A stretch of 64,000 nt of DNA, taken from Sipunculus nudus (lineage: Eukaryota; Annelida; Sipuncula; Golfingiida; Sipunculidae). This document shows positions 1 through 64,000 of the stretch, piece by piece. Every line of letters starts with the position of its first letter. Position 1 is the first letter of the stretch. The notes under the pieces were generated by a model. The model made no database searches. It was not told the DNA's origin and saw only the letters and a program-made list of their open reading frames with translations. The position numbers and the translations under genes were made by a program. The DNA lies in NCBI GenBank assembly GCA_026874595.1, contig CM049316.1, positions 12,452,839 to 12,516,838 of the forward strand. Reading direction: 5' to 3'.

Positions 1-155
1 CTTTCCCTCCGGAATTTATAAGAAGAACTGTCATTCGATGATCCTCCGTTAAACTGGCACGTTCCGGCCCTTCCTCACGGACAGTACCGTTACGGGGCTA
101 ACTTTTGCCCTGTTCGTGCTTTCAGTTACTCTCTAGAAGCTATTCCTTCTAAAAA

Positions 156-473
156 GGGGGGGAGCGCAAGAAGTTGTTTATTTCAACGAAAGTCACCATT
201 TCAAACAAAGAAATTAGCCCTATCACCATTTGTGCATGGCTAAAAGCTACCATTATCTCAGCATATGAATCAGCTTCTCCATCAACCTTAGACCAGCTTC
301 CCGTCAAAGCTCATGACATCAGGGCCCTTTCTACATCATTGGGCCATTTATCGGGGATATCCCCAAACCAACTGGTCAAGAAGGCTATTGGAAGTTGCCT
401 TCTTCATTCACCCACTTATATCTCAAGGATGTCAAATTCCAAGCTTGGGGCCTTTATTCCTTGGGCCCTGTGA
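156..473 (+). mobile_element. Decayed DIRS-type tyrosine recombinase, C-terminal end
   Basis: An open frame at 174-473 reads RKKLFIST, then ISPITICAWLKATIISAYES, then VKAHDIRALSTSL, and ends near FIPWALGP. This order (a K/R-rich stretch before LFIS, a helix with a conserved W, then the H-x-x-R-A-x-S-T-S box) is that of the C-terminal catalytic half of DIRS/Ngaro tyrosine recombinases, where the H-x-x-R box carries catalytic residues; the terminal Tyr is expected a little downstream. Going upstream the frame hits a stop at 150-152, next to a homopolymer run of A and G at 151-162, so the copy is frameshifted and probably dead. Family assignment is by motif recall only. Confidence 0.5.
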
Positions 474-1120
474 TTACGGCGGGTGAGGTCCTACAATTCT
501 CCAGTCCGTCCTCGCATCCTGCATCTGTTCCGGCAACGACGTCTTCGGCTGCTCCATCACTGCTGTGATGTTCCCCTCATTCCGTCGTTCCAGGTAGGTA
601 TCCCCTCCCTAAGCTTTATCTGTTATTTTCTCATTAATACAGAAACGGCTCACAATTATGTTTACGTGATAAAACCCCCCCATTCCCTCCCTGTGAATGG
701 TGGTTTTGTTAGTAAACTGTTGTTAGCTTTTCTGTATTACAAACAACACTCCCTCCCAGTCCACTTCCTTCCGCCATCGAAAAAAAAAGTGATTACAGGA
801 AACGGAAGTGTGACCTAGATACACGGGAACGAGGCGGGTTTGGGCGATAATAGGCCCAATAAGGGAAAATTTTCGGTTGGCTTACTCTGGCGTATAAACT
901 TTAACAGAGAAAATTCTCATTAATACAGAAAAGCTCACAACAGTTTACTAACAAAACCACCATTCACAGGGAGGGAATGGGGGGTTATCTGGCATCTAAC
1001 ATATGGATTTCCTTTATGGGGGCGGGGGGAGACCATTCTTTAATATGCGAATACGAAAGCATGAATAAATAAAATGAAAATGAAAAAATAACAGGGTAAG
1101 AATTAGACATTATTAAACTC
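474..1120. repeat. Inverted and direct repeat arms beside the DIRS remnant
   Basis: Bases about 629-656 recur directly at about 914-941. Bases about 673-737 recur as their reverse complement at about 920-988; the shared core is CCATTCCCTCCCTGTGAATG. DIRS elements carry non-identical inverted terminal repeats plus an internal complementary region instead of LTRs, so this looks like the 3' terminus of the same element. No credible gene is seen in this stretch. Confidence 0.45.
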
Positions 1121-1164
1121 ATATGTTGCCCAGGATATTTATTGCACGTGGCAATTGGGTTTTA

Positions 1165-1690
1165 CATATCTTTGTTGGGTTGGCCATATCCTTGTTGGGT
1201 TGGCCATATCCTTGTTGGTTTTGCCATGTCCTTGTTGGGTTGGCCATGTCCTTGTTAGGTTGTCCATGTAGGGTTAGCCATGCCCTTGTTGGGTTAGCCA
1301 TGTCCTTGTTGGGTTAGCCATGGCCTTGTTGGGTTTGCCATGTCCTTGTTGGGTTGGCCATGTCCTTGTTGGGTTGGTCATATCCCTGATGGGTTGGCCA
1401 TATCCCTGTTTGGTTGACCATGTCCCTGTTTGGTTGGCCATGTCCTTGTTGGGTTGGCCATGTTCTTGTTGGGTCGGCCATGTCCCTGTTGGGTTGGCCA
1501 TGTCCTTGTCAGGTTGGCCATGTCCATGTTGGGTTAGCCATGTCTTTGTTTGGTTAGCTGTTGGATTGGCCATATCCCTGTTGGGTTGGCCATGTCCTTG
1601 TTGGGTTGGCCATGTCCTTGTTGGGTTGGCCATGTCCTTGTTGGGTTGGCCATGTCCTAGTTTAGTTGACCATGTCCTTGTTATTTTTAG
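1165..1690. repeat. 20-bp minisatellite, about 26 copies
   Basis: The unit is TTGGCCATGTCCTTGTTGGG with frequent point changes. The period is not a multiple of three, so three units make a 60-bp cycle that is open in several frames on both strands. The PNKDMANPT-like and LVGLAMSLL-like translations are by-products of the repeat and not genes. It lies in the intron before the exon at 1930. Confidence 0.9.
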
Positions 1691-1929
1691 TATTGAACTT
1701 CAAAGCTGAAAGTTTAATCCTGCAAGGGACACAAGGACAACTTGATTAAATCTCAACAGTACTACAGATAATTGCTCTGATGTCTTAACTTTTATTTATT
1801 ACTTCTGGATATTTCTAAACCCATGCCTAGAGTTCACTGCCACCTGCATTCCATAAACCAGTGGTGACAAAATGACATGGTGTCTTTGGTATTTCAACTG
1901 TGTAATCATAATATCATTTTTAACATCAG

Positions 1930-2088
1930 CTTCGGCAACAGAAAGAAGATGAAGCCATCCAGAGAGATGCAGAAATCACATCTCTGAAAAAGACAATAGA
2001 GGAATACCAGAGGATGTACCAGTCTCACCGTCGGACCAGCATCATACAGACCAAAAACATGAACGAAAGACACATGGAAACATTAAAG
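1930..2088 (+). CDS. KIF15/HMMR-like, first exon in window
   Basis: Acceptor AG at 1928-1929, donor GT at 2089; phase 0 at both ends; 53 codons starting LRQQKEDEAIQRDAEITSLK. Coiled coil. Entered in phase 0, so coding sequence continues 5' of the window. Confidence 0.8.
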
Positions 2089-5000
2089 GTAATTCCTGTT
2101 GTTCATAACTGCATCACCAAGTCACTACTGCAAAGATGATAATGAAGTAAACTGTTGAATAGTTCATAATTAAAATATTAGAAATGTGATTGAAAATAAT
2201 CTTATTGATCATATGTCCAGTTTATATATGTGTCATAGATTCACCATTTTTACTGCACCTGCAGCTGCTTTAACATTTAAGGTATGCGAAACAGGAAAAA
2301 AAGTCTTTTTCCGTGGCATATTTTGAAAATATGTCATAAAAATTAGAGGAATCCTATTTCATGAAGTAGTGAGGACCCTCATTCAGTGGTGGTATCGTCA
2401 GAAGTGCAGAAACCCTTCAACATTTTAACTTTGTTCTTTAAACATTGTTTACACAGATTATAACTACCCCTAAGAAAGCCAAGTACGAGCTTCGTAACCG
2501 CACGGTCCTGGTGCCAGGCAGTGAGCAACAGGATGATGAAACATGCGAGGAGGGGATTCCAAAGTTTGATCTGAGCGGAGATGAAGGAATGATCGCGGAG
2601 GAATGTGAACCCAGTGACATGAATGACAAGGCTGCCCTGAGAGTAGAAATAGAACAACTACAAGTAGGTTTTCTTTGTCACAGTGTGTAGCTTAACTATC
2701 TTCAGTATCTTGTTTGGTTAAGCATAGAGTAAAATTAGGCCACAGCGACCTACATTTGGTGAAGTGCTGGATTAAAACAAGATTTTGAGCACCTTAAAGT
2801 CAGACTCTTGGTGTCCATGGATCCTGAGAAACATTTGATATTTTACTAAAACCAAATAATTTGACTAAATTACATATATAAACCTGTGAGAAATTGTGAA
2901 ATATAATTGCAGTCTCTCCATTTTGTGTAAAAAAGCATGCAAATTATTTCTCAATGAAAGCAGGGATTACTGTGGAATTTGTTGTGTATATTGATTTTGG
3001 ATATGCTTATTCATTGCATTTATCATTCACAGATATTTGTGTTTATAGGTTTTGATGATTTGTATTCTAATCTGAACAACAGGGGTTACATGATTTTTCG
3101 TTTCATTTATTTTCTACTCGACTGAAGCTGATCTTGGCCTGATTCCTCAAGTCCTTACCTGTAAGTCCAAGTCTGAGGCCAGTACTGTTGAATCTAAAGT
3201 CTGACTTTATAAAGAAGTGTCACCAATGTGTACCATGCACCCATATGAAGGTTGTGCTTTTACATTGACTGGTTGAACTATGTTTGTTTATGCTAGGAGG
3301 AGGTGTGTGAGCTGCGGGCCCTGCTGGATGCCAAGGAGAGCGAGATCCTGGAAACTGTCCAGCGAATGACCAAGCTGGAGGAGGAGTCCCGTCAGCTGAC
3401 CAAGTACCTAGAGGAGACGAGAGCTACCGCTGTTGATGAAGCCAAGACATCGTCTTCTCTCAGGGATAAACTGGATGAAACCATTAAGGATAAGATCTGT
3501 ATGTATATCAAAACTTCTTTCTTTTATTTTGATAGATTAAATATTTCCATTTTCATTTTTGTCATCTTAACAAAGGCCAAAAAAAAAGAGTGGGTTCTCA
3601 GACACTTTTTCAGAAATCAGTGTGTGAGGGTGATTTTCTTATTTTACTTTTTTTGTATGTTTCAATAAAAATTGTCATAAGATCAGGGAAAAGCATGATG
3701 AAGACATAATTGTTTTGCTAAACAGGTAAAAGCACTATATAACAAAGGAAATCTTATCAAAATTGTGTTACTTTATCTTCTTGAAAGAAATGTATGAGTG
3801 GCTGGAGCTTAAAATTGGCTCACATGTTTCCTTAGAATCCCCTTTTGGCCTAGTCCGCATATTCACCACGATCACCTCACTCAGTGTGCATTACAGCATC
3901 ATTAAATGTGTGTCAAACTGGAAATGGTCAAAATAATTATCCTGGAATTTTAGCAAATTCACCAGGGAAAAAATCTGTTAATCTTATTTTCATGAAGTGC
4001 TGGGGGACCATGGTTAAGGTGTTAACATTGTACTAGCTCATTGTATGATCTACCTTAAACTTTTGTTTTCAGTATTGGAGCATGAAGTTCAGGACCTGAG
4101 GATAGTGAGCACGTCCTTTGAAGATCAGTTTAAAAACCTGCAAAAGAAACAAGAAAGTGAAATGAATGAATTCCGACAGAAGATACATGAACTTGAGGAT
4201 CAGGTAAACTTACACATATAAACTGCATAGTCATTTATCCTTCATTTGTTTATAACTTGCATGTGTGCTAGTCATTAAAGCCACATATTCACTCGCCTTA
4301 TCTGTAGAATTTTAGTGATTTCTGGCTTACTCAGTGGACGTATTCATGAACTGAAGGTACTTCTTGCTAAAAAAGGTTCCTATAATGTCTCTATCCTTAT
4401 CTGTAGAATTTTAGTGATTTCTGGCTTACTCAGTGGACGTATTCATGAACTGAAGGTACTTCTTGCTAAAAAAAGGTTCTTATAATGTCTCTATCCTTAT
4501 CTGTAGAATTTTAGTGATTTCTGGCTTACTCAGTGGACGTATTCATGAACTGAAGGTACTTCTTGCTAAAAAAGGTTCCTATAATGTCTCTGTGACAGAT
4601 GAATAACCTTGTTTATCCTCAGGCTATTAGTAATGGCACATACACCCATGTTGACAAACAGAAAAACTTGATTAATTTTGAATTAGTTCTGTTTATTTAT
4701 TTTTCTAATAATGATTTATCAATATTTTCGTGTCTCTTTTTTTATAAGACCTGGAAATCCACTGATATTCATTTATTGATTTTTGGTGAATAGTTGGGGA
4801 ACAAAACAATAGAAATTGAGAATCAGCAGGAAGAACTAACCAAGCTTTCATATGAGAATGATCTTCTGAAGGTAAGAATGTAATTCTTTCATTTTTATGA
4901 TGTTAAATGCTAGTGTTTATGGTGCAATATATGTCACTGTCAGCATATATGGTTATGAGTCACATTGATCAATGGCCCAGATGATATAAAGTTTATTTGT

Positions 5001-8000
5001 GAAACATAAAATGTGATCCTGTGATGTGTAATTTAGTGTATTTTGAAGTGGGGTATTCTATTTTATACATTTTAATGTCATGAATATAAAATATAGCCAC
5101 ATATTTCCTGTAACAAATAAAGCCAAGAAAGTCAAGTTCAAGATATTCTCCATTTACCATGGCAGGTTATATATAACACCACCAGATGTCAGCAGCTATC
5201 ATTGAAATGCTTCTGGTCAGACTGCACTGTCATATACTTCAGCTTTAGTGTGAAGTGCTTTTGCAAATGTAGAAGACTTTCCCATCTGATTGGATTAGCC
5301 CCTCACCATAGCTTGAGAAAAAAATTAGTGAGGCCTGTCAAAGCTCAGAATTGTGTTTTAACTTGAATCTGTTTTGGGACAAATAAATTATGAATAGCTG
5401 GGAATGTCTTGTTATTAGATTTTTGATACACTGCGAGGTTGTTAACTATTATGGGATGGTGTATACAGGAGGAGAGGTCGAGCTGGGAGGATGAACGAGG
5501 GATGTTAGAACACCAGCTGTCCAGTATAGAAGCCCAGCTGGCGGCCGAGAAAGCAGAACGAGGACGCGTGGTGGCGGACCTGGTGAGCATGACTGCTGAC
5601 CGTGACAGTGCCAGACAAGATAAGGAGCAGTTGATGCTGCAGCTGACAGAGCAAGAGACAGACAAGGTAAGAAATGAAAATTCTTAATGGTATTTGCTGA
5701 AAGGACCATATACAGTGTAAACTCACTTATATAACAGATTTTAGATTGTGTACTTAAGGGTAGAACATAGCCCAGTGGTTAAGGCTTTGACTTCTTATGA
5801 GAAAGTCCCCTCCATTGCTTAAAGGGCAAAAAATGTTATATCAATGCATGTTAGAGTTTTAATGTCTGAAAGACTAGTTATGTCTTTTATATTGCCTCTA
5901 AGACGATGACTTCTCATTTACTTTATTTTAAATTTCAAAGTCTTTTTTATTCCAGCAAGAGAAGCTGGCAGACATGATTGGTGACAGGGACCGTTTGAGA
6001 AGTGAGCTGGAATCTGCAAACAGGAGAGTGAGTGAGCTGGACGCAGAAATAGTGGAAAACCAGAAGAGGATCAAGGAGTTCATACGCCAACAGGAGCAGC
6101 ATGCCAAGGAAATGGCCCTCACTCGGGTACATACCACCTGCATTGTTAAAATTATATAGCTTAATACTGTACATATATTGTATGGCATGGTAGTTGGTTT
6201 CCATATAAACTGTGAGGTTGCTGTATTTTGTCCAACTTTGGTCGTTCTTGATGCTAAGATCCCTGGCCTTGGTCTTCCACAAGGTTTCCCTCTGAGTACT
6301 GGTCATTGGCAGCAAGCAAATGTAAGATAATTCTGTTCCAGTGAATAATCAAAGGAGACTCTGACTTGTGACTCCAGTTTGTTAGTAATTGCAGAATACT
6401 ACATTGTTAATAATTAAAGATGACTCATATACTATATATAAGTCATACTTAAGAATGGAAAATCAGACATTTCACATTTGACCGATTCTGCCTATTTATT
6501 CACCAGGAAATGGTAGCTACTTTAAACACACAAAAAGATCGGCTTTTACTGGCCAATGAAGAGCAGTGGCAGGAAGCAGCAGAGGCTGAGGACCGCCACC
6601 AGGGGGAGGTGTTTGCTCTCCAGGAGCAGCTCCGAGAAAAACAAGAGCAGATTGATGCAGCTCAGGCTCAGATCGAGGAGCAGGTTGCCAGGATAAACCA
6701 GTGTGATGAACAGGTAATATACTGAGGGATTGCTGAGATGTCATATTCTTAATTATTACTATTGTTATTATTTTTATTATTTTAATTAAAAATGTATATT
6801 ATTATTATTATAAAATATTTTTATTTAAGATTTATATTACAGTAAAACCTTGCCTAATGACCACCTTGGTTAAGCAACCACCTCAAAACCACTTTTTAAC
6901 AGACCTGATTCTCTTTCTCTCTTTATATAAGGCTATCCCTTAGGTGTGACCACTTTATCAAGGTCCTGATGGCGGTCGTATTTTGAGGTTTTACCATTTT
7001 TTTATACTCCTGTCATATGACGGGAGTATTATGGTACACCCACTGTTCGTCTGTCTGTTAACTTTTAGGTGTCGCCATGATAAATTACCGGGGCTTTGAT
7101 GGATTATCAATAAACTCACCGTAACTACTTACCAACTGATCATCTGGCCCCAGTTCGAGAATGGGCAACATCCACTTATAAGGTCAAGGGTCACTGGTCT
7201 GCTTTGTGGTGTCGCCATGATAACTTATGCAGAATTCGAAGAATTTTGATCAAACTCATCAGAAATTTTAATCAGTAAAATATCTCGCCTAATTTGGATA
7301 TCCAGCAAAATCCATGCTTATTTAATGAGGTTGGGGGTCACAGCATTTCGGTGGCACCTTGGTGACTTACCAAAAATGCTATAGATTTTCATGAAACTCG
7401 TAATACATATTTTACCAATAGTTTCTCACCTGAATTGCCTTATCATCAAATTCATGCATATTTAATGAAGTCAGAGGTCACCAGATAAATGATAGGCGTA
7501 ATATGCACGTTTTTGGTGCTCTTGTTGTTATTATTATTAAAGAATTTAGATAGTGCCAAATCTGTGTAAAAATGTTAGAGGGTGCTTTGAATAATACTAA
7601 GAAAGTGTAAAATACCAAAAAAACACACAAGATGTTATATAAGTTCTAAAATTGAGAAACCACAAGATATGAAACTAATTATCAGTTAGCACTCAATCCT
7701 AAAACCTCCTCTGAATAAATATGTTTTCAGTTTTGATTTGAAAATTTCAAACCACAGAGTTGAATGTCACAGATTTAAACCTCAAAGCAGGCTTGCCCCC
7801 TGAATTTAAAGAATACAAAAGTTTGCAAGTCTCACCAGGCACCGTACATATATGTGTAAGACGAGTTGTCAGAAAATATATCTTGTTTATAAATTTAGTA
7901 AAATTCTTGTGCGGCAGTAAAGTCAGTAAGTAGTACTGTATACTGCATATATTAATATTTTATCAGTATTTATTTTACTTATCAACTCTTGCAGCTGAAT

Positions 8001-11000
8001 GTGCTGGTTTGTGAAAAGACAGAGTTGGAGACTGAGAATGAATCTTTATATGATGGATCAATGACCGCACAAGCAGCACAGATGGAAGCTGAAAATCTCA
8101 GACAAGAGGCTGAGGTATTGGCCATTCATTGCTTCATTATAATTTACCTGTTTTTCTACTCATTATGTAGAACATATTTGCTCATTATTTTACCACCTTC
8201 ATCATAGGCACTTGGGCCTGCAATTAAGGCCATACATACATAGTAGTGCAGGTATCTGCCTACTTAACTAGTATTAATCCATATTTATTTAATAATTTAC
8301 TACTGTAGTGTTGTTATGTAACATTACCAGTTATCATTTAAAGTACAAACCAAGTAGCAGTTGTTTTAATGTTTGTAAATAATTTGCATATTACCCATTC
8401 TTGCATTAGGACAGGTGGGTGCAACTTCATTTGGTTTGTCCTGGAAAGTTATTTCCATTCGCTGAGTTTACCTACTGCATACACTGGTATAAATTCTGAT
8501 AGATGATGTTGTGGTAGACCCTTTACAAATTTTCATATGTAAAATTCCTCTACATTAAAGGGAAATATTGAAAATGACCCCCCTTAGGACACACTTAGCA
8601 ACATCCCTGAAACTTCAAGACCACAAACAGGCATTTCTGAGGCATGTGCACAGGGGGGCTGCCTGACAACAATTTATTGGCACCAGCAGTTTAATGTAGA
8701 TTGTTAGTGGCAGGGTATCATTGAAAATGTATTCTATTTGTTAAAACTCTGATATTTATCAGACTAACTTCATTTGCAGACTGAATATTCATCAGACTTA
8801 CTGTTTATCAGACTAAATATTCATTAGGCCCACTTAATTTGCAGACCAAGCATTTATTTACTTTAAGACTTACTTTACTTACAGACTAACCTGAAGAAAG
8901 TAGAAGAAGAAAGGTCAGAACTACAGAAGGAGGTATTAAAATGTAGTTTCTTCTTTTTGACTACTTTTTCTTGCCTAAGATTTTAATATTTACACGATGT
9001 ACTCTATCATAAAAATGTAATATACCTGTGTGCAACGTCACTTTAAAGATATTGTTGTTCATGGCATTTTGAACCATTTAAAGGCAAAACAGCAAAGTCT
9101 TCATTGAACATAAAGGTTTTAGTGACAGTCTATGACTTCTGTATTATTCATAACTTCATGCATAAAAAAATGAAATCCAGAAGTTCTTAATATCAACATT
9201 ACTCTTTTAATATATTTACCGATATTCAGTTAAAAAGTCAAATTGCCACCAACAGACCATGGAACTACCTTTAAATTAAATTATATGTATATTTAATTTA
9301 AAAATTAGTCAACATCATCCAGATGTGGATTTTTATACCTGTGTTTCCTGTCCTTTTCTAGTTATCTGTGGTTAAGGAAAAGTTGTCTGACAGTACTCGT
9401 GAGCTAGAGGTAACATCAGCAGCGAACAGTCGACTGAAAGCTGAACAAACCACTCTGCAGCAGCAGCTAAGAGATGCCCAGAGTCAGGAGAAGGATGAGA
9501 GAATTATACAACTTACCTGTGAAAACGAAGCCTTGATTAAAGACCTGGCACAGGTAAGTCCTAGATTCTCTTAAAAATCAAGATTAAGACTAAGATTAAG
9601 ACATTGATGGTGGGCACAGGTATAAGTGCCAATAATTTCCATTTAGTGTTTGGCTAAAGGTTATGTAAGGTTCACAGGCCCTGTATTTCAAGGGTTTGCT
9701 AATGTGTTTATGTGAGCATGGCTGCAATGCAGTATTTGAATATGATTGTTGCCATGGCCTGTGCATGTTATGTTGCGGGGGATGGGGGGGGGGGGGGGTA
9801 CTTGGCTTTGTGTATGAGAAAAAATGTGTCTTGTAAAACAAAAGTGATTATCACCCCTTTCTCCACCTCCATCTCCTGTCCAAAACCTTGTGCTTACTCA
9901 TATGGTCATTTAACATTATATAGAATCTAGACCTAACATTGTTTTCATTATAAGCTGTTGTACGTAGTACAGATTTACGTCATGCGGTCCTGTTGCAGAT
10001 AAAGGATAATCACGAGACAGAGATACAGGAGCTGAGACAGCAGAAGGATCGTCAGGTGGACATGATATCACAGGAGAGCAACAACATGATGGAACAGTGG
10101 GTCGTCGTTCAGACAGATAACACAAAGCTCCAGGTCAGCACTCGTACAGTATTTCCGATGTCAGTAAAACTAGCATATTACGCATTCTTTGGGTCCGTGG
10201 GACTTCACCTGATTTTATGGGCTAAGTTGACATGGGTGGAGTTTATTAGTGTATTTTCTGATAGATGGCGATGCACCCTTCATAAAATATTGTAAAATTG
10301 TGTTAGGACTTGTGGGACAACAATTTAGTGCTGCCACCATCAGTTATGATATAGATAAATAATCAAAATTCATCCATATTTACTTAATATTAATTATATT
10401 TAAGGCCTTTGGTAAAGGTTATGAAATTTATCCATGAACATACATGTATCCTTCTCAAGGTTCACACAGGTCCTTATTAACTATGCAAGTACAAGATTTC
10501 TTCATGGCCATCAAATTGATCTGATTGTATGTGTTTGTAATGTGATGAATATGGTCCTTGAAAGATCCTTAAATTAGTGCTGGAGTTTTTGCCACAAGGG
10601 TTGACCTGGAATAACCTGCCTGAGTTGCCTTAAGATGTTTATAAAAATTTAAAATGGAGGATGGTCCGACGGTGTCAGATAAAACAAAATATATGCAGAG
10701 TGTAGGCCTGTGCTTCATGTATGCAGAGTGTAGGCCTGTGCCTGATATATGCTGAGTGTAGTCATGTGCCTGATATATGCAGAGTGTAGGCCTGTGTCTA
10801 CTGTGCAGAGTGTAGGCCTGTGTCTACTGTGCAGAGTGTAGGCCTGTGTCTACTGTGCAGAGTGTAGGCCTGTGTCTACTGTGCAGAGTGTAGGCCTGTG
10901 TCTACTGTGCAGAGTGTAGGCCTGTGTCTACTGTGCAGAGTGTAAGCCTGTGTCCATACCTTGTTCAAGCAGCGAGCCTATTATTTAAACACATGAGATA

Positions 11001-14000
11001 TACCAAATGCTTTGTTTCAAATTGAGCTGAACATCATTGGCCTCTTTTTGAAGTGTTCCTTTGGTAATCATTTTATTTTTCTGTGAATACTTTTCTTCCA
11101 CATGATGTTACATCATTATCTTTCAGTACTTGTCATTCCATGTTTTATTTTCCTTTAATTATCTTTCAGGAAGAAATCCGGTCTGTGAAAAAAGAGAAAG
11201 AAAGCACTGATAGCAGGTAAAACATGTGGAGTTCTTTTAAACTCATGTGATCATTCTGGAAAAGATTTAAAGGTCATTTGAGTAACACAGCTTTTTGGGG
11301 TTTCACCTGTAAATGACCTGAATGAAATCATTGATAGTTCTTTTAAAAAGCAGGACTGATTTGTACACATGATTTCAGAATTGATATTTTAACAAAATTT
11401 TAATTAAATCTTGCATTTGTCCATAGTTTTTATTAGTCCATCAACCAAAATCTGCTACAGACTTTTCTCTGGAATAATGACATGGCCAAATATAGCAGTT
11501 AGATTCAGATTATTTAATAAAGTCATTAATCAGATTTTAAATATTGTACATCCTTCACATATATTTTTGTATTATGCGATTACAGGTATCCTATGAATAG
11601 AGGTCCCACCAGGTGACATTGATTCCATTGGCTTTAATTGGTTAGATCAAATTATGTGTAATTTTATAGAGATATATGGTATTTATAAAATTCACCATAT
11701 GTGTATAAATCAGAGTGATGGCCCAGTGATAGCGATACAATGACAGTATATTCTGGTGCAGGTTGATCCAGCTTGAGAGCGAGGTAGATCATTGGAAAGA
11801 GGAACTGAGGAGGTCTTTATCAGGCAAGCAGGACCTGGAAAGCAAACTGTCCAGTGCTGAAACGTCCATAAAGGAACTCAAACAGAGGTGGGCTGTAGTT
11901 GTAGTATACTTTAGTAAAATATACTCCATCTGTACACTTGGTTTTATCCTGGTTCATCTTCTACCTTTAATCTGACCCTGGGTTTCCTTCCACACATGAC
12001 CTTAGGCTTGTATTCCTGCAACACTTGATCTTAGGCTGGTATTCTTTCTACACTTAATCTTAGACTGGTATTCCTTCAACACTTAATTGTAGGCTTGTAT
12101 TCCTTCAACACTTAAAGGTGCCTATTCACCTACCTTTTGAAAAAGAATTTATGTGATTTCTTGCTTCCTACGTGTATATATTAATTATCTAAACGTAATT
12201 TTGGGTGTAATAAAATCTTATAACGCCTTCGTGAAGGATTTATGAACTTGTTTATAAACAACATTTTTGTAAACATAGCAATGTTGACAAATGGAAACAA
12301 CATGTAACCTAAGGTGTTAGGTTGCATAAATGCAGAGGGACAGAATGTTCACTTGTTGCAAAAGCCATTTGCACAGCTCTGGCTTATCTGACTTGCTGCC
12401 AGATACTTTTGTTGAATTTGCTTTGATAATTTTGTCGGGTCCCCACATATTATAAACACATTGATAAAAACAAAACAAGCAGCCTGTGTGCGGTAATATC
12501 GACGTTTTCTGGCCTATTTTAATAAAGGCTCAAAGGGATTACCTTTTGTTTATAAAGGTCAAATAGGTGATTCGGCCCCTTTAATCTTAGGGTTTTCCTC
12601 TCTGTACATGTGATCTTAGGCTAGTATTCCTTCTACACTTAATCTTAGTATAGTCTGAGTTTCCTTCACAACATGCCCTTATGCTGGTAATCCGTCTCCA
12701 CTTAATCTTGGGCTGGTACACCTACTACACTTAATGTTAGTCTGATCCTCCAACTACACCTGATCTTTGATTGGGAATCCTACATTTAATCTTAGTCAGG
12801 TACTTCTGCTACACTTAATCCTGGTCTGCTACTCCTACACTTAATCTTAGTCTGGTATTCCTTCTACACCTGACCTTAGTCTGGTATTCTTTCTACACCT
12901 GACCTTAGGCTGGTATTCCTTCTACACCTGACCTTAGGCTGGTATTCCTTCTACACCTGACCTTGGGCTGGTATTCCTTCTACACCTGACCTTAGGCTGG
13001 TATTCCTTCTACACCTGACCTTGGGCTGGTATTCCTTCTACACCTGACCTTAGGCTGGTATTCCTTCTACACCTGACCTTAGGCTGGTATTCCTTCTACA
13101 CCTGACCTTGGGCTGGTATTCCTTCTACACCTGACCTTAGTCTGGTATTCTTTCTACACCTGACCTTAGGCTGGTATTCCTTCTACACCTGACCTTAGGC
13201 TGGTATTCCTTCTACACCTGACCTTGGGCTGGTATTCCTTCTACACCTGACCTTAGGCTGGTATTCCTTCTACACCTGACCTTAGGCTGGTATTCCTTCT
13301 ACACCTGACCTTGGGCTGGTATTCCTTCTACACCTGACCTTAGTCTGGTATTCTTTCTACACCTGACCTTAGGCTGGTATTCCTTCTACACCTGACCTTA
13401 GGCTGGTATTCCTTCTACACCTGACCTTAGGCTGGTATTCCTTCTACACCTGACCTTAGGCTGGTATTCCTTCTACACCTGACCTTAGGCTGGTATTCCT
13501 TCTACACCTGACCTTGGGCTGGTATTCCTTCTACACCTGACCTTAGTCTGGTATTCCTTCTACACCTGACCTTAGGCTGGTATTCCTTCTACACCTGACC
13601 TTAGGCTGGTATTCTTTCTACACCTGACCTTAGGCTGGTATTCCTTCTACACCTGACCTTAGGCTGGTATTCCTTCTACACCTGACCTTAGGCTGGTATT
13701 CCTTCTACACCTGACCTTGGGCTGGTATTCCTTCTACACCTGACCTTAGTCTGGTATTCCTTCTACACCTGACCTTAGGCTGGTATTCCTTCTACACCTG
13801 ACCTTAGGCTGGTATTCTTTCTACACCTGACCTTAGCCTAGTATTCCTTCTACACCTGACCTTAGGCTGGTATTCCTTCTACACCTGACCTTAGGCTGGT
13901 ATTCTTTCTACACCTGACCTTAGCCTAGTATTCCTTCTACACCTGACCTTAGGCTAGTATTCCTTCTACACCTGACCTTAGGCTGGTATTCCTTCTACAC

Positions 14001-17000
14001 CTGACCTTAGGCTGGTATTCCTTCTACACCTGACCTTAGGCTGGTATTCCTTCTACACCTGACCTTAGGCTGGTATTCCTTCTACACCTGACCTTAGGCT
14101 GGTATTCCTTCTACACCTGACCTTAGGCTGGTATTCCTTCTACACCTGACCTTAGGCTGGTATTCCTTCTACACCTGACCTTAGGCTGGTATTCCTTCTA
14201 CACCTGACCTTAGGCTGGTATTCCTTCTACACCTGACCTTAGGCTGGTATTCTTTCTACACCTGACCTAAGGCTGGTATTCCTTCTACACCTGACCTTAG
14301 GCTGGTATTCCTTCTACACCTGACCTTAGGCTGGTATTCCTTCTACACCTGACCTTAGGCTGGTATTCCTTCTACACCTGACCTTAGGCTGGTATTCCTT
14401 CTACACCTGACCTTAGGCTGGTATTCCTTCTACACCTGACCTTAGGCTGGTATTCCTTCTACACCTGACCTTAGGCTGGTATTCCTTCTACACCTGACCT
14501 TAGGCTGGTATTCCTTCTACACTGGGTCTTAGTCTCATACTTCTACACTTGATCTTAGTCTGGTATTCTTCTACACTTGATTCCAGTCTGATTTTCCTTC
14601 TGCACATACAGGTATTCCTTCTAAACTAAACCTATGGCTTATATTCCTTTAACACTTTAATTTGGTATATTAGCTTCACACTTAGTTCATACACCTCCTG
14701 AAATCTTTAAAAGTCTAAATTATTGAAATTTCTGTAAGTCCCTTTTATTAGTTGTGTAATAAAGAGTGGCATGCTGTGAATAGAGGTAATTCCATTTAGG
14801 TAATATATTTGGTGAATAATTTTTACCATATAGAATTTGTAAAAGGTTATATTTTTGGAACTAGAGAGCTCATTTGCTGAAGGACATATCTGTTGGGACA
14901 GATGTGTTTGTTATAATTAATTATATTATGGTGTCAAATATGTTGGTATAACACCACATTTAATTGTAGTTACACCTTTGTTGAATTAAGTTTACTTGGT
15001 GTATTTATTCTGTCAGAATCCTAGAAGTTAGTGGAGTAGGGGAACACTGGAAGAAAGAGCTTGAAAGAGCAATGGAAGCCAAAGCTATGGTTGAAGGAAA
15101 GCTGGCAAAGGCTGACCAGAACAACCAGGAGCTGCGGCGAAGGTCAGCTAAACCACAACACGGGCACATTTATCTGTATCAGTGCAATATTGACGTAAAC
15201 AGTATTTTTCAGATCTATAAAGAGCCCTCTTCCGATTAGGTGCTAAACTAGTAACTATTGCTTGCCTGTAAATTGTGTATAGAAAGGTTTCGAATCTCTG
15301 CCTGCAACTGCCCTGCACCCAATAAGAAAAGAGTCTTACACAGAAATGTTTGCAACCCTGTGATTGATTGTAAGCAAGACATAGATAGACTGGTACACTG
15401 TAGTTTTAGTAACCTAATCACAAGGTTGCAAACAGTTCTGTGTGGGTCTGCTCTGAATTGATCTAATTTCTTACTTTTTATTGTTTCATTTGACAAAATG
15501 TGCAACATTGTAAAGATGAAATCAAGATGATGCCAAATAGGACCTGCTGTTGAGAAAAAGGTCATGTCAGTTGTTATACCAGATTTGGTAATCTTTTATT
15601 GATAAAATATTAACATTTTTGTAAAAGGAGAATCTGTAAATATATTAAATAACCATAATTGCATCATTTACTTGTGTAATATGGTTTTGATTTGAAATTG
15701 GAGGTGAGGAAAATGTTTTAACTGTATTTAATTTACTTTAAACTATCTTGACAAACTCTTATGGCTTTATAGAATGTTTTTCTTGCAATACAGGAAAAAA
15801 GATAATAAATTTTTTTTTTCTGTCAGGGAAGCCAGTTTTCTTTCAGATAATCTCGACATAATTATATACATCAAAATTCAAATAGAATGTTGAAAGAAAT
15901 AAACACTTGGTAAATTTTTCTTAAATCTACTTTGTTACTTTTCTTTTAGAATCTCCATCCTAGATGCTGAGGTCACTAACAGAAAGGAAGATCTTGGGCG
16001 GACACACGTTGTCAAAGAAGAGATGGAAGCTAAAGTTAGCGGCATCAGACAGAAAAACCAAGAGCTAGAAGCCAGGTATCATGATAATGAATTCCGTGAT
16101 ACAGAAAACATGGTGTCACCTGCACTGTTAACTCACTTTCCTAAATCTTCTGTGCCCGTCAGTATAAATTCATATTTTCCATAAATTTTGGTTGGTTTTA
16201 TTTTTGCTCGGATAAAATTTCATTATTCTAACTTTTACCACAGGGCCACCGGATTAAATAGGTGAGGGTGGCAGATTATTAAATATTGGCTTTGGGAGGC
16301 AAAAATAACATACAGATTTGTTTATTGTACCATTAAGTGTATAATACTTTGTCAAGAAATGTCTTCACATTTGTCACGCTTAAAGTTGGTCTTTCAGAAT
16401 AGCCGAGTTTGAAGCCATTCTGATACACAGGAAGGAAGTGATGGAGGCGGCCATGACAGAGAAGGAAGAATTACAAAGTCAGCTCTGTCAACTACAGCAG
16501 TGTAACGAGGAGCTCGTGCAGAGGTGAGACTTCAGGCTGTGTGATCAGTATTCTTCCATCAACTATCCAATAGATGTGTCAAAACAAACGTCTAGCTAGG
16601 AAAGGATGTAATTACTTGAGTCCTCTGTACGATCCATATGTGTCCCTTAATTCCTGTAAATTCCTGGGAAATGACAATATCAAAATGTAGGCCTTGAAGT
16701 AAGTAGAAGCATCCTGGAAAACTGGATAATATTAGAGTTAGCATGCAAATTTTTTCAAATTCAGCCAACCAAAAATGTGAATATCATTCATTCTAATTAT
16801 CAATCATATGTAATAATGAACTGACCCTAACCTTTGGATTAAACCTAATTCTTGCTTATTAAGTGTCATCCTATATTCCTATCTCTTTCATCACATGAGC
16901 CACAATGACCATTTTCTTCTTTAAATTGCATCAATTACCACTATATCATATTATTAATGATTTTGTCCTAGGGACTGCCTCAAAAGTTCAGGAATTGTCA

Positions 17001-20000
17001 TGGAAAATGTCCTGGAATTTTGAAAGTCTAAATGTGTAAAAGCCCTGCACTGACTTTAGTAAGGGCTAAAACAAGTAGAAAATATCAGACTTGAACAACA
17101 CTCATTGACTGTTATCTAAGTCTGGTGTACTTGTTACCAAGGTGACACTACAACTGAATATTTTTAAAGACAAAGTTACATAGATTTCTGATAAAAATGT
17201 ATGAACATGATTTATGTTATTTGTATTTTCTTAAGAATGGCTGAAATAGCTGATAAAGAAGAAGAGGTAAAGAAAGCGATAACTGCATCCAATGAAAACC
17301 TCGAGCGGGAACTCAAGATACAAGAGCTGAACAACCAGGAGTTAACAGAGAGGTCAGTGATAAAGGTCACAGAGGTCAGTAATAAGGGTCACAGAGGTCA
17401 GTGATAAAGGTCACAGAGGTCAGTAATAAGGGCCACAGAGATAAATGTCACAGGTGGCTGATTGTCTGAGGTGTCAGTGATATAGTCTTAAGGGTAAGCA
17501 ATAAGGGTCACAGGTCAGTGATAAAGGTCACAGAGGTCAGTGATAAAGATCAGAGGTCAATGGCAAAGATCACATAGAGACCAATGATATGGCTTGTGTG
17601 TATAGTGATAAATATCAAAGAGAGGTCATTGAAAAGGTCACATAGTGACATTTTCTCATATGCATTAATTGAGATTAATTATTATATCAAACTATGTTTG
17701 TTGGATCCGGTCCATGGTACTATCAGATGTCCTGTTATAGTCTTATTGTTCATTGCAATATATGACCATCAAACAAAATGGTCAACATTTAACTAGTGAC
17801 TTCCAGCATTTTATAATCATCAGCATTCACTAATTAATACATCGATCAGACACAATATGCATAGAAATGCATTGTATATGATAATTTATTCCAGTTTGAG
17901 TGCTCTACAACAAGAACTGGAAGAGGTGCAGAAGAAACATCTTGAAACAGCAGCAGAGAAGAAAGAGTAAGTGAGACATTATTGATGCTTCTGGATATGT
18001 AAGACTTTAATTATGCAGATTAGACTTGGCACTTTCATATCAGCAGCAATAGAACTAATGTTCCTAATCTGTATTGCACAGAACCCGTTGCAACAAAAAT
18101 GATTAAAGTTGGTCAAAATATTTCAAGGCAGATTATCTGCATTTGAAACATGTAGCCTTTTTTGCTAGCCGGGTTACTGTTAAACTGTTCAGTAGTCAGT
18201 TGTCAGTAATTGATTACCATTTGTTGACTGATGATTGATATTAGCATTCCCTTGGTTTTCAGCCTTAATGTAAATTTAAGAGCAACGGGAGCAAGGTTTG
18301 TTCAGGTTTACTAAAGGGTAAATACAGACTCAACAGAGATTAAGTGTTGTTTCAACCAAGAGAGACAGCCTTTGCTGATACAAGCGTGACATTTTGTTAA
18401 TCTTGATGTAAAGCTGGGACGTGTTATATATTAAAATTAATGGTCACCAGACTTGAATTGAAAAGTTCTGTTCTGTCCATATAGATACATTATTCAATTG
18501 AATTATGTCAAATCTGCATATTTTTAATGAGGTTAGAGGCCCTGAGCCTTCCTTGTGATATTGCCGCGATAACTTTGAATTTGATGAGTTTTTATTGTCT
18601 AACCAATAATAACTCCCCTAGGTTCAATCCTCTGCAAAATCTGTCCATATTTAATGAGGTCACAAGATATACAATGGCGATATCATGCCCACTTGCCGTG
18701 CTCTTCTTAAAAATGTTATACACTTACTAGATAGGTTATATGAGAACTGTTGCAGCAACAAGAATGCAGTACTACAGTAGATTTCATGCAGTGAAGTTTA
18801 GCCAAGCTCTACAGTCAGACAGTATGATTTGTGAGTCCCTTGTATTGTACACTGGTAAAAATATATGCTATGTTACAAACTGCTTTCCATTACAGATTGT
18901 CAGAGCAGGCAGAGAAACACAAGACAGAACATGAGGCGTTCAAAGAAACGATAACTTTCTGGAAAAATAAAGCTGAAGAAAATGAAGCGGTAATTTACTC
19001 TTATATCATACAGTATCGTGTAGTATTTTTAGCTAAGCTCACTTTCATTCATGCTGAGCTTTAGTGATTGTACTTTGACCTTTGACTTTCCCTGTGGTCG
19101 TTTGACCATCCATAATTGGTGCACAAATTGTAACTATTATGCCTAGAAAGTTATTTAAGACAGGTAATGGTAGAATACCCTTAGAAACAAAAAAATTAGC
19201 TCACAGTGATCTGTATTCTGTGAACTTTGCAGTAAAAACTTACTTTTCATCACCATGACATTCAGGTTTAAAGCATTGTTTAAGGCTGTTGAACAAAAAT
19301 CTTACCATTGGACCACAAATTTTAAAAATTTGATCTGAGGCTGGAAGTGCCACTAATATTCCCCAATCCCCACCCAATTTTTTATGCATTTTACTTTTTA
19401 CTGTCCCAATGGCCATTTTATGTATACCTGTATATCATTAAATCAGCTAGTGAATAGTTGTTTAATTATATTAAATCATTAATCAGCAGCAAATAAATTC
19501 TAAAGGCCTGTATTAAAACAAGGTATCTGGAAAGAACACAGGTTCTTTCTTACTCCTTATAAAATTTTTTCATGAATGAATGCAAAACCCCTTTTATACT
19601 TGCTGTTTGTATGTATACTTTTGTGTTATGGTATTCTTTTGGAATTCACCACGAGATGACTTTGAACAAAAGTTTATAAATCAAATAAAAAAATTCTCAT
19701 ATTTCTCTCATTCTTTCTCCAGTATGCAGCTGGGCTGGCTGGTCACCATAATCCGAACCAGCGTATCCAGTACATCCAGAATCTCCGAGAGCAGTTACAG
19801 GACACACGAGAGGTGAGTCAAATATCAACAATGGTGGGACACACCTGAACATGAAACCAGTTTACAAAAACAAAACAAAACGTAGAAACATTGAAATATA
19901 CTTCTATCACAAAACCATGAAGCCCTCTGTAGTGTTCTTTCAAGGTAAAGACACCACATTTGAGTAATGGCACATTTATCATTGTCAGAAACTTTTGGCT

Positions 20001-23000
20001 CATGCTCATTGTGTGCAGTTATTGTGTCCGCCAAAACAGGGTTTTGCGAATACTGTTTTCAGCCCAACGCCACCGCCGCCGCGTAGGTGTCCGGAGAACT
20101 CCTCTGTAACCGCTGGGCGGAATTTAACAAAACCCGGGATTATGTTTAGGTCACATGTGAACTGCTGCACCCCGCTTTTGTTTTGACCTCTGACCTTTCC
20201 TCTGTGCTCTGCGTCCATCTGTGCGTCTGTTATGACACATTAACCCACATATCTCGGGAACCGTTTGACCGATCCTGAATAAATATTTGCACAAATGTAG
20301 CCCTTGGTAAGCTTTATAACATACATAAAAAATGGTGGCGCCACCTGCAACCATTTTTGCACAGTGTCCATCTGTTCATCTGCCTTGGGATAAAATCACT
20401 CATATCTCTGCTTTGGTTTGACTTATCCACCTGAAAGTTTGCATGTGTATACATCCTGGACAGCTCTCTTGATTTCATGACAGGTGGTGCCACCTACATT
20501 CATGTACGATGCAGAAATCCAAGCTCAGATCTCGGGAACTGTTTGACAGATTGGGCCAAAATTTTGCACATGTATAGATGTTGCATAGCTGTTTATCATA
20601 CGCAAAACTTGTGGCGCCACCTGCAAACATTTTTGCACAGCGTCCGTCTGTTTGTCTGCCATGGGATAAAATCACTCATATCTCTGCACTGGTTTGACTT
20701 ATCTGCCTAAAATTTTGCAGGTTTAGACATCTTGGATAGCTTTCTGGATTTTGTTGCAGGTGGCGCCACCTACATATATGTTTACGCTGCAGACATCAAG
20801 GCTTATGTCTCGGGAACATGACCGATTGGGCCAAAATTTGCATGTGTATAAATCTCACATAGCTCTTATTCATATACAAAACTGGTGGCGCCACCTGCAA
20901 CCATTTTTGCACAGCGTCCGTATGTTTGTCTGCTGTGGGATAAAATCACTCATATCTCTGCACTGGTTTGACTTATCTGCCTAGAATTTTGCAAGTTTAT
21001 AAATCTTGGATAGCTTTCTTGATTTTATGACAGGTGGCACCACCTACATTTATGTTTATGCTGCAGACATCCAAGCTCATCTCCGGAAACGTTTGCCTGA
21101 TTGGGCCAAAATTTTGCATGTGTATAGATCTCACATAGATCTTTATCATACGCAAAACTGGTGGTGCCACCTGCAACCATTTTTGCACAGGGTCTGTCTG
21201 TTTGTCTGCCATGGGATAAAATTACTCATATCTTGGCAGTTGTGTGATTTTTTGCATTTGTATACAACTTTGATAGCTTTCTGGATTTTGTGGTAGGTGG
21301 CACAACCTACATACACATTTCGGCTGCAGACATCCATGCTAATATGCAACACACCTCAATCTATTTCCCCTTGCCACTCAATCCATTCCTCACTTCTCCC
21401 GTTCCACTCTGATTTTGGAGGATACACAGTCGCTTTTCGACTACCTGTATTCTAATCAGATGGTGTTTTTTATCAAGACTTGCCCAATTAGGGCCAGACC
21501 TGGGATCATTTCTGAATTTGATAAAAAATGAATCAGAAAAGAGAAGATTTAGTGAATTATAATTTGATTGAATAAATTAAAAAATCAAATGAGTTATACC
21601 TGACATACAATTGAACCTCGGATGAATTCAGCACTATTGAAGAACAAATGCTCCAGCTGTCACATTTTCCAAAGTGTCACTCATGATATGTTGTTAATGT
21701 CTTTCGAGTAGTTCTCTCAGTAGACCAGCCATGTTGAGTTTGGGATAAGTCCAACACTGTCAGAAGAAGCATTCTGAGCAGGATATATTCACTGTAACGG
21801 AGTTTTGTCTCCACACATGCATCAATGAATGATCTTATATTCAAAAGATTGCAGCTTTTTTTATTTTAAAGTAAATTTGACTGTTTTAAGAATTGTTTGA
21901 AATGAATTTGAATTCATATTTCCCCAACATATTTGATTGATCTGAATTAGAACTGTCATAAAAGATGTCAGTCTTGTAGCAGAAAATACAGATTTCTGGC
22001 CAGTGGGAAACCTTTTATCTGAGTCCTTATTAAAAGTTGTGAATTTATATTTGGTATTCCAGCCAGGAAAAATCTAGTTGTGGTAGGTTCATATAAGAGA
22101 TTTAATATGGCACCAAGGAGTGCTGTCAGTAACAAGGCATGCCTCAAACTCGTTTTATAATGTGTGTTATGTAAGACAGTGACTCTTAATTAAGACTGCA
22201 TATAACATGTTTACAGCACACATTTGAGGCATATTTGAAGTATAAACTGATTTTACTGAACAGCAGAAAGAAATTACATTTCCCATGCACTGTAAATAAA
22301 TTTTGACATGTTAAGGTCAGGTTATTCAAATTTTCTGATATAAAAAAGTGTTCTTTTTCTCTTCAAATCTGCCCCACTTGTGTGTATGGTGAATGGGTAC
22401 TTTTTACTTTTTCAGTCTTAATAAACACCAGTTTGGTTTTAGCACAAAATTATGTTAGTACCACCTCTACTAATTTTTGGCTTACAGTTTATTTTTGTTC
22501 ATATTCAAAGCAGCTAATGCAGGCTAAAAGTAGCACAGCCTCAAATTGGTTAAATTCAGATACAGAACTATTTAGTTAAAATAGAAAATTGATCTATAAT
22601 TACCAATTTAAACTCTGGAATGTCTTTACGTGTGTTCCGAGCAATATGGAGAAACTTGTTTCCTTTTCCAGTCAGGGAGTTTTGGAGAGTTTGATTGGCC
22701 AAATTAGATTGGTTGGTCTGCTATATTTTTCACACATCTACTTGATGATTAGCTATGGTAGATGTTAAATATGCAAACAGGTCAAAAGTTTTCCAAACAG
22801 TTGTTTTGAAAAATAATAATGAAAACTCGCAGAAAAAATCAGGAAATATTTTATTTCATGAATGCAGGAAGTCAGCTTTAGTATCTTTCCATTTTGTATC
22901 AGTGTCATTACCAAGACAAACACAAGTTTATAGATTTTTTTATTTTCCATTCTTTTAGAAACTCTCTACCTCTACAGAAGAGATTGTGAAACTACGGGAC

Positions 23001-23087
23001 AGAAATGAAAAACTGGAGACCGCTTTAATGCGGAAGAGAGATGTCACGGGAACTCCGCTGAAAGAGAATGTTCCAAACAGATTATGA
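1930..23087 (+). CDS. KIF15: KIF15/HMMR-like coiled-coil protein, 3' part of gene (22 exons, 966 codons plus stop)
   Basis: Exons: 1930-2088, 2457-2663, 3297-3498, 4073-4203, 4794-4871, 5469-5666, 5956-6126, 6507-6713, 7995-8114, 8885-8932, 9362-9553, 9999-10133, 11170-11216, 11762-11887, 15017-15142, 15950-16075, 16398-16523, 17236-17352, 17895-17966, 18896-18989, 19723-19812, 22959-23087. They sum to 2901 nt with matching phases. Almost the whole product is heptad-rich coiled coil. Near the end it has GHHNPNQRIQYIQNLREQ, the signature of the C-terminal domain shared by kinesin-12 KIF15 (Xklp2) and HMMR/RHAMM, which in vertebrates directs binding to spindle poles through TPX2; it finishes with TGTPLKENVPNRL, close to the end of HMMR. 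The length left for a motor upstream (KIF15 is about 1390 aa) fits KIF15, but no motor is visible here and HMMR remains possible. The likely role is spindle assembly in mitosis. Confidence 0.8.
2457..2663 (+). CDS. KIF15/HMMR-like exon, basic-acidic linker
   Basis: 69 codons, phase 0 to 0. It opens with ITTPKKAKYELRNRT, a basic stretch with a TP (proline-directed kinase type) site, followed by an acidic low-complexity run, then returns to coiled coil at AALRVEIEQLQ. It is the only clearly non-coiled segment in the upstream half of this partial protein. Confidence 0.8.
3297..3498 (+). CDS. KIF15/HMMR-like exon, coiled coil
   Basis: 202 nt, phase 0 in and 1 out; starts EEVCELRALLDAKESEILET. 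GC-richer than the intron on either side; donor GTATGT at 3499. Confidence 0.85.
4073..4203 (+). CDS. KIF15/HMMR-like exon, coiled coil
   Basis: 131 nt; the first two bases complete the split Leu codon; reads LEHEVQDLRIVSTSFEDQFK onward; donor GTAAAC at 4204. Confidence 0.85.
4297..4595. repeat. Intronic tandem repeat, 3 copies of about 100 bp
   Basis: Three nearly identical copies begin at about 4297, 4396 and 4496 (each with CTGTAGAATTTTAGTG). Divergence is only a few bases, so the duplication is recent. Confidence 0.9.
4794..4871 (+). CDS. KIF15/HMMR-like exon, coiled coil
   Basis: 26 codons, phase 0 to 0: LGNKTIEIENQQEELTKLSY onward; acceptor TAG at 4791-4793, donor GTAAGA. Confidence 0.8.
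5469..5666 (+). CDS. KIF15/HMMR-like exon, coiled coil
   Basis: 66 codons, phase 0 to 0, starting EERSSWEDERGMLEHQLSSI. Strong coding composition, no internal stop, donor GTAAGA at 5667. Confidence 0.88.
5757..5835 (+). repeat. tRNA-like SINE fragment
   Basis: TAGCCCAGTGGTTAAGGC at about 5769 resembles a tRNA A-box region as found at SINE 5' ends. No good B box follows, so it is probably truncated. Confidence 0.3.
5956..6126 (+). CDS. KIF15/HMMR-like exon, coiled coil
   Basis: 57 codons, phase 0 to 0: QEKLADMIGDRDRLRSELES onward; acceptor TTCCAG, donor GTACAT. Confidence 0.88.
6507..6713 (+). CDS. KIF15/HMMR-like exon, coiled coil
   Basis: 69 codons, phase 0 to 0: EMVATLNTQKDRLLLANEEQ onward; ends INQCDEQ before donor GTAATA. 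Confidence 0.88.
6838..6994. mobile_element. Short MITE-like inverted repeat
   Basis: ACAGTAAAACCTTGCC at the left is mirrored by TTTTGAGGTTTTAC at the right, about 155 bp apart, flanked by TA. This resembles Tc1/mariner-derived MITEs. The stretch between is not coding. Confidence 0.35.
7004..7525 (+). mobile_element. Helentron-like non-autonomous element (HINE)
   Basis: The 5' end is a subterminal palindrome at 7004-7029 (ATACTCC paired with GGAGTAT around GTCATATGAC). The 3' end has a hairpin (GCAC/GTGC at 7505-7519) followed at once by TCTTGT. The inside holds GTCGCCATGATAA twice, as degenerate internal repeats. The layout is that of Helentron-associated interspersed elements; no protein is encoded. 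Confidence 0.5.
7995..8114 (+). CDS. KIF15/HMMR-like exon, coiled coil
   Basis: 40 codons, phase 0 to 0: LNVLVCEKTELETENESLYD onward; acceptor TTGCAG, donor GTATTG. Confidence 0.82.
8885..8932 (+). CDS. KIF15/HMMR-like small exon
   Basis: 16 codons, TNLKKVEEERSELQKE, phase 0 to 0, acceptor ACAG and donor GTATTA. Small, but it fits the frame and the coiled-coil pattern of the exons either side. Confidence 0.65.
9362..9553 (+). CDS. KIF15/HMMR-like exon, coiled coil
   Basis: 64 codons, phase 0 to 0: LSVVKEKLSDSTRELEVTSA onward, ending IKDLAQ before GTAAGT. Confidence 0.87.
9999..10133 (+). CDS. KIF15/HMMR-like exon, coiled coil
   Basis: 45 codons, phase 0 to 0: IKDNHETEIQELRQQKDRQV onward, ending DNTKLQ; acceptor TTGCAG, donor GTCAGC. 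Confidence 0.87.
10688..10965. repeat. 26-bp minisatellite, about 10 copies
   Basis: Unit GTGCAGAGTGTAGGCCTGTG plus TCTACT. The last seven copies are almost identical and the first three are diverged. Intronic. Confidence 0.92.
11170..11216 (+). CDS. KIF15/HMMR-like small exon
   Basis: 47 nt, EEIRSVKKEKESTDS plus two bases of a split Arg codon (AG|G); acceptor TTTCAG, donor GTAAAA. It sets the phase for the block of repeat exons that follows. Confidence 0.78.
11762..11887 (+). CDS. KIF15/HMMR-like repeat exon 1 (126 nt)
   Basis: Begins in the split Arg codon: LIQLESEVDHWKEELRRSLS, continuing to IKELKQ, then the next split codon. Exactly 126 nt and symmetrical in phase, as are the next three exons, giving a 42-residue (six-heptad) module. 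Confidence 0.88.
11945..14630. repeat. 29-bp minisatellite, about 58 regular copies
   Basis: The regular core is about 12841-14527, with diverged flanks on both sides. The unit contains CTGGTATTCCTTC and CTACACCTGACCTTAG. Variant units (TTGGGCTGG, TTAGTCTGG with TTCTTTC) recur in a similar order several times, showing higher-order duplication. A MITE at 12116-12580 splits the left flank. Confidence 0.95.
12116..12580. mobile_element. TTAA-flanked MITE (piggyBac-like)
   Basis: TTAA at 12112-12115 and at 12581-12584 flank the element. Imperfect terminal inverted repeats: AGGTGCCTATTCACCTA on the left, and on the right a copy whose complement is AGGGGCCGAATCACCTA. At 465 bp with no coding capacity, it has the pattern of a piggyBac-derived MITE. 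A diverged relative lies at about 40040-40290. Confidence 0.7.
15017..15142 (+). CDS. KIF15/HMMR-like repeat exon 2 (126 nt)
   Basis: ILEVSGVGEHWKKELERAME, ending NNQELRR in the split Arg. Same length and phase as the exon at 11762. HWK-EL aligns with HWKEEL in that exon, which supports exon duplication. Confidence 0.88.
15950..16075 (+). CDS. KIF15/HMMR-like repeat exon 3 (126 nt)
   Basis: ISILDAEVTNRKEDLGRTHV, ending KNQELEA in the split Arg; 126 nt, symmetrical phase. Confidence 0.88.
16398..16523 (+). CDS. KIF15/HMMR-like repeat exon 4 (126 nt)
   Basis: IAEFEAILIHRKEVMEAAMT, ending CNEELVQ in the split Arg; 126 nt, symmetrical phase. Confidence 0.88.
17236..17352 (+). CDS. KIF15/HMMR-like repeat exon 5 (117 nt)
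   Basis: MAEIADKEEEVKKAITASNE, ending NNQELTE in the split codon. It is 9 nt shorter than the other repeat exons but has the same phase and the same ending (NNQEL). Its donor GTCAGT at 17353 is the first unit of a tandem array. Confidence 0.86.
17345..17640. repeat. 22-bp tandem array carrying copies of a splice donor
   Basis: The exon end and donor AGAG|GTCAGT repeats every 22 bp: GT at 17353, 17375, 17397 and 17419, again at 17536, and weaker at 17556 (GTCAAT). Spacers are GATAAAGGTCAC-like. Later copies are diverged. Use of donors 2 or 3 would shift the frame, and donor 4 would include a TGA at 17402-17404. Confidence 0.85.
17895..17966 (+). CDS. KIF15/HMMR-like exon, coiled coil
   Basis: 72 nt: LSALQQELEEVQKKHLETAA onward, ending KK plus GA of a split Glu codon; donor GTAAGT at 17967. 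Confidence 0.83.
18440..18722 (+). mobile_element. Diverged relative of the 7004-7525 HINE
   Basis: Shares TATTTTTAATGAGGT-like blocks and a 3' end resembling GTGCTCTTCTT. The 5' palindrome is not found, so the copy is partial. Confidence 0.35.
18896..18989 (+). CDS. KIF15/HMMR-like exon before the C-terminal domain
   Basis: 94 nt completing the split Glu: LSEQAEKHKTEHEAFKETIT, then FWKNKAEENEA. Acceptor TTACAG, donor GTAATT. It corresponds to the helix just before the GHQN-type motif in HMMR. Confidence 0.84.
19723..19812 (+). CDS. KIF15/HMMR-like exon with the HMMR_C signature
   Basis: 30 codons: YAAGLAG then HHNPNQRIQYIQNLREQ. The G-H-x-N-x-x-Q-x-I-x-x-x-x-x-L pattern is the diagnostic part of the KIF15/HMMR C-terminal domain. 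Donor GTGAGT. Confidence 0.88.
20180..21345. repeat. About 275-bp tandem repeat, roughly 4 copies
   Basis: GTGGCGCCACCTGCAA recurs at about 20334, 20613 and 20884, with a GTGGTGCCACCTGCAA variant near 21159. Each unit also has CTCATATCTCTGCA and TTGGGCCAAAATTTTGCA blocks. Small open frames on both strands here are by-products. Confidence 0.88.
21346..22958 (+). other. Rest of the last KIF15/HMMR-like intron
   Basis: AT-rich unique-looking DNA ending in the pyrimidine-rich acceptor TCTTTTAG at 22951-22958. No gene or clear repeat seen. Confidence 0.5.
22959..23087 (+). CDS. KIF15/HMMR-like last exon with stop
   Basis: 42 codons plus TGA at 23085-23087: KLSTSTEEIVKLRDRNEKLE, then a basic end (RKRD) and TGTPLKENVPNRL. 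The leucine-zipper part continues the C-terminal domain. The frame stays open after the stop. Confidence 0.86.
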   Translation, partial: KLSTSTEEIVKLRDRNEKLETALMRKRDVTGTPLKENVPNRL

Positions 23088-23891
23088 CGGGGAGGGCCAG
23101 CCCATTGTGAAACTACACACATACACAAACACAGCTTGGGGTACACTGCTAAAAGGAATCCTGCATTACCTAGGGTTTCCCAAACAAATTTTGGTTTTCA
23201 CCAGAAAAAAGTTCTTATACCCAGCAAGCCTAAACTTAAGTTTCAAGCTTACAATACAGCTAAGCTTAAGACAGGTGAAGATAATACAACTGATTCTTTG
23301 AAAGGTTCACCTTCAGCCAACAGAGCAGTTAAGTTTGACAAGATGCCTGTTGCCACAACTTGTTACAGTGGATCACATGGAAACAGCCAATCAGCTTCAA
23401 TTACATGTCAAAGTAATCAATCAGCTGGTGGTAAACTTTACACTGACCAATCAGCAAAACCTCTATCTGCCAGTGACCAATCAGCAGAACCTTTACCTCA
23501 CAGTAACCAATCAATAGAACCTTCACCTCACATTGACCAATCAGCACAGAGCAAGCCTTGTGGGGCTTCAGTAAAGAATTTTGAAGGAGAAAATGAGCAA
23601 ACTGAGATTGAATGTAGGTCAACTGATGCTGATGGGGATGAAGATGAATGCAGCAGACTGACTGAATCATTTGTCCAGCGGCCTGACTATGACCAGGCAC
23701 CAGAGACTGGGTCTGAAATATTCAACCGAGAACATCACAACAGAACACCAAACCAGCATAACCAAACGGCACCTGGTGACATTGATTTGAATGAACAAAA
23801 CACTGCGTGGGGAAGCGGGATTGTGTCCGTGTTGGTTGATGCGTTACAGATGGCGCTAGATCCCAAAAATCCAAGTTCAGTGTGGAATTGA
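23088..23891 (+). CDS. Open frame behind the UGA stop: candidate readthrough extension
   Basis: 267 sense codons plus a TGA at 23889-23891, in the same frame as the preceding exon and separated from it only by the TGA at 23085-23087, which is followed by CGG. The frame has no ordinary start near its beginning (the first clear Met is well inside), so it is not an obvious separate gene. It encodes a hydrophilic, probably disordered product with a 10-residue repeat at 23445-23549 (DQSAKPLSAS, DQSAEPLPHS, NQSIEPSPHI, DQSAQ), an acidic stretch (DADGDEDE) and a more ordered end, SGIVSVLVDALQMALDPKNP. UGA-CGG is a known leaky context in some plant viruses. Alternatives: a polymorphic or mis-called stop, an unrecognised splice, or 3' UTR open by chance. 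Confidence 0.4.
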   Translation, partial: RGGPAHCETTHIHKHSLGYTAKRNPALPRVSQTNFGFHQKKVLIPSKPKLKFQAYNTAKLKTGEDNTTDSLKGSPSANRAVKFDKMPVATTCYSGSHGNSQSASITCQSNQSAGGKLYTDQSAKPLSASDQSAEPLPHSNQSIEPSPHIDQSAQSKPCGASVKNFEGENEQTEIECRSTDADGDEDECSRLTESFVQRPDYDQAPETGSEIFNREHHNRTPNQHNQTAPGDIDLNEQNTAWGSGIVSVLVDALQMALDPKNPSSVWN

Positions 23892-24375
23892 TCAGTCAAA
23901 TTAGCCTATTCTTCCATATGAAATATTCAACAAAATTTATGTGTTACATTAATGTGATGAAACCATCATTTTGATCTCTTAAAAAAGGTATAAAAATGCC
24001 ATCTGATGACAGTATTAGACTTCAAAAGTCATTTATTTCATGCAGTTTTGTTTAAAATCTGTAATCATGGCAGTGAGCATGACCGGTCCAGCATCAGCAA
24101 GTTCAAATGCTAATATACAGACATTTTATTTTCTCTTGTGAACATGTAAAAAAATAGTAACTTTTTTTTGTCATACATAGAAAAATGCAATATTTTATAA
24201 TAATAACAGTCGATTGAATGATAATAACCATTGAAATTTATTTATTTATCAGATTCTGGGTTTTCTGCATCATTTTTGGGGCTTGTGGGATGGGGATTGT
24301 CCCTCCTATATACATATCTCAGATGAAAGCCTGTAAGGGAAATGTCTAATAAAAATCCCTTTGAAACATGGGTGC
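23892..24375 (+). other. Probable 3' UTR of the KIF15/HMMR-like gene
   Basis: AT-rich, non-coding. An AATAAA at 24348-24353 could be the polyadenylation signal. Confidence 0.3.
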
Positions 24376-24825
24376 TCCAATTGAGATAGGCATATTACCT
24401 CACTGTATCAAATCGTAAACGAGATATATTGCTATCTGTCATGTGCAATATGGACATCCAGTCTGATCAGTAGTTGAATTGTCATATTCATGGTTAAATA
24501 CCCTGTTTCTGAGGTGTAATTATACAATTTTTGGAGATAATGCCATTGATGATAATCACTTTTTCTGGAAATAATACAATCTCTAGGGGGAACTGTACTT
24601 TGTCTAGAGATGGAACTGAATCTATGTGTAACTTTCTTTACCAATTCTGAAGATAACACTCTTTAGGTGTAACTTCTACCTCTGGAGATAACATGATCAA
24701 GGTGTGGTGGTAATTAATTTCTCTGAAGAAAAACAGGATCCAGGTGTAATTGTGCTTTCTCTAAGCTGTAGCTATGTGTAACTACAAGCTATGTGTAACT
24801 ACCATTTCTAGAGATAGCCATTGTT

Positions 24826-25897
24826 ACACTACAAGGCTGCCTAATATCAAAACCACTGATTTGTTTTTTATCATATTTAGTATTCATATTTTTCCATACA
24901 TTTTCTATGAACATTTAAAAAATTAGGTCAGTATTGCTTTTGTTTTGAAGTAATGGGCCCAAATATAATGCAATTTAAAAAAATCTGGAAATATTTACTC
25001 ACTTAACATGAGAATTTGCTGAAGCTTGAGACTTTTTTATCAGGAATATATCTTTATTTAATAAAGATTCAATTGTTTACCCAAAATTAGATCTGAATTT
25101 TGCAAATTTTTCAAGTTATTAGCATAAATAAAAAATCAATACCTTAAATTTTGTCCAGCTTTGACAACCAACAGTTTGTATACTTTATTTGAAAAGATGT
25201 TTTTAATTTATCAAATTCACTGAATCTTTTATTTTATTTTGGTGAATAAAATAAACCATGTACTGAAAACTCCAATGTGCAAATTTTTTTAATAGTGATT
25301 CAAGGAATAATCTTGAAGATGCCATGTTGTGGCATTATTTTCTTTTTAAACTCAATTAAAAATTTGTGATTTAAAAATAATAAAATATATGTGTATGCAT
25401 AATATGACCCAATATGAGGTACACTCTGGATTGATAATGATTGCAACTTAGAAATCTGATATTTTAACTGATATTTTCAGATTTTTGTTCCAAATTTATA
25501 AAACTTGTAAATAAAAAAATGAATCCAATAAAAACTATTAAAGAAAAAAGTGCATATGCTAAAAATAGGCTTATATATGGATATGCTAAAAATAGGCTTG
25601 TATATAAACTTAAATGCATTAATCCCTTGAAAGTGAAATAAAGGTACTAGTCCATTCTGTCCACTTGCTTGTCTATCTGCAAATTTTTCATATGCATCAC
25701 AGTATCTCAAAATTTTTTACTGTTTTTCTTTATGACAGTCTTGTCAGAGTATTAAGTTTTGCAATCATATATTTAGAACTTTACTATTACAAGTAATAAA
25801 CCTCCCTTTCCCCTTAGCTTCTCTTATGCTTATATATACATGAAAAACGTTAGAATTTCTAACTTCAGCTGGGCGCCGAGACCCATGGGTCCCTTGT
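24826..25897 (+). mobile_element. 5'-truncated copy of the 3.7-kb rolling-circle element
   Basis: Blocks such as CTGCCTAATATCAAAACCAC, TACCCAAAATTAGATCTGAA and TACCTTAAATTTTG match 57770-58110 and 59600-59950 in the same order. The 3' end at 25868-25897 has the palindrome GACCCATGGGTC followed by CCTTGT. The 5' subterminal palindrome is missing. Confidence 0.65.
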
Positions 25898-27425
25898 TTT
25901 TTTTTTGTTGGGGGATGGGTGGGAGTTCATACACCTGGATACACTGCCAAATATACTTGAGTTTGTATGGATACTCTACATCAGTCATAGGTACATGGTT
26001 TGGTTGATTGACACTTATGTGTCACGGTATGGTGCAGTTGATACTTCTTGATTTACACTCATGCTTTTGTTGTTGTGATGTGTGTCTTTTTTTTATATTT
26101 ATATCATTATATCAAATACTCTCCTGTTGTTAGCTTTAATGAAATATTTAACATTCTTTGTATATATGGTAGAAATGGCATTCACACTGTCGTATAGAGC
26201 ACGGCATTGAATCAACACTGACAGATCTCCATTCTGTGGAAAATTAGTAAACTTTGATTAGTTAGAGATGGGAATTAAAATGCACAGTTAATCTATGTAA
26301 ATATACACCTTGCAGGCTGTTGCACACACATACACACAAAACTAACCTTCAGGCATTCCACAAGCACTGCACTTGTACTTGAAAAATGCAATAACATTTT
26401 TGGGAGGATAGTTGCTGCTGCCATCTATCAGCAGTTGAGCAAACTACATGCTGCTCTCTCTCTATGGACAATGTACCCATATTTTCCCCAAGAGTGGTAA
26501 TCCTGAAATATACTTGTAGTAACATATTCTTTTGTGAATTAAAAGAAATCTTCCATTTGGGGGCACAGTTGTATGGTAAGCAATGGGCTGAAGCCCTAGT
26601 AGGTATATATGCATGTGATATATAAAATGTATAACATATTGTTGTACTTAAAACACATTAATAACTTTAGTTGTTTTCAAGTACACCACAGTGTATTTGT
26701 TGCTATACATCGTTAATTAAATGTATAATGTAGGAATATTTGTTGTTTTCATTGACAAAGATACCCATTTTTCCTTGTTTACAAATTCCTCTCCAACATA
26801 TTTCTCTAATATTTCTTATTATGAAAATTGAGCTTTCCTTTCAGACAAACTTTACCTTAGATACTTCATTGCATGAGTAATTTACCCCCATCAGTCTTCC
26901 AGGAGAAAAAGGTAAATCTGGTGGGTTTATAGTCCAGTTCTACCAACCATGCAAGTCTTGCATATGTTCCCCTCCTGATCTTCAAGTTGCTCAATCGTTT
27001 AGCTTTTCTCAAAACATACACACCAACAGACACACTGAAAGAACATAGTGTTATTCTTTCTACATATTGCTGGCCCTAGGCCCATTGAACCAGGGCTCCC
27101 AAACAGGCTAAAAAAAGACATGCAAGAATTTTATGAGAGTACTTGAGGAAAAAATATAGGGAGTTTTCAGCAAAAATATTAACAGGACCATCTATCCCCA
27201 AGCGGCTCCTAAAGGTTTGCATTATTTGCTGAGATGGCTGAAATTATACGACTTACATAAGCAGTTCTACAAAGAGCTTAATGTGATCAGTGACAGTAGG
27301 TTTAAATTAAAATAATTCAGTAATAACTTTTATATCAAAAACACAATTGTGTAATTGGAAAATATGAGAGAATATTGTCCTAGTACTGGTATATAGGACA
27401 TAGGCGGTATTGGAACCCTTGCATT
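25898..27425. other. Intergenic or UTR stretch without recognised genes
   Basis: AT-rich DNA with short homopolymers. No credible open frame, RNA gene or repeat array seen on either strand. Confidence 0.4.
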
Positions 27426-27429
27426 CACT

Positions 27430-27556
27430 TCTGTTTGGAGAGCGCACCCTTGTGAGGAAAGGCCATTAGTCTGAAGCACAGAAGACCAAACAGGATGCAA
27501 ACCTAGTCTTGCAGTAAAAAGTCAAGCGACCTTACCATTACACCACCACCCTCCAC
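27430..27556 (-). repeat. tRNA-derived SINE
   Basis: On the minus strand: GGTGGTGTAATGGTAAGG (A-box-like) followed about 35 nt later by AGGTTTGCATCC (B-box-like), then a tail ending AAGGGTGCGCTCTC that it shares with the copy at 28441. Confidence 0.55.
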
Positions 27557-28440
27557 AAAAATAGATTTGCCAGTTCAAGTTGACAAATAAAAGAACATTA
27601 CCAGTACACGTAAACAAATAATATAAACAACACATTTTAAATAATATTTTATTAACAGATGGTTATAGAAGCATATGTGCACCAACACTGATGTGACAAC
27701 GATAAACCATAAAGCAAAAGTTTGCTTTGTAACTGATTCCACAAAATGAAAAGAAATGTCTGAATTACACTCCTCACATAGTAGTTCTACTCTGAACCAT
27801 TCCAGATCTTTGTTAGAACCACTGCATTGTGCATCCAGTCCCAAGAATAGACCTACAAGACAGGGGTGTTGTGGGTTGAAAATTGGGAGCTGGATGCACA
27901 ATGTGATAAAACACCATTGGTCAGATTACAATTCTGTCTGAGCCCTGGTGGTGAAACTTCGAAAATCTTGCTATACAAAGCAGCAGTAAAAACAAAAGAG
28001 ATTTAGAATGAGTGCAGTGTATATCCTCCAGTGAGGAGTGTATGACTGAAGGAGTATTACAGCTGTTTAGCACCTGCACACTGGTGTCCATGGTAGAACA
28101 CAAAATCCTGGCTAATATTATATGTTTAATATGAATGACTTTGGTAGTAATCCATCTACACTGCAACAAGAATACATGACTGTTATAAAAAACAGAACTT
28201 ACGAGTCAGCTGAGTCCCTGTTAAAAAAAAAGAAGGTTAAGGTGGTGGTTTATAATCTGGTATCACCGACGATGTCTGTCTCATCTGATTTTACACTTTG
28301 CCTTCCTAGTCTTTCTAGAACTGTTCATTCTTGGATCTTTCTCAGCTCCCTGGGAGCATACAACCCAAGCAGTAATTTCAGGAGCAAGGAGGTTCTACAT
28401 TCTACATTTGCCTGCAGCCCATAACCAGTACCTTCACTCC

Positions 28441-28576
28441 TGGGGAGAGAGAGCGCACCCTTGTGGTTAAGACTTTGGCTAAAGGTCCGAGCACAGATTC
28501 CAGTCAGAACTGGACATGAACCCCTTAATCTTGTGGTCACAAGTCCAACGCCCTATCCACAATGCCACCCTGCTCC
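28441..28576 (-). repeat. tRNA-derived SINE, second copy
   Basis: On the minus strand: GGTGGCATTGTGGATAGG (A-box-like), GGGTTCATGTCC (B-box-like), and the same 3' end AAGGGTGCGCTCTC as the copy at 27430. Confidence 0.6.
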
Positions 28577-31171
28577 ACAGATTACAGAGTTTTAAATTAT
28601 AAGTTTGGTTTATCAAAACTGCAAATAATCAGCAAAACATTACAAATGCAGATAGCCTCTCCTGTCTTATCAAAAACCTTTGAATATTTTTTTTCAAATC
28701 ATCTTATTATCTGCATGTGTGCCTGCTTTCTTTATACAAATAGCTTCAGCATGAATATTCTGAGAATCAGTGTGACTAATGCCCTTAAAATTCCTCTCAT
28801 AATAAAATTCAAATTTTACAAACTTAAATATGCAAAGTCTGGGCTGGCTAAGATGTTCATACAGATTATCTCATCCAAGATACAGTCTCTACATAATTAC
28901 TTAGCTAGCTACACAGCTAGCTAGACAACAGAATTAGTTTCACCAGTGGTTAACATCTGGCATTGTCAGGACAATCCACTAACTTGTAAATTCATTTAAA
29001 CAACCAGACAGAACTAATCAAGCATTCTTAAGGGTGTGTAAACACTGATAAAGATTCTTCAATGGCCACTCTGGTTTGACAGGCTTTGAAATGTACTGTT
29101 GTCTCACATTTAGGCCTCACAAAAAAATTCACTGGGAACAAAATAATGGTGCGAGTAGGAAAATATTTTTTTTACTGGTCAAGATATATGCCAGCTTGAT
29201 GAGAAATACAAAAATTTGCTTCAATTCTTGAAACAGTGTAAATGAACAACAGAACTGTAAGTCCATTTTTCATACCTTTAAAAAAATAAGAATTCTTTTT
29301 GGGGAATCTGTGCCATAGCAACAATTGGCAACATTATCAATGACCTTCATTTGCAAAAAAAATATAACATTTTTTTGTATGGCCAAAGTCTTAACAGGAC
29401 TGTTGCTACTTCAGTTCACCTGTTATATTAAGATATCCGAATCTCCAAATGGCCCCCATGTTGAGACTTGAAATCACAATATAGTACATGGAAGTGACAT
29501 CAGATATAGCCTGTTAGTATCTTTTTAGGTGTCAGGTAGAAATCATTACTCAGAAAACATACATTAACTTTGTTAAGATCAATGAGATCAAAGATCAATG
29601 AGGAATTTCTGTCACTGTGTTGTAAATATACAAACTTGTATATATATTTGTAAAGCAGGGAAAAAAGTCACATCCTTGCTATAGAAACCTGCCATCCAAA
29701 CCCCTACAAGGGTGAAAATAAATAATAATTCTTACTGTATATGGAACACAAATAAATAAATAGTGCACAAGAACTTGACTAGAGAACAAAAATAAGGTAA
29801 AGTTATCAACTGGTGTAGTTGAAAATAATACTGATTTGACATTTTTATCAGAGCATTTGGTTAAATGAGATTCAGAATTTGTAAAGGAAGTTCTATAAAT
29901 CCTAACTGACCTATGGCAAGATGGCACAGTCTCATATATGTCATGTTGGTCTGTATGAACACACTGTTATCAATTAACATGCAGATTATTACATGTTAAA
30001 CCCCAAAACACATGCTACATATTTGTTTGGCTGTGAAGTGCTGAGTTCTGCTGTGTCCTCACAGTACACCAATCACAATACACCCATGAAATTTTATAAT
30101 CATTCTGCTATTTGTAAATATAAATATCCTTGCAATACTGTTTGGGTAAATAAATGTTCAGAAAGGTTTGTAACTTTGTCCCACTCACATGACTTGATTA
30201 TGTATATATTATTAATCAATGCAGGCAACAATGATCTGGTCAAAATGAACCATACAAATGGATATGGAAATATACTGGCCTTTGAACATTTTTATAACAA
30301 CTCCTCACATGAAATTAAGGAAAAGATGAGACCTTCTTTTGTATATCATTTGGTAGATTGATGAAAGTGCTTATCTTACATTCAATAAACTGCAACATTC
30401 TATCAGTATTATTAGATATTGCACTTATTAAGGGTCTGTATGGAGAACAGACCAAAAATTCATTGTCAGTTTTGACAGATTCTACATCTCAGTGAAATGA
30501 TCCCTTATTTTAAACAATTATACAATATAAGATCAAAATAAGATTTCCCCATCATTAATTATTCACATGCCAATAAAAAGCACTATATTAATTCCATTGT
30601 TCAACCAACAACCAGCAGTCAAATATTGTATGATAAGATAGCTGGTTTCCAGAATCTGACTGGTATGCTGATTTATAATAATCACAGACAAGTAAACACA
30701 GGCAGAGTAACAGGTATTTCAAAAATAGCCCATCTGTTCTCCACAAAAGTATGTAGTTTTCAAAACAGTATGATATGGGTATAAATAGGGGCTATGTAGG
30801 AGTGCCACTCGCCACTATAATTGCTAACCAGTGGAGCTGTGGCCATATTCACAACCTTTGCGCGAGATGGCCTAAAACGGCTTCTCAATATAATACAATG
30901 GAGATCCAATCATCTCTGATTTTACTGGTACTTTTGGCTCCAATGAAGCCTGGCTTGCTCAGTACAACAATAAACATGGGTTACAATGATGCATAAGTGA
31001 TCATAGTGCATTCTTTACTTGTTAAAAAATAATTTATATATACTTAAATAATTTACACATATCTAATGTTTTCTACTTATGTTAAAACAGTATTCATAAT
31101 TGACTGTCGTACTGTTGCATGTTGCTGTTAACATATGAATCCTCCTTTCAAAATAGTAGCAGAGCCAACTA
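28577..31171. other. Non-coding stretch downstream of the MARVEL gene
   Basis: AT-rich. The longest open frames here lack coding character. It could hold part of a long 3' UTR of the minus-strand MARVEL gene, but nothing shows where that transcript ends. Confidence 0.35.
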
Positions 31172-31603
31172 CTGTGGTTGCCTTTTTGTTCGCGAGGGTT
31201 TAAATTTCGCGATATTCGCGAATGGGAACTAATCGCGAAAATGAAACCTTCGGGAATAATCGGCCAATTGAGAATGTCCTTCTTATTTAGTGTAATCAAT
31301 ACTTGTATGGTAATAGGTTAAAACAGAGAGAATTTTTTTAATAAATTACATCCTTGCAGGTATAGGGAAATGTGAGCCTTAAATTTGAACTAAACCACCT
31401 ATGCTGTGTGGGCGGGCCTATCATTATATAAGAAAATGTCACAAACTCATGACTTATTCTCATTTTATAATACACACAGGTATATGGCTTTGCCAAAGAT
31501 TTGATATAGGTTCTTGTGAGATCGCGAAAATGAAACCCTCGCAAAACATTAAAATTGGAAAAATCGCGAAATTTCTGCCTCGCGAATATGAAACCAACCA
31601 CAG
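31172..31603. mobile_element. TA-flanked MITE rich in TCGCGA motifs
   Basis: TA at 31170-31171 and 31604-31605 flank CTGTGGTTG on the left and CAACCACAG on the right. Next inside each terminus are paired TTCGCGAGG/CCTCGCGAA and AAATTTCGCG/CGCGAAATTT blocks. 432 bp, non-coding; the TA duplication suggests Tc1/mariner transposition. Confidence 0.7.
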
Positions 31604-34330
31604 TATATCTTTAAGAATAAATATATTTACAAGATTTTAGCAAAATAAGGCAATGATATGGTTGAAGCAATAAAACCAAGCAGATTTACCCCAGTTTCAA
31701 TTTTGTATCATATTTTTCAACATTATAACATAATATCATATTTCTTTTAAATATAGAATAAGAAATAATGTTTTCTAGCAATCTGAATTTTATCCAATCT
31801 CTACAGAAAATTATTAAATGCTTTAAAATGTTGAAAGCTTAGTCTGCCTTTTTAGTTTGAGTCTTCTGCTTCTCAAATACTACTGTGATAAAAAAAAAAC
31901 ATGCAATAAGCATCAAGGCTGGCACAATTTATCAATACTGATAAACCAATAAATGACATGTATGATTATAGGTGGCTCTGACAGGAACTGTTACCATAAA
32001 TTAGGCATACAATCTTGATTAACTTGTACAATAAAACATCTTTGGTCTAGTAATTTTTTGGATGATGGGAAACATTGCAATATATTGGTTTATTTTATTA
32101 ATGAAAAAAAGATACATGCTTTTAAATTGACTGTGTTATACTTTGATACTTCCTCAAATATAGTTCAACCAAGTATTTGTTGCTGGCTTTCTGTAAGTTG
32201 CAGTTTTTTAAATTTCTTTTTAAAATTCTCTTCTCATAAAATTACTGATATTTTATCATTAACTGACCACCAAACCTGTTCCAATAACTGATATGAACAT
32301 TCCTCATCATACCAGCTCCTTTCTGAAATTCTGTTTCTAATATCCAATTCCATTTTAAGGTAACATCCCTGGCTAAAACCACTTCATTAACAATCATCTT
32401 ACTTACAATAATAGTTATATTTGAGCTTAATGTTGAATCCCATGATGCATAAACAAATAAAATTTTAATCTTATATTTAAACAAGAAATAGACATGGGAG
32501 ATGAGCAAACAAATAATGTCTTGGGATATTGTCATGTTGTTCGATATAAGGTATGGCTTTTAATGGGAGTTCAGACCAATTAAAATCTTGAAAATCAAAT
32601 TTTTATATTCAAATATTTTTTACATATGGTGATTCACTGATACACATACCATTAGACTGTTCACTGCGATAGATGTTAAATATCAAAGCATCTTTAACCT
32701 AAAATAACTACTGGATGGAATATTTTTATTATCAAAGGGGTTCTAGCAAGGGATGCCACCTTAATAACTGCTGAACGAGCAACATATGCATATAGCTGTA
32801 TCACTGTATTCTGTATTCTATAGATACTGCTTTAATATCAAAATAATCCCAACCCACAATAACAGAAACACAATATAATGATATGACATGATGCTAAATA
32901 AATAAAGAGAGAATTATACAGATATAGAAAGGCAGTGTTATATGTGATACTGCAAGCAGGCAAGGTCACACAAACAAAAATTAATGTTCAATGGACTAGG
33001 AACAAGAGATATGGTGCAAGTGGCAAATTCTTCTCCTCTTTAATTACATTTCAAGTCAAGATACAATATGTGAATTGTGCCAGCTTGCCTAGAAAATACA
33101 TAATGTACTTCAGTTCTTGAAATGATATATATGTTTAACAACCTTATCTTCATTTGCAAGAAAAATGGTCCATAAAAAATATGAGCAGCTAATCCATAGA
33201 ACAATAATTTTTTTGTGTGTGCCTTAATAGCCACAAAAAACTGAGGGTTTGCTTGTTAAAGCCAAGTCAAAATGTTTGGTTGAGCTATAGCTGTTAGTTC
33301 TACCTGTATTATTGTCTACCTCATACACAGGAATCCAACCATCCATCTCAGTATGGTAACTTTAACAGACAAACATGACAATATGATACTCGGTGTTTGT
33401 TACTTATTCTGCATCAAGTGGAACAAATAATTCCAAAATTGCACAAAATGAGTGCAAACTGTGATGAAACCATGAAATTTGGTACAAAGTCTTTAACCCC
33501 ATAATCTAAAATCAAGACCTGATCATGCTGATTGTCTGAAAATTTTTATAACGGTTGCTAGATTTTCAACTGGCTGCTTATCAAATCACTGCATAAATCT
33601 GTTTAAGTAATAGCACCTGCAACCAGCAAGTTATTTGAACTTGGGATTGTACAGTACTAAATTAATGAATAACTATTGAAAATTAATCTGAAACTTTTCA
33701 AAGATGGCCATCACTATTCCAGGCTGTCAAGTGTCCTATTCATTCGACTTTTCTGGCTTTTTATTCCTATTTTCATACTTTTTCTTGAAAATTTCTTTTT
33801 TGTTTTGTTTGTAAAACGTAGTATTAAAATGCTGTGAATCACTGTAATATTTGCCCACGGGGTGCTTTGAGTAAACTTTAGGGAAATTTTGAGTAAACTG
33901 CAGGAAGTAAAAATTATGCAACACAACAAAAATTTACAATGTTTTCTGTTTATCAAGAATGAGCATGATGTTGTCATGTGTGGTTACAGTCCTACTTTAG
34001 TACTACTTTAACCTTCCAATTTCCTACTTTGTTCTACTTATCCAATATTGCCAGTCCTATTTTTGTCCTACATTTGCCTGACATACTTTTTTTTCTCTAC
34101 ACTACCATCATGATAAATCAATTCAGTCTTGAGACAATGATTTTAGATTACAGGGTTAAAAAGCTTATGTACAAAATTTCTTTCTTAAATTACATTCTGC
34201 ACTTCAAATTCTTTTATTCCATCTCTTTATGCATGGCATGTGAAAGTAAAACCAGCGATCTCTCAGGTGGTCATTATCTGTACTGAAGGATTTTTTCACA
34301 CGGAATGTTGCTATCAATTTTGATGAGTCC
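31604..34330. other. Non-coding stretch, possible MARVEL gene 3' UTR
   Basis: AT-rich, no coding-like frame. It lies directly after the MARVEL stop codon (34331-34333 on the minus strand), so the 3' UTR must start here. Confidence 0.4.
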
Positions 34331-34465
34331 TCAAACTTTCGCTGCCCTACTTGACACTTTGACGGCTGCCCACCTCTCCGGCCGCTGTGCCCCACCCCCT
34401 TTCCATTCTCTGTAGTTGTAAAAAGCTAGAATACTGTATAGTAGCAGGTTGATATAGCCCAGAAC
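34331..34465 (-). CDS. MARVEL protein, last exon
   Basis: 44 codons plus TGA: VLGYINLLLYSILAFYNYRE completes helix 4, then a charged tail (QRPERWAAVKVSSRAAKV). Acceptor TTTCAG on the minus strand. Confidence 0.86.
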   Translation of the reverse strand, partial: VLGYINLLLYSILAFYNYREWKGGGAQRPERWAAVKVSSRAAKV

Positions 34466-37400
34466 CTGAAATGTCAAGATAAACATCTAAGCGTAAACAT
34501 ATACACATACATGATACACTGATCACAGATGTGTGTATGGTAGTGTTTAATTAACCACAGTAGCTATGGGCTAATGTACAGTTTAAGTTTGTGTATGGTA
34601 GCATTTTACAAATAAACAAAGCTAACTTTTGTATGGTTGCATTTTACTGACAGACCATGTATGTGTATGGTACAATTTTACTTACAATAGTAGGTGTGAG
34701 CTGATGTATGTTTTTAGAATTGTATGGTAGTGATCAACTGATGACAGCAGCAATGAGCTGATGTACGATTCTACTTTGTGTATGGAAGTAATTTACTAAC
34801 AACAGTAGCTGTGAGTAGATGTTGGTTCTGGTTTGTGTATGGTAGCATTTTATTTACAAAACAGTAACAACTAGAATACAGGCAGTGGACAAGCAACTAA
34901 ATGTTTCTCCCAAATCACAGAGGCATGGGTAAAGTAAGGCATTGAATGTTCCTGATTAAAATCCTCTTATATGTGATATGAGCAATTCTCACCCAAAACA
35001 AAAGCATAGATGAACAACATGCAAAAAACAATTACAGATGGCATCACCAGACTTGCGGAGATGGAGGTATCCAAGATCTATGGACATGAATTAATTCAGG
35101 CCAGTACAGCAAACCACTCCCGAGAAAAGGGTAATAATATATTCTGCAAAACGTGAAGGTAGATGGTACCACCTGTCTGATCTACAAAAACCTTTCCAAA
35201 ATGGATGGACATGCAAAATTTCAGACCAATACATTGAACCAACCACTAAAAAGAACAGATGGCAAATGCATAGATGGACTGGGAGATGGAGGTATCCAAG
35301 ATCTATGGACATGCACCATTTCAGGCAAATACAGCAAATAACTCCTGAGAAAAGGGCATTAATTAATTCTAGGAAAACAGGAAGGTAGGTGGCACCACCT
35401 GTCTGATCTACAAGAAAACTCTCCAAGATGGATGGACATGCCAAATTTCAGACCAATACAATAAAATACTCCTGAGATATGAGCAATAAACACTGAAAGC
35501 AAACAATTCCTGATGGCGCCGCCAGTCTTAAATATCCAAGATAGAGGTATCCAAGATCTATGGACATGCACCATTTCAGGCCAATACAGCAAATAACTCC
35601 TGAGAAAAGGGCATTAATTAATTCTAGGAAAACGGGAAGGTAGGTGGCACTACCTGTCTGATCTACAAGAAAACTCTCCAAGATGGATGGAAATGCCAAA
35701 TTCAGACCAATACAATGAAACACTCCTGAGATATGAGCAATATCCACTGAAAGCAAACAATTCCAGATGGCGCCACCAGTCTTAAATATCCAAGATAGAG
35801 GTATCCAAGATCTATGGATATGCACAATTTCAGCAGAATACACTGAACCAACCACTAAGACAAACAGATGGCAAACACATAGATGGATGCCGCACAATAA
35901 CCATTGTAGGTTTTGCCACTAGTCTTAAGTTCAAGATGGAGATATCCAAGATCTATGGGCATGCAAAATTTCAGCTCAATGCACTGATCCACTCCTGAGA
36001 TATGGGCTTTTGTCTAAAAGATGCCCAAATTCATACTGCACATAAAGGATTGCAGGTGGCACCACAAGTCTTTGTTATGCAAAACTACATAGGTGAACGA
36101 ATTTATGCCGGGTTTTGGAAAGATTGGTATAAGGGTTTAAGAAAAGTTCTCCGCAAACATACACCATGGAGGCATAGGAGGCGACAGAACCTGGTCAAAA
36201 ACATAGTATCTGCAAAACTTTGTTTATATAGGCGGATACAATAAGCTGAGATATGTTTCAAGGTTTTGTAAGGTAGTATTTTACTTACAACAGTAGCTAT
36301 GAGCTGATGTATGGTTCTCTCTCTAATATGACCATCCAGTTTCTGATTGTAGTCAATGGCACTAGCGACCAGTGATGTACCAAACAGGAACATGAATGAT
36401 AAAAAGCTGTAGGCTACAACATTCTGCAACAGATGAACACAATATTCCATCAATATAACCAACACACAGCCATGTTTACAGAAAGGGCAGGGACCAAGCA
36501 AAAAGCTGAAAAAGATATTTCATCTATTTAAACCGGAGCTGCTCCATTAGACTAAATCCATGAAGAGATTATTTTGCAGTCCTGTTAATAATGCCATAAA
36601 TCATGTTATGAGAGGTTTCTTCACACATTTTTCTTGTAAAAGTTTGTAATCAGAGTATCCCAATGTACAAATTTTATATCACATTCAAAATCTTACCAAT
36701 CATCCAGTCAATCTTAGGATCAAACTACCATGTCCAGAGACTATGAATAATAAAAGAAAGAATCTGCAATTATTCTTAAATTCCACAAAACTGAGATTTT
36801 CTATTTTCAATATATTTTTATCATTTTTCAGATAATATGACTGAATAAATTACATTCAGTCGAGTGGCTGTAACCCATTGCTTACATAAATGAATCCTTA
36901 GCTACAGTCCAAAGCCTCAGTGATTTTCTGAATTCATGTTAATAAATCTACCACAATAGTGACAGAAACATCATGACATCAAGTAAATATAAATATTAAG
37001 TACAATAATTGAAGAGTTAGATCACTACACTAAGTAATGATGCCAGCTAGGTCATAGGTCATCAGGTGGTATGTTACCGAACTTGAAACCTGATATATAG
37101 TAGAATCCAGTTATCAGAAATATTAAGAAGAATCAAATTTACCACAACATCAAGTTCATTTAATTTGTTTGGATAAACATGGGAACTTATCCATGTCTTG
37201 GCAATTTGAAAATCACAGGATTTATACAAAAATGCAGATGTTATGTTCAATTCAGATATAAAGGTCTCCGGTCTGGGTTGGCAAAATAGCACATGCTGAG
37301 AATGGTTTTAAATGAAGCCTGTACATCATTGCATTATTTACAGCCATTATATAAATGTAAACATCTTTCTGGTCATTTTCAAGGGAATATTTGGTTCTTA

Positions 37401-39792
37401 TTTTAAAGTAAATTTAAAAGTTTCAAAACATCCAGGTTTATTGTAAACATTTGGTCACATGAAACACTTTCACTTACAATGAATGACCAGCTGATTGGGT
37501 ACATGTGTACTAACAGTGTCACATGACACAACATGAAAATGAGGCTAGTGAGGAATCCAGTGACTGTGGTGAACACAAAAACACGCAGGTGCCAGCTGAG
37601 TGGTAGAGCGAGGTAACCACCTTCCTGAGAGGCTGAGGTGGTCAGGCACACCAATGCCGATGCCGAGAATACCTGCAATATATTAAGGTAAATGAAAACA
37701 GACAGGTGCCAGCTGAGTGGTAGAGCGAGGTAACCACCTTCCTGAGAGGCTGAGGTGGTCTGGCACACCAATGCCGACGCCGAGAATACCTGCAATATAT
37801 TAAGGTAAATGAAAACAGACAGGTGCCAGCTGAGTGGTAGAGCGAGGTAACCACCTTCCTGAGAGGCTGAGGTGGTCAGGCACACCAATGCCGACGCCGA
37901 GAATACCTGCAATATATTAAGGTAAATGAAAACAGACAGGTGCCAGCTGAGTGGTAGAGCGAGGTAACCACCTTCCTGAGAAGCTGAGGTGGTCAGGCAC
38001 ACCAATGCTGACGCTGAGAATACCTGCAATATATTAAGGTAAATGAAAACAGACAGGTGCCAGCTGAGTGGTAGAGCGAGGTAACCACCTTCCTGAGAGG
38101 CTGAGGTGGTCAGGCACACCAATGCCGACGCCGTGAATACCTGCAATATATTAAGGTAAATGAAAACAGACAGGTGCCAGCTGAGTGGTAGAGCGAGGTA
38201 ACCACCTTCCTGAGAGGCTGAGGTGGTCAGGCACACCAATGCTGACGCCGAGAATACCTGCAATATATTAAGGTAAATGAAAACAGACAGGTGCCAGCTG
38301 AGTGGTAGAGCGAGGTAACCACCTTCATGAGAGGCTGAGGTGGTCAGGCACACCAATGCAGACGCCGAGAATACCTGCAATATATTAAGGTAAATGAAAA
38401 CAGACAGGTGCCAGCTGACTGGTAGAGCGAGGTAACCACCTTCCTGAGAGGCTGAGGTGGTCAGGCACACCAATGCTGATGCTGAGAATACCTGCAATAT
38501 ATTAAGGTAAATGAAAACAGACAGGTGCCAGCTGAGTGGTAGAGCAAGGTTACCGACTTCCTGAGGGGTTGAGGTGGTCAGACACACCAATGCCGACGCC
38601 GAGAATACCTGCAATATATTAAGGTAAATGAAAACAGACAAGTGCCAGCTGAGTGGCAGAGCAAGGTTACCGACTTCCTGAGGGGTTGAGGTGGTCAGAC
38701 ATACCTGTGCTGACACTTAGAAAACCTGTAATATATAGAGGTAAACGAAAAAATAGAGGTGCCAGCTGAGTAGTAGAGCAAGGTTACCTCCTTCCTGAGG
38801 GCCAGTGTCAAAGCTGAGAATGTCTGCAATATATAGAGGTTAATAATAACTGAAATCCCTGTCAAGCATAAGATCATCCTTTATTGGGCTAATACAATAA
38901 AAATGTGCTTAAATTAAGATCAATTAAAACAAAATTTTTTAAATTTACAAGGTATATAGACAGAAAGCTGGGTGAGAGGGATAGACAGACAAACATGCAA
39001 TTTTTTTTTATAAGTTCTACAACTTTACAGCAGAGACTGTAAAGTATCTAAGGATAGTACTGTCAGGAAAGAAAATGGCTCACACAAAAACACATATGAA
39101 AGGGCAGAGAACATAACTGGATTCTGGAATAAGAAATATTTATATCACCCTTGTATTAATGTTTGAAGCTTCCTTTAGCAGGGTCAACATTACATTTGCA
39201 TATTCCTGTGTATAATATGAAGTCCTGAAACATGCAACTCTTAAGTGATAGCATTTGAGATAAATTTGCTTTTTGAAAAGGATGGGCTGCTTATCTAAGT
39301 CAAAGTTGCTGAATTGTTAAGAGTTAAATCTCCCATATATTACCGGATAATATATTAACAAATCTTGAAATACTAGAGTGAAACTAAAAAAAAAGTACCA
39401 CATTACTGTTTTCCAATAACCCTACAGATAATCCCATAAAATAAAATAGATATCCAGTATAATACCAATGTATCATCCAGCTCAATTTCAACCAACAGAT
39501 TCTGACTCACCACTTGTAACAGCTGTACAATACCCCTAAATGATAAGAAATACTTCATGTAGCACCAGAGGACAATGACACGCTGATGACTGCGAGGGGA
39601 GTATGGCTTCATACATGGGTGCTGTTCCTCTGCTGTTTGTAAACCACACTGGTCTTTTGGCGGGATGCTGCAGTCATCAGTTGTGCTGATCATCGGCATC
39701 ACCTCGGTAGGTTCCGCATCAGGGATCTCGTCCGCCATCTCGTCACATCCCTGTCCTTGAGCGTGCCTGTCTGTCTGGGACAGGAGGTCCAT
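34331..39792 (-). CDS. MARVEL-domain four-helix membrane protein (MAL/plasmolipin/CMTM type)
   Basis: Coding exons in transcription order: 39792-39511, 37672-37478, 36423-36289, 34465-34331; all junctions are phase 0 with GT-AG; 248 aa. Residues 1-75 are a hydrophilic cytoplasmic N-tail with acidic DEIPDAEPTE. The MARVEL domain follows: FRGIVQLLQVVFSASALVCL (helix 1), a short loop (ASQEGGYLALPLSW), RVFVFTTVTGFLTSLIFMLC (helix 2), NVVAYSFLSFMFLFGTSLVA (helix 3) and LIATVLGYINLLLYSILAFY (helix 4), then a basic C-tail. MARVEL proteins act in cholesterol-rich membrane apposition, vesicle traffic and, for CMTMs, receptor turnover. The subfamily is not resolved. The start ATG (39790-39792) is the first in the exon, whose acceptor is at 39797-39798, so at least one 5' UTR exon lies upstream. 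The second exon's acceptor is tandemly multiplied. Confidence 0.86.
34525..34870 (-). repeat. Degenerate 59-bp array derived from an exon end and its donor
   Basis: About six copies, each starting near GTGTATGGTAGCATTTTA on the plus strand (34529, 34592, 34663, 34722, 34778, 34835). They match 36264-36330, which holds the true exon end and donor of the third coding exon. One copy, near 34680, keeps a perfect GTAAGT on the minus strand. Confidence 0.75.
35040..36090 (-). repeat. About 255-bp tandem repeat, 4 to 5 copies
   Basis: AGGTATCCAAGATCTATGG recurs at about 35066, 35290, 35546 and 35800, with a variant near 35942; units contain GGTGGCACCACCTGTCTGAT and CTCCTGAGATATGAGCAA. GGYGCCACC-type blocks and the general layout recall the 20180-21345 array. 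It separates the 59-bp array from the exon it came from. The open frames at 35091-35897 are by-products. Confidence 0.85.
36289..36423 (-). CDS. MARVEL protein, third coding exon
   Basis: 45 codons: NVVAYSFLSFMFLFGTSLVA (helix 3), then the loop SAIDYNQKLDGHIRERTIHQ and LIATV starting helix 4. Acceptor TTGCAG and donor GTAAGT on the minus strand. Confidence 0.88.
37478..37672 (-). CDS. MARVEL protein, second coding exon (proximal acceptor)
   Basis: 65 codons: VFSASALVCLTTSASQEGGY, then LALPLSWHL and helix 2 RVFVFTTVTGFLTSLIFMLC, ending YPISWSFI before donor GTAAGT. Acceptor TATTGCAG at 37673-37680. Eight more acceptors with intact AG lie upstream at 117-bp steps. Confidence 0.88.
37577..38845 (-). 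repeat. 117-bp tandem repeat spanning an intron-exon boundary, 11 units
   Basis: The motif AGGTGCCAGCTG (one copy AAGTGCC) starts every 117 bp at 37587, 37704, 37821, 37938, 38055, 38172, 38289, 38406, 38523, 38640 and 38757. Read on the minus strand, each unit contains a pyrimidine-rich tract, the acceptor TATTGCAG and the first 29 codons of the exon. Acceptors fall at 37672 + 117k; k = 0 to 8 are intact, k = 9 (38725) is followed at once by an in-frame TAA, and k = 10 (38842) is diverged. The minus frame is open through units 37403-38716 and matches the coding frame. Confidence 0.95.
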
Positions 39793-39796
39793 CTCC
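39511..39796 (-). CDS. MARVEL protein, first coding exon with start codon
   Basis: Exon 39796-39511; ATG at 39792-39790, 94 codons: MDLLSQTDRH at the start, KYFLSFRGIVQLLQV at the end, donor GTGAGT. The RG-x-x-x-L-x-Q motif at the start of helix 1 is typical of MARVEL domains. Confidence 0.85.
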
Positions 39797-40039
39797 CTGT
39801 ACATTAAGAAAACATAGCGTATAACATACCACATTAATATAATAATTAGTGATGTACCTGATTTACATGATTTACAAGGTTACTGGCTTGCTCTGCATAC
39901 ATATCATCAAACTGTAGGTAGTGTCTGCCGAGAAAGATTCTTATTGCGCCTCTGTGACAGATATATAAATTTGTTATCTATAAAAGCTGTTAATAAACAT
40001 AATACATGAGCCAATGTTGACAAACAGAAAAAGCATGCA

Positions 40040-40290
40040 ACATAAAGAGGCGGTTGCATACATTTTCAAGTTGAGAGGTCACCAGCCTCAAAACGCCTTT
40101 TGCAAAACTCTGACTTGCCACCTAATTTCTTTTTGAATGTGTTTGGATTATTTTAGCTGGACCCCACAAATTATAAACATGAGGATATAAATGAAATGTA
40201 CAGCCTGTACAGCCAGGATTGGCATTTTCTGGTCTTTCTTTTATATAAAAGGTTTATGTTTAGTTAATAGACATCAGATATCAGAATATG
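40040..40290. mobile_element. Diverged relative of the 12116-12580 MITE
   Basis: TTGAATGTGTTTGGATTATT, ACCCCACAAATTATAAACAT and ATTGGCATTTTCTGGTCTTT align in order with 12410-12535. The termini are not resolved. Confidence 0.5.
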
Positions 40291-40714
40291 TCCCTTAAAA
40301 CAAATATTTTTAACCTAATGACAAATGTGTCATATTTAAAAAAAATTAATTAATGGTGATTGTTGTAACACTTCCCATTTCCTGATTGGGCAGAACTATA
40401 GAAACCTGGCTACAGCCTACCGCCAGTACCTTATGCACAACAGGTGTCACATAATAAATTGTTTCCTGACAAAGGTTGATACATATTATTTTCTGAGAAT
40501 TCCCGTATTTAATTTACTAGAGTATATTATAATAGAGGAGGAGGGGTCTGGGGAACCTGGGTTCCCCCCCTGAACTGGGGTGTGGGCAGAGCCCCCACCT
40601 TAAGCTTAATTCTCCTGTTCAAACAGTAAATGGTTCCCCATTTTCATGACAGATGGCGCTTCAATCGCAGATATAAATGAACAAAACTTGCCCCTAGCTG
40701 CTGGTATCTCGTCT

Positions 40715-40790
40715 TCACGGCTCATTTAGTAGCGTGTAGGGCTCCTAGTCTAGATATTGTAGGTTCGATTCCCCATTCAGGTGACTTTTG
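40715..40790 (+). repeat. tRNA-like SINE or tRNA pseudogene
   Basis: TTTAGTAGCGTGTAGGGCTC (A-box region) is followed about 20 nt later by GTAGGTTCGATTCCCC (near-perfect B box). No full cloverleaf with paired acceptor stem was found, so a SINE head is more likely than a working tRNA. Confidence 0.45.
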
Positions 40791-41323
40791 ATGTTAAGTA
40801 GATATGTTGTTGTTAGAAGAGTTGATATGAGTGTAGGGACATCTACAGGGGGAAAGTAGGAGTTAAAATAAGGAATGAAAGGAGGATGTTTTATTTATAT
40901 TTTCCTGTTCCTCAATAGAAGCATAGCCCGCGTTCTATATTGGCTCCCCTGATTGTTCAACTTCAAAGCCAGGCCTGCAGAATACTGATGATACATGGCC
41001 ATTTAAATTTTATACATGAAGACAGTCATTCTAGTTATAGCCCATTACACCAGATGAATGTTGCAAGAGTCAAACACAGCGCAGTGACATGAGATTAAAC
41101 ACCAATGCATCAAGTAGTGACCATTGAATACAATGTACACCCCTGGCATTGTCTCAGATGAGGTTGTTTACTGCCAGTGACAGTACCTGAGTACCTGCTA
41201 CAGGGAGTGAGATGATTGGTGGAGTCCGCGCCAATACAGACACAGGCTACATGTATGTTTACGTTGCATCCTTGGCAAAACGTCATGCGAGCGCACATTA
41301 ATCAAATGATATATGTCACTTAC

Positions 41324-41450
41324 ATACAGACCTGCAGGATGCAAGTTTATCCTCCGGAAATACTTTGATTAAAAATTCATAATTCGATGCAGTGGCCAGA
41401 CTCAAAAGCTGTCAAAGCCTGCAGGCCGCTTACAACATCACACCTGCCGA
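41324..41450 (-). promoter_or_regulatory. Candidate 5' UTR exon and promoter area of the MARVEL gene
   Basis: On the minus strand a good donor (GTAAGT, 41318-41323) ends a stretch somewhat richer in CpG than its surroundings. This is a possible non-coding first exon for the MARVEL gene, whose start exon needs an upstream partner. There is no direct evidence of transcription. Confidence 0.2.
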
Positions 41451-41984
41451 CAGCGGGAGAGTTCCGAATTTTTTTTACTCACGTGTTTATGACACCCTGG
41501 ATGTGACCATAGCTCAATTTGTCTCGATATGGACCATATATACATAGAATTATTAAATAAGCTGAACCACAGAGCTGCATATAATGTATTTATTATTATA
41601 ACCAGAAGTACTGTTTGTAGCAATTGTATGTAAAATACATTTTAAATACTGTTTAATGAACATATTACAGTTCATTACTGTAACATAACAAAACATAACA
41701 TAAATCTTAAATTTCTGTCGGTTTTAAAACAAAATAGCATTAGCCAAAGGCTACTGATCACCGACCAGAGCATAACCCGTACAAGCATACACACTGAAAG
41801 AATGTATAAATTAAAATATAAAATATGTGATGAATTAATTATTGTATGCAGGAGTACATATATATATTTAAGAACATACAAAAGAAAATTTAATTATAGT
41901 TTTAACACATTTTTTGCATTTAATACCCTGCTATTTGACTATTTTAGCCTTAAATACTGAAAGAATCAGTTTATATACATTTAA

Positions 41985-42545
41985 CATGTAGGGAATTCCA
42001 AATTTAACTGGAGAAGTATTTAAATGAATGTAGACCATAATTTGTAGTTTTCACTAGTGGTAATTTATGATAAGATTTTTGCCGAGTATTGTATGATGTA
42101 GACACTTCTTAGTAATAATTTCGAAGATATACTGGGGAAAGATCATGTTTCATTTTATAGGTTTCAGTTACGATAGTCTTAGGTCTTTGTAGTTCTAGGT
42201 TATCAAAATTGTGTTTATTCAAGAGCTGAGTGTAGTCAGTATTTAAGTCTCCATCAATCAGGCATAGTGCCCGCTTTAAGATGCACTCCATCTTGACTGC
42301 AAGTATCTGTCCACAGAAATGCGAAAGGATGGAGTAATAGTTAAAGTTTGATTGTATAAAAGACCGGACGATAGTAAGTTTAGCATCTCTATCTAGAATG
42401 CGATGTATTCTGTACAAAGCACAAAGTTGCCTTGCAGCCTTTATACAATGTTTATTTACATGAAATTTAAATTTCATATGTTTATCTATGTAAATACCAA
42501 GTAGTTTTACACAAGCTTCACTGTTTAAGGTGGTATTGTTAATGT
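41985..42545 (-). mobile_element. Dead non-LTR retrotransposon, C-terminal reverse-transcriptase fragment
   Basis: The minus-strand frame contains CVKLLGIYIDKHMKFKFHVN, KAARQLCALYRIHRILDRD, SFIQSNFNYYSILSHFCGQ and IVTETYKMKHDLSPVYLRN, the usual order of the thumb/C-terminal part of jockey- or CR1-like reverse transcriptases. It breaks by frameshift near 42109, continues in another frame (TTNYGLHSFKYF) and meets a stop within the final motif, so it is inactive. Confidence 0.72.
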
Positions 42546-44530
42546 TGATACTTAAATTTCACTGGATACCTTAGGTTGAGAAGGAAGCTTACCTGAAATT
42601 TATCAGGAATAGCTTCCATTAAATTGATATGGAACCATTCTATAGCTATCTGACATTCAGAAGTGAGGACTGTATGTTGTCTGCATGCACGTTACTTTTT
42701 TTTATGTCGAAATTTTCCCACTTGATGTCATAGTGTATTCTATGGTCAGAAAATTTTTTAAGAATCGTAAAATCTATCAATATGCAAATTTTATGTCGTA
42801 TTATTAATATTGTTGACATTATTATTATTATTATTATTAAGTTTGTTCACAGATTTCTGCTCCCTGAAGTTTCTGTAGGTGTTAAAGGAAAAAGCACTAT
42901 TATATTTACATCAAACAAAATATTTCATGGGAAAACTAGCAATAATTGTTTAAACTAATGGATAAAAACACATGTGCACTTGCAAAATATTTTTTCTTTC
43001 TAAGTAATCCGATTCCACATATTATGAAGAATTACTAAAATTTGCCGTCGGTAAAGATGCTTGGGTTCTCGCCTATAAAAGGTGTGGTCAGATAATAATA
43101 TTGTCAAGCTACCTTGGTGCAGTCTAACTTTGAAATACATATTTAAATAATTTAAAATTCCAATGACATATATATTTTTTTTTAATTCACAGAATATTCT
43201 CTATTAGATCTGCTATATATAAAAAGCCTATAAATTTTCTTGTTAGTCTGAAGATTTAAAAATTTAAAGCAATTGTTTTTATTTTTACACACACACAAAA
43301 ATGCGATTCATCTCACATCTGGCAGTTAGTAAAAGCATCTAACAATAATATCATTTTAAAATATACACAATTATCTCCAGGTTTTATGTGTTGCTTATCT
43401 ATCATTTTTCCTTCCATTTATATTTTTGTTTTAAAATTCTTGACTAATTAACAAAAGACTCTTTATCTTAAATGGCATGTTACTGCTTTTTAAAATAAGT
43501 TATCGAATAAAGAAAAAATGCATTTTGGATCATATTTTTTTCAACCATTTATTCAAAATTTGAAAGCTTTATGCCTTGTAGCTTGCGAGAAATATCCCCC
43601 TGAAGATGGTGTGATCTACTGAAATAGTGTTTTGAGAAAATGGCCAAAACTGTAATTAGAGTAATTCTGTCCTAGTTGTTTCACTGAACTGTGAATGCAT
43701 GTGACAGCTGTATAACATGAATCTACGTTATTATATATGCATGATTTTGTTCCCGGCCTTTTTTTTTATTGCTCTTTATCCTTTTTTCTGTATAAGTTTG
43801 GTGCCAAATGTCAAGTCGGTAAGTGTCAAATTCAGAAGAAGGCGGAGCTTATGGTCACAGGGCAAAATTACTATATAGGTCACCTGGCCACTCCCGCTGA
43901 CACTACCTAGGGGTCAATAACGCGCCCCGCTTATCAAGATAAGCAGTGCTCAAGCTCAAAAGACTGCTGCTGCAGGTCTTAATCCTATGTGTAAATCCAA
44001 CAATTTAGCTCCATTTGTCAGCCAAGCGGCGTCTTAAGAATACTAGTATGTTCGTTCTCTCAGGGTGAAACATGTGTTTCTGTTTACACCTTACGTCCCC
44101 ACGTACATGGAGTTGACAGGTCAATCAAAATGTAACTTTTTCTGAATGATTAATTATATCACATTTTTGTGACAAGGTGGGTATAAAAATGACATAGTAG
44201 TAATAAATTTTGTGAAAAATTAACACTTAATAATTTTGACGATATTAAGACCGTAACTTGAAAATATAATATATACACCAAACTGTCATTTAATATATGT
44301 AAATACATGTATATAAATACATAAGGATGGCTATATATATCATAGAAAATTTGACCTCTGGCCCTCGAGTCTCGTATGCCAATGTATATATTTTCATTTC
44401 CGAGAATTTTTTTATTTTGTTTTAAATATTTATTATTTTCACTGTTGTTGTACAATTTGGTACACTAAATATGTTGATAAGACAATTAAATTAATATCCA
44501 TCATATATTCATTGATAGCCATATATTGGT
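42546..44530. other. Non-coding AT-rich stretch
   Basis: No credible gene. The part at 43800-44110 is GC-richer than its surroundings and might be regulatory, but no specific motif supports that. Confidence 0.3.
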
Positions 44531-44540
44531 TCAGCGAAAA

Positions 44541-44608
44541 GTCAGGCGCGGATCCGGAGGGAGATACCCCCCCCCCCCCCCCGCAAAAAATCCTGGATCC
44601 ATGCCTGA
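44541..44608. repeat. Small inverted repeat around a poly-C run
   Basis: TCAGGCGCGGATCC on the left is complementary to GGATCCATGCCTGA on the right, around a run of C and a short A run. It resembles the end of a degraded MITE. Confidence 0.4.
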
Positions 44609-44787
44609 AAGTGTATTTTTCAAACCCTAATTATACATGGGATGTAACAATTTTATATGAAATGTAATTAATAAGCTCGTTAGATATACCGATGGATAGT
44701 TTTTCTATTTTAATGTTCCAGTTTTTGTTAAATGAATGTTAAATATTGTACTTCTCTCACCTAACAAGTCCTTAATTAATATAAATG

Positions 44788-44823
44788 AGATGCGCATGCG
44801 CCTGCGCATGTGATCTCATGAAC
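44788..44823. promoter_or_regulatory. NRF1-like palindromic GCGCATGCGC cluster
   Basis: GATGCGCATGCGCCTGCGCA holds a perfect core of the NRF1-type site (GCGCATGCGC) plus a second half site. CpG-rich in an AT-rich setting. No adjacent start site is identified. Confidence 0.3.
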
Positions 44824-44950
44824 TCAAGACCTGCTGGAAGGAAAACTTTTAGCATATTATGTCTAAAATTAGAGTAGTACATAATCTCTGAGTATAGTAT
44901 ATAAAATAATATGTTTAAGTTACCATTCAAAATGAGGAAGAAAATGAAGA

Positions 44951-44951
<1 letters not shown>

Positions 44952-45027
<76 letters not shown>

Positions 45028-45524
45028 GACTAATGTCTTACTGATTCAATATCGATTGGGAAACATATATATTCAAGTCGTATACAGAATGGCACATCTC
45101 ACGCATTCAGCATGTGACTCTCTTATCTGTGATGCTTCATTTATGCCAGAGTACACAATGCAATCTCGCACAATCTGACATTTGATAGTAAATTCCATGC
45201 AAACTTTTAATTAAAGTAATGAGAATGAAACAGAGCCATTATGTACATGGAACCTATACAATATAAACCTGAACTATAATAACAGTCTCGAATGTATATG
45301 AATATTATATGATATTATGTTATATATATGGGTCCTTTACCATCCAAAGTAATTGAGGAGATATGCTATCAAAAGACAGGTCAAATATGTCTCTATGATA
45401 TATATATTGATATAGAGTACATCCGAAAATAACGATTATTTTGGTGAAAAATTACAAAAGAAATGAGAAAATCTTAGAGCAATTTTCATATGCAGGTACA
45501 GTAACATAAATCTTATTTGTAATA

Positions 45525-45568
<44 letters not shown>
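44952..45568. repeat. Two (AT)n microsatellites
   Basis: About 70 bp of AT repeat at 44952-45022 and about 40 bp at 45528-45568. Confidence 0.95.
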
Positions 45569-45572
<4 letters not shown>

Positions 45573-46681
45573 TTCGACTCTTTAAGAATATATTTTGGGT
45601 CAAGGTGTCCAAGAATCAGTTGTTTTTCTTTCTAATAAATTAACTTCACTCACATGGCTGCATATTCAAATTAATATATACCAACATAAAGGTATGTCAT
45701 TCTTAAAATTGTAGATTTTAATAACATTTATGAAACATTTAAATTATAAAAAAAAATATAGTAAGAAATGTGTTTTTGGTCCATGTAAGATATTAAGGCA
45801 TCTAAAAAATATATAGGACCTTTACGCAGATTGATTTTTTTATAGTTTCATAGAAATTGACTGGTTCTTTTTTTTTCTAATTGAGAGACGTTTATAATTA
45901 AATGATACCAGCAGCCTCTATTAACGGATTGTATAGCCTCATCCCGTTCTTTGTCAGTTTTCTCAGACCTTGTGGTATGTCCCAGTTTCTTCAGTGTGGA
46001 CGACATACCATATTTTATCACCCTGCCGAGAGATTTGACCAAATAAAAAGAATATCATTTCGTAATAAAAATTAACTTTTGAATCCATAAATATGCATGA
46101 ACATTTGATATATAATACTAATTTAAAATCAAGCTTTTTTAATTTGACCTAGTTCCTGAAAACTAAAACTTTACTTTTCAACCACTAGCATGAATTATCC
46201 CCCCCCCCCCTTGCAAACTGTAAATTTTGTTAATGCATTTGACTTTGACAATGCATCGTTATTCAGAAATAAGTGTACAGGGGATGTTTTGGGTATTTGT
46301 GATGTCAATAAAATAAAGTTCATCATAAATATAATAAGTAAGAATTTACATTAATTTATTCATTTACTTATTATACACTCTTTCGTTTGTGGTTGAAAAG
46401 GGCAATTTATAAACCCACCCACGTGTAAAATTGACGCCCCACATGTTAAGCCGCGTGTCCACTTGTACGGATGCGGTGCGTGTGCGGTGCGGATACTTAT
46501 GCGGATATTTTGTGCGTGTGTGTCCATTAGATACGTTTTAGTGCGTTTTGGGGTCTTTCACTCTCTTTCACCTCTACAAAATGGCACTTTCCGCATGCGT
46601 TTCCGTACCCGCGGCTACATGGTCCGGTTTTCAAACAAGGGACCCATGGGTCACGGCGCTCAGCTGTTATATATGATAAAA

Positions 46682-48040
46682 CTAGATGTGTCGGAACGAC
46701 ACGAATGCCCCCGCCTGGGGCAAATTAGAAATATTTGTTAAATTTTGAAAAAAATTTTAAGTTCAGGAGGTGTCGTATGGTCAAAAGTAGGTCAACAAGG
46801 GCAAAATGCAAACTTGATCTGTAATGGGTCATTATCAAGCAACACACCAAAAATCAGGCCAGTATCTGCAGGCATTGTGAAAAAAAGTCCATACATGTGC
46901 ATTTTCCATAAAAATTTACTGTCTTTCATGAAATTTTCTATGTTTAGGAGCCGTAAAACAATCAAAAGTAGGTCAACTGGGACGAAACGCGAACTCGATC
47001 TGTAACTGTCATTATCTGCCCACACATAAAAAATCAGGGTGGTATCTGCAGGCATTGAGGAAAAAAAGTCCGTACTTATGCATTTATGAAAATTTCTATT
47101 TTTCATGAAACTCTCTATGTTCAGGAGCAGTCAAATGGTCAAAAGTAGGTCAACTGGGACAAAACAAGAACTCGATCTGTAACTGGTCATTATCTGCCTA
47201 CACACCAAAAATCAGGCCCGTATCTGCAGGCACTGCCAAAAAAAGTCTGTACATGTGCACTTTTTTATGAAATTTTCTAAGTAAGAGCACCGTTAAACGC
47301 TCAAAAGTAGGTCAACTGGGACAAAACGTGAACTCGATCTGTAACTCATCATTATCTGCCCACACACCAAAAATCAGGCCAATATCTGCAGGCATTGCGA
47401 AAAAAAGTCCATACATGTGTATTTGTCATGAAAATTTCTATTTTTCATGAAATTTTCTATGTTCAGGAGCTGTAAAACGGTCAAAAGTAGGTCAACCGAG
47501 ACGAAACGCGAACTCGATCTGTAACTGGTCAATATCTGCCCACACACCAAAAATCAGACCAATATCTGTAGGCATTGCGAAAAAAAGTCCATACATGTGT
47601 ATTTGTCATGAAAATTTCTATTTTTCATGAAATTTTCTAAGTTAAGGAGCCGTAAAACGGTCAAAAGTAGGTCAACCGGGACAAAACGCGAACCCGATCT
47701 GTAACTGGTCTATATCTGCCCACACACCAAAAATTAGGCCAATATCTGCAGGCATTGCGAAAAAAAGTTCGTACATGTGTATTTGTCATGAAAATTTCTA
47801 TTTTTCATGAAATTTTCTAAGTTAAGGAGGCGTAAAACGTTCAAAAGTAGGTCAACTGGGACGAAACGCGAACTCGATCTGTAACTGGTCTATATCTGCC
47901 AACACAAAAAATCAGGTTAGTATCTGCAGGCATTGCGAAAAAAAAAGTCCGTACAACTGTTTGATTTCGGAATGACGGAAGGACGGAATGACGGACATGG
48001 GTAAAATTATATGCCCCGGTCACATTGTGGCGGGGGCATA
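46682..48040 (-). mobile_element. Non-autonomous Helitron/HINE with 180-bp satellite, nested in copy A
   Basis: On the minus strand the 5' end is TATGCCCC, which pairs with GGGGCATA about 24 nt inside (48010-48040). The 3' end is a perfect hairpin GTGTCGTTCCGACAC (46688-46702) followed by ATCTAG, a CTRR-type Helitron terminus, abutting a host T. The middle is a 180-bp tandem array. Removing 46682-48040 restores the sequence seen uninterrupted in copy B near 61220, with no target duplication. Confidence 0.75.
46745..47990. repeat. 180-bp tandem array, 7 copies
   Basis: TCAAAAGTAGGTCAAC starts at 46781, 46962, 47139, 47301, 47481, 47661 and 47841. Units hold CACACCAAAAATCAGGCC and GGCATTGCGAAAAAAAGTCC. 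It is internal to the nested Helitron. Confidence 0.95.
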
Positions 48041-50792
48041 AAAATATGAGTTGGAAATGAGGCACATGCTGGTTTTGTGTGGTAATAAATAAAAGCTTTA
48101 TTAGGAGTTGTTGGTGTTAAGCTTATGTATGATTTTGATAGTATCTTTGGAGACAGGGAAGAGGATTGATTTCATTTATTTTATTGACAAATGGAGTGCT
48201 ATTGTCACACAGATTTTGACTTGGCCATATAACTTAAAAGCAGCACAAATAATATAAAAGTTTAACTATTTATTAAAATTTATAACAAATATTGTGCCAA
48301 ATATAATTTTATTAAAAATAATAAGAGAATCATGATTTTTTAAAAATAAAATGTAACTGAAATGATCATTAAAATAATATTATAGAATATATTTATGAAT
48401 GCATTCATGAATACATTTTGAAAGTATTTGCACTGGTATTCAAATACTTTCATTTTTACCTGAATTCCGATTCTTATGCAAGAAATTTTATAATGATTCA
48501 TATTCGTATATATACATTATATATACATTTGCAAAGTATTTGCACTATGTCTGGTATTTATTCAGTTTTAGCCAAACAATGATGTTCAAAATACGAATAC
48601 ATTTGCAAAGTATTTGCACCATGTCTGGTATTTATTCAGCCAAACAATGATGTTGAGAATCCAGAATAGACAAAATTCACATATTTAAATGATGATCATA
48701 AGTACCTGGTTTTATGCTTATATTCACTTTGGACTACTTTCACATCAATCTACACACTAGACACAGTAGGAATCTAGATCAATATTATCAACTGCATCTT
48801 TGTCTCTCATTAATTTCCTTCATATGATCCCTAACGATTAGTAATGAATAATATGGTTTATTTTTGTTATCATCAAAAAATTGAACTGAAAAATACCATA
48901 GGTGATATGGTGTTATTTGGAATACTTGACATTCTATCCATCCATACAAGATTCTTACATCATCAGTAACTGCAAGTTAATTTCCTGTTACTCATCAACT
49001 AACAAATTCCTTTTCTATTAATTTTCTTTAATTTGTTATTAAAAACCAATAAAAAATTATTAATTTATAGTTTCTTGTTTTGTTGTTGGTCAAAACAACT
49101 ACTAGATAAGTTTGGTTGGACACCTGGATCAACTGTGGCTGGTCATACGCTGCCTGGCTGCCCCAGTGTATGCCTCCCTCAAGCGTGCATAATTTGCTGA
49201 AAGGTCAATAAGGTCAACATAAAGGTGACTGAAAGGGGCTTGAGAGAGCTTGGTTCTGACATGGTCTCATAAAAACATTAATAAAAGCTACAATTTTTGG
49301 CCATTTTCTTTCAGCTTTCTAAACTAAAAAGCTGAAATCCTTATGTATGCATGATATGAAAATTATATCAACAGTGCTCACAGGAAACAAACGTGCCATG
49401 GTCAAAAATGGGCAAAATTTAAGGTACTAATTTTATATTTATACTAATAACTTATAAAATTTGAAAAATTCAGAACTAATTTTGGGTATTCAATTGAATC
49501 TTGATTAAATAATGTTACATCCCTGACAAAAAATCTCTAGTTTCAGCAATCCTCTTGTTAAGGGAGTAAATATATTTCTTGATTTTTTACAAAGTGCATT
49601 ATGTTTGGGCCCATAACTTATTACGCAATACTGACATCATTTTTGGCATGTGCAGAGCGAATGTACAGAAAAATATGTATATTATATATGATCAAAGTCA
49701 GATCAGTGGTTTTGATATCAGGCAGTCTTGTGTAACAATGGGTTTTTAATGGAAAAATGAAGTTTTACATTAATATCTAAAAGGAATTAAGTCCTAGTGA
49801 CCAAATTCTTGGCATGGTAGGGCATTTTGGAGACATCTAACTGCATGCCAAATTTTAGGAACTGAGAGCTGAAGCTGGGGAGCTGAGCTATAGCAAACTG
49901 CATAACACTAGCTTGATGTAAAGAATATGTGACATGGTGCTTGAAAACTTGAATAAAATCTACATTTATTTATCAACTGGTTTCAAATTTTTGGTGTTAA
50001 CAGATGAAATGCTAACAAAAACATGCTGTGAAAATTAAATCCACAGCATTTACAGGAAAAAAATGTGCCATGGTCAAAGTTGGGCAAAATTTAAGGTACC
50101 AATTTTTAATTTTTGCTAATATTTAAAAAAAATTAAAAGATTTTGATCTGATTTTGGGTATACAATTTAATTTTTATTAATTTAAGTTAGATTACTTGAA
50201 AAAAGTCCTTAGCTTTAACATGTTTTGATCAAATATCTTTCCTGATTTTTTACAAAATGCATTATCTTTTGGCACATAACTTTTTAAATCATATAATACA
50301 GACCTAATTTCTGGCATGTACATAGGATCTATATAGATGATTATTTATGGTAAATATGAGGAAAAACAGATGAGTGGTTTTGATATTAGGCAGTCCTGAA
50401 GTGTGAAAATAGGTTTTTAATTAAAAAAAATGAGGTTTTTCCTTAATTTCTCAAAGGAACGAAGTCGCAAAGACCAAGTTTTCGGCTTGGTAGGAGATCT
50501 TGGGGACATCTAACATTATGCCGAATTTTTTATTCCTAGGTCTTACGGTTTCAAAACGTGCCAGTTTAACGGACGGACGGACGGACGGACAGCCGACGGA
50601 CAAAGGACCATATAAGGACTATAGCTCAGATGACTTATAGTCAGCTGAGCTAAAAACGTATCCGTTTCCGCACGCCGCATGCACTCCGCACCGCATAAGT
50701 GGACACACTCCTTCTTTATTCCATATGCGCGATTTAAAACGCGTCCGCATCCGCATCCGTATCCGTACCGCATAAATGGACACGCAGCTTAA

Positions 50793-51158
50793 GGCGCCAA
50801 AAGTACATTGTACAGTGCTGACATCTGTTGGAAAGAGTAGAAAGGAAACTGTTTTACTGTATGATCCCTCTCTATTAATTGGTCTCTCGGAATACAACAC
50901 ATGTTAAAAAATTTTATTGTCCGGTGTATGTTAATGAATGTTACTTTTAAAGCGTTTTTTTATACAACAATTTATTTTGATAAAACCGCCTGATTAAATA
51001 ATATTTTTGCAAATTTTCATTGATGTAAGCTTTATTTTTGTCACATGACATAACAATATGGCCGCCCCCTTATTATCGTCTGTTTAGATCGCCGGCGGAT
51101 TCAAGTGCAGTTTTACGGATTACAAGGTCTAGACGGGAACATATACGACACTGCAGCG
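50793..51158 (+). promoter_or_regulatory. VAC14 5' flank and probable promoter
   Basis: 366 bp between the right TTAA of the transposon nest and the VAC14 ATG. The part nearest the gene is GC-rich with CpGs (ATGGCCGCCCCC at about 51058, CGCCGGCGG at about 51091). No TATA box is obvious. Confidence 0.4.
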
Positions 51159-51259
51159 ATGACAGACAAGGAATATGCACCACTCACGGTGGTGTGCGTC
51201 AGAGCTCTCAATGACAAGCTCTACGAGAAGCGGAAAGGGGCCGCGCTGGAAATCGAGAG
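51159..51259 (+). CDS. VAC14: VAC14 coding exon 1
   Basis: ATG at 51159-51161, 33 codons plus two bases; donor GTGGTT at 51260. The start aligns with the start of known VAC14 proteins. Confidence 0.93.
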
Positions 51260-52720
51260 GTGGTTTCTTACTTGACACTCCCAGTCATACACTAAATTAA
51301 GTCATGCCTGTTGCTGGAAAAGAGTCATACCCCTGCATGCCATGTCCTTTCGTCCCAGCTGATTGTGAATTATTGGCCAGCTACATTTTAATACTAGCAT
51401 GGATGTTTCTAGTCAGCTATCGATTTCCCGTTAGACTGACAGCCATGGGACTGCAGCCCAGAGTATGGCTGTTGAAGACTACATTTGTTGAATGCTGGTC
51501 AGATGTGTGTGTCAGAATGGCCTCACTGTTATGCTTCTGTTATAAAGAAATGAGTCCTGTAGCTGTGTATTTGTTAAAGGAGACAGGGGTTTCCTTATCC
51601 AGTCTGTCATGTTTTATTCATCATCTAATATTATAACTGAAAATTCATGCATAAATCAGTATACTGATGGCATCATTACCTTTGATTCTGGTAGGATGAA
51701 TCAGAAAGCGCATCATCACATAGGTTAATCTGATTAGTGACTAAACTAAATGTATAACCTTGTTCACATGATGTAATGTATGTATGTTAATTATTTCTTT
51801 CAGTGAATGGTTGAGAAGGGGGGGGGGGTGAGTCAGCATAGGATAAAATATTTGGTTTTCTTCTTGTATTACACTGGAATAATACCCTGTGACCGATGTT
51901 GTTTAAAAAAATTAAAATAAGCATAGGTTGATTGTTAAGTATAACTCTAACATGATACAAAATAAAAGTTCTCATCATAATAAGGTTAAAGCAGTCGATC
52001 ATCCACTGTCCAAAACTGGAAGTTTGTTTAACATGAAAGACCATTGTAAAAAAAAATTATATTGAATATTACCTTACCCCTATCAACTCAAGATGCCCTT
52101 AATGTAAACCAGAAGAGGTCCCCTTCTTTATTTAATTATAAATTGCCTTGAGCAATTGTTCACGTATCATTTATACTAAGAAATAAATGTCAAGTCCTGT
52201 ATCCCCCTTTTTAAACAATTTTGTTGGCAAAAAGCAAGCAGCTGCATGGATATGACTTTCTGGGATCAACATACATTGCAGAAAATAAGATTTACTCAGA
52301 AATTGTGTTCAGATGTAATAAGAGTACAAATGATTCGACTTAATTTGCTATAGTCACCCAGTCACTCCTGATAACATACATTTCATGCACCTAAGCCAAT
52401 TAACAGCATTGTTGACAGAGCAGGTGGGTCTTTTTTGACGAGGCACGGGTTCATAAAACAGAATGTAGATTAGATAAAGAAACAGGGTCTCAACTTATGC
52501 GCTTCTTATAAGATTGTACTTTTTAAAAGCAAATTAATTTAAACCTCACTGATATATTATATATTTCAGGATGATGAAGGAATTTGTGTCTACCAGTAAC
52601 ATAGGACAGATACAGAAGCTGTTAAAAGTATTGGGCCAGGATTTTGCTCTGTCACAGTCTCCTAACAGTCGCAAGGGAGGTCTGATTGGCCTGGCAGCAT
52701 GTGCCATAGGACTTGGCAAG
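51159..52720 (+). CDS. VAC14: VAC14, first two coding exons (partial gene)
   Basis: Exons 51159-51259 and 52570-52720 (phase 2 junction in a split Arg codon) give 84 residues: MTDKEYAPLTVVCVRALNDK, then LYEKRKGAALEIER, MMKEFVSTSNIGQIQKLLKV, LGQDFALSQSPNSRKGGLIG and LAACAIGLGK. This matches the N-terminus of animal VAC14 (RALNDKLYEKRK-AALEIE and SRKGGLIGLAAC motifs), the start of its HEAT repeats. VAC14 is the scaffold that holds PIKfyve and FIG4 on endolysosomal membranes for PI(3,5)P2 turnover. The remaining exons are expected past the window end; no further VAC14 exon was found in the 11 kb after the second donor. Confidence 0.95.
52570..52720 (+). CDS. VAC14: VAC14 coding exon 2
   Basis: Acceptor TTTCAG at 52564-52569; completes the Arg codon and adds 50 codons ending AIGLGK; donor GTAGGT at 52721. 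Confidence 0.95.
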
Positions 52721-52743
52721 GTAGGTGGTCTAAATTATTCTTA

Positions 52744-53172
52744 TACCCCTTTCACACGGCAAATGCAGACTGGTTCCAAACCATTTTGAATGCGCATAAG
52801 AGCATTCACACAGCAATCCAATGCATTTTTAAACCATTTTGGCAAAATCGGTGTGAATCCAGCCCAGGAGGTGGTTTCAAATCATTTTGAATGTGAATCT
52901 TTTTATCCCCGTTTGCTATAGTGTCGTGTGAATGCTCTACGATGGTTTGGACCCAGCTTTCAAGCAGGTACTTGGTGAAAGTGCACAGTGAAAGCGCAAA
53001 TGCTTGTGTCAGCATTTTGTTATATTGTTCCACATGTGAAATGTACACCTCATGCACTGGTGTTAAATGCCAGGCTGAGTGCCTGAGTGAACTCACTAAC
53101 CAGATTGAAACTGATTGAGTCTAACCGCTTTGCCCAAATGAGTTTAAAAATATTTTGTGTGTGAAATGGGTA
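52744..53172. mobile_element. MITE immediately after the VAC14 exon 2 donor
   Basis: The left terminus TACCCCTTTCACAC (52744 on) pairs with the right terminus GTGTGTGAAATGGGTA. About 430 bp, non-coding, flanked by TA. It starts only 23 nt after the splice donor. Confidence 0.65.
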
Positions 53173-55660
53173 TTACAGTGCATTCCAGCTGGTAGTTATC
53201 AGAGCTTATAATTAGTGACCAGTGATACATAGTATTATTATCATCAGCTCTGGCTGCTGCACAGAGAGTAAATGTTCACTTTGCAATAGCAGGATGAAAC
53301 ACCCATGAGCCAAGATCTTTTTTGAAAAAAAAAATATATATATATATTTCTAAAGTGGGGTGGTCAATGTACTCAAATATTTTCATTATAAGTTTAACTT
53401 GGGTGTCAAATTTGTGTGAACCTTGCTCTTGTACATGTATTTCCCTCACATGTATATTTCAGTTGTCTTTCCTTAATCATCGTTTGTCAGCTTCTCTCTG
53501 AAGAACTACACTCAGTTTCAGTAAATAGTTAATTCAGTCACTGGAAATCTCCGGCAAAATATAACGTTTGTATGTTTTAGTGATGGTGAGGCTTAATGTT
53601 ACACTATTCGAGTTACTGTATTGTTATACTATTCAAGTTATTGAATAGTGTGAGCAATGTCCAACAGGGGGCGCTCAGCAGAAAGCTGTTTACAATTAAA
53701 TTGTGTTCCATTTGGCATGAATCACAGTTTCATTGTCAAATTATTCAAAGAATGAACTTATTTATTAAATTTATACTGCTTGCATATGTAATTTTTTAAC
53801 CTTATATGAATGCCATCAATGTTAAGGGGCCAGTTGTCATAACAATACAATCTAGTGAGCTACAATAGGGCTTAGGTGAGGTTGTTCCACTTGTAATTTT
53901 TGCAGTCATCAGATAGTGTACAAATATCATAGACCAAGTCTATATTTTCTTGAAACAATTTGCATTTCCACAGTTTGCATTGTTACATGTGAAGCCAGTT
54001 TTTGTTCAGGTGCACAGCTCAACAAATAAAGAGCTATAAAGATATTAAAATAGACATCATTTAGGACAGATAAACATGGTTTACAAAATGACACATGTAG
54101 GTTAAATAGTAATGGCAGTGATTAATAAAATGCAAGTCAGCTGTTCTTCCACAACCAGCCTTAATGAAGTCAGATTACATGACAAGCTTTTTTCAGGTGT
54201 AATATTAAATTCTGGTGCTGAAACTGAGGTACAGGTGTATATTTCAAGTCTCATGTTATGTAAAGCACACAAATCACCTTTTACATTAACACACAAACAC
54301 ATGCATATATGTATATTTGTGATATAACATTAAGTATATATAGTTATATTTTAAAATGCCATAATGTCAATGTACTCTTCTTCTAGCTTCTCTGAATGGC
54401 ATTTTAAAATCTGAGGGACTTACTTTTGTCAAATAATAATTTGTCAGTGAAAAGGGGACTTGGCTATTCTGTGGAAGTCTGGATAACCAGAAGTGAAGTA
54501 TTTACATTACAGAAGAGATACTTGAGACATCTGGTACTGCAGTGGCAATACAATCTGTCAGACTAAATGAGTTCAGTTAGTGTCGTTTGTATGATTGGCT
54601 TGTAGTTACTCAAATTACTTAGTTTGACTTAGCAGCATTTGCTATTGATTATGTTATTATAGGTTATTCTAGCGCCCGGCACCTCTGCCATTTTAGGCTG
54701 CCACCAGCCAAGGTCTGTTCAAGCAAAGCTGAGTTTACCTGCAGTCACTGCTGTAATTTAGTTAAGCTAAAACTAGCTACCTGTTTGCAACATAGTGTGA
54801 CTTGAAAAAAATAAAAGTGGAAAAGATGAAAAACACAGATATGCCCATGTAGGCTATGCTGAAAATTAGTTATCACTTATTTTAAGGATGGTTGAAACTA
54901 TATAGTTTGTTGAATGACAAAACACTAAAAATAGTTCGTAGTTTAAAATTTAATACTAATTATATACATTTGGATAATATGCAACACAATTTAAATAGAT
55001 AACCAAATACTTTAAATGATAATGATACTTTGTAATATCCCTAAATAAAAGTGAATTCTTTCAAGCAGTTTGAAGCCAGCCAACTTATACCAAGTCAAGT
55101 CCAGGATAGAAAGCCTACCCAACACTAAAAGTCACTAAAGTTTTGTCCAGGCCACCTGCTGATATGGTTCAAGTGATGCTCAGTGATTCAGTTAATTACT
55201 GGATCTACCACTAGATGGCAGCATCTAAAACTGACTAGCCAGGAGCAACCCAGGTGCACTGAGCTTTGAACCATGTCTGACGCACAAGCAAATCAGTTAT
55301 GTCTCGCTGGTGTTTACTACTGATGTCACTGACTTGTTTTCCTAGATATCCTCTTAAAGATATTATGTGTAGCAGTGTGCACATAGATATTCATCTGTGA
55401 TTTACTTGAGATAAATAAGTTGAAAAATTGTCTGCACTTGCAGTTGGTTATCATGATTTTGATTTTTAATTCAGTTTTGGTGCTCCCGTGTTAATTGCAG
55501 TGTTCTTGGTTTTGTGTTCTACACCATACTTTCAGAATTTCTTTAGTTAATTCTCTGTTTAAATTCACAATATTTATCTAACCTCCTCGCATATTTAGTG
55601 TGTTTGCATTTTTATTGTACTTTAGTTATTCCTCTTGCATGGTCAATATATCACTTACCT
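53173..55660 (+). other. VAC14 intron 2, non-repetitive part
   Basis: No exon, RNA gene or clear repeat seen. Isolated short open frames here have no coding character. Confidence 0.4.
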
Positions 55661-56590
55661 GCCTATGGGTACTCCAGTTATCCTGGTTCAGAGTGTGGTC
55701 CCCAACTTACTATTGTTATCCTGTTTCAATAGTTACTTCAGCTATCTTGGTTCTGTGGTTATTCCTGGTTCCATGATTACTCCAGTTATCCTGGTTCCAT
55801 GGTAACTCAAGTTATCCTGGTTCTGTGGTTACTCCAGTTACTCCTGGTTCCATGGTAACACAAGTTATCCTGGTTCCATGGTTACTCCAGTTATCCTGGT
55901 TCTGTGGTTACTCCAGTTACTCCTGGTTCCATGGTAACACAAGTTATCCTGGTTGTTCCATGGTAACTTCAGTCATCCTGGTTCTGTGGTTACTCCAGTC
56001 ATCCTGGTTCCATGGTAACTCCAGTTATCCTGGTTCTGTGGTTACTCCAGTTATCCTCGGTCCATGGTAACTCCAGTCATCCTGGTTCTGTGGTTACTCC
56101 AGTTGTCCTGGTTCCATGGTAACTCCAGTTATCCTGGTTCCATGGTAACTCCAGTAATCCTGGTTCCATGGTAACTCCAGTCATCCTGGTTCCATGGTAA
56201 CTACAGTTATCCTGGTTCCATGGTAACTCCAGTTATCCTGATTCCATGGTAACTCCAGTCATCCTGGTTCCATGGTAACTCCAGTTATCCTGGTTCCATG
56301 GTAACTCCAGTTATCCTGGTTCCATGGTAACTCCAGTAATCCTGGTTCCATGGTTACTCCAGTTATCCTTGTTCTGTTATTATCTTGTTTCCATGGCTAC
56401 TTCAGTAACACCTGTTCTATGGTTACTCCAGTTATTCTTGTTCCGTTGTAATTCCAGTAATCCTGTTTCCATTGTTATTTCATTAATCCAGTTTCCACGG
56501 TTACTTCTGTTATCCAGGTCCCAAAGCTACTTCTGTTATCCTGTTTCCATGGTTATTTCAGTCACTCTGGTTCCATGTTTATGTTATACT
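55660..56590. repeat. 26-bp minisatellite, about 30 copies
   Basis: Unit GGTTCCATGGTAACTCCAGT plus TATCCT, with TCTGTGGTTACTCC variants. Regular in the middle and diverged at both ends. Open frames reading MVTPVILVPWLL-like are by-products. Confidence 0.93.
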
Positions 56591-57519
56591 TGGCTGTAGA
56601 GTACCTAGTTTTGCTGTTTGGATTAACTTACGACAAGCATGTTATATTTTTTCTGAAGCTGTCAAAGTTCCAGTGTTCAGTGTTTGTCTCAAAAAGCTGC
56701 TTGCCTCCTGATTTTACTCTAAAATAAGACATTCCACCAGGTCATAACAGCAGATTTTCTGTTCAGTTGAACTGTGTTATTGAAAATCATAGAGAAAGTT
56801 CCAAATACCCTCTGTGTGAGTGTCTAAAACATTGAGTTATGTCAGCTCAACAAAGGCATAAGAGCAAAAACTGTTTATATATGCAGAAAATAAAATAAAT
56901 ATTGTTAAAAACTAGTACCTTGTCTTCCAATGATTAAGTCTCAGTTTAAACACTTTCTTCATTGCTGTCACACCAGCTTTTACTCTGTGTAGCAGCTTAT
57001 GAATACAGCCCCTGGTCCAGCCGCTGTAATCATGATTCATTCACTTTCTTATCTCGGGCTAGAAATGGATCTCCAGCTTCTTCAGGTGCATGGGGTGCTG
57101 CTAGGACATTATGTCATTCTGTCCTGTACAGATTTAGTGTGTGCTAAATCTGAGATTTCCATTAGTAGTGTAGTTAGGAATGTCAAGGGTGGATCATTTA
57201 TCAATATCACAGCTATTTGCGATGTCCCGTTTACTACATAATCCTCTAAAATTAACTCGTGTAAAAAGGAACGTCAGGAGCATAATGAATTAGAAGATCC
57301 ACACGTCTCAGCCTATTAAGAGTCTCCCAGTATCAGACACCCATATAAAACTCACCAGGGTCAATTATTCCCTGGTTCTCCTGGATTTAATACAAGATTA
57401 GTCCAGGTTTCAGGTTCTTGAATTGATCACCTTGTCTTACACTGAGTTTTGCAGTCAATATGTTAGTCCTGAATTTGATTAATAATTATTGAAGTTACTT
57501 AAACATTTGCAATAATTTT
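56591..57519 (+). other. VAC14 intron 2, unassigned
   Basis: Nothing recognised. The open frames at 56962-57241 overlap in different frames and lack splice or start context. Confidence 0.35.
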
Positions 57520-60500
57520 TAGCTCAGCTGACTATAAGTCATCTGAGCTATAGTCGTGGTCCATTGTCCGTCCGTCTGTCCGTCCGTCCGTCCGTCCGTC
57601 CGTAGATGTGGCACGTTTTGAAACCGTAAGACCTAGGAATCCAAAATTCAGCATAATGTTAGATGTCCCCAAGATCTCCTACCAAGCCGAAAACTGGGTC
57701 TTTGCGACTTCGTTCCTTTGAGAAATTAAGGAAAAACCTCAATTTTTTGTTAAAATCCTATTTTCACACTTCAGGACTGCCTTATATCAAAACCACTCAT
57801 CTGTTTTTCCTCATATTTACCATAAATATTCTTCTATATAATTCCTATGTACATGCCAGAAATTAAGTCTGTTTAGTATAAATTCTTTAAGTTATGGGCC
57901 CAAACATAATGGACTTTGTAAAAAATCAGGAAAAATATTTACTCACTTAACATGAAAAATTTTGAAACTAGAGTCTATTTTCCCAAGTATATAACTATGT
58001 TTAATTAAGATTCAATTGTTTACCCAAAATTAGATCTGAATTTTGTAAATTTTTAAGTAATTAGCATAAAAATAAAATCAGTACCTTAAATTTTGCCCAA
58101 CTTTGACCATGGCACGTTTTTTTTCTGTAAGTACCTTTGATTTAATTTTCACAGCATGTAAACATAAATATTTAATTTGTTTAAATCTGAAATTTGGAAG
58201 TAAAAGCTTGAAAATTAAGCTAGTTATTGATTTTTTTTCTTGAGGCTCTATTGTAGTCATTTGCTTTGATTACAGATTACAGATGCAGGGTCCCACTCCA
58301 GGCCACTGGAAGTCAGCAATGCCAGGGTTTCTGATTTGTTACAGTCACTGGGGGAGATCCCCTGCTGTGACAGGTGTACAGTTATTCTCATATCACCACC
58401 CCAATCACCCCCCCCCCCCCAAACCCCCCCCCAACCCAACCCAACCCACCAAGTGTTCACTGTATCTTCTTAATTGTAATGCTGTTTCCACTCTGATATG
58501 CAAAAACTTTCCTTGAAAAAGTAATTCAAGGTGTAATCCAGAAGATGCAATGTTGTGTAATGTAGCATTTTTAAAGAATCATTTTTCTTTTAAATGATTT
58601 TACCAATCATAATAGAACCCATCAGTGTGCTTAAATTATGATAAAATATGAAGCACATTATGGATAAATAAAGACACAATTAAAAATTGAGAAGTCTAAA
58701 TCAAGTATTTTTTTAGATATTTATTGTTTTGCAGATTTAAAAGATATATTTTTGTGGTAAAAAATAAATAAACATTTGTATGCATGATATGGTGTTATAT
58801 GACAAGATTGAGATTTATGATGATGCAGTTGAGAATTATGAATCAACTTTTATATTCAGTTGTATCTGTTTTATTGGAAATGTATAGAAATATAAACTTA
58901 AATTAAAAAAAAATTAATGTGATAAAAAAATGAGGATTTATTACAAACATTTGTTCATTATTTTCCTGCATCAGCAGAATTTGAGATAGGCTTTGTTTGC
59001 CATGTTTTATGTTGTTAATTAGTTATATTTCAACTGTATACATTTCATAAAAAAACATATATTTAATAATATATATTATACAAAAAAAAAGATTCGATTG
59101 AACAAATGTATAAACTACTGGAAATCAACAGTTAATCGAAAAGCCAACTAATCATCATGGTAAGTGTACAGATCATTTGTTCACAAACTGCTCACATGCT
59201 TCAGTTTCAACATTAGGAAACACATGGTCAGGTCACAAAATATTATTTGCAACAATTTCTTGCTCATCAATACAAACCAATCATATAAACCAACCATGGC
59301 CTTTATTACCTCTTCCTCTTACACTTTATCTCCATTTGATATTATTTTAGATTTTTACCTTCAAGGTTAACGTCAGCTGAGCACAGTGACTCGAGCACCA
59401 TGTAACATATTGTTTACATCAAGCTAGTGTTATGCAGTTTGCAAGAGCTCAGCTCCCTAGCTTCAGCTCTAAGTTCCTTAAATTCGGCATACAGTTAGAT
59501 GTCTCCAAAATCCCCTACCATGCCAAGAATTTGGTCACTAGGACTTAATACCTTCGAGATATTAATGAAAAACTTCATTTTTCCATTAAAAACCCATTGT
59601 TACACTTCAAGACTGCCAAATATCAAAACCACTGATCTGACTTTAATCATAAACAATATACATATTTTTCATTCTCTATGCACATGCCAGAATGATGTCA
59701 GTATTGCGTAATTGTTTTAAGTTATGGGCCCAAACATAATGCACTTTGTAAAAAATCAAGAAATATATTTACTCCCTTAACAAGGGCATTGCTGAAGCTA
59801 GAGATTTTTTTGTCAGGGATGTAACATTATTTAATCAAGATTCAATTGAATACCCAAAATTAGTTCTTAATTTTTCAAATTTTAAAATTTAAAAGTTATT
59901 AGTGTAAATATAAAATTAGTACCTTAAATTTTGCCCAACTGTGACCATGGCACGTTTGTTTCCCGTGAGCACTGTTGATATAATTTTCATATCATGCACA
60001 CATAAGGATTTCAGCTTAGAAAGCTGAAAGAAATTGGCCAAAAATTGTAGCTTTTATTAATGTTTTTTATGAGACCCTGTCAGACTTTGGCTCTCTCCAG
60101 CCCCTCTTGAATCACCTGTATTATGCATGCTTGAGGCGAGGCATACATAGAATCCAGGCAGCTTATGGCCAGCCACAGTTGATCCAGGTGTCCAACCCAA
60201 CACATCTAGTAGTTTTAACCAACAACATAACAATAAACAATAAATTAATAAATTTTTATTGGTTTTTAATAACAAATTAAAGAAAAATAGAAAAGGAATT
60301 TGTTAGTTTATAATAACAGGAAATTAACTTGCAGTTACTGATGATATAAGAATCTTGTATGGATGGGTAGAATGTCACGTATTCCAAATAACACCATGCA
60401 GTCACCTATGGCATTTTTCAGTTCAATTTTAATGATAAAGAAGTAAATCATATTATTCATTACTAATCATTAGGGATCATATGAAGGAAATAAATGATAG

Positions 60501-61268
60501 ACAAAGATGCAGTTGATAATATTAATCTAGATTCCTACTGTGTCTAGTGTGTACATTGATGTGAAATTAGTCCAAAATGAATTTTTTACAGTTATTTTTA
60601 ATATAAATAAAAGCCATAAAACCATGTACTTATGATCATTATTTAAATGTGTGAATTTTGTATATTCTGGATTCTCAACATCATTGTTTGGTGAAAACTG
60701 AATAAATACCAGACAAGGTGCGAATACTTTGTAATTGTATTTAAATACGAATATGATTATGTACTCCATTATAAAATTTCTTGCATAAAGAATGGGAATT
60801 CAGGTAAAAATTAAAGTATATGAATACTCGTGCAAATACTTTCAAAATGTATTCATGAATGCATTCATGAATATATTCTTTAATATTATTTTAATAATCA
60901 TTTCAGTTATATTTCATTTTACAAAATCATATGATTCTCTTATTATTTTTAATAAAAATTATATATGGGACAATATTTGTAATTTTTTTTAATAAATAGT
61001 TAAACTCATATTATATGTTCTGCTTATAAGTTATTTGGCCAAGTCAAAATCTGTGTGACAATAGTACTCCATTTGTTAATAAAATAAATGAAATCAATGC
61101 TCTTCCCTGTCTCCAAAGGAACTATCAAAATCATACATAAGCTAAACAACAACAACTCATAATACAGCTTATATTTATTACCACACAAAACCAGCATGTA
61201 CCTCATTTCTAAATAATATTTTTTTATCATATATAACAGCTGAGCGTCGTGACCCATAGGTCCCTTGT
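57520..61268 (+). mobile_element. Rolling-circle (Helentron-like) element, full-length copy B
   Basis: 5' end at 57520: TAGCTCAGCTGAC forms a palindrome with GTCATCTGAGCTA, followed by GTCC/TCCG repeats. 3' end at 61237-61268: CAGCTGAGCGTCGTGACCC, then a hairpin and CCTTGT. Two diverged internal direct repeats lie at about 57655-58150 and 59490-60000. Relative to copy A it has roughly 1.2 kb more between them (about 58200-59370). No protein-coding capacity, so it depends on a helper in trans. Confidence 0.72.
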
Positions 61269-63175
61269 TTTTTTATTATATCAACCTATTAATTAATTTT
61301 GGCTGAATACAAAAGTGTCCAAGCAATGCCAACCCCTCACACAGACTTACTGTCTCTTTTGACCTGTTTTATTCATTTTTCGGTTCTCTGTTTGATGAAA
61401 CACAGACAATCTGCATCTACTTACCATAACATGTATGCATGACCAGAGGTCTGACCTCTGTGAACTGACCGCGTGTGGGACCTCATGTGGGACAACTTCC
61501 AAACAAGGAGAAGAAATGTAAAAAAAAACCTATATGGTATGGTTTCATTTCAATAATGCAGGCAAACTCTAGAAATGTACTGGCTATAAAATTGTTAGCA
61601 AAGTTGTAGATCTCTATATCAGTTGAGATGATATTCAGGTCTGTAAAGGGTCAGAAAAATAAACATGTAATAGTAAAAAGCTGATTAATTCCGATTATCA
61701 GTTGGTAGAGGTCAACCAGTTGTTACTGATGATCGATCATAAAATAACAACCAATTCCCATCACTAATTTCTCATAAGATTTATGATTTTGAGTCAGAAA
61801 CTGCTCTTTTCCATTGCCTTGATTGGCTTATCTACATAATTGCACTTCATCTTGCATACAAAACAAATCCCTTTAAATCAGGAGGTTAGCAAACTTTACA
61901 TAGGATCTCTAAAAGGCTGCATTCAACAGAAAACTTAAATTTTCTAAATAATAAAAGTCATTTGCACACAAAAATTAAAAAAAAAAATACAACTGTACTC
62001 TTTGGAAAACAGAATTTGAACTATAATAGTATAAATAATTAAAGTCTTTAAAATGATACAGAATAAAATGAACTGTTTTGAGCTTAGTTGCCTGAATAAA
62101 ATAAACTCTGATGAAGAATATTTGATCAACATTAATGTACAGACTAGAGAACATACTTATTCAATTTTTTGCAGCATTTACTGGTGATGTATAAACTTGC
62201 TGCATTTTTCATATTAGAATTATCACCAGAACATGATTAATTATCACAAATTTGAGGAAAAAGTGCATATCACCTCAGATGTTGGGATATGATATTAGCC
62301 CTTAAATTATGATCAAGAGTTGATTCCTGATCACAATTTTCAGACTGAATGTGATTGTAGGAGGATATAACATAAACCCATAAATAATAACCAATACCTG
62401 TGACAAGCTCCGTGAAATGCCACGTTAAAATGAGCGGCGACAAGAAGCCTGTCGTGTGCAGGATCTCATCATAAAGTGAACTCTTATGAACGAGGCCAAT
62501 CTCAAGTTGGGTAATCAGTGAAATTTATTGCCCCTGAAATAGTTCTAAATTGACCTCTCCACTAATGCCCAGCAGAAGCCCATATTTCCAGTACTCGCAG
62601 CAGTAATGATCCAGTTTATGCCTCACAGACTGCAAGCAAATATGGCATAGCTGAGGGCAGGCTGACAGAGATTTTACCAGCACTGGCAACCCAGTCAGCC
62701 ATGAAATGGTTTTCCATATTTCACCCCTGGGATTTTGTGTACTTCATTGTCATGATGGCATGGTTCATGTAGGCCTGACTTGGCCAGGAAACCACTTAGT
62801 TGTTAAACTTATTAAACTTGATACCTTGTCTTGTTGGTATCATATAATCTGAGTGAGATGGTAAATGTTCATTATATTACTGGTGGTTATCTATTAAGTG
62901 GGCTCTGGATATCAGCCTTTGCAACACAGGGCAAGAAACAATTTCTGTGTAGCAGAAATTAGATGTTAAACAGATTTTTTTTTCCTCTTTTGTGTGTTAC
63001 ATCCTGGTTTGGTGGTTGATCAAGCTGTTATCTACCTCTTTAACACAATTGACCTAACCATGAACTCCATGTAACCTTAATCGCATATTCATTTAATGAA
63101 TAATCATGGGCAGAGCAGTTGCGAGCAACCAATCAAGTTACCATTGGCAATGTTCAGTTAATCATCTGACTAGCG
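61269..63175 (+). other. VAC14 intron 2, late part
   Basis: Mostly AT-rich and featureless. 62400-62780 is GC-richer and more complex than its surroundings, but no exon reading frame with splice sites is seen in it. Confidence 0.35.
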
Positions 63176-63179
63176 CAAA

Positions 63180-63308
63180 TGTTGCAACTCACTTTACCAG
63201 GACCTCTGTCAGCATGTTTCCCAGATATATTTCTTACAAAGGTTGCTTTGTATAAAAAATATTCCAGAAACATGCTGACAGGGGTCCTGGTAAAGAGAGT
63301 CGCAAAAT
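63180..63308. repeat. Long hairpin: 39-bp inverted repeat arms
   Basis: The arms at about 63182-63220 and 63270-63308 match as inverted repeats with about 3 mismatches in 39 (core TTTACCAGGACC and CTGTCAGCATGTTTC), around a loop of about 48 nt. Confidence 0.8.
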
Positions 63309-64000
63309 ATGCTATTGTCTTAAAAACAGCTCTCGCAACCACAGGCATCGAAAGTCTTATGTGAAGGAGCATTTTTTGGGATCATAAGCATAATTATGTA
63401 AAAGGGGCCAGGCATGAGGGCTGTGCTGGGTAGGTCAATTCACCACCGATTCAGAATGAAATCTTGTCAGATACCATAATATTTTAAGGAGAAAACACTG
63501 TACTTCATGTATATTTGACATACATCTGATATGTCTAATCACCTCAGCCAGGTCTTAGAAAGGATAAGTGTGCATGATGAGGTGCTTGAGATTGTCATTT
63601 GAAAAGTGTCATGAATTTCCTGTAATTTCTCATTGGCCCAAAATTTATTATAATTGATGATCGGTCAGTTAGTGCATTACAGTTTGATCATAGATATTGC
63701 ACCGCCATTATCTATACAGATAACAGTATTGCTAACCTGAGGACAAATTTACATGATTAAGTATGTATTTAACAAGAACATAACAATAATAATACATATA
63801 CACTGGATAACTGTGGTGTATTACATATTTAATTTGTTTTGCAGTTGGGTACAAATTAAATATTAATCCATTATTAAATATATGTACAATGTATTCAATA
63901 TATTCTTGCACTGTGTTGTAAAGTCTATACCTGGTCATTCTCAAAGGTTTTAATCATCATTAAAAAAGTTGTTAAGATTTAGATGGGCTTCTGTTTATTT
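63309..64000 (+). other. VAC14 intron 2, end of window
   Basis: No gene or repeat recognised. The VAC14 intron continues past 64000. Confidence 0.4.

Follow-up and report, generated by a model that had tools for sequence, protein, structure and literature searches.

A MARVEL-domain gene on the minus strand of the Sipunculus nudus window (the whole 64,000-nt stretch of DNA analyzed here) contains about eleven copies of a 117-nt unit that crosses an intron-exon boundary and repeats a 3′ splice acceptor. On balance, the array is probably an intron-exon-boundary minisatellite at which exon definition picks the acceptor nearest to the donor of the true exon (k=0), with leakage to k=1 or k=2 at most.

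The features of the gene, with units counted from k0 at the true exon to k10 beside the intron, are the following; a slash marks a splice junction.

39511..39796, minus strand: upstream exon E1, with a candidate ATG at 39792, ending ...GIVQLLQV, donor GTGAGT at 39510, phase 0.
38824..38860, minus strand: end of the intron ahead of k10 (TTATTATTAACCTCTATATATTGCAG), regarded as the original one.
38726..38823, minus strand: outermost unit k10, 98 nt, with a 19-nt loss, acceptor TATTGCAG before 38823, a broken frame and a possible donor GGAG/GTAACC at 38787.
38609..38725, minus strand: unit k9, with an intact, best-scoring acceptor at 38725, TAA as third codon and a strong cryptic donor CACAG/GTATGT at 38704.
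37673..38608, minus strand: units k1-k8, eight full 117-nt units (88-nt exon copy plus 29-nt intron tail), one frame open throughout.
37478..37672, minus strand: true exon E2 (k=0), 195 nt, 65 codons, encoding the second half of TM1 plus TM2 of MARVEL, donor GTAAGT at 37477.
36289..36423, minus strand: exon E3, which follows E2 and encodes TM3 in 135 nt or 45 codons; its acceptor is TTGCAG and its donor GTAAGT at 36288.

E1, E2 and E3 join in phase 0 into a continuous coding sequence with a 204-residue product. This k=0 join scored 34.9 bits against Pfam MARVEL (PF01284) over profile positions 2-100 of 135 and belongs to the family by its curated cut-off of 32.8, whereas the k=1 join, the only other product compared, lost 12 bits and fell below it (22.5 bits). 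E2 alone reached 15.6 bits, under the cut-off, and E1 alone gave no match. MARVEL-domain proteins have four transmembrane helices; three helix regions were found in the E1+E2+E3 product, and no TM4 exon was recognized in 12000-36200, where three hydrophobic candidates were considered without any being accepted and Pfam gave nothing for four hydrophobic ORFs. The unrecognized TM4 exon, together with the best-scoring k9 acceptor and the stops to which both outer acceptors lead, could be read as the mark of a damaged gene in which splicing goes to intron-proximal k9 or k10 and leaves most transcripts with a premature stop. We regard such damage as highly improbable, given that E1, E2 and E3 are open, share one phase and have canonical GT-AG borders, and that the MARVEL match stays above the cut-off over TM1-TM3. 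Beyond the array and the three exons, tblastn detected no paralogue of the gene in the window below E 0.40, and a PDB sequence search with E1+E2 returned two matches (E 0.24 and 2) that were taken as chance. Elsewhere in the window, plus-strand stretches at 3297-3668, 6453-6725, 9954-10295 and 15903-16184 look like coiled-coil exons of another gene; the first of them, the one compared with Pfam, had two matches, both under their cut-offs. The minus-strand ORF 42109-42558, without a Pfam match, presumably resembles the C-terminal part of a LINE reverse transcriptase.

Tandem Repeats Finder placed the array at 37578-38799 (minus strand) with a period of 117, 10.4 copies, 95% matches and 0% indels. 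It thus consists of head-to-tail copies of one unit, as a minisatellite does, and the eleven 117-bp tandem units reported with their positions in a preliminary description of this locus were confirmed. In transcript direction, the unit opens with 88 nt copied from the start of the exon and closes with a 29-nt intron tail that ends in TATTGCAG; GC content is 28% in the tail versus 59% in the exonic part. For k=0 to 8, the exonic part starts at 37672+117k, and the same 29-nt tail precedes all nine starts, in agreement with the earlier claim that these acceptors are intact; units k0-k8 each begin GCAG/GTATTC. Among the ten exonic 88-nt parts (k0-k9), no two are identical. The tail of k9 differs from the k0-k8 tail and its acceptor is intact (TATTACAG at 38725), while the exonic part of k10 lacks 19 nt, which puts its acceptor at 38823 rather than at the 38842 expected from the 117-nt register. 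Within 38824..38860 lies TATTAAC, which we take to be branch-point-like.

Splice sites were scored with a rough matrix, which discriminates poorly (two accepted donors receive only 1.6-1.9); on it, k9 was the highest of the eleven acceptors at 5.53, k0-k8 scored 3.84 and k10 2.15, and E1 scored 5.8 for its donor and 4.94 for its acceptor. An array as such is ordinary here: merged Tandem Repeats Finder rows gave 21 arrays in the 64-kb window, covering 8370 nt or 13% of its bases. What is unusual is the location of this one and its period, a multiple of three. Other arrays seen in the window include a 29-bp minisatellite of about 65 copies at 12695-14580 and arrays with periods of 20, 26 and 180 bp.

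The minus frame 37403..38716 is open, with 437 aa and no stop, which verifies the open frame previously described from 38716 to the true exon; across units k1-k8 (37673-38608), one of the six frames is open. Acceptors k=0 to 8 lead to exons of 195+117k nt (195 to 1131 nt) that are divisible by three and free of stops, and the proposed addition of k x 39 in-frame residues is arithmetically right over this range. The k9 acceptor leads to a stop at the third codon (TAA), and k10 to a frame change and a stop. These two outer units had been called decayed, which is true of their reading frames but not of their acceptors: both AGs are kept. Nine in-frame products without stops (k=0 to 8) are what would be expected if several of the nine acceptors were used, giving MARVEL proteins lengthened by 0 to about 8 segments of 39 residues, with an altered number of helices and perhaps an altered topology. 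We consider such use of several acceptors rather unlikely.

The open frame is not significant evidence for it. In six simulation runs (16 or 19 exonic changes, three mutation settings each), the chance of no stop was P 0.44-0.69; the exonic part is open because it was copied from a coding exon, and an open frame is expected without selection and is weak evidence by itself. Unique changes numbered 16 in k1-k8 (8 synonymous, 8 non-synonymous) and 24 in k1-k9 (13 synonymous, 9 non-synonymous, 2 stop-making). Simulations of 16 exonic changes gave a mean of 4.7-6.4 synonymous ones, against the 8 observed, and 7 or more with P 0.16-0.47; the idea that the units are under coding selection was rejected on these figures, which give no sign of protein constraint. 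Scanned against Pfam, the 412-residue translation of the array yielded HTHP (20.9, cut-off 25), DUF6704 (19.2, cut-off 27) and PAC4 (10, cut-off 31), all under their cut-offs and taken as repeat-driven chance.

The intron tail is translated within SVFIYLNILQ, ahead of the next exon copy. With the two adjacent, each added unit rebuilds a TM1-like stretch (LNILQVFSASALVCL, from tail plus exon copy, versus IVQLLQVVFSASALVCL), and translated intron makes up 10 of the 39 residues, about a quarter, of each added module. On a crude position-weighted hydrophobicity scale, the best 19-residue window of the added stretch (ILQVFSASALVCLTTSASQ) scored +1.8 and a window nearer the translated tail (LSWHLSVFIYLNILQVFSA) +2.6, compared with +1.3, -0.1 and +0.2 for native TM1, TM2 and TM3. 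The earlier proposal of a membrane-spanning run in every unit, a point in favor of using several acceptors, therefore stands to the extent that the run scores close to native TM1; as a helix it is predicted to be marginal (+1.8 versus +1.3 on this crude scale), and it may or may not span the membrane. Against such use, unit k1 carries an L-to-Q change inside the helix, the first helix of the k=1 product scores +2.9 on the same scale, worse than the native +1.3, and that product is the one that drops under the MARVEL cut-off. Furthermore, exons above about 500 nt are disfavored under exon definition. Of the length and topology switch envisaged in the preliminary description, the in-frame arithmetic survives; an open frame, however, is expected even without selection, the k=1 join lies under the cut-off and the helix is marginal. 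Its other branch, in which splicing always picks one acceptor, is likelier.

We therefore favor the acceptor nearest to the donor. A tandem duplication would first have joined the tail of intron 1 to the start of exon 2 in a MARVEL-domain gene, and the duplicate would then have expanded to a minisatellite via unequal exchange or conversion. Exon definition from the donor at 37477 would mainly use k=0, giving a 195-nt exon, the whole array would leave with the intron, and a normal MARVEL protein would result. Some low-level splicing to k=1 and k=2 may occur, with exons of 312 and 429 nt and insertions of 39 or 78 residues, while the outer units, beyond joining distance of the donor, would be free to decay. 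The preference for k=0 would follow from exon definition at 37477, from which far acceptors would need exons > 500 nt. Moreover, the outer acceptors are usable on paper yet yield stops, and a working gene must therefore largely skip the intron-proximal acceptors. The contrast between the k=0 join, which passes the MARVEL cut-off, and the k=1 join, which fails it, supports this explanation. Classical duplicated-acceptor experiments, however, are reported to have often favored the intron-proximal acceptor, which counts against a k=0 preference.

Divergence along the array also supports the nearest-acceptor explanation. Unit k0 adjoins the remainder of the exon and k10 the intron; exonic parts of k0-k7 differ by a mean of 3.0 per 88 nt, k8 differs from them by 8.75 and k9 by 17.4. 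With an 85% match across 74 nt, k10 is about as close to the inner unit as k9. Units look young close to the exon and old close to the intron, a gradient to be expected if renewal proceeds from the exon end. The residues ASQEGGY are common to the true exon and the inner units, which places the true exon in the homogenized set, whereas k8 and k9 have TPQEVGN. Near-identical units are easily miscounted, and the copy number or the whole array could be an assembly artefact, but we give this hardly any chance: the ten exonic copies k0-k9 are mutually distinct and their divergence is graded along the array, which argues against copies stamped by the assembler without proving the copy number. A transposon origin found no support within the window, where blastn detected no other copy of the unit and a sole match of 12 nt outside the array. 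Pattern searches for relatives elsewhere gave 38 matches in viral contigs and 298 in genome contigs, none of them confirmed, an outcome expected of these viral and prokaryotic collections.

None of the unique changes falls in the 29-nt tail (0 of 16 in k1-k8, P 0.0105; 0 of 24 in k1-k9, P 0.0011; 0.033 and 0.005, respectively, with CpG sites removed). The nine identical tails hint that more than one acceptor may matter, and in this they speak against the nearest-acceptor explanation and for the use of several acceptors (9/9, P 0.001-0.03). Invariance may alternatively come from recent homogenization or from slower mutation in the AT-rich tail; because the tail is AT-richer and the copies are not independent, we treat the statistic as a hint only. 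The inner units had been characterized as homogenized or selected: homogenization fits the divergence pattern, and selection has this one weak hint in its favor (P 0.001-0.03). The array might even act as a splice-encoded ruler, a ladder of variable copy number by which individuals and tissues would differ in the number of helix modules, with odd numbers inverting the downstream topology. The nine invariant tails and the TM1-like segment formed from tail plus exon copy are why we still entertain this very doubtful idea.

Duplication across such a boundary has a precedent. The account in PMC4974935 of the potato RdRp gene PGSC0003DMG402000361 describes one tandem duplication that spanned an intron-exon boundary, after which the upstream acceptor was kept in use and a new intron with a GTAAG donor arose, covered by 106 RNA-seq reads. 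As in that account, the duplicated segment joins the 3′ part of the intron, with branch site, pyrimidine tract and CAG, to the 5′ side of the next exon, and the copy inherits the splice signals. Unlike the potato gene as described there, which underwent one duplication, the MARVEL gene has about ten, is known from DNA alone and has weak in-unit donors except in k9. By analogy, the use of the acceptors of both copies in the potato case (PMC4974935) would go against a simple nearest-to-donor rule.

Given the same kind of duplication as in the PMC4974935 account, the array could represent intron gain in progress, in which an upstream acceptor and an in-unit donor spliced to a later acceptor would create mini-exons and new short introns, as in potato. 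In-unit donors scored 1.99 (AAG/GTGGTT, eight copies in k0-k7), 5.58 (GTATGT, k9) and 2.56 (GTAACC, k10), compared with 1.9 for the real E2 donor, and k10 would give a 36-nt mini-exon that keeps the frame. However, the rough matrix discriminates poorly, the k9 mini-exon carries TAA, and AAG/GTGGTT would give mini-exons of 52 nt, not a multiple of three, in all eight units k0-k7. Because these inner mini-exons break the frame, we rate intron gain lower, as distinctly unlikely. The donor-like CACAG/GTATGT of k9 at 38704 (minus strand) lies 21 nt past the k9 acceptor and nearly equals the E1 donor (5.58 versus 5.8); the resulting 21-nt mini-exon with its TAA is possibly a poison micro-exon.

Other known systems share single aspects of the array. 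According to PMC4526556, which cites Turri et al. 1995, a minisatellite in IFI6/G1P3 (6-16) gives multiple splice donor sites, and the variants are said there to encode different isoforms. Both arrays supply several alternative splice sites; that of IFI6, as summarized in PMC4526556, multiplies donors, and that of the MARVEL gene acceptors. Intron gain in which an exon segment containing AGGT is duplicated (Rogers 1989; Hellsten 2011; as described in PMC4974935) resembles the present case in that units k1-k8 are 117-nt GT...AG segments whose removal keeps the frame. Unlike in that model as described, GTATTC is a poor donor (0.52 on the rough matrix, on which 13% of minus-strand GT score as high). 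An acceptor directly followed by GT also recalls the ratchet points of recursive splicing as presented in PMC8605326, but here the donor regenerated after joining to E1 scores -2.52 on the rough matrix, and a recursive splicing site was rejected on this value.

RNA folding was considered for two units, k1 and k2, whose fold reached -70.8 kcal/mol (z -2.0), a value matched or bettered by 7 of 200 shuffles. In this fold the exonic part forms a hairpin and the tails pair via AATATATT, a palindrome present in all nine identical tails (37673-38608). According to this model, pairing between the tails of separate units could loop entire units out. Units k8 and k9 have two changes, at unit positions 53 and 54, within the stem of this fold.

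In the available accounts cited above, a single boundary-crossing duplication and a minisatellite with several donors (IFI6) are already in print. An array of identical acceptors was absent from the titles and abstract openings of the literature searched, a body that mostly excludes subscription papers. Nine identical in-frame acceptors among eleven constitute a natural experiment on spliceosomal choice between equal 3′ splice sites, and because the exonic copies k0-k9 all differ, cDNA reads could show the chosen acceptor directly. If more than one acceptor is used, the repeat number would set the length of the protein and perhaps its membrane topology.
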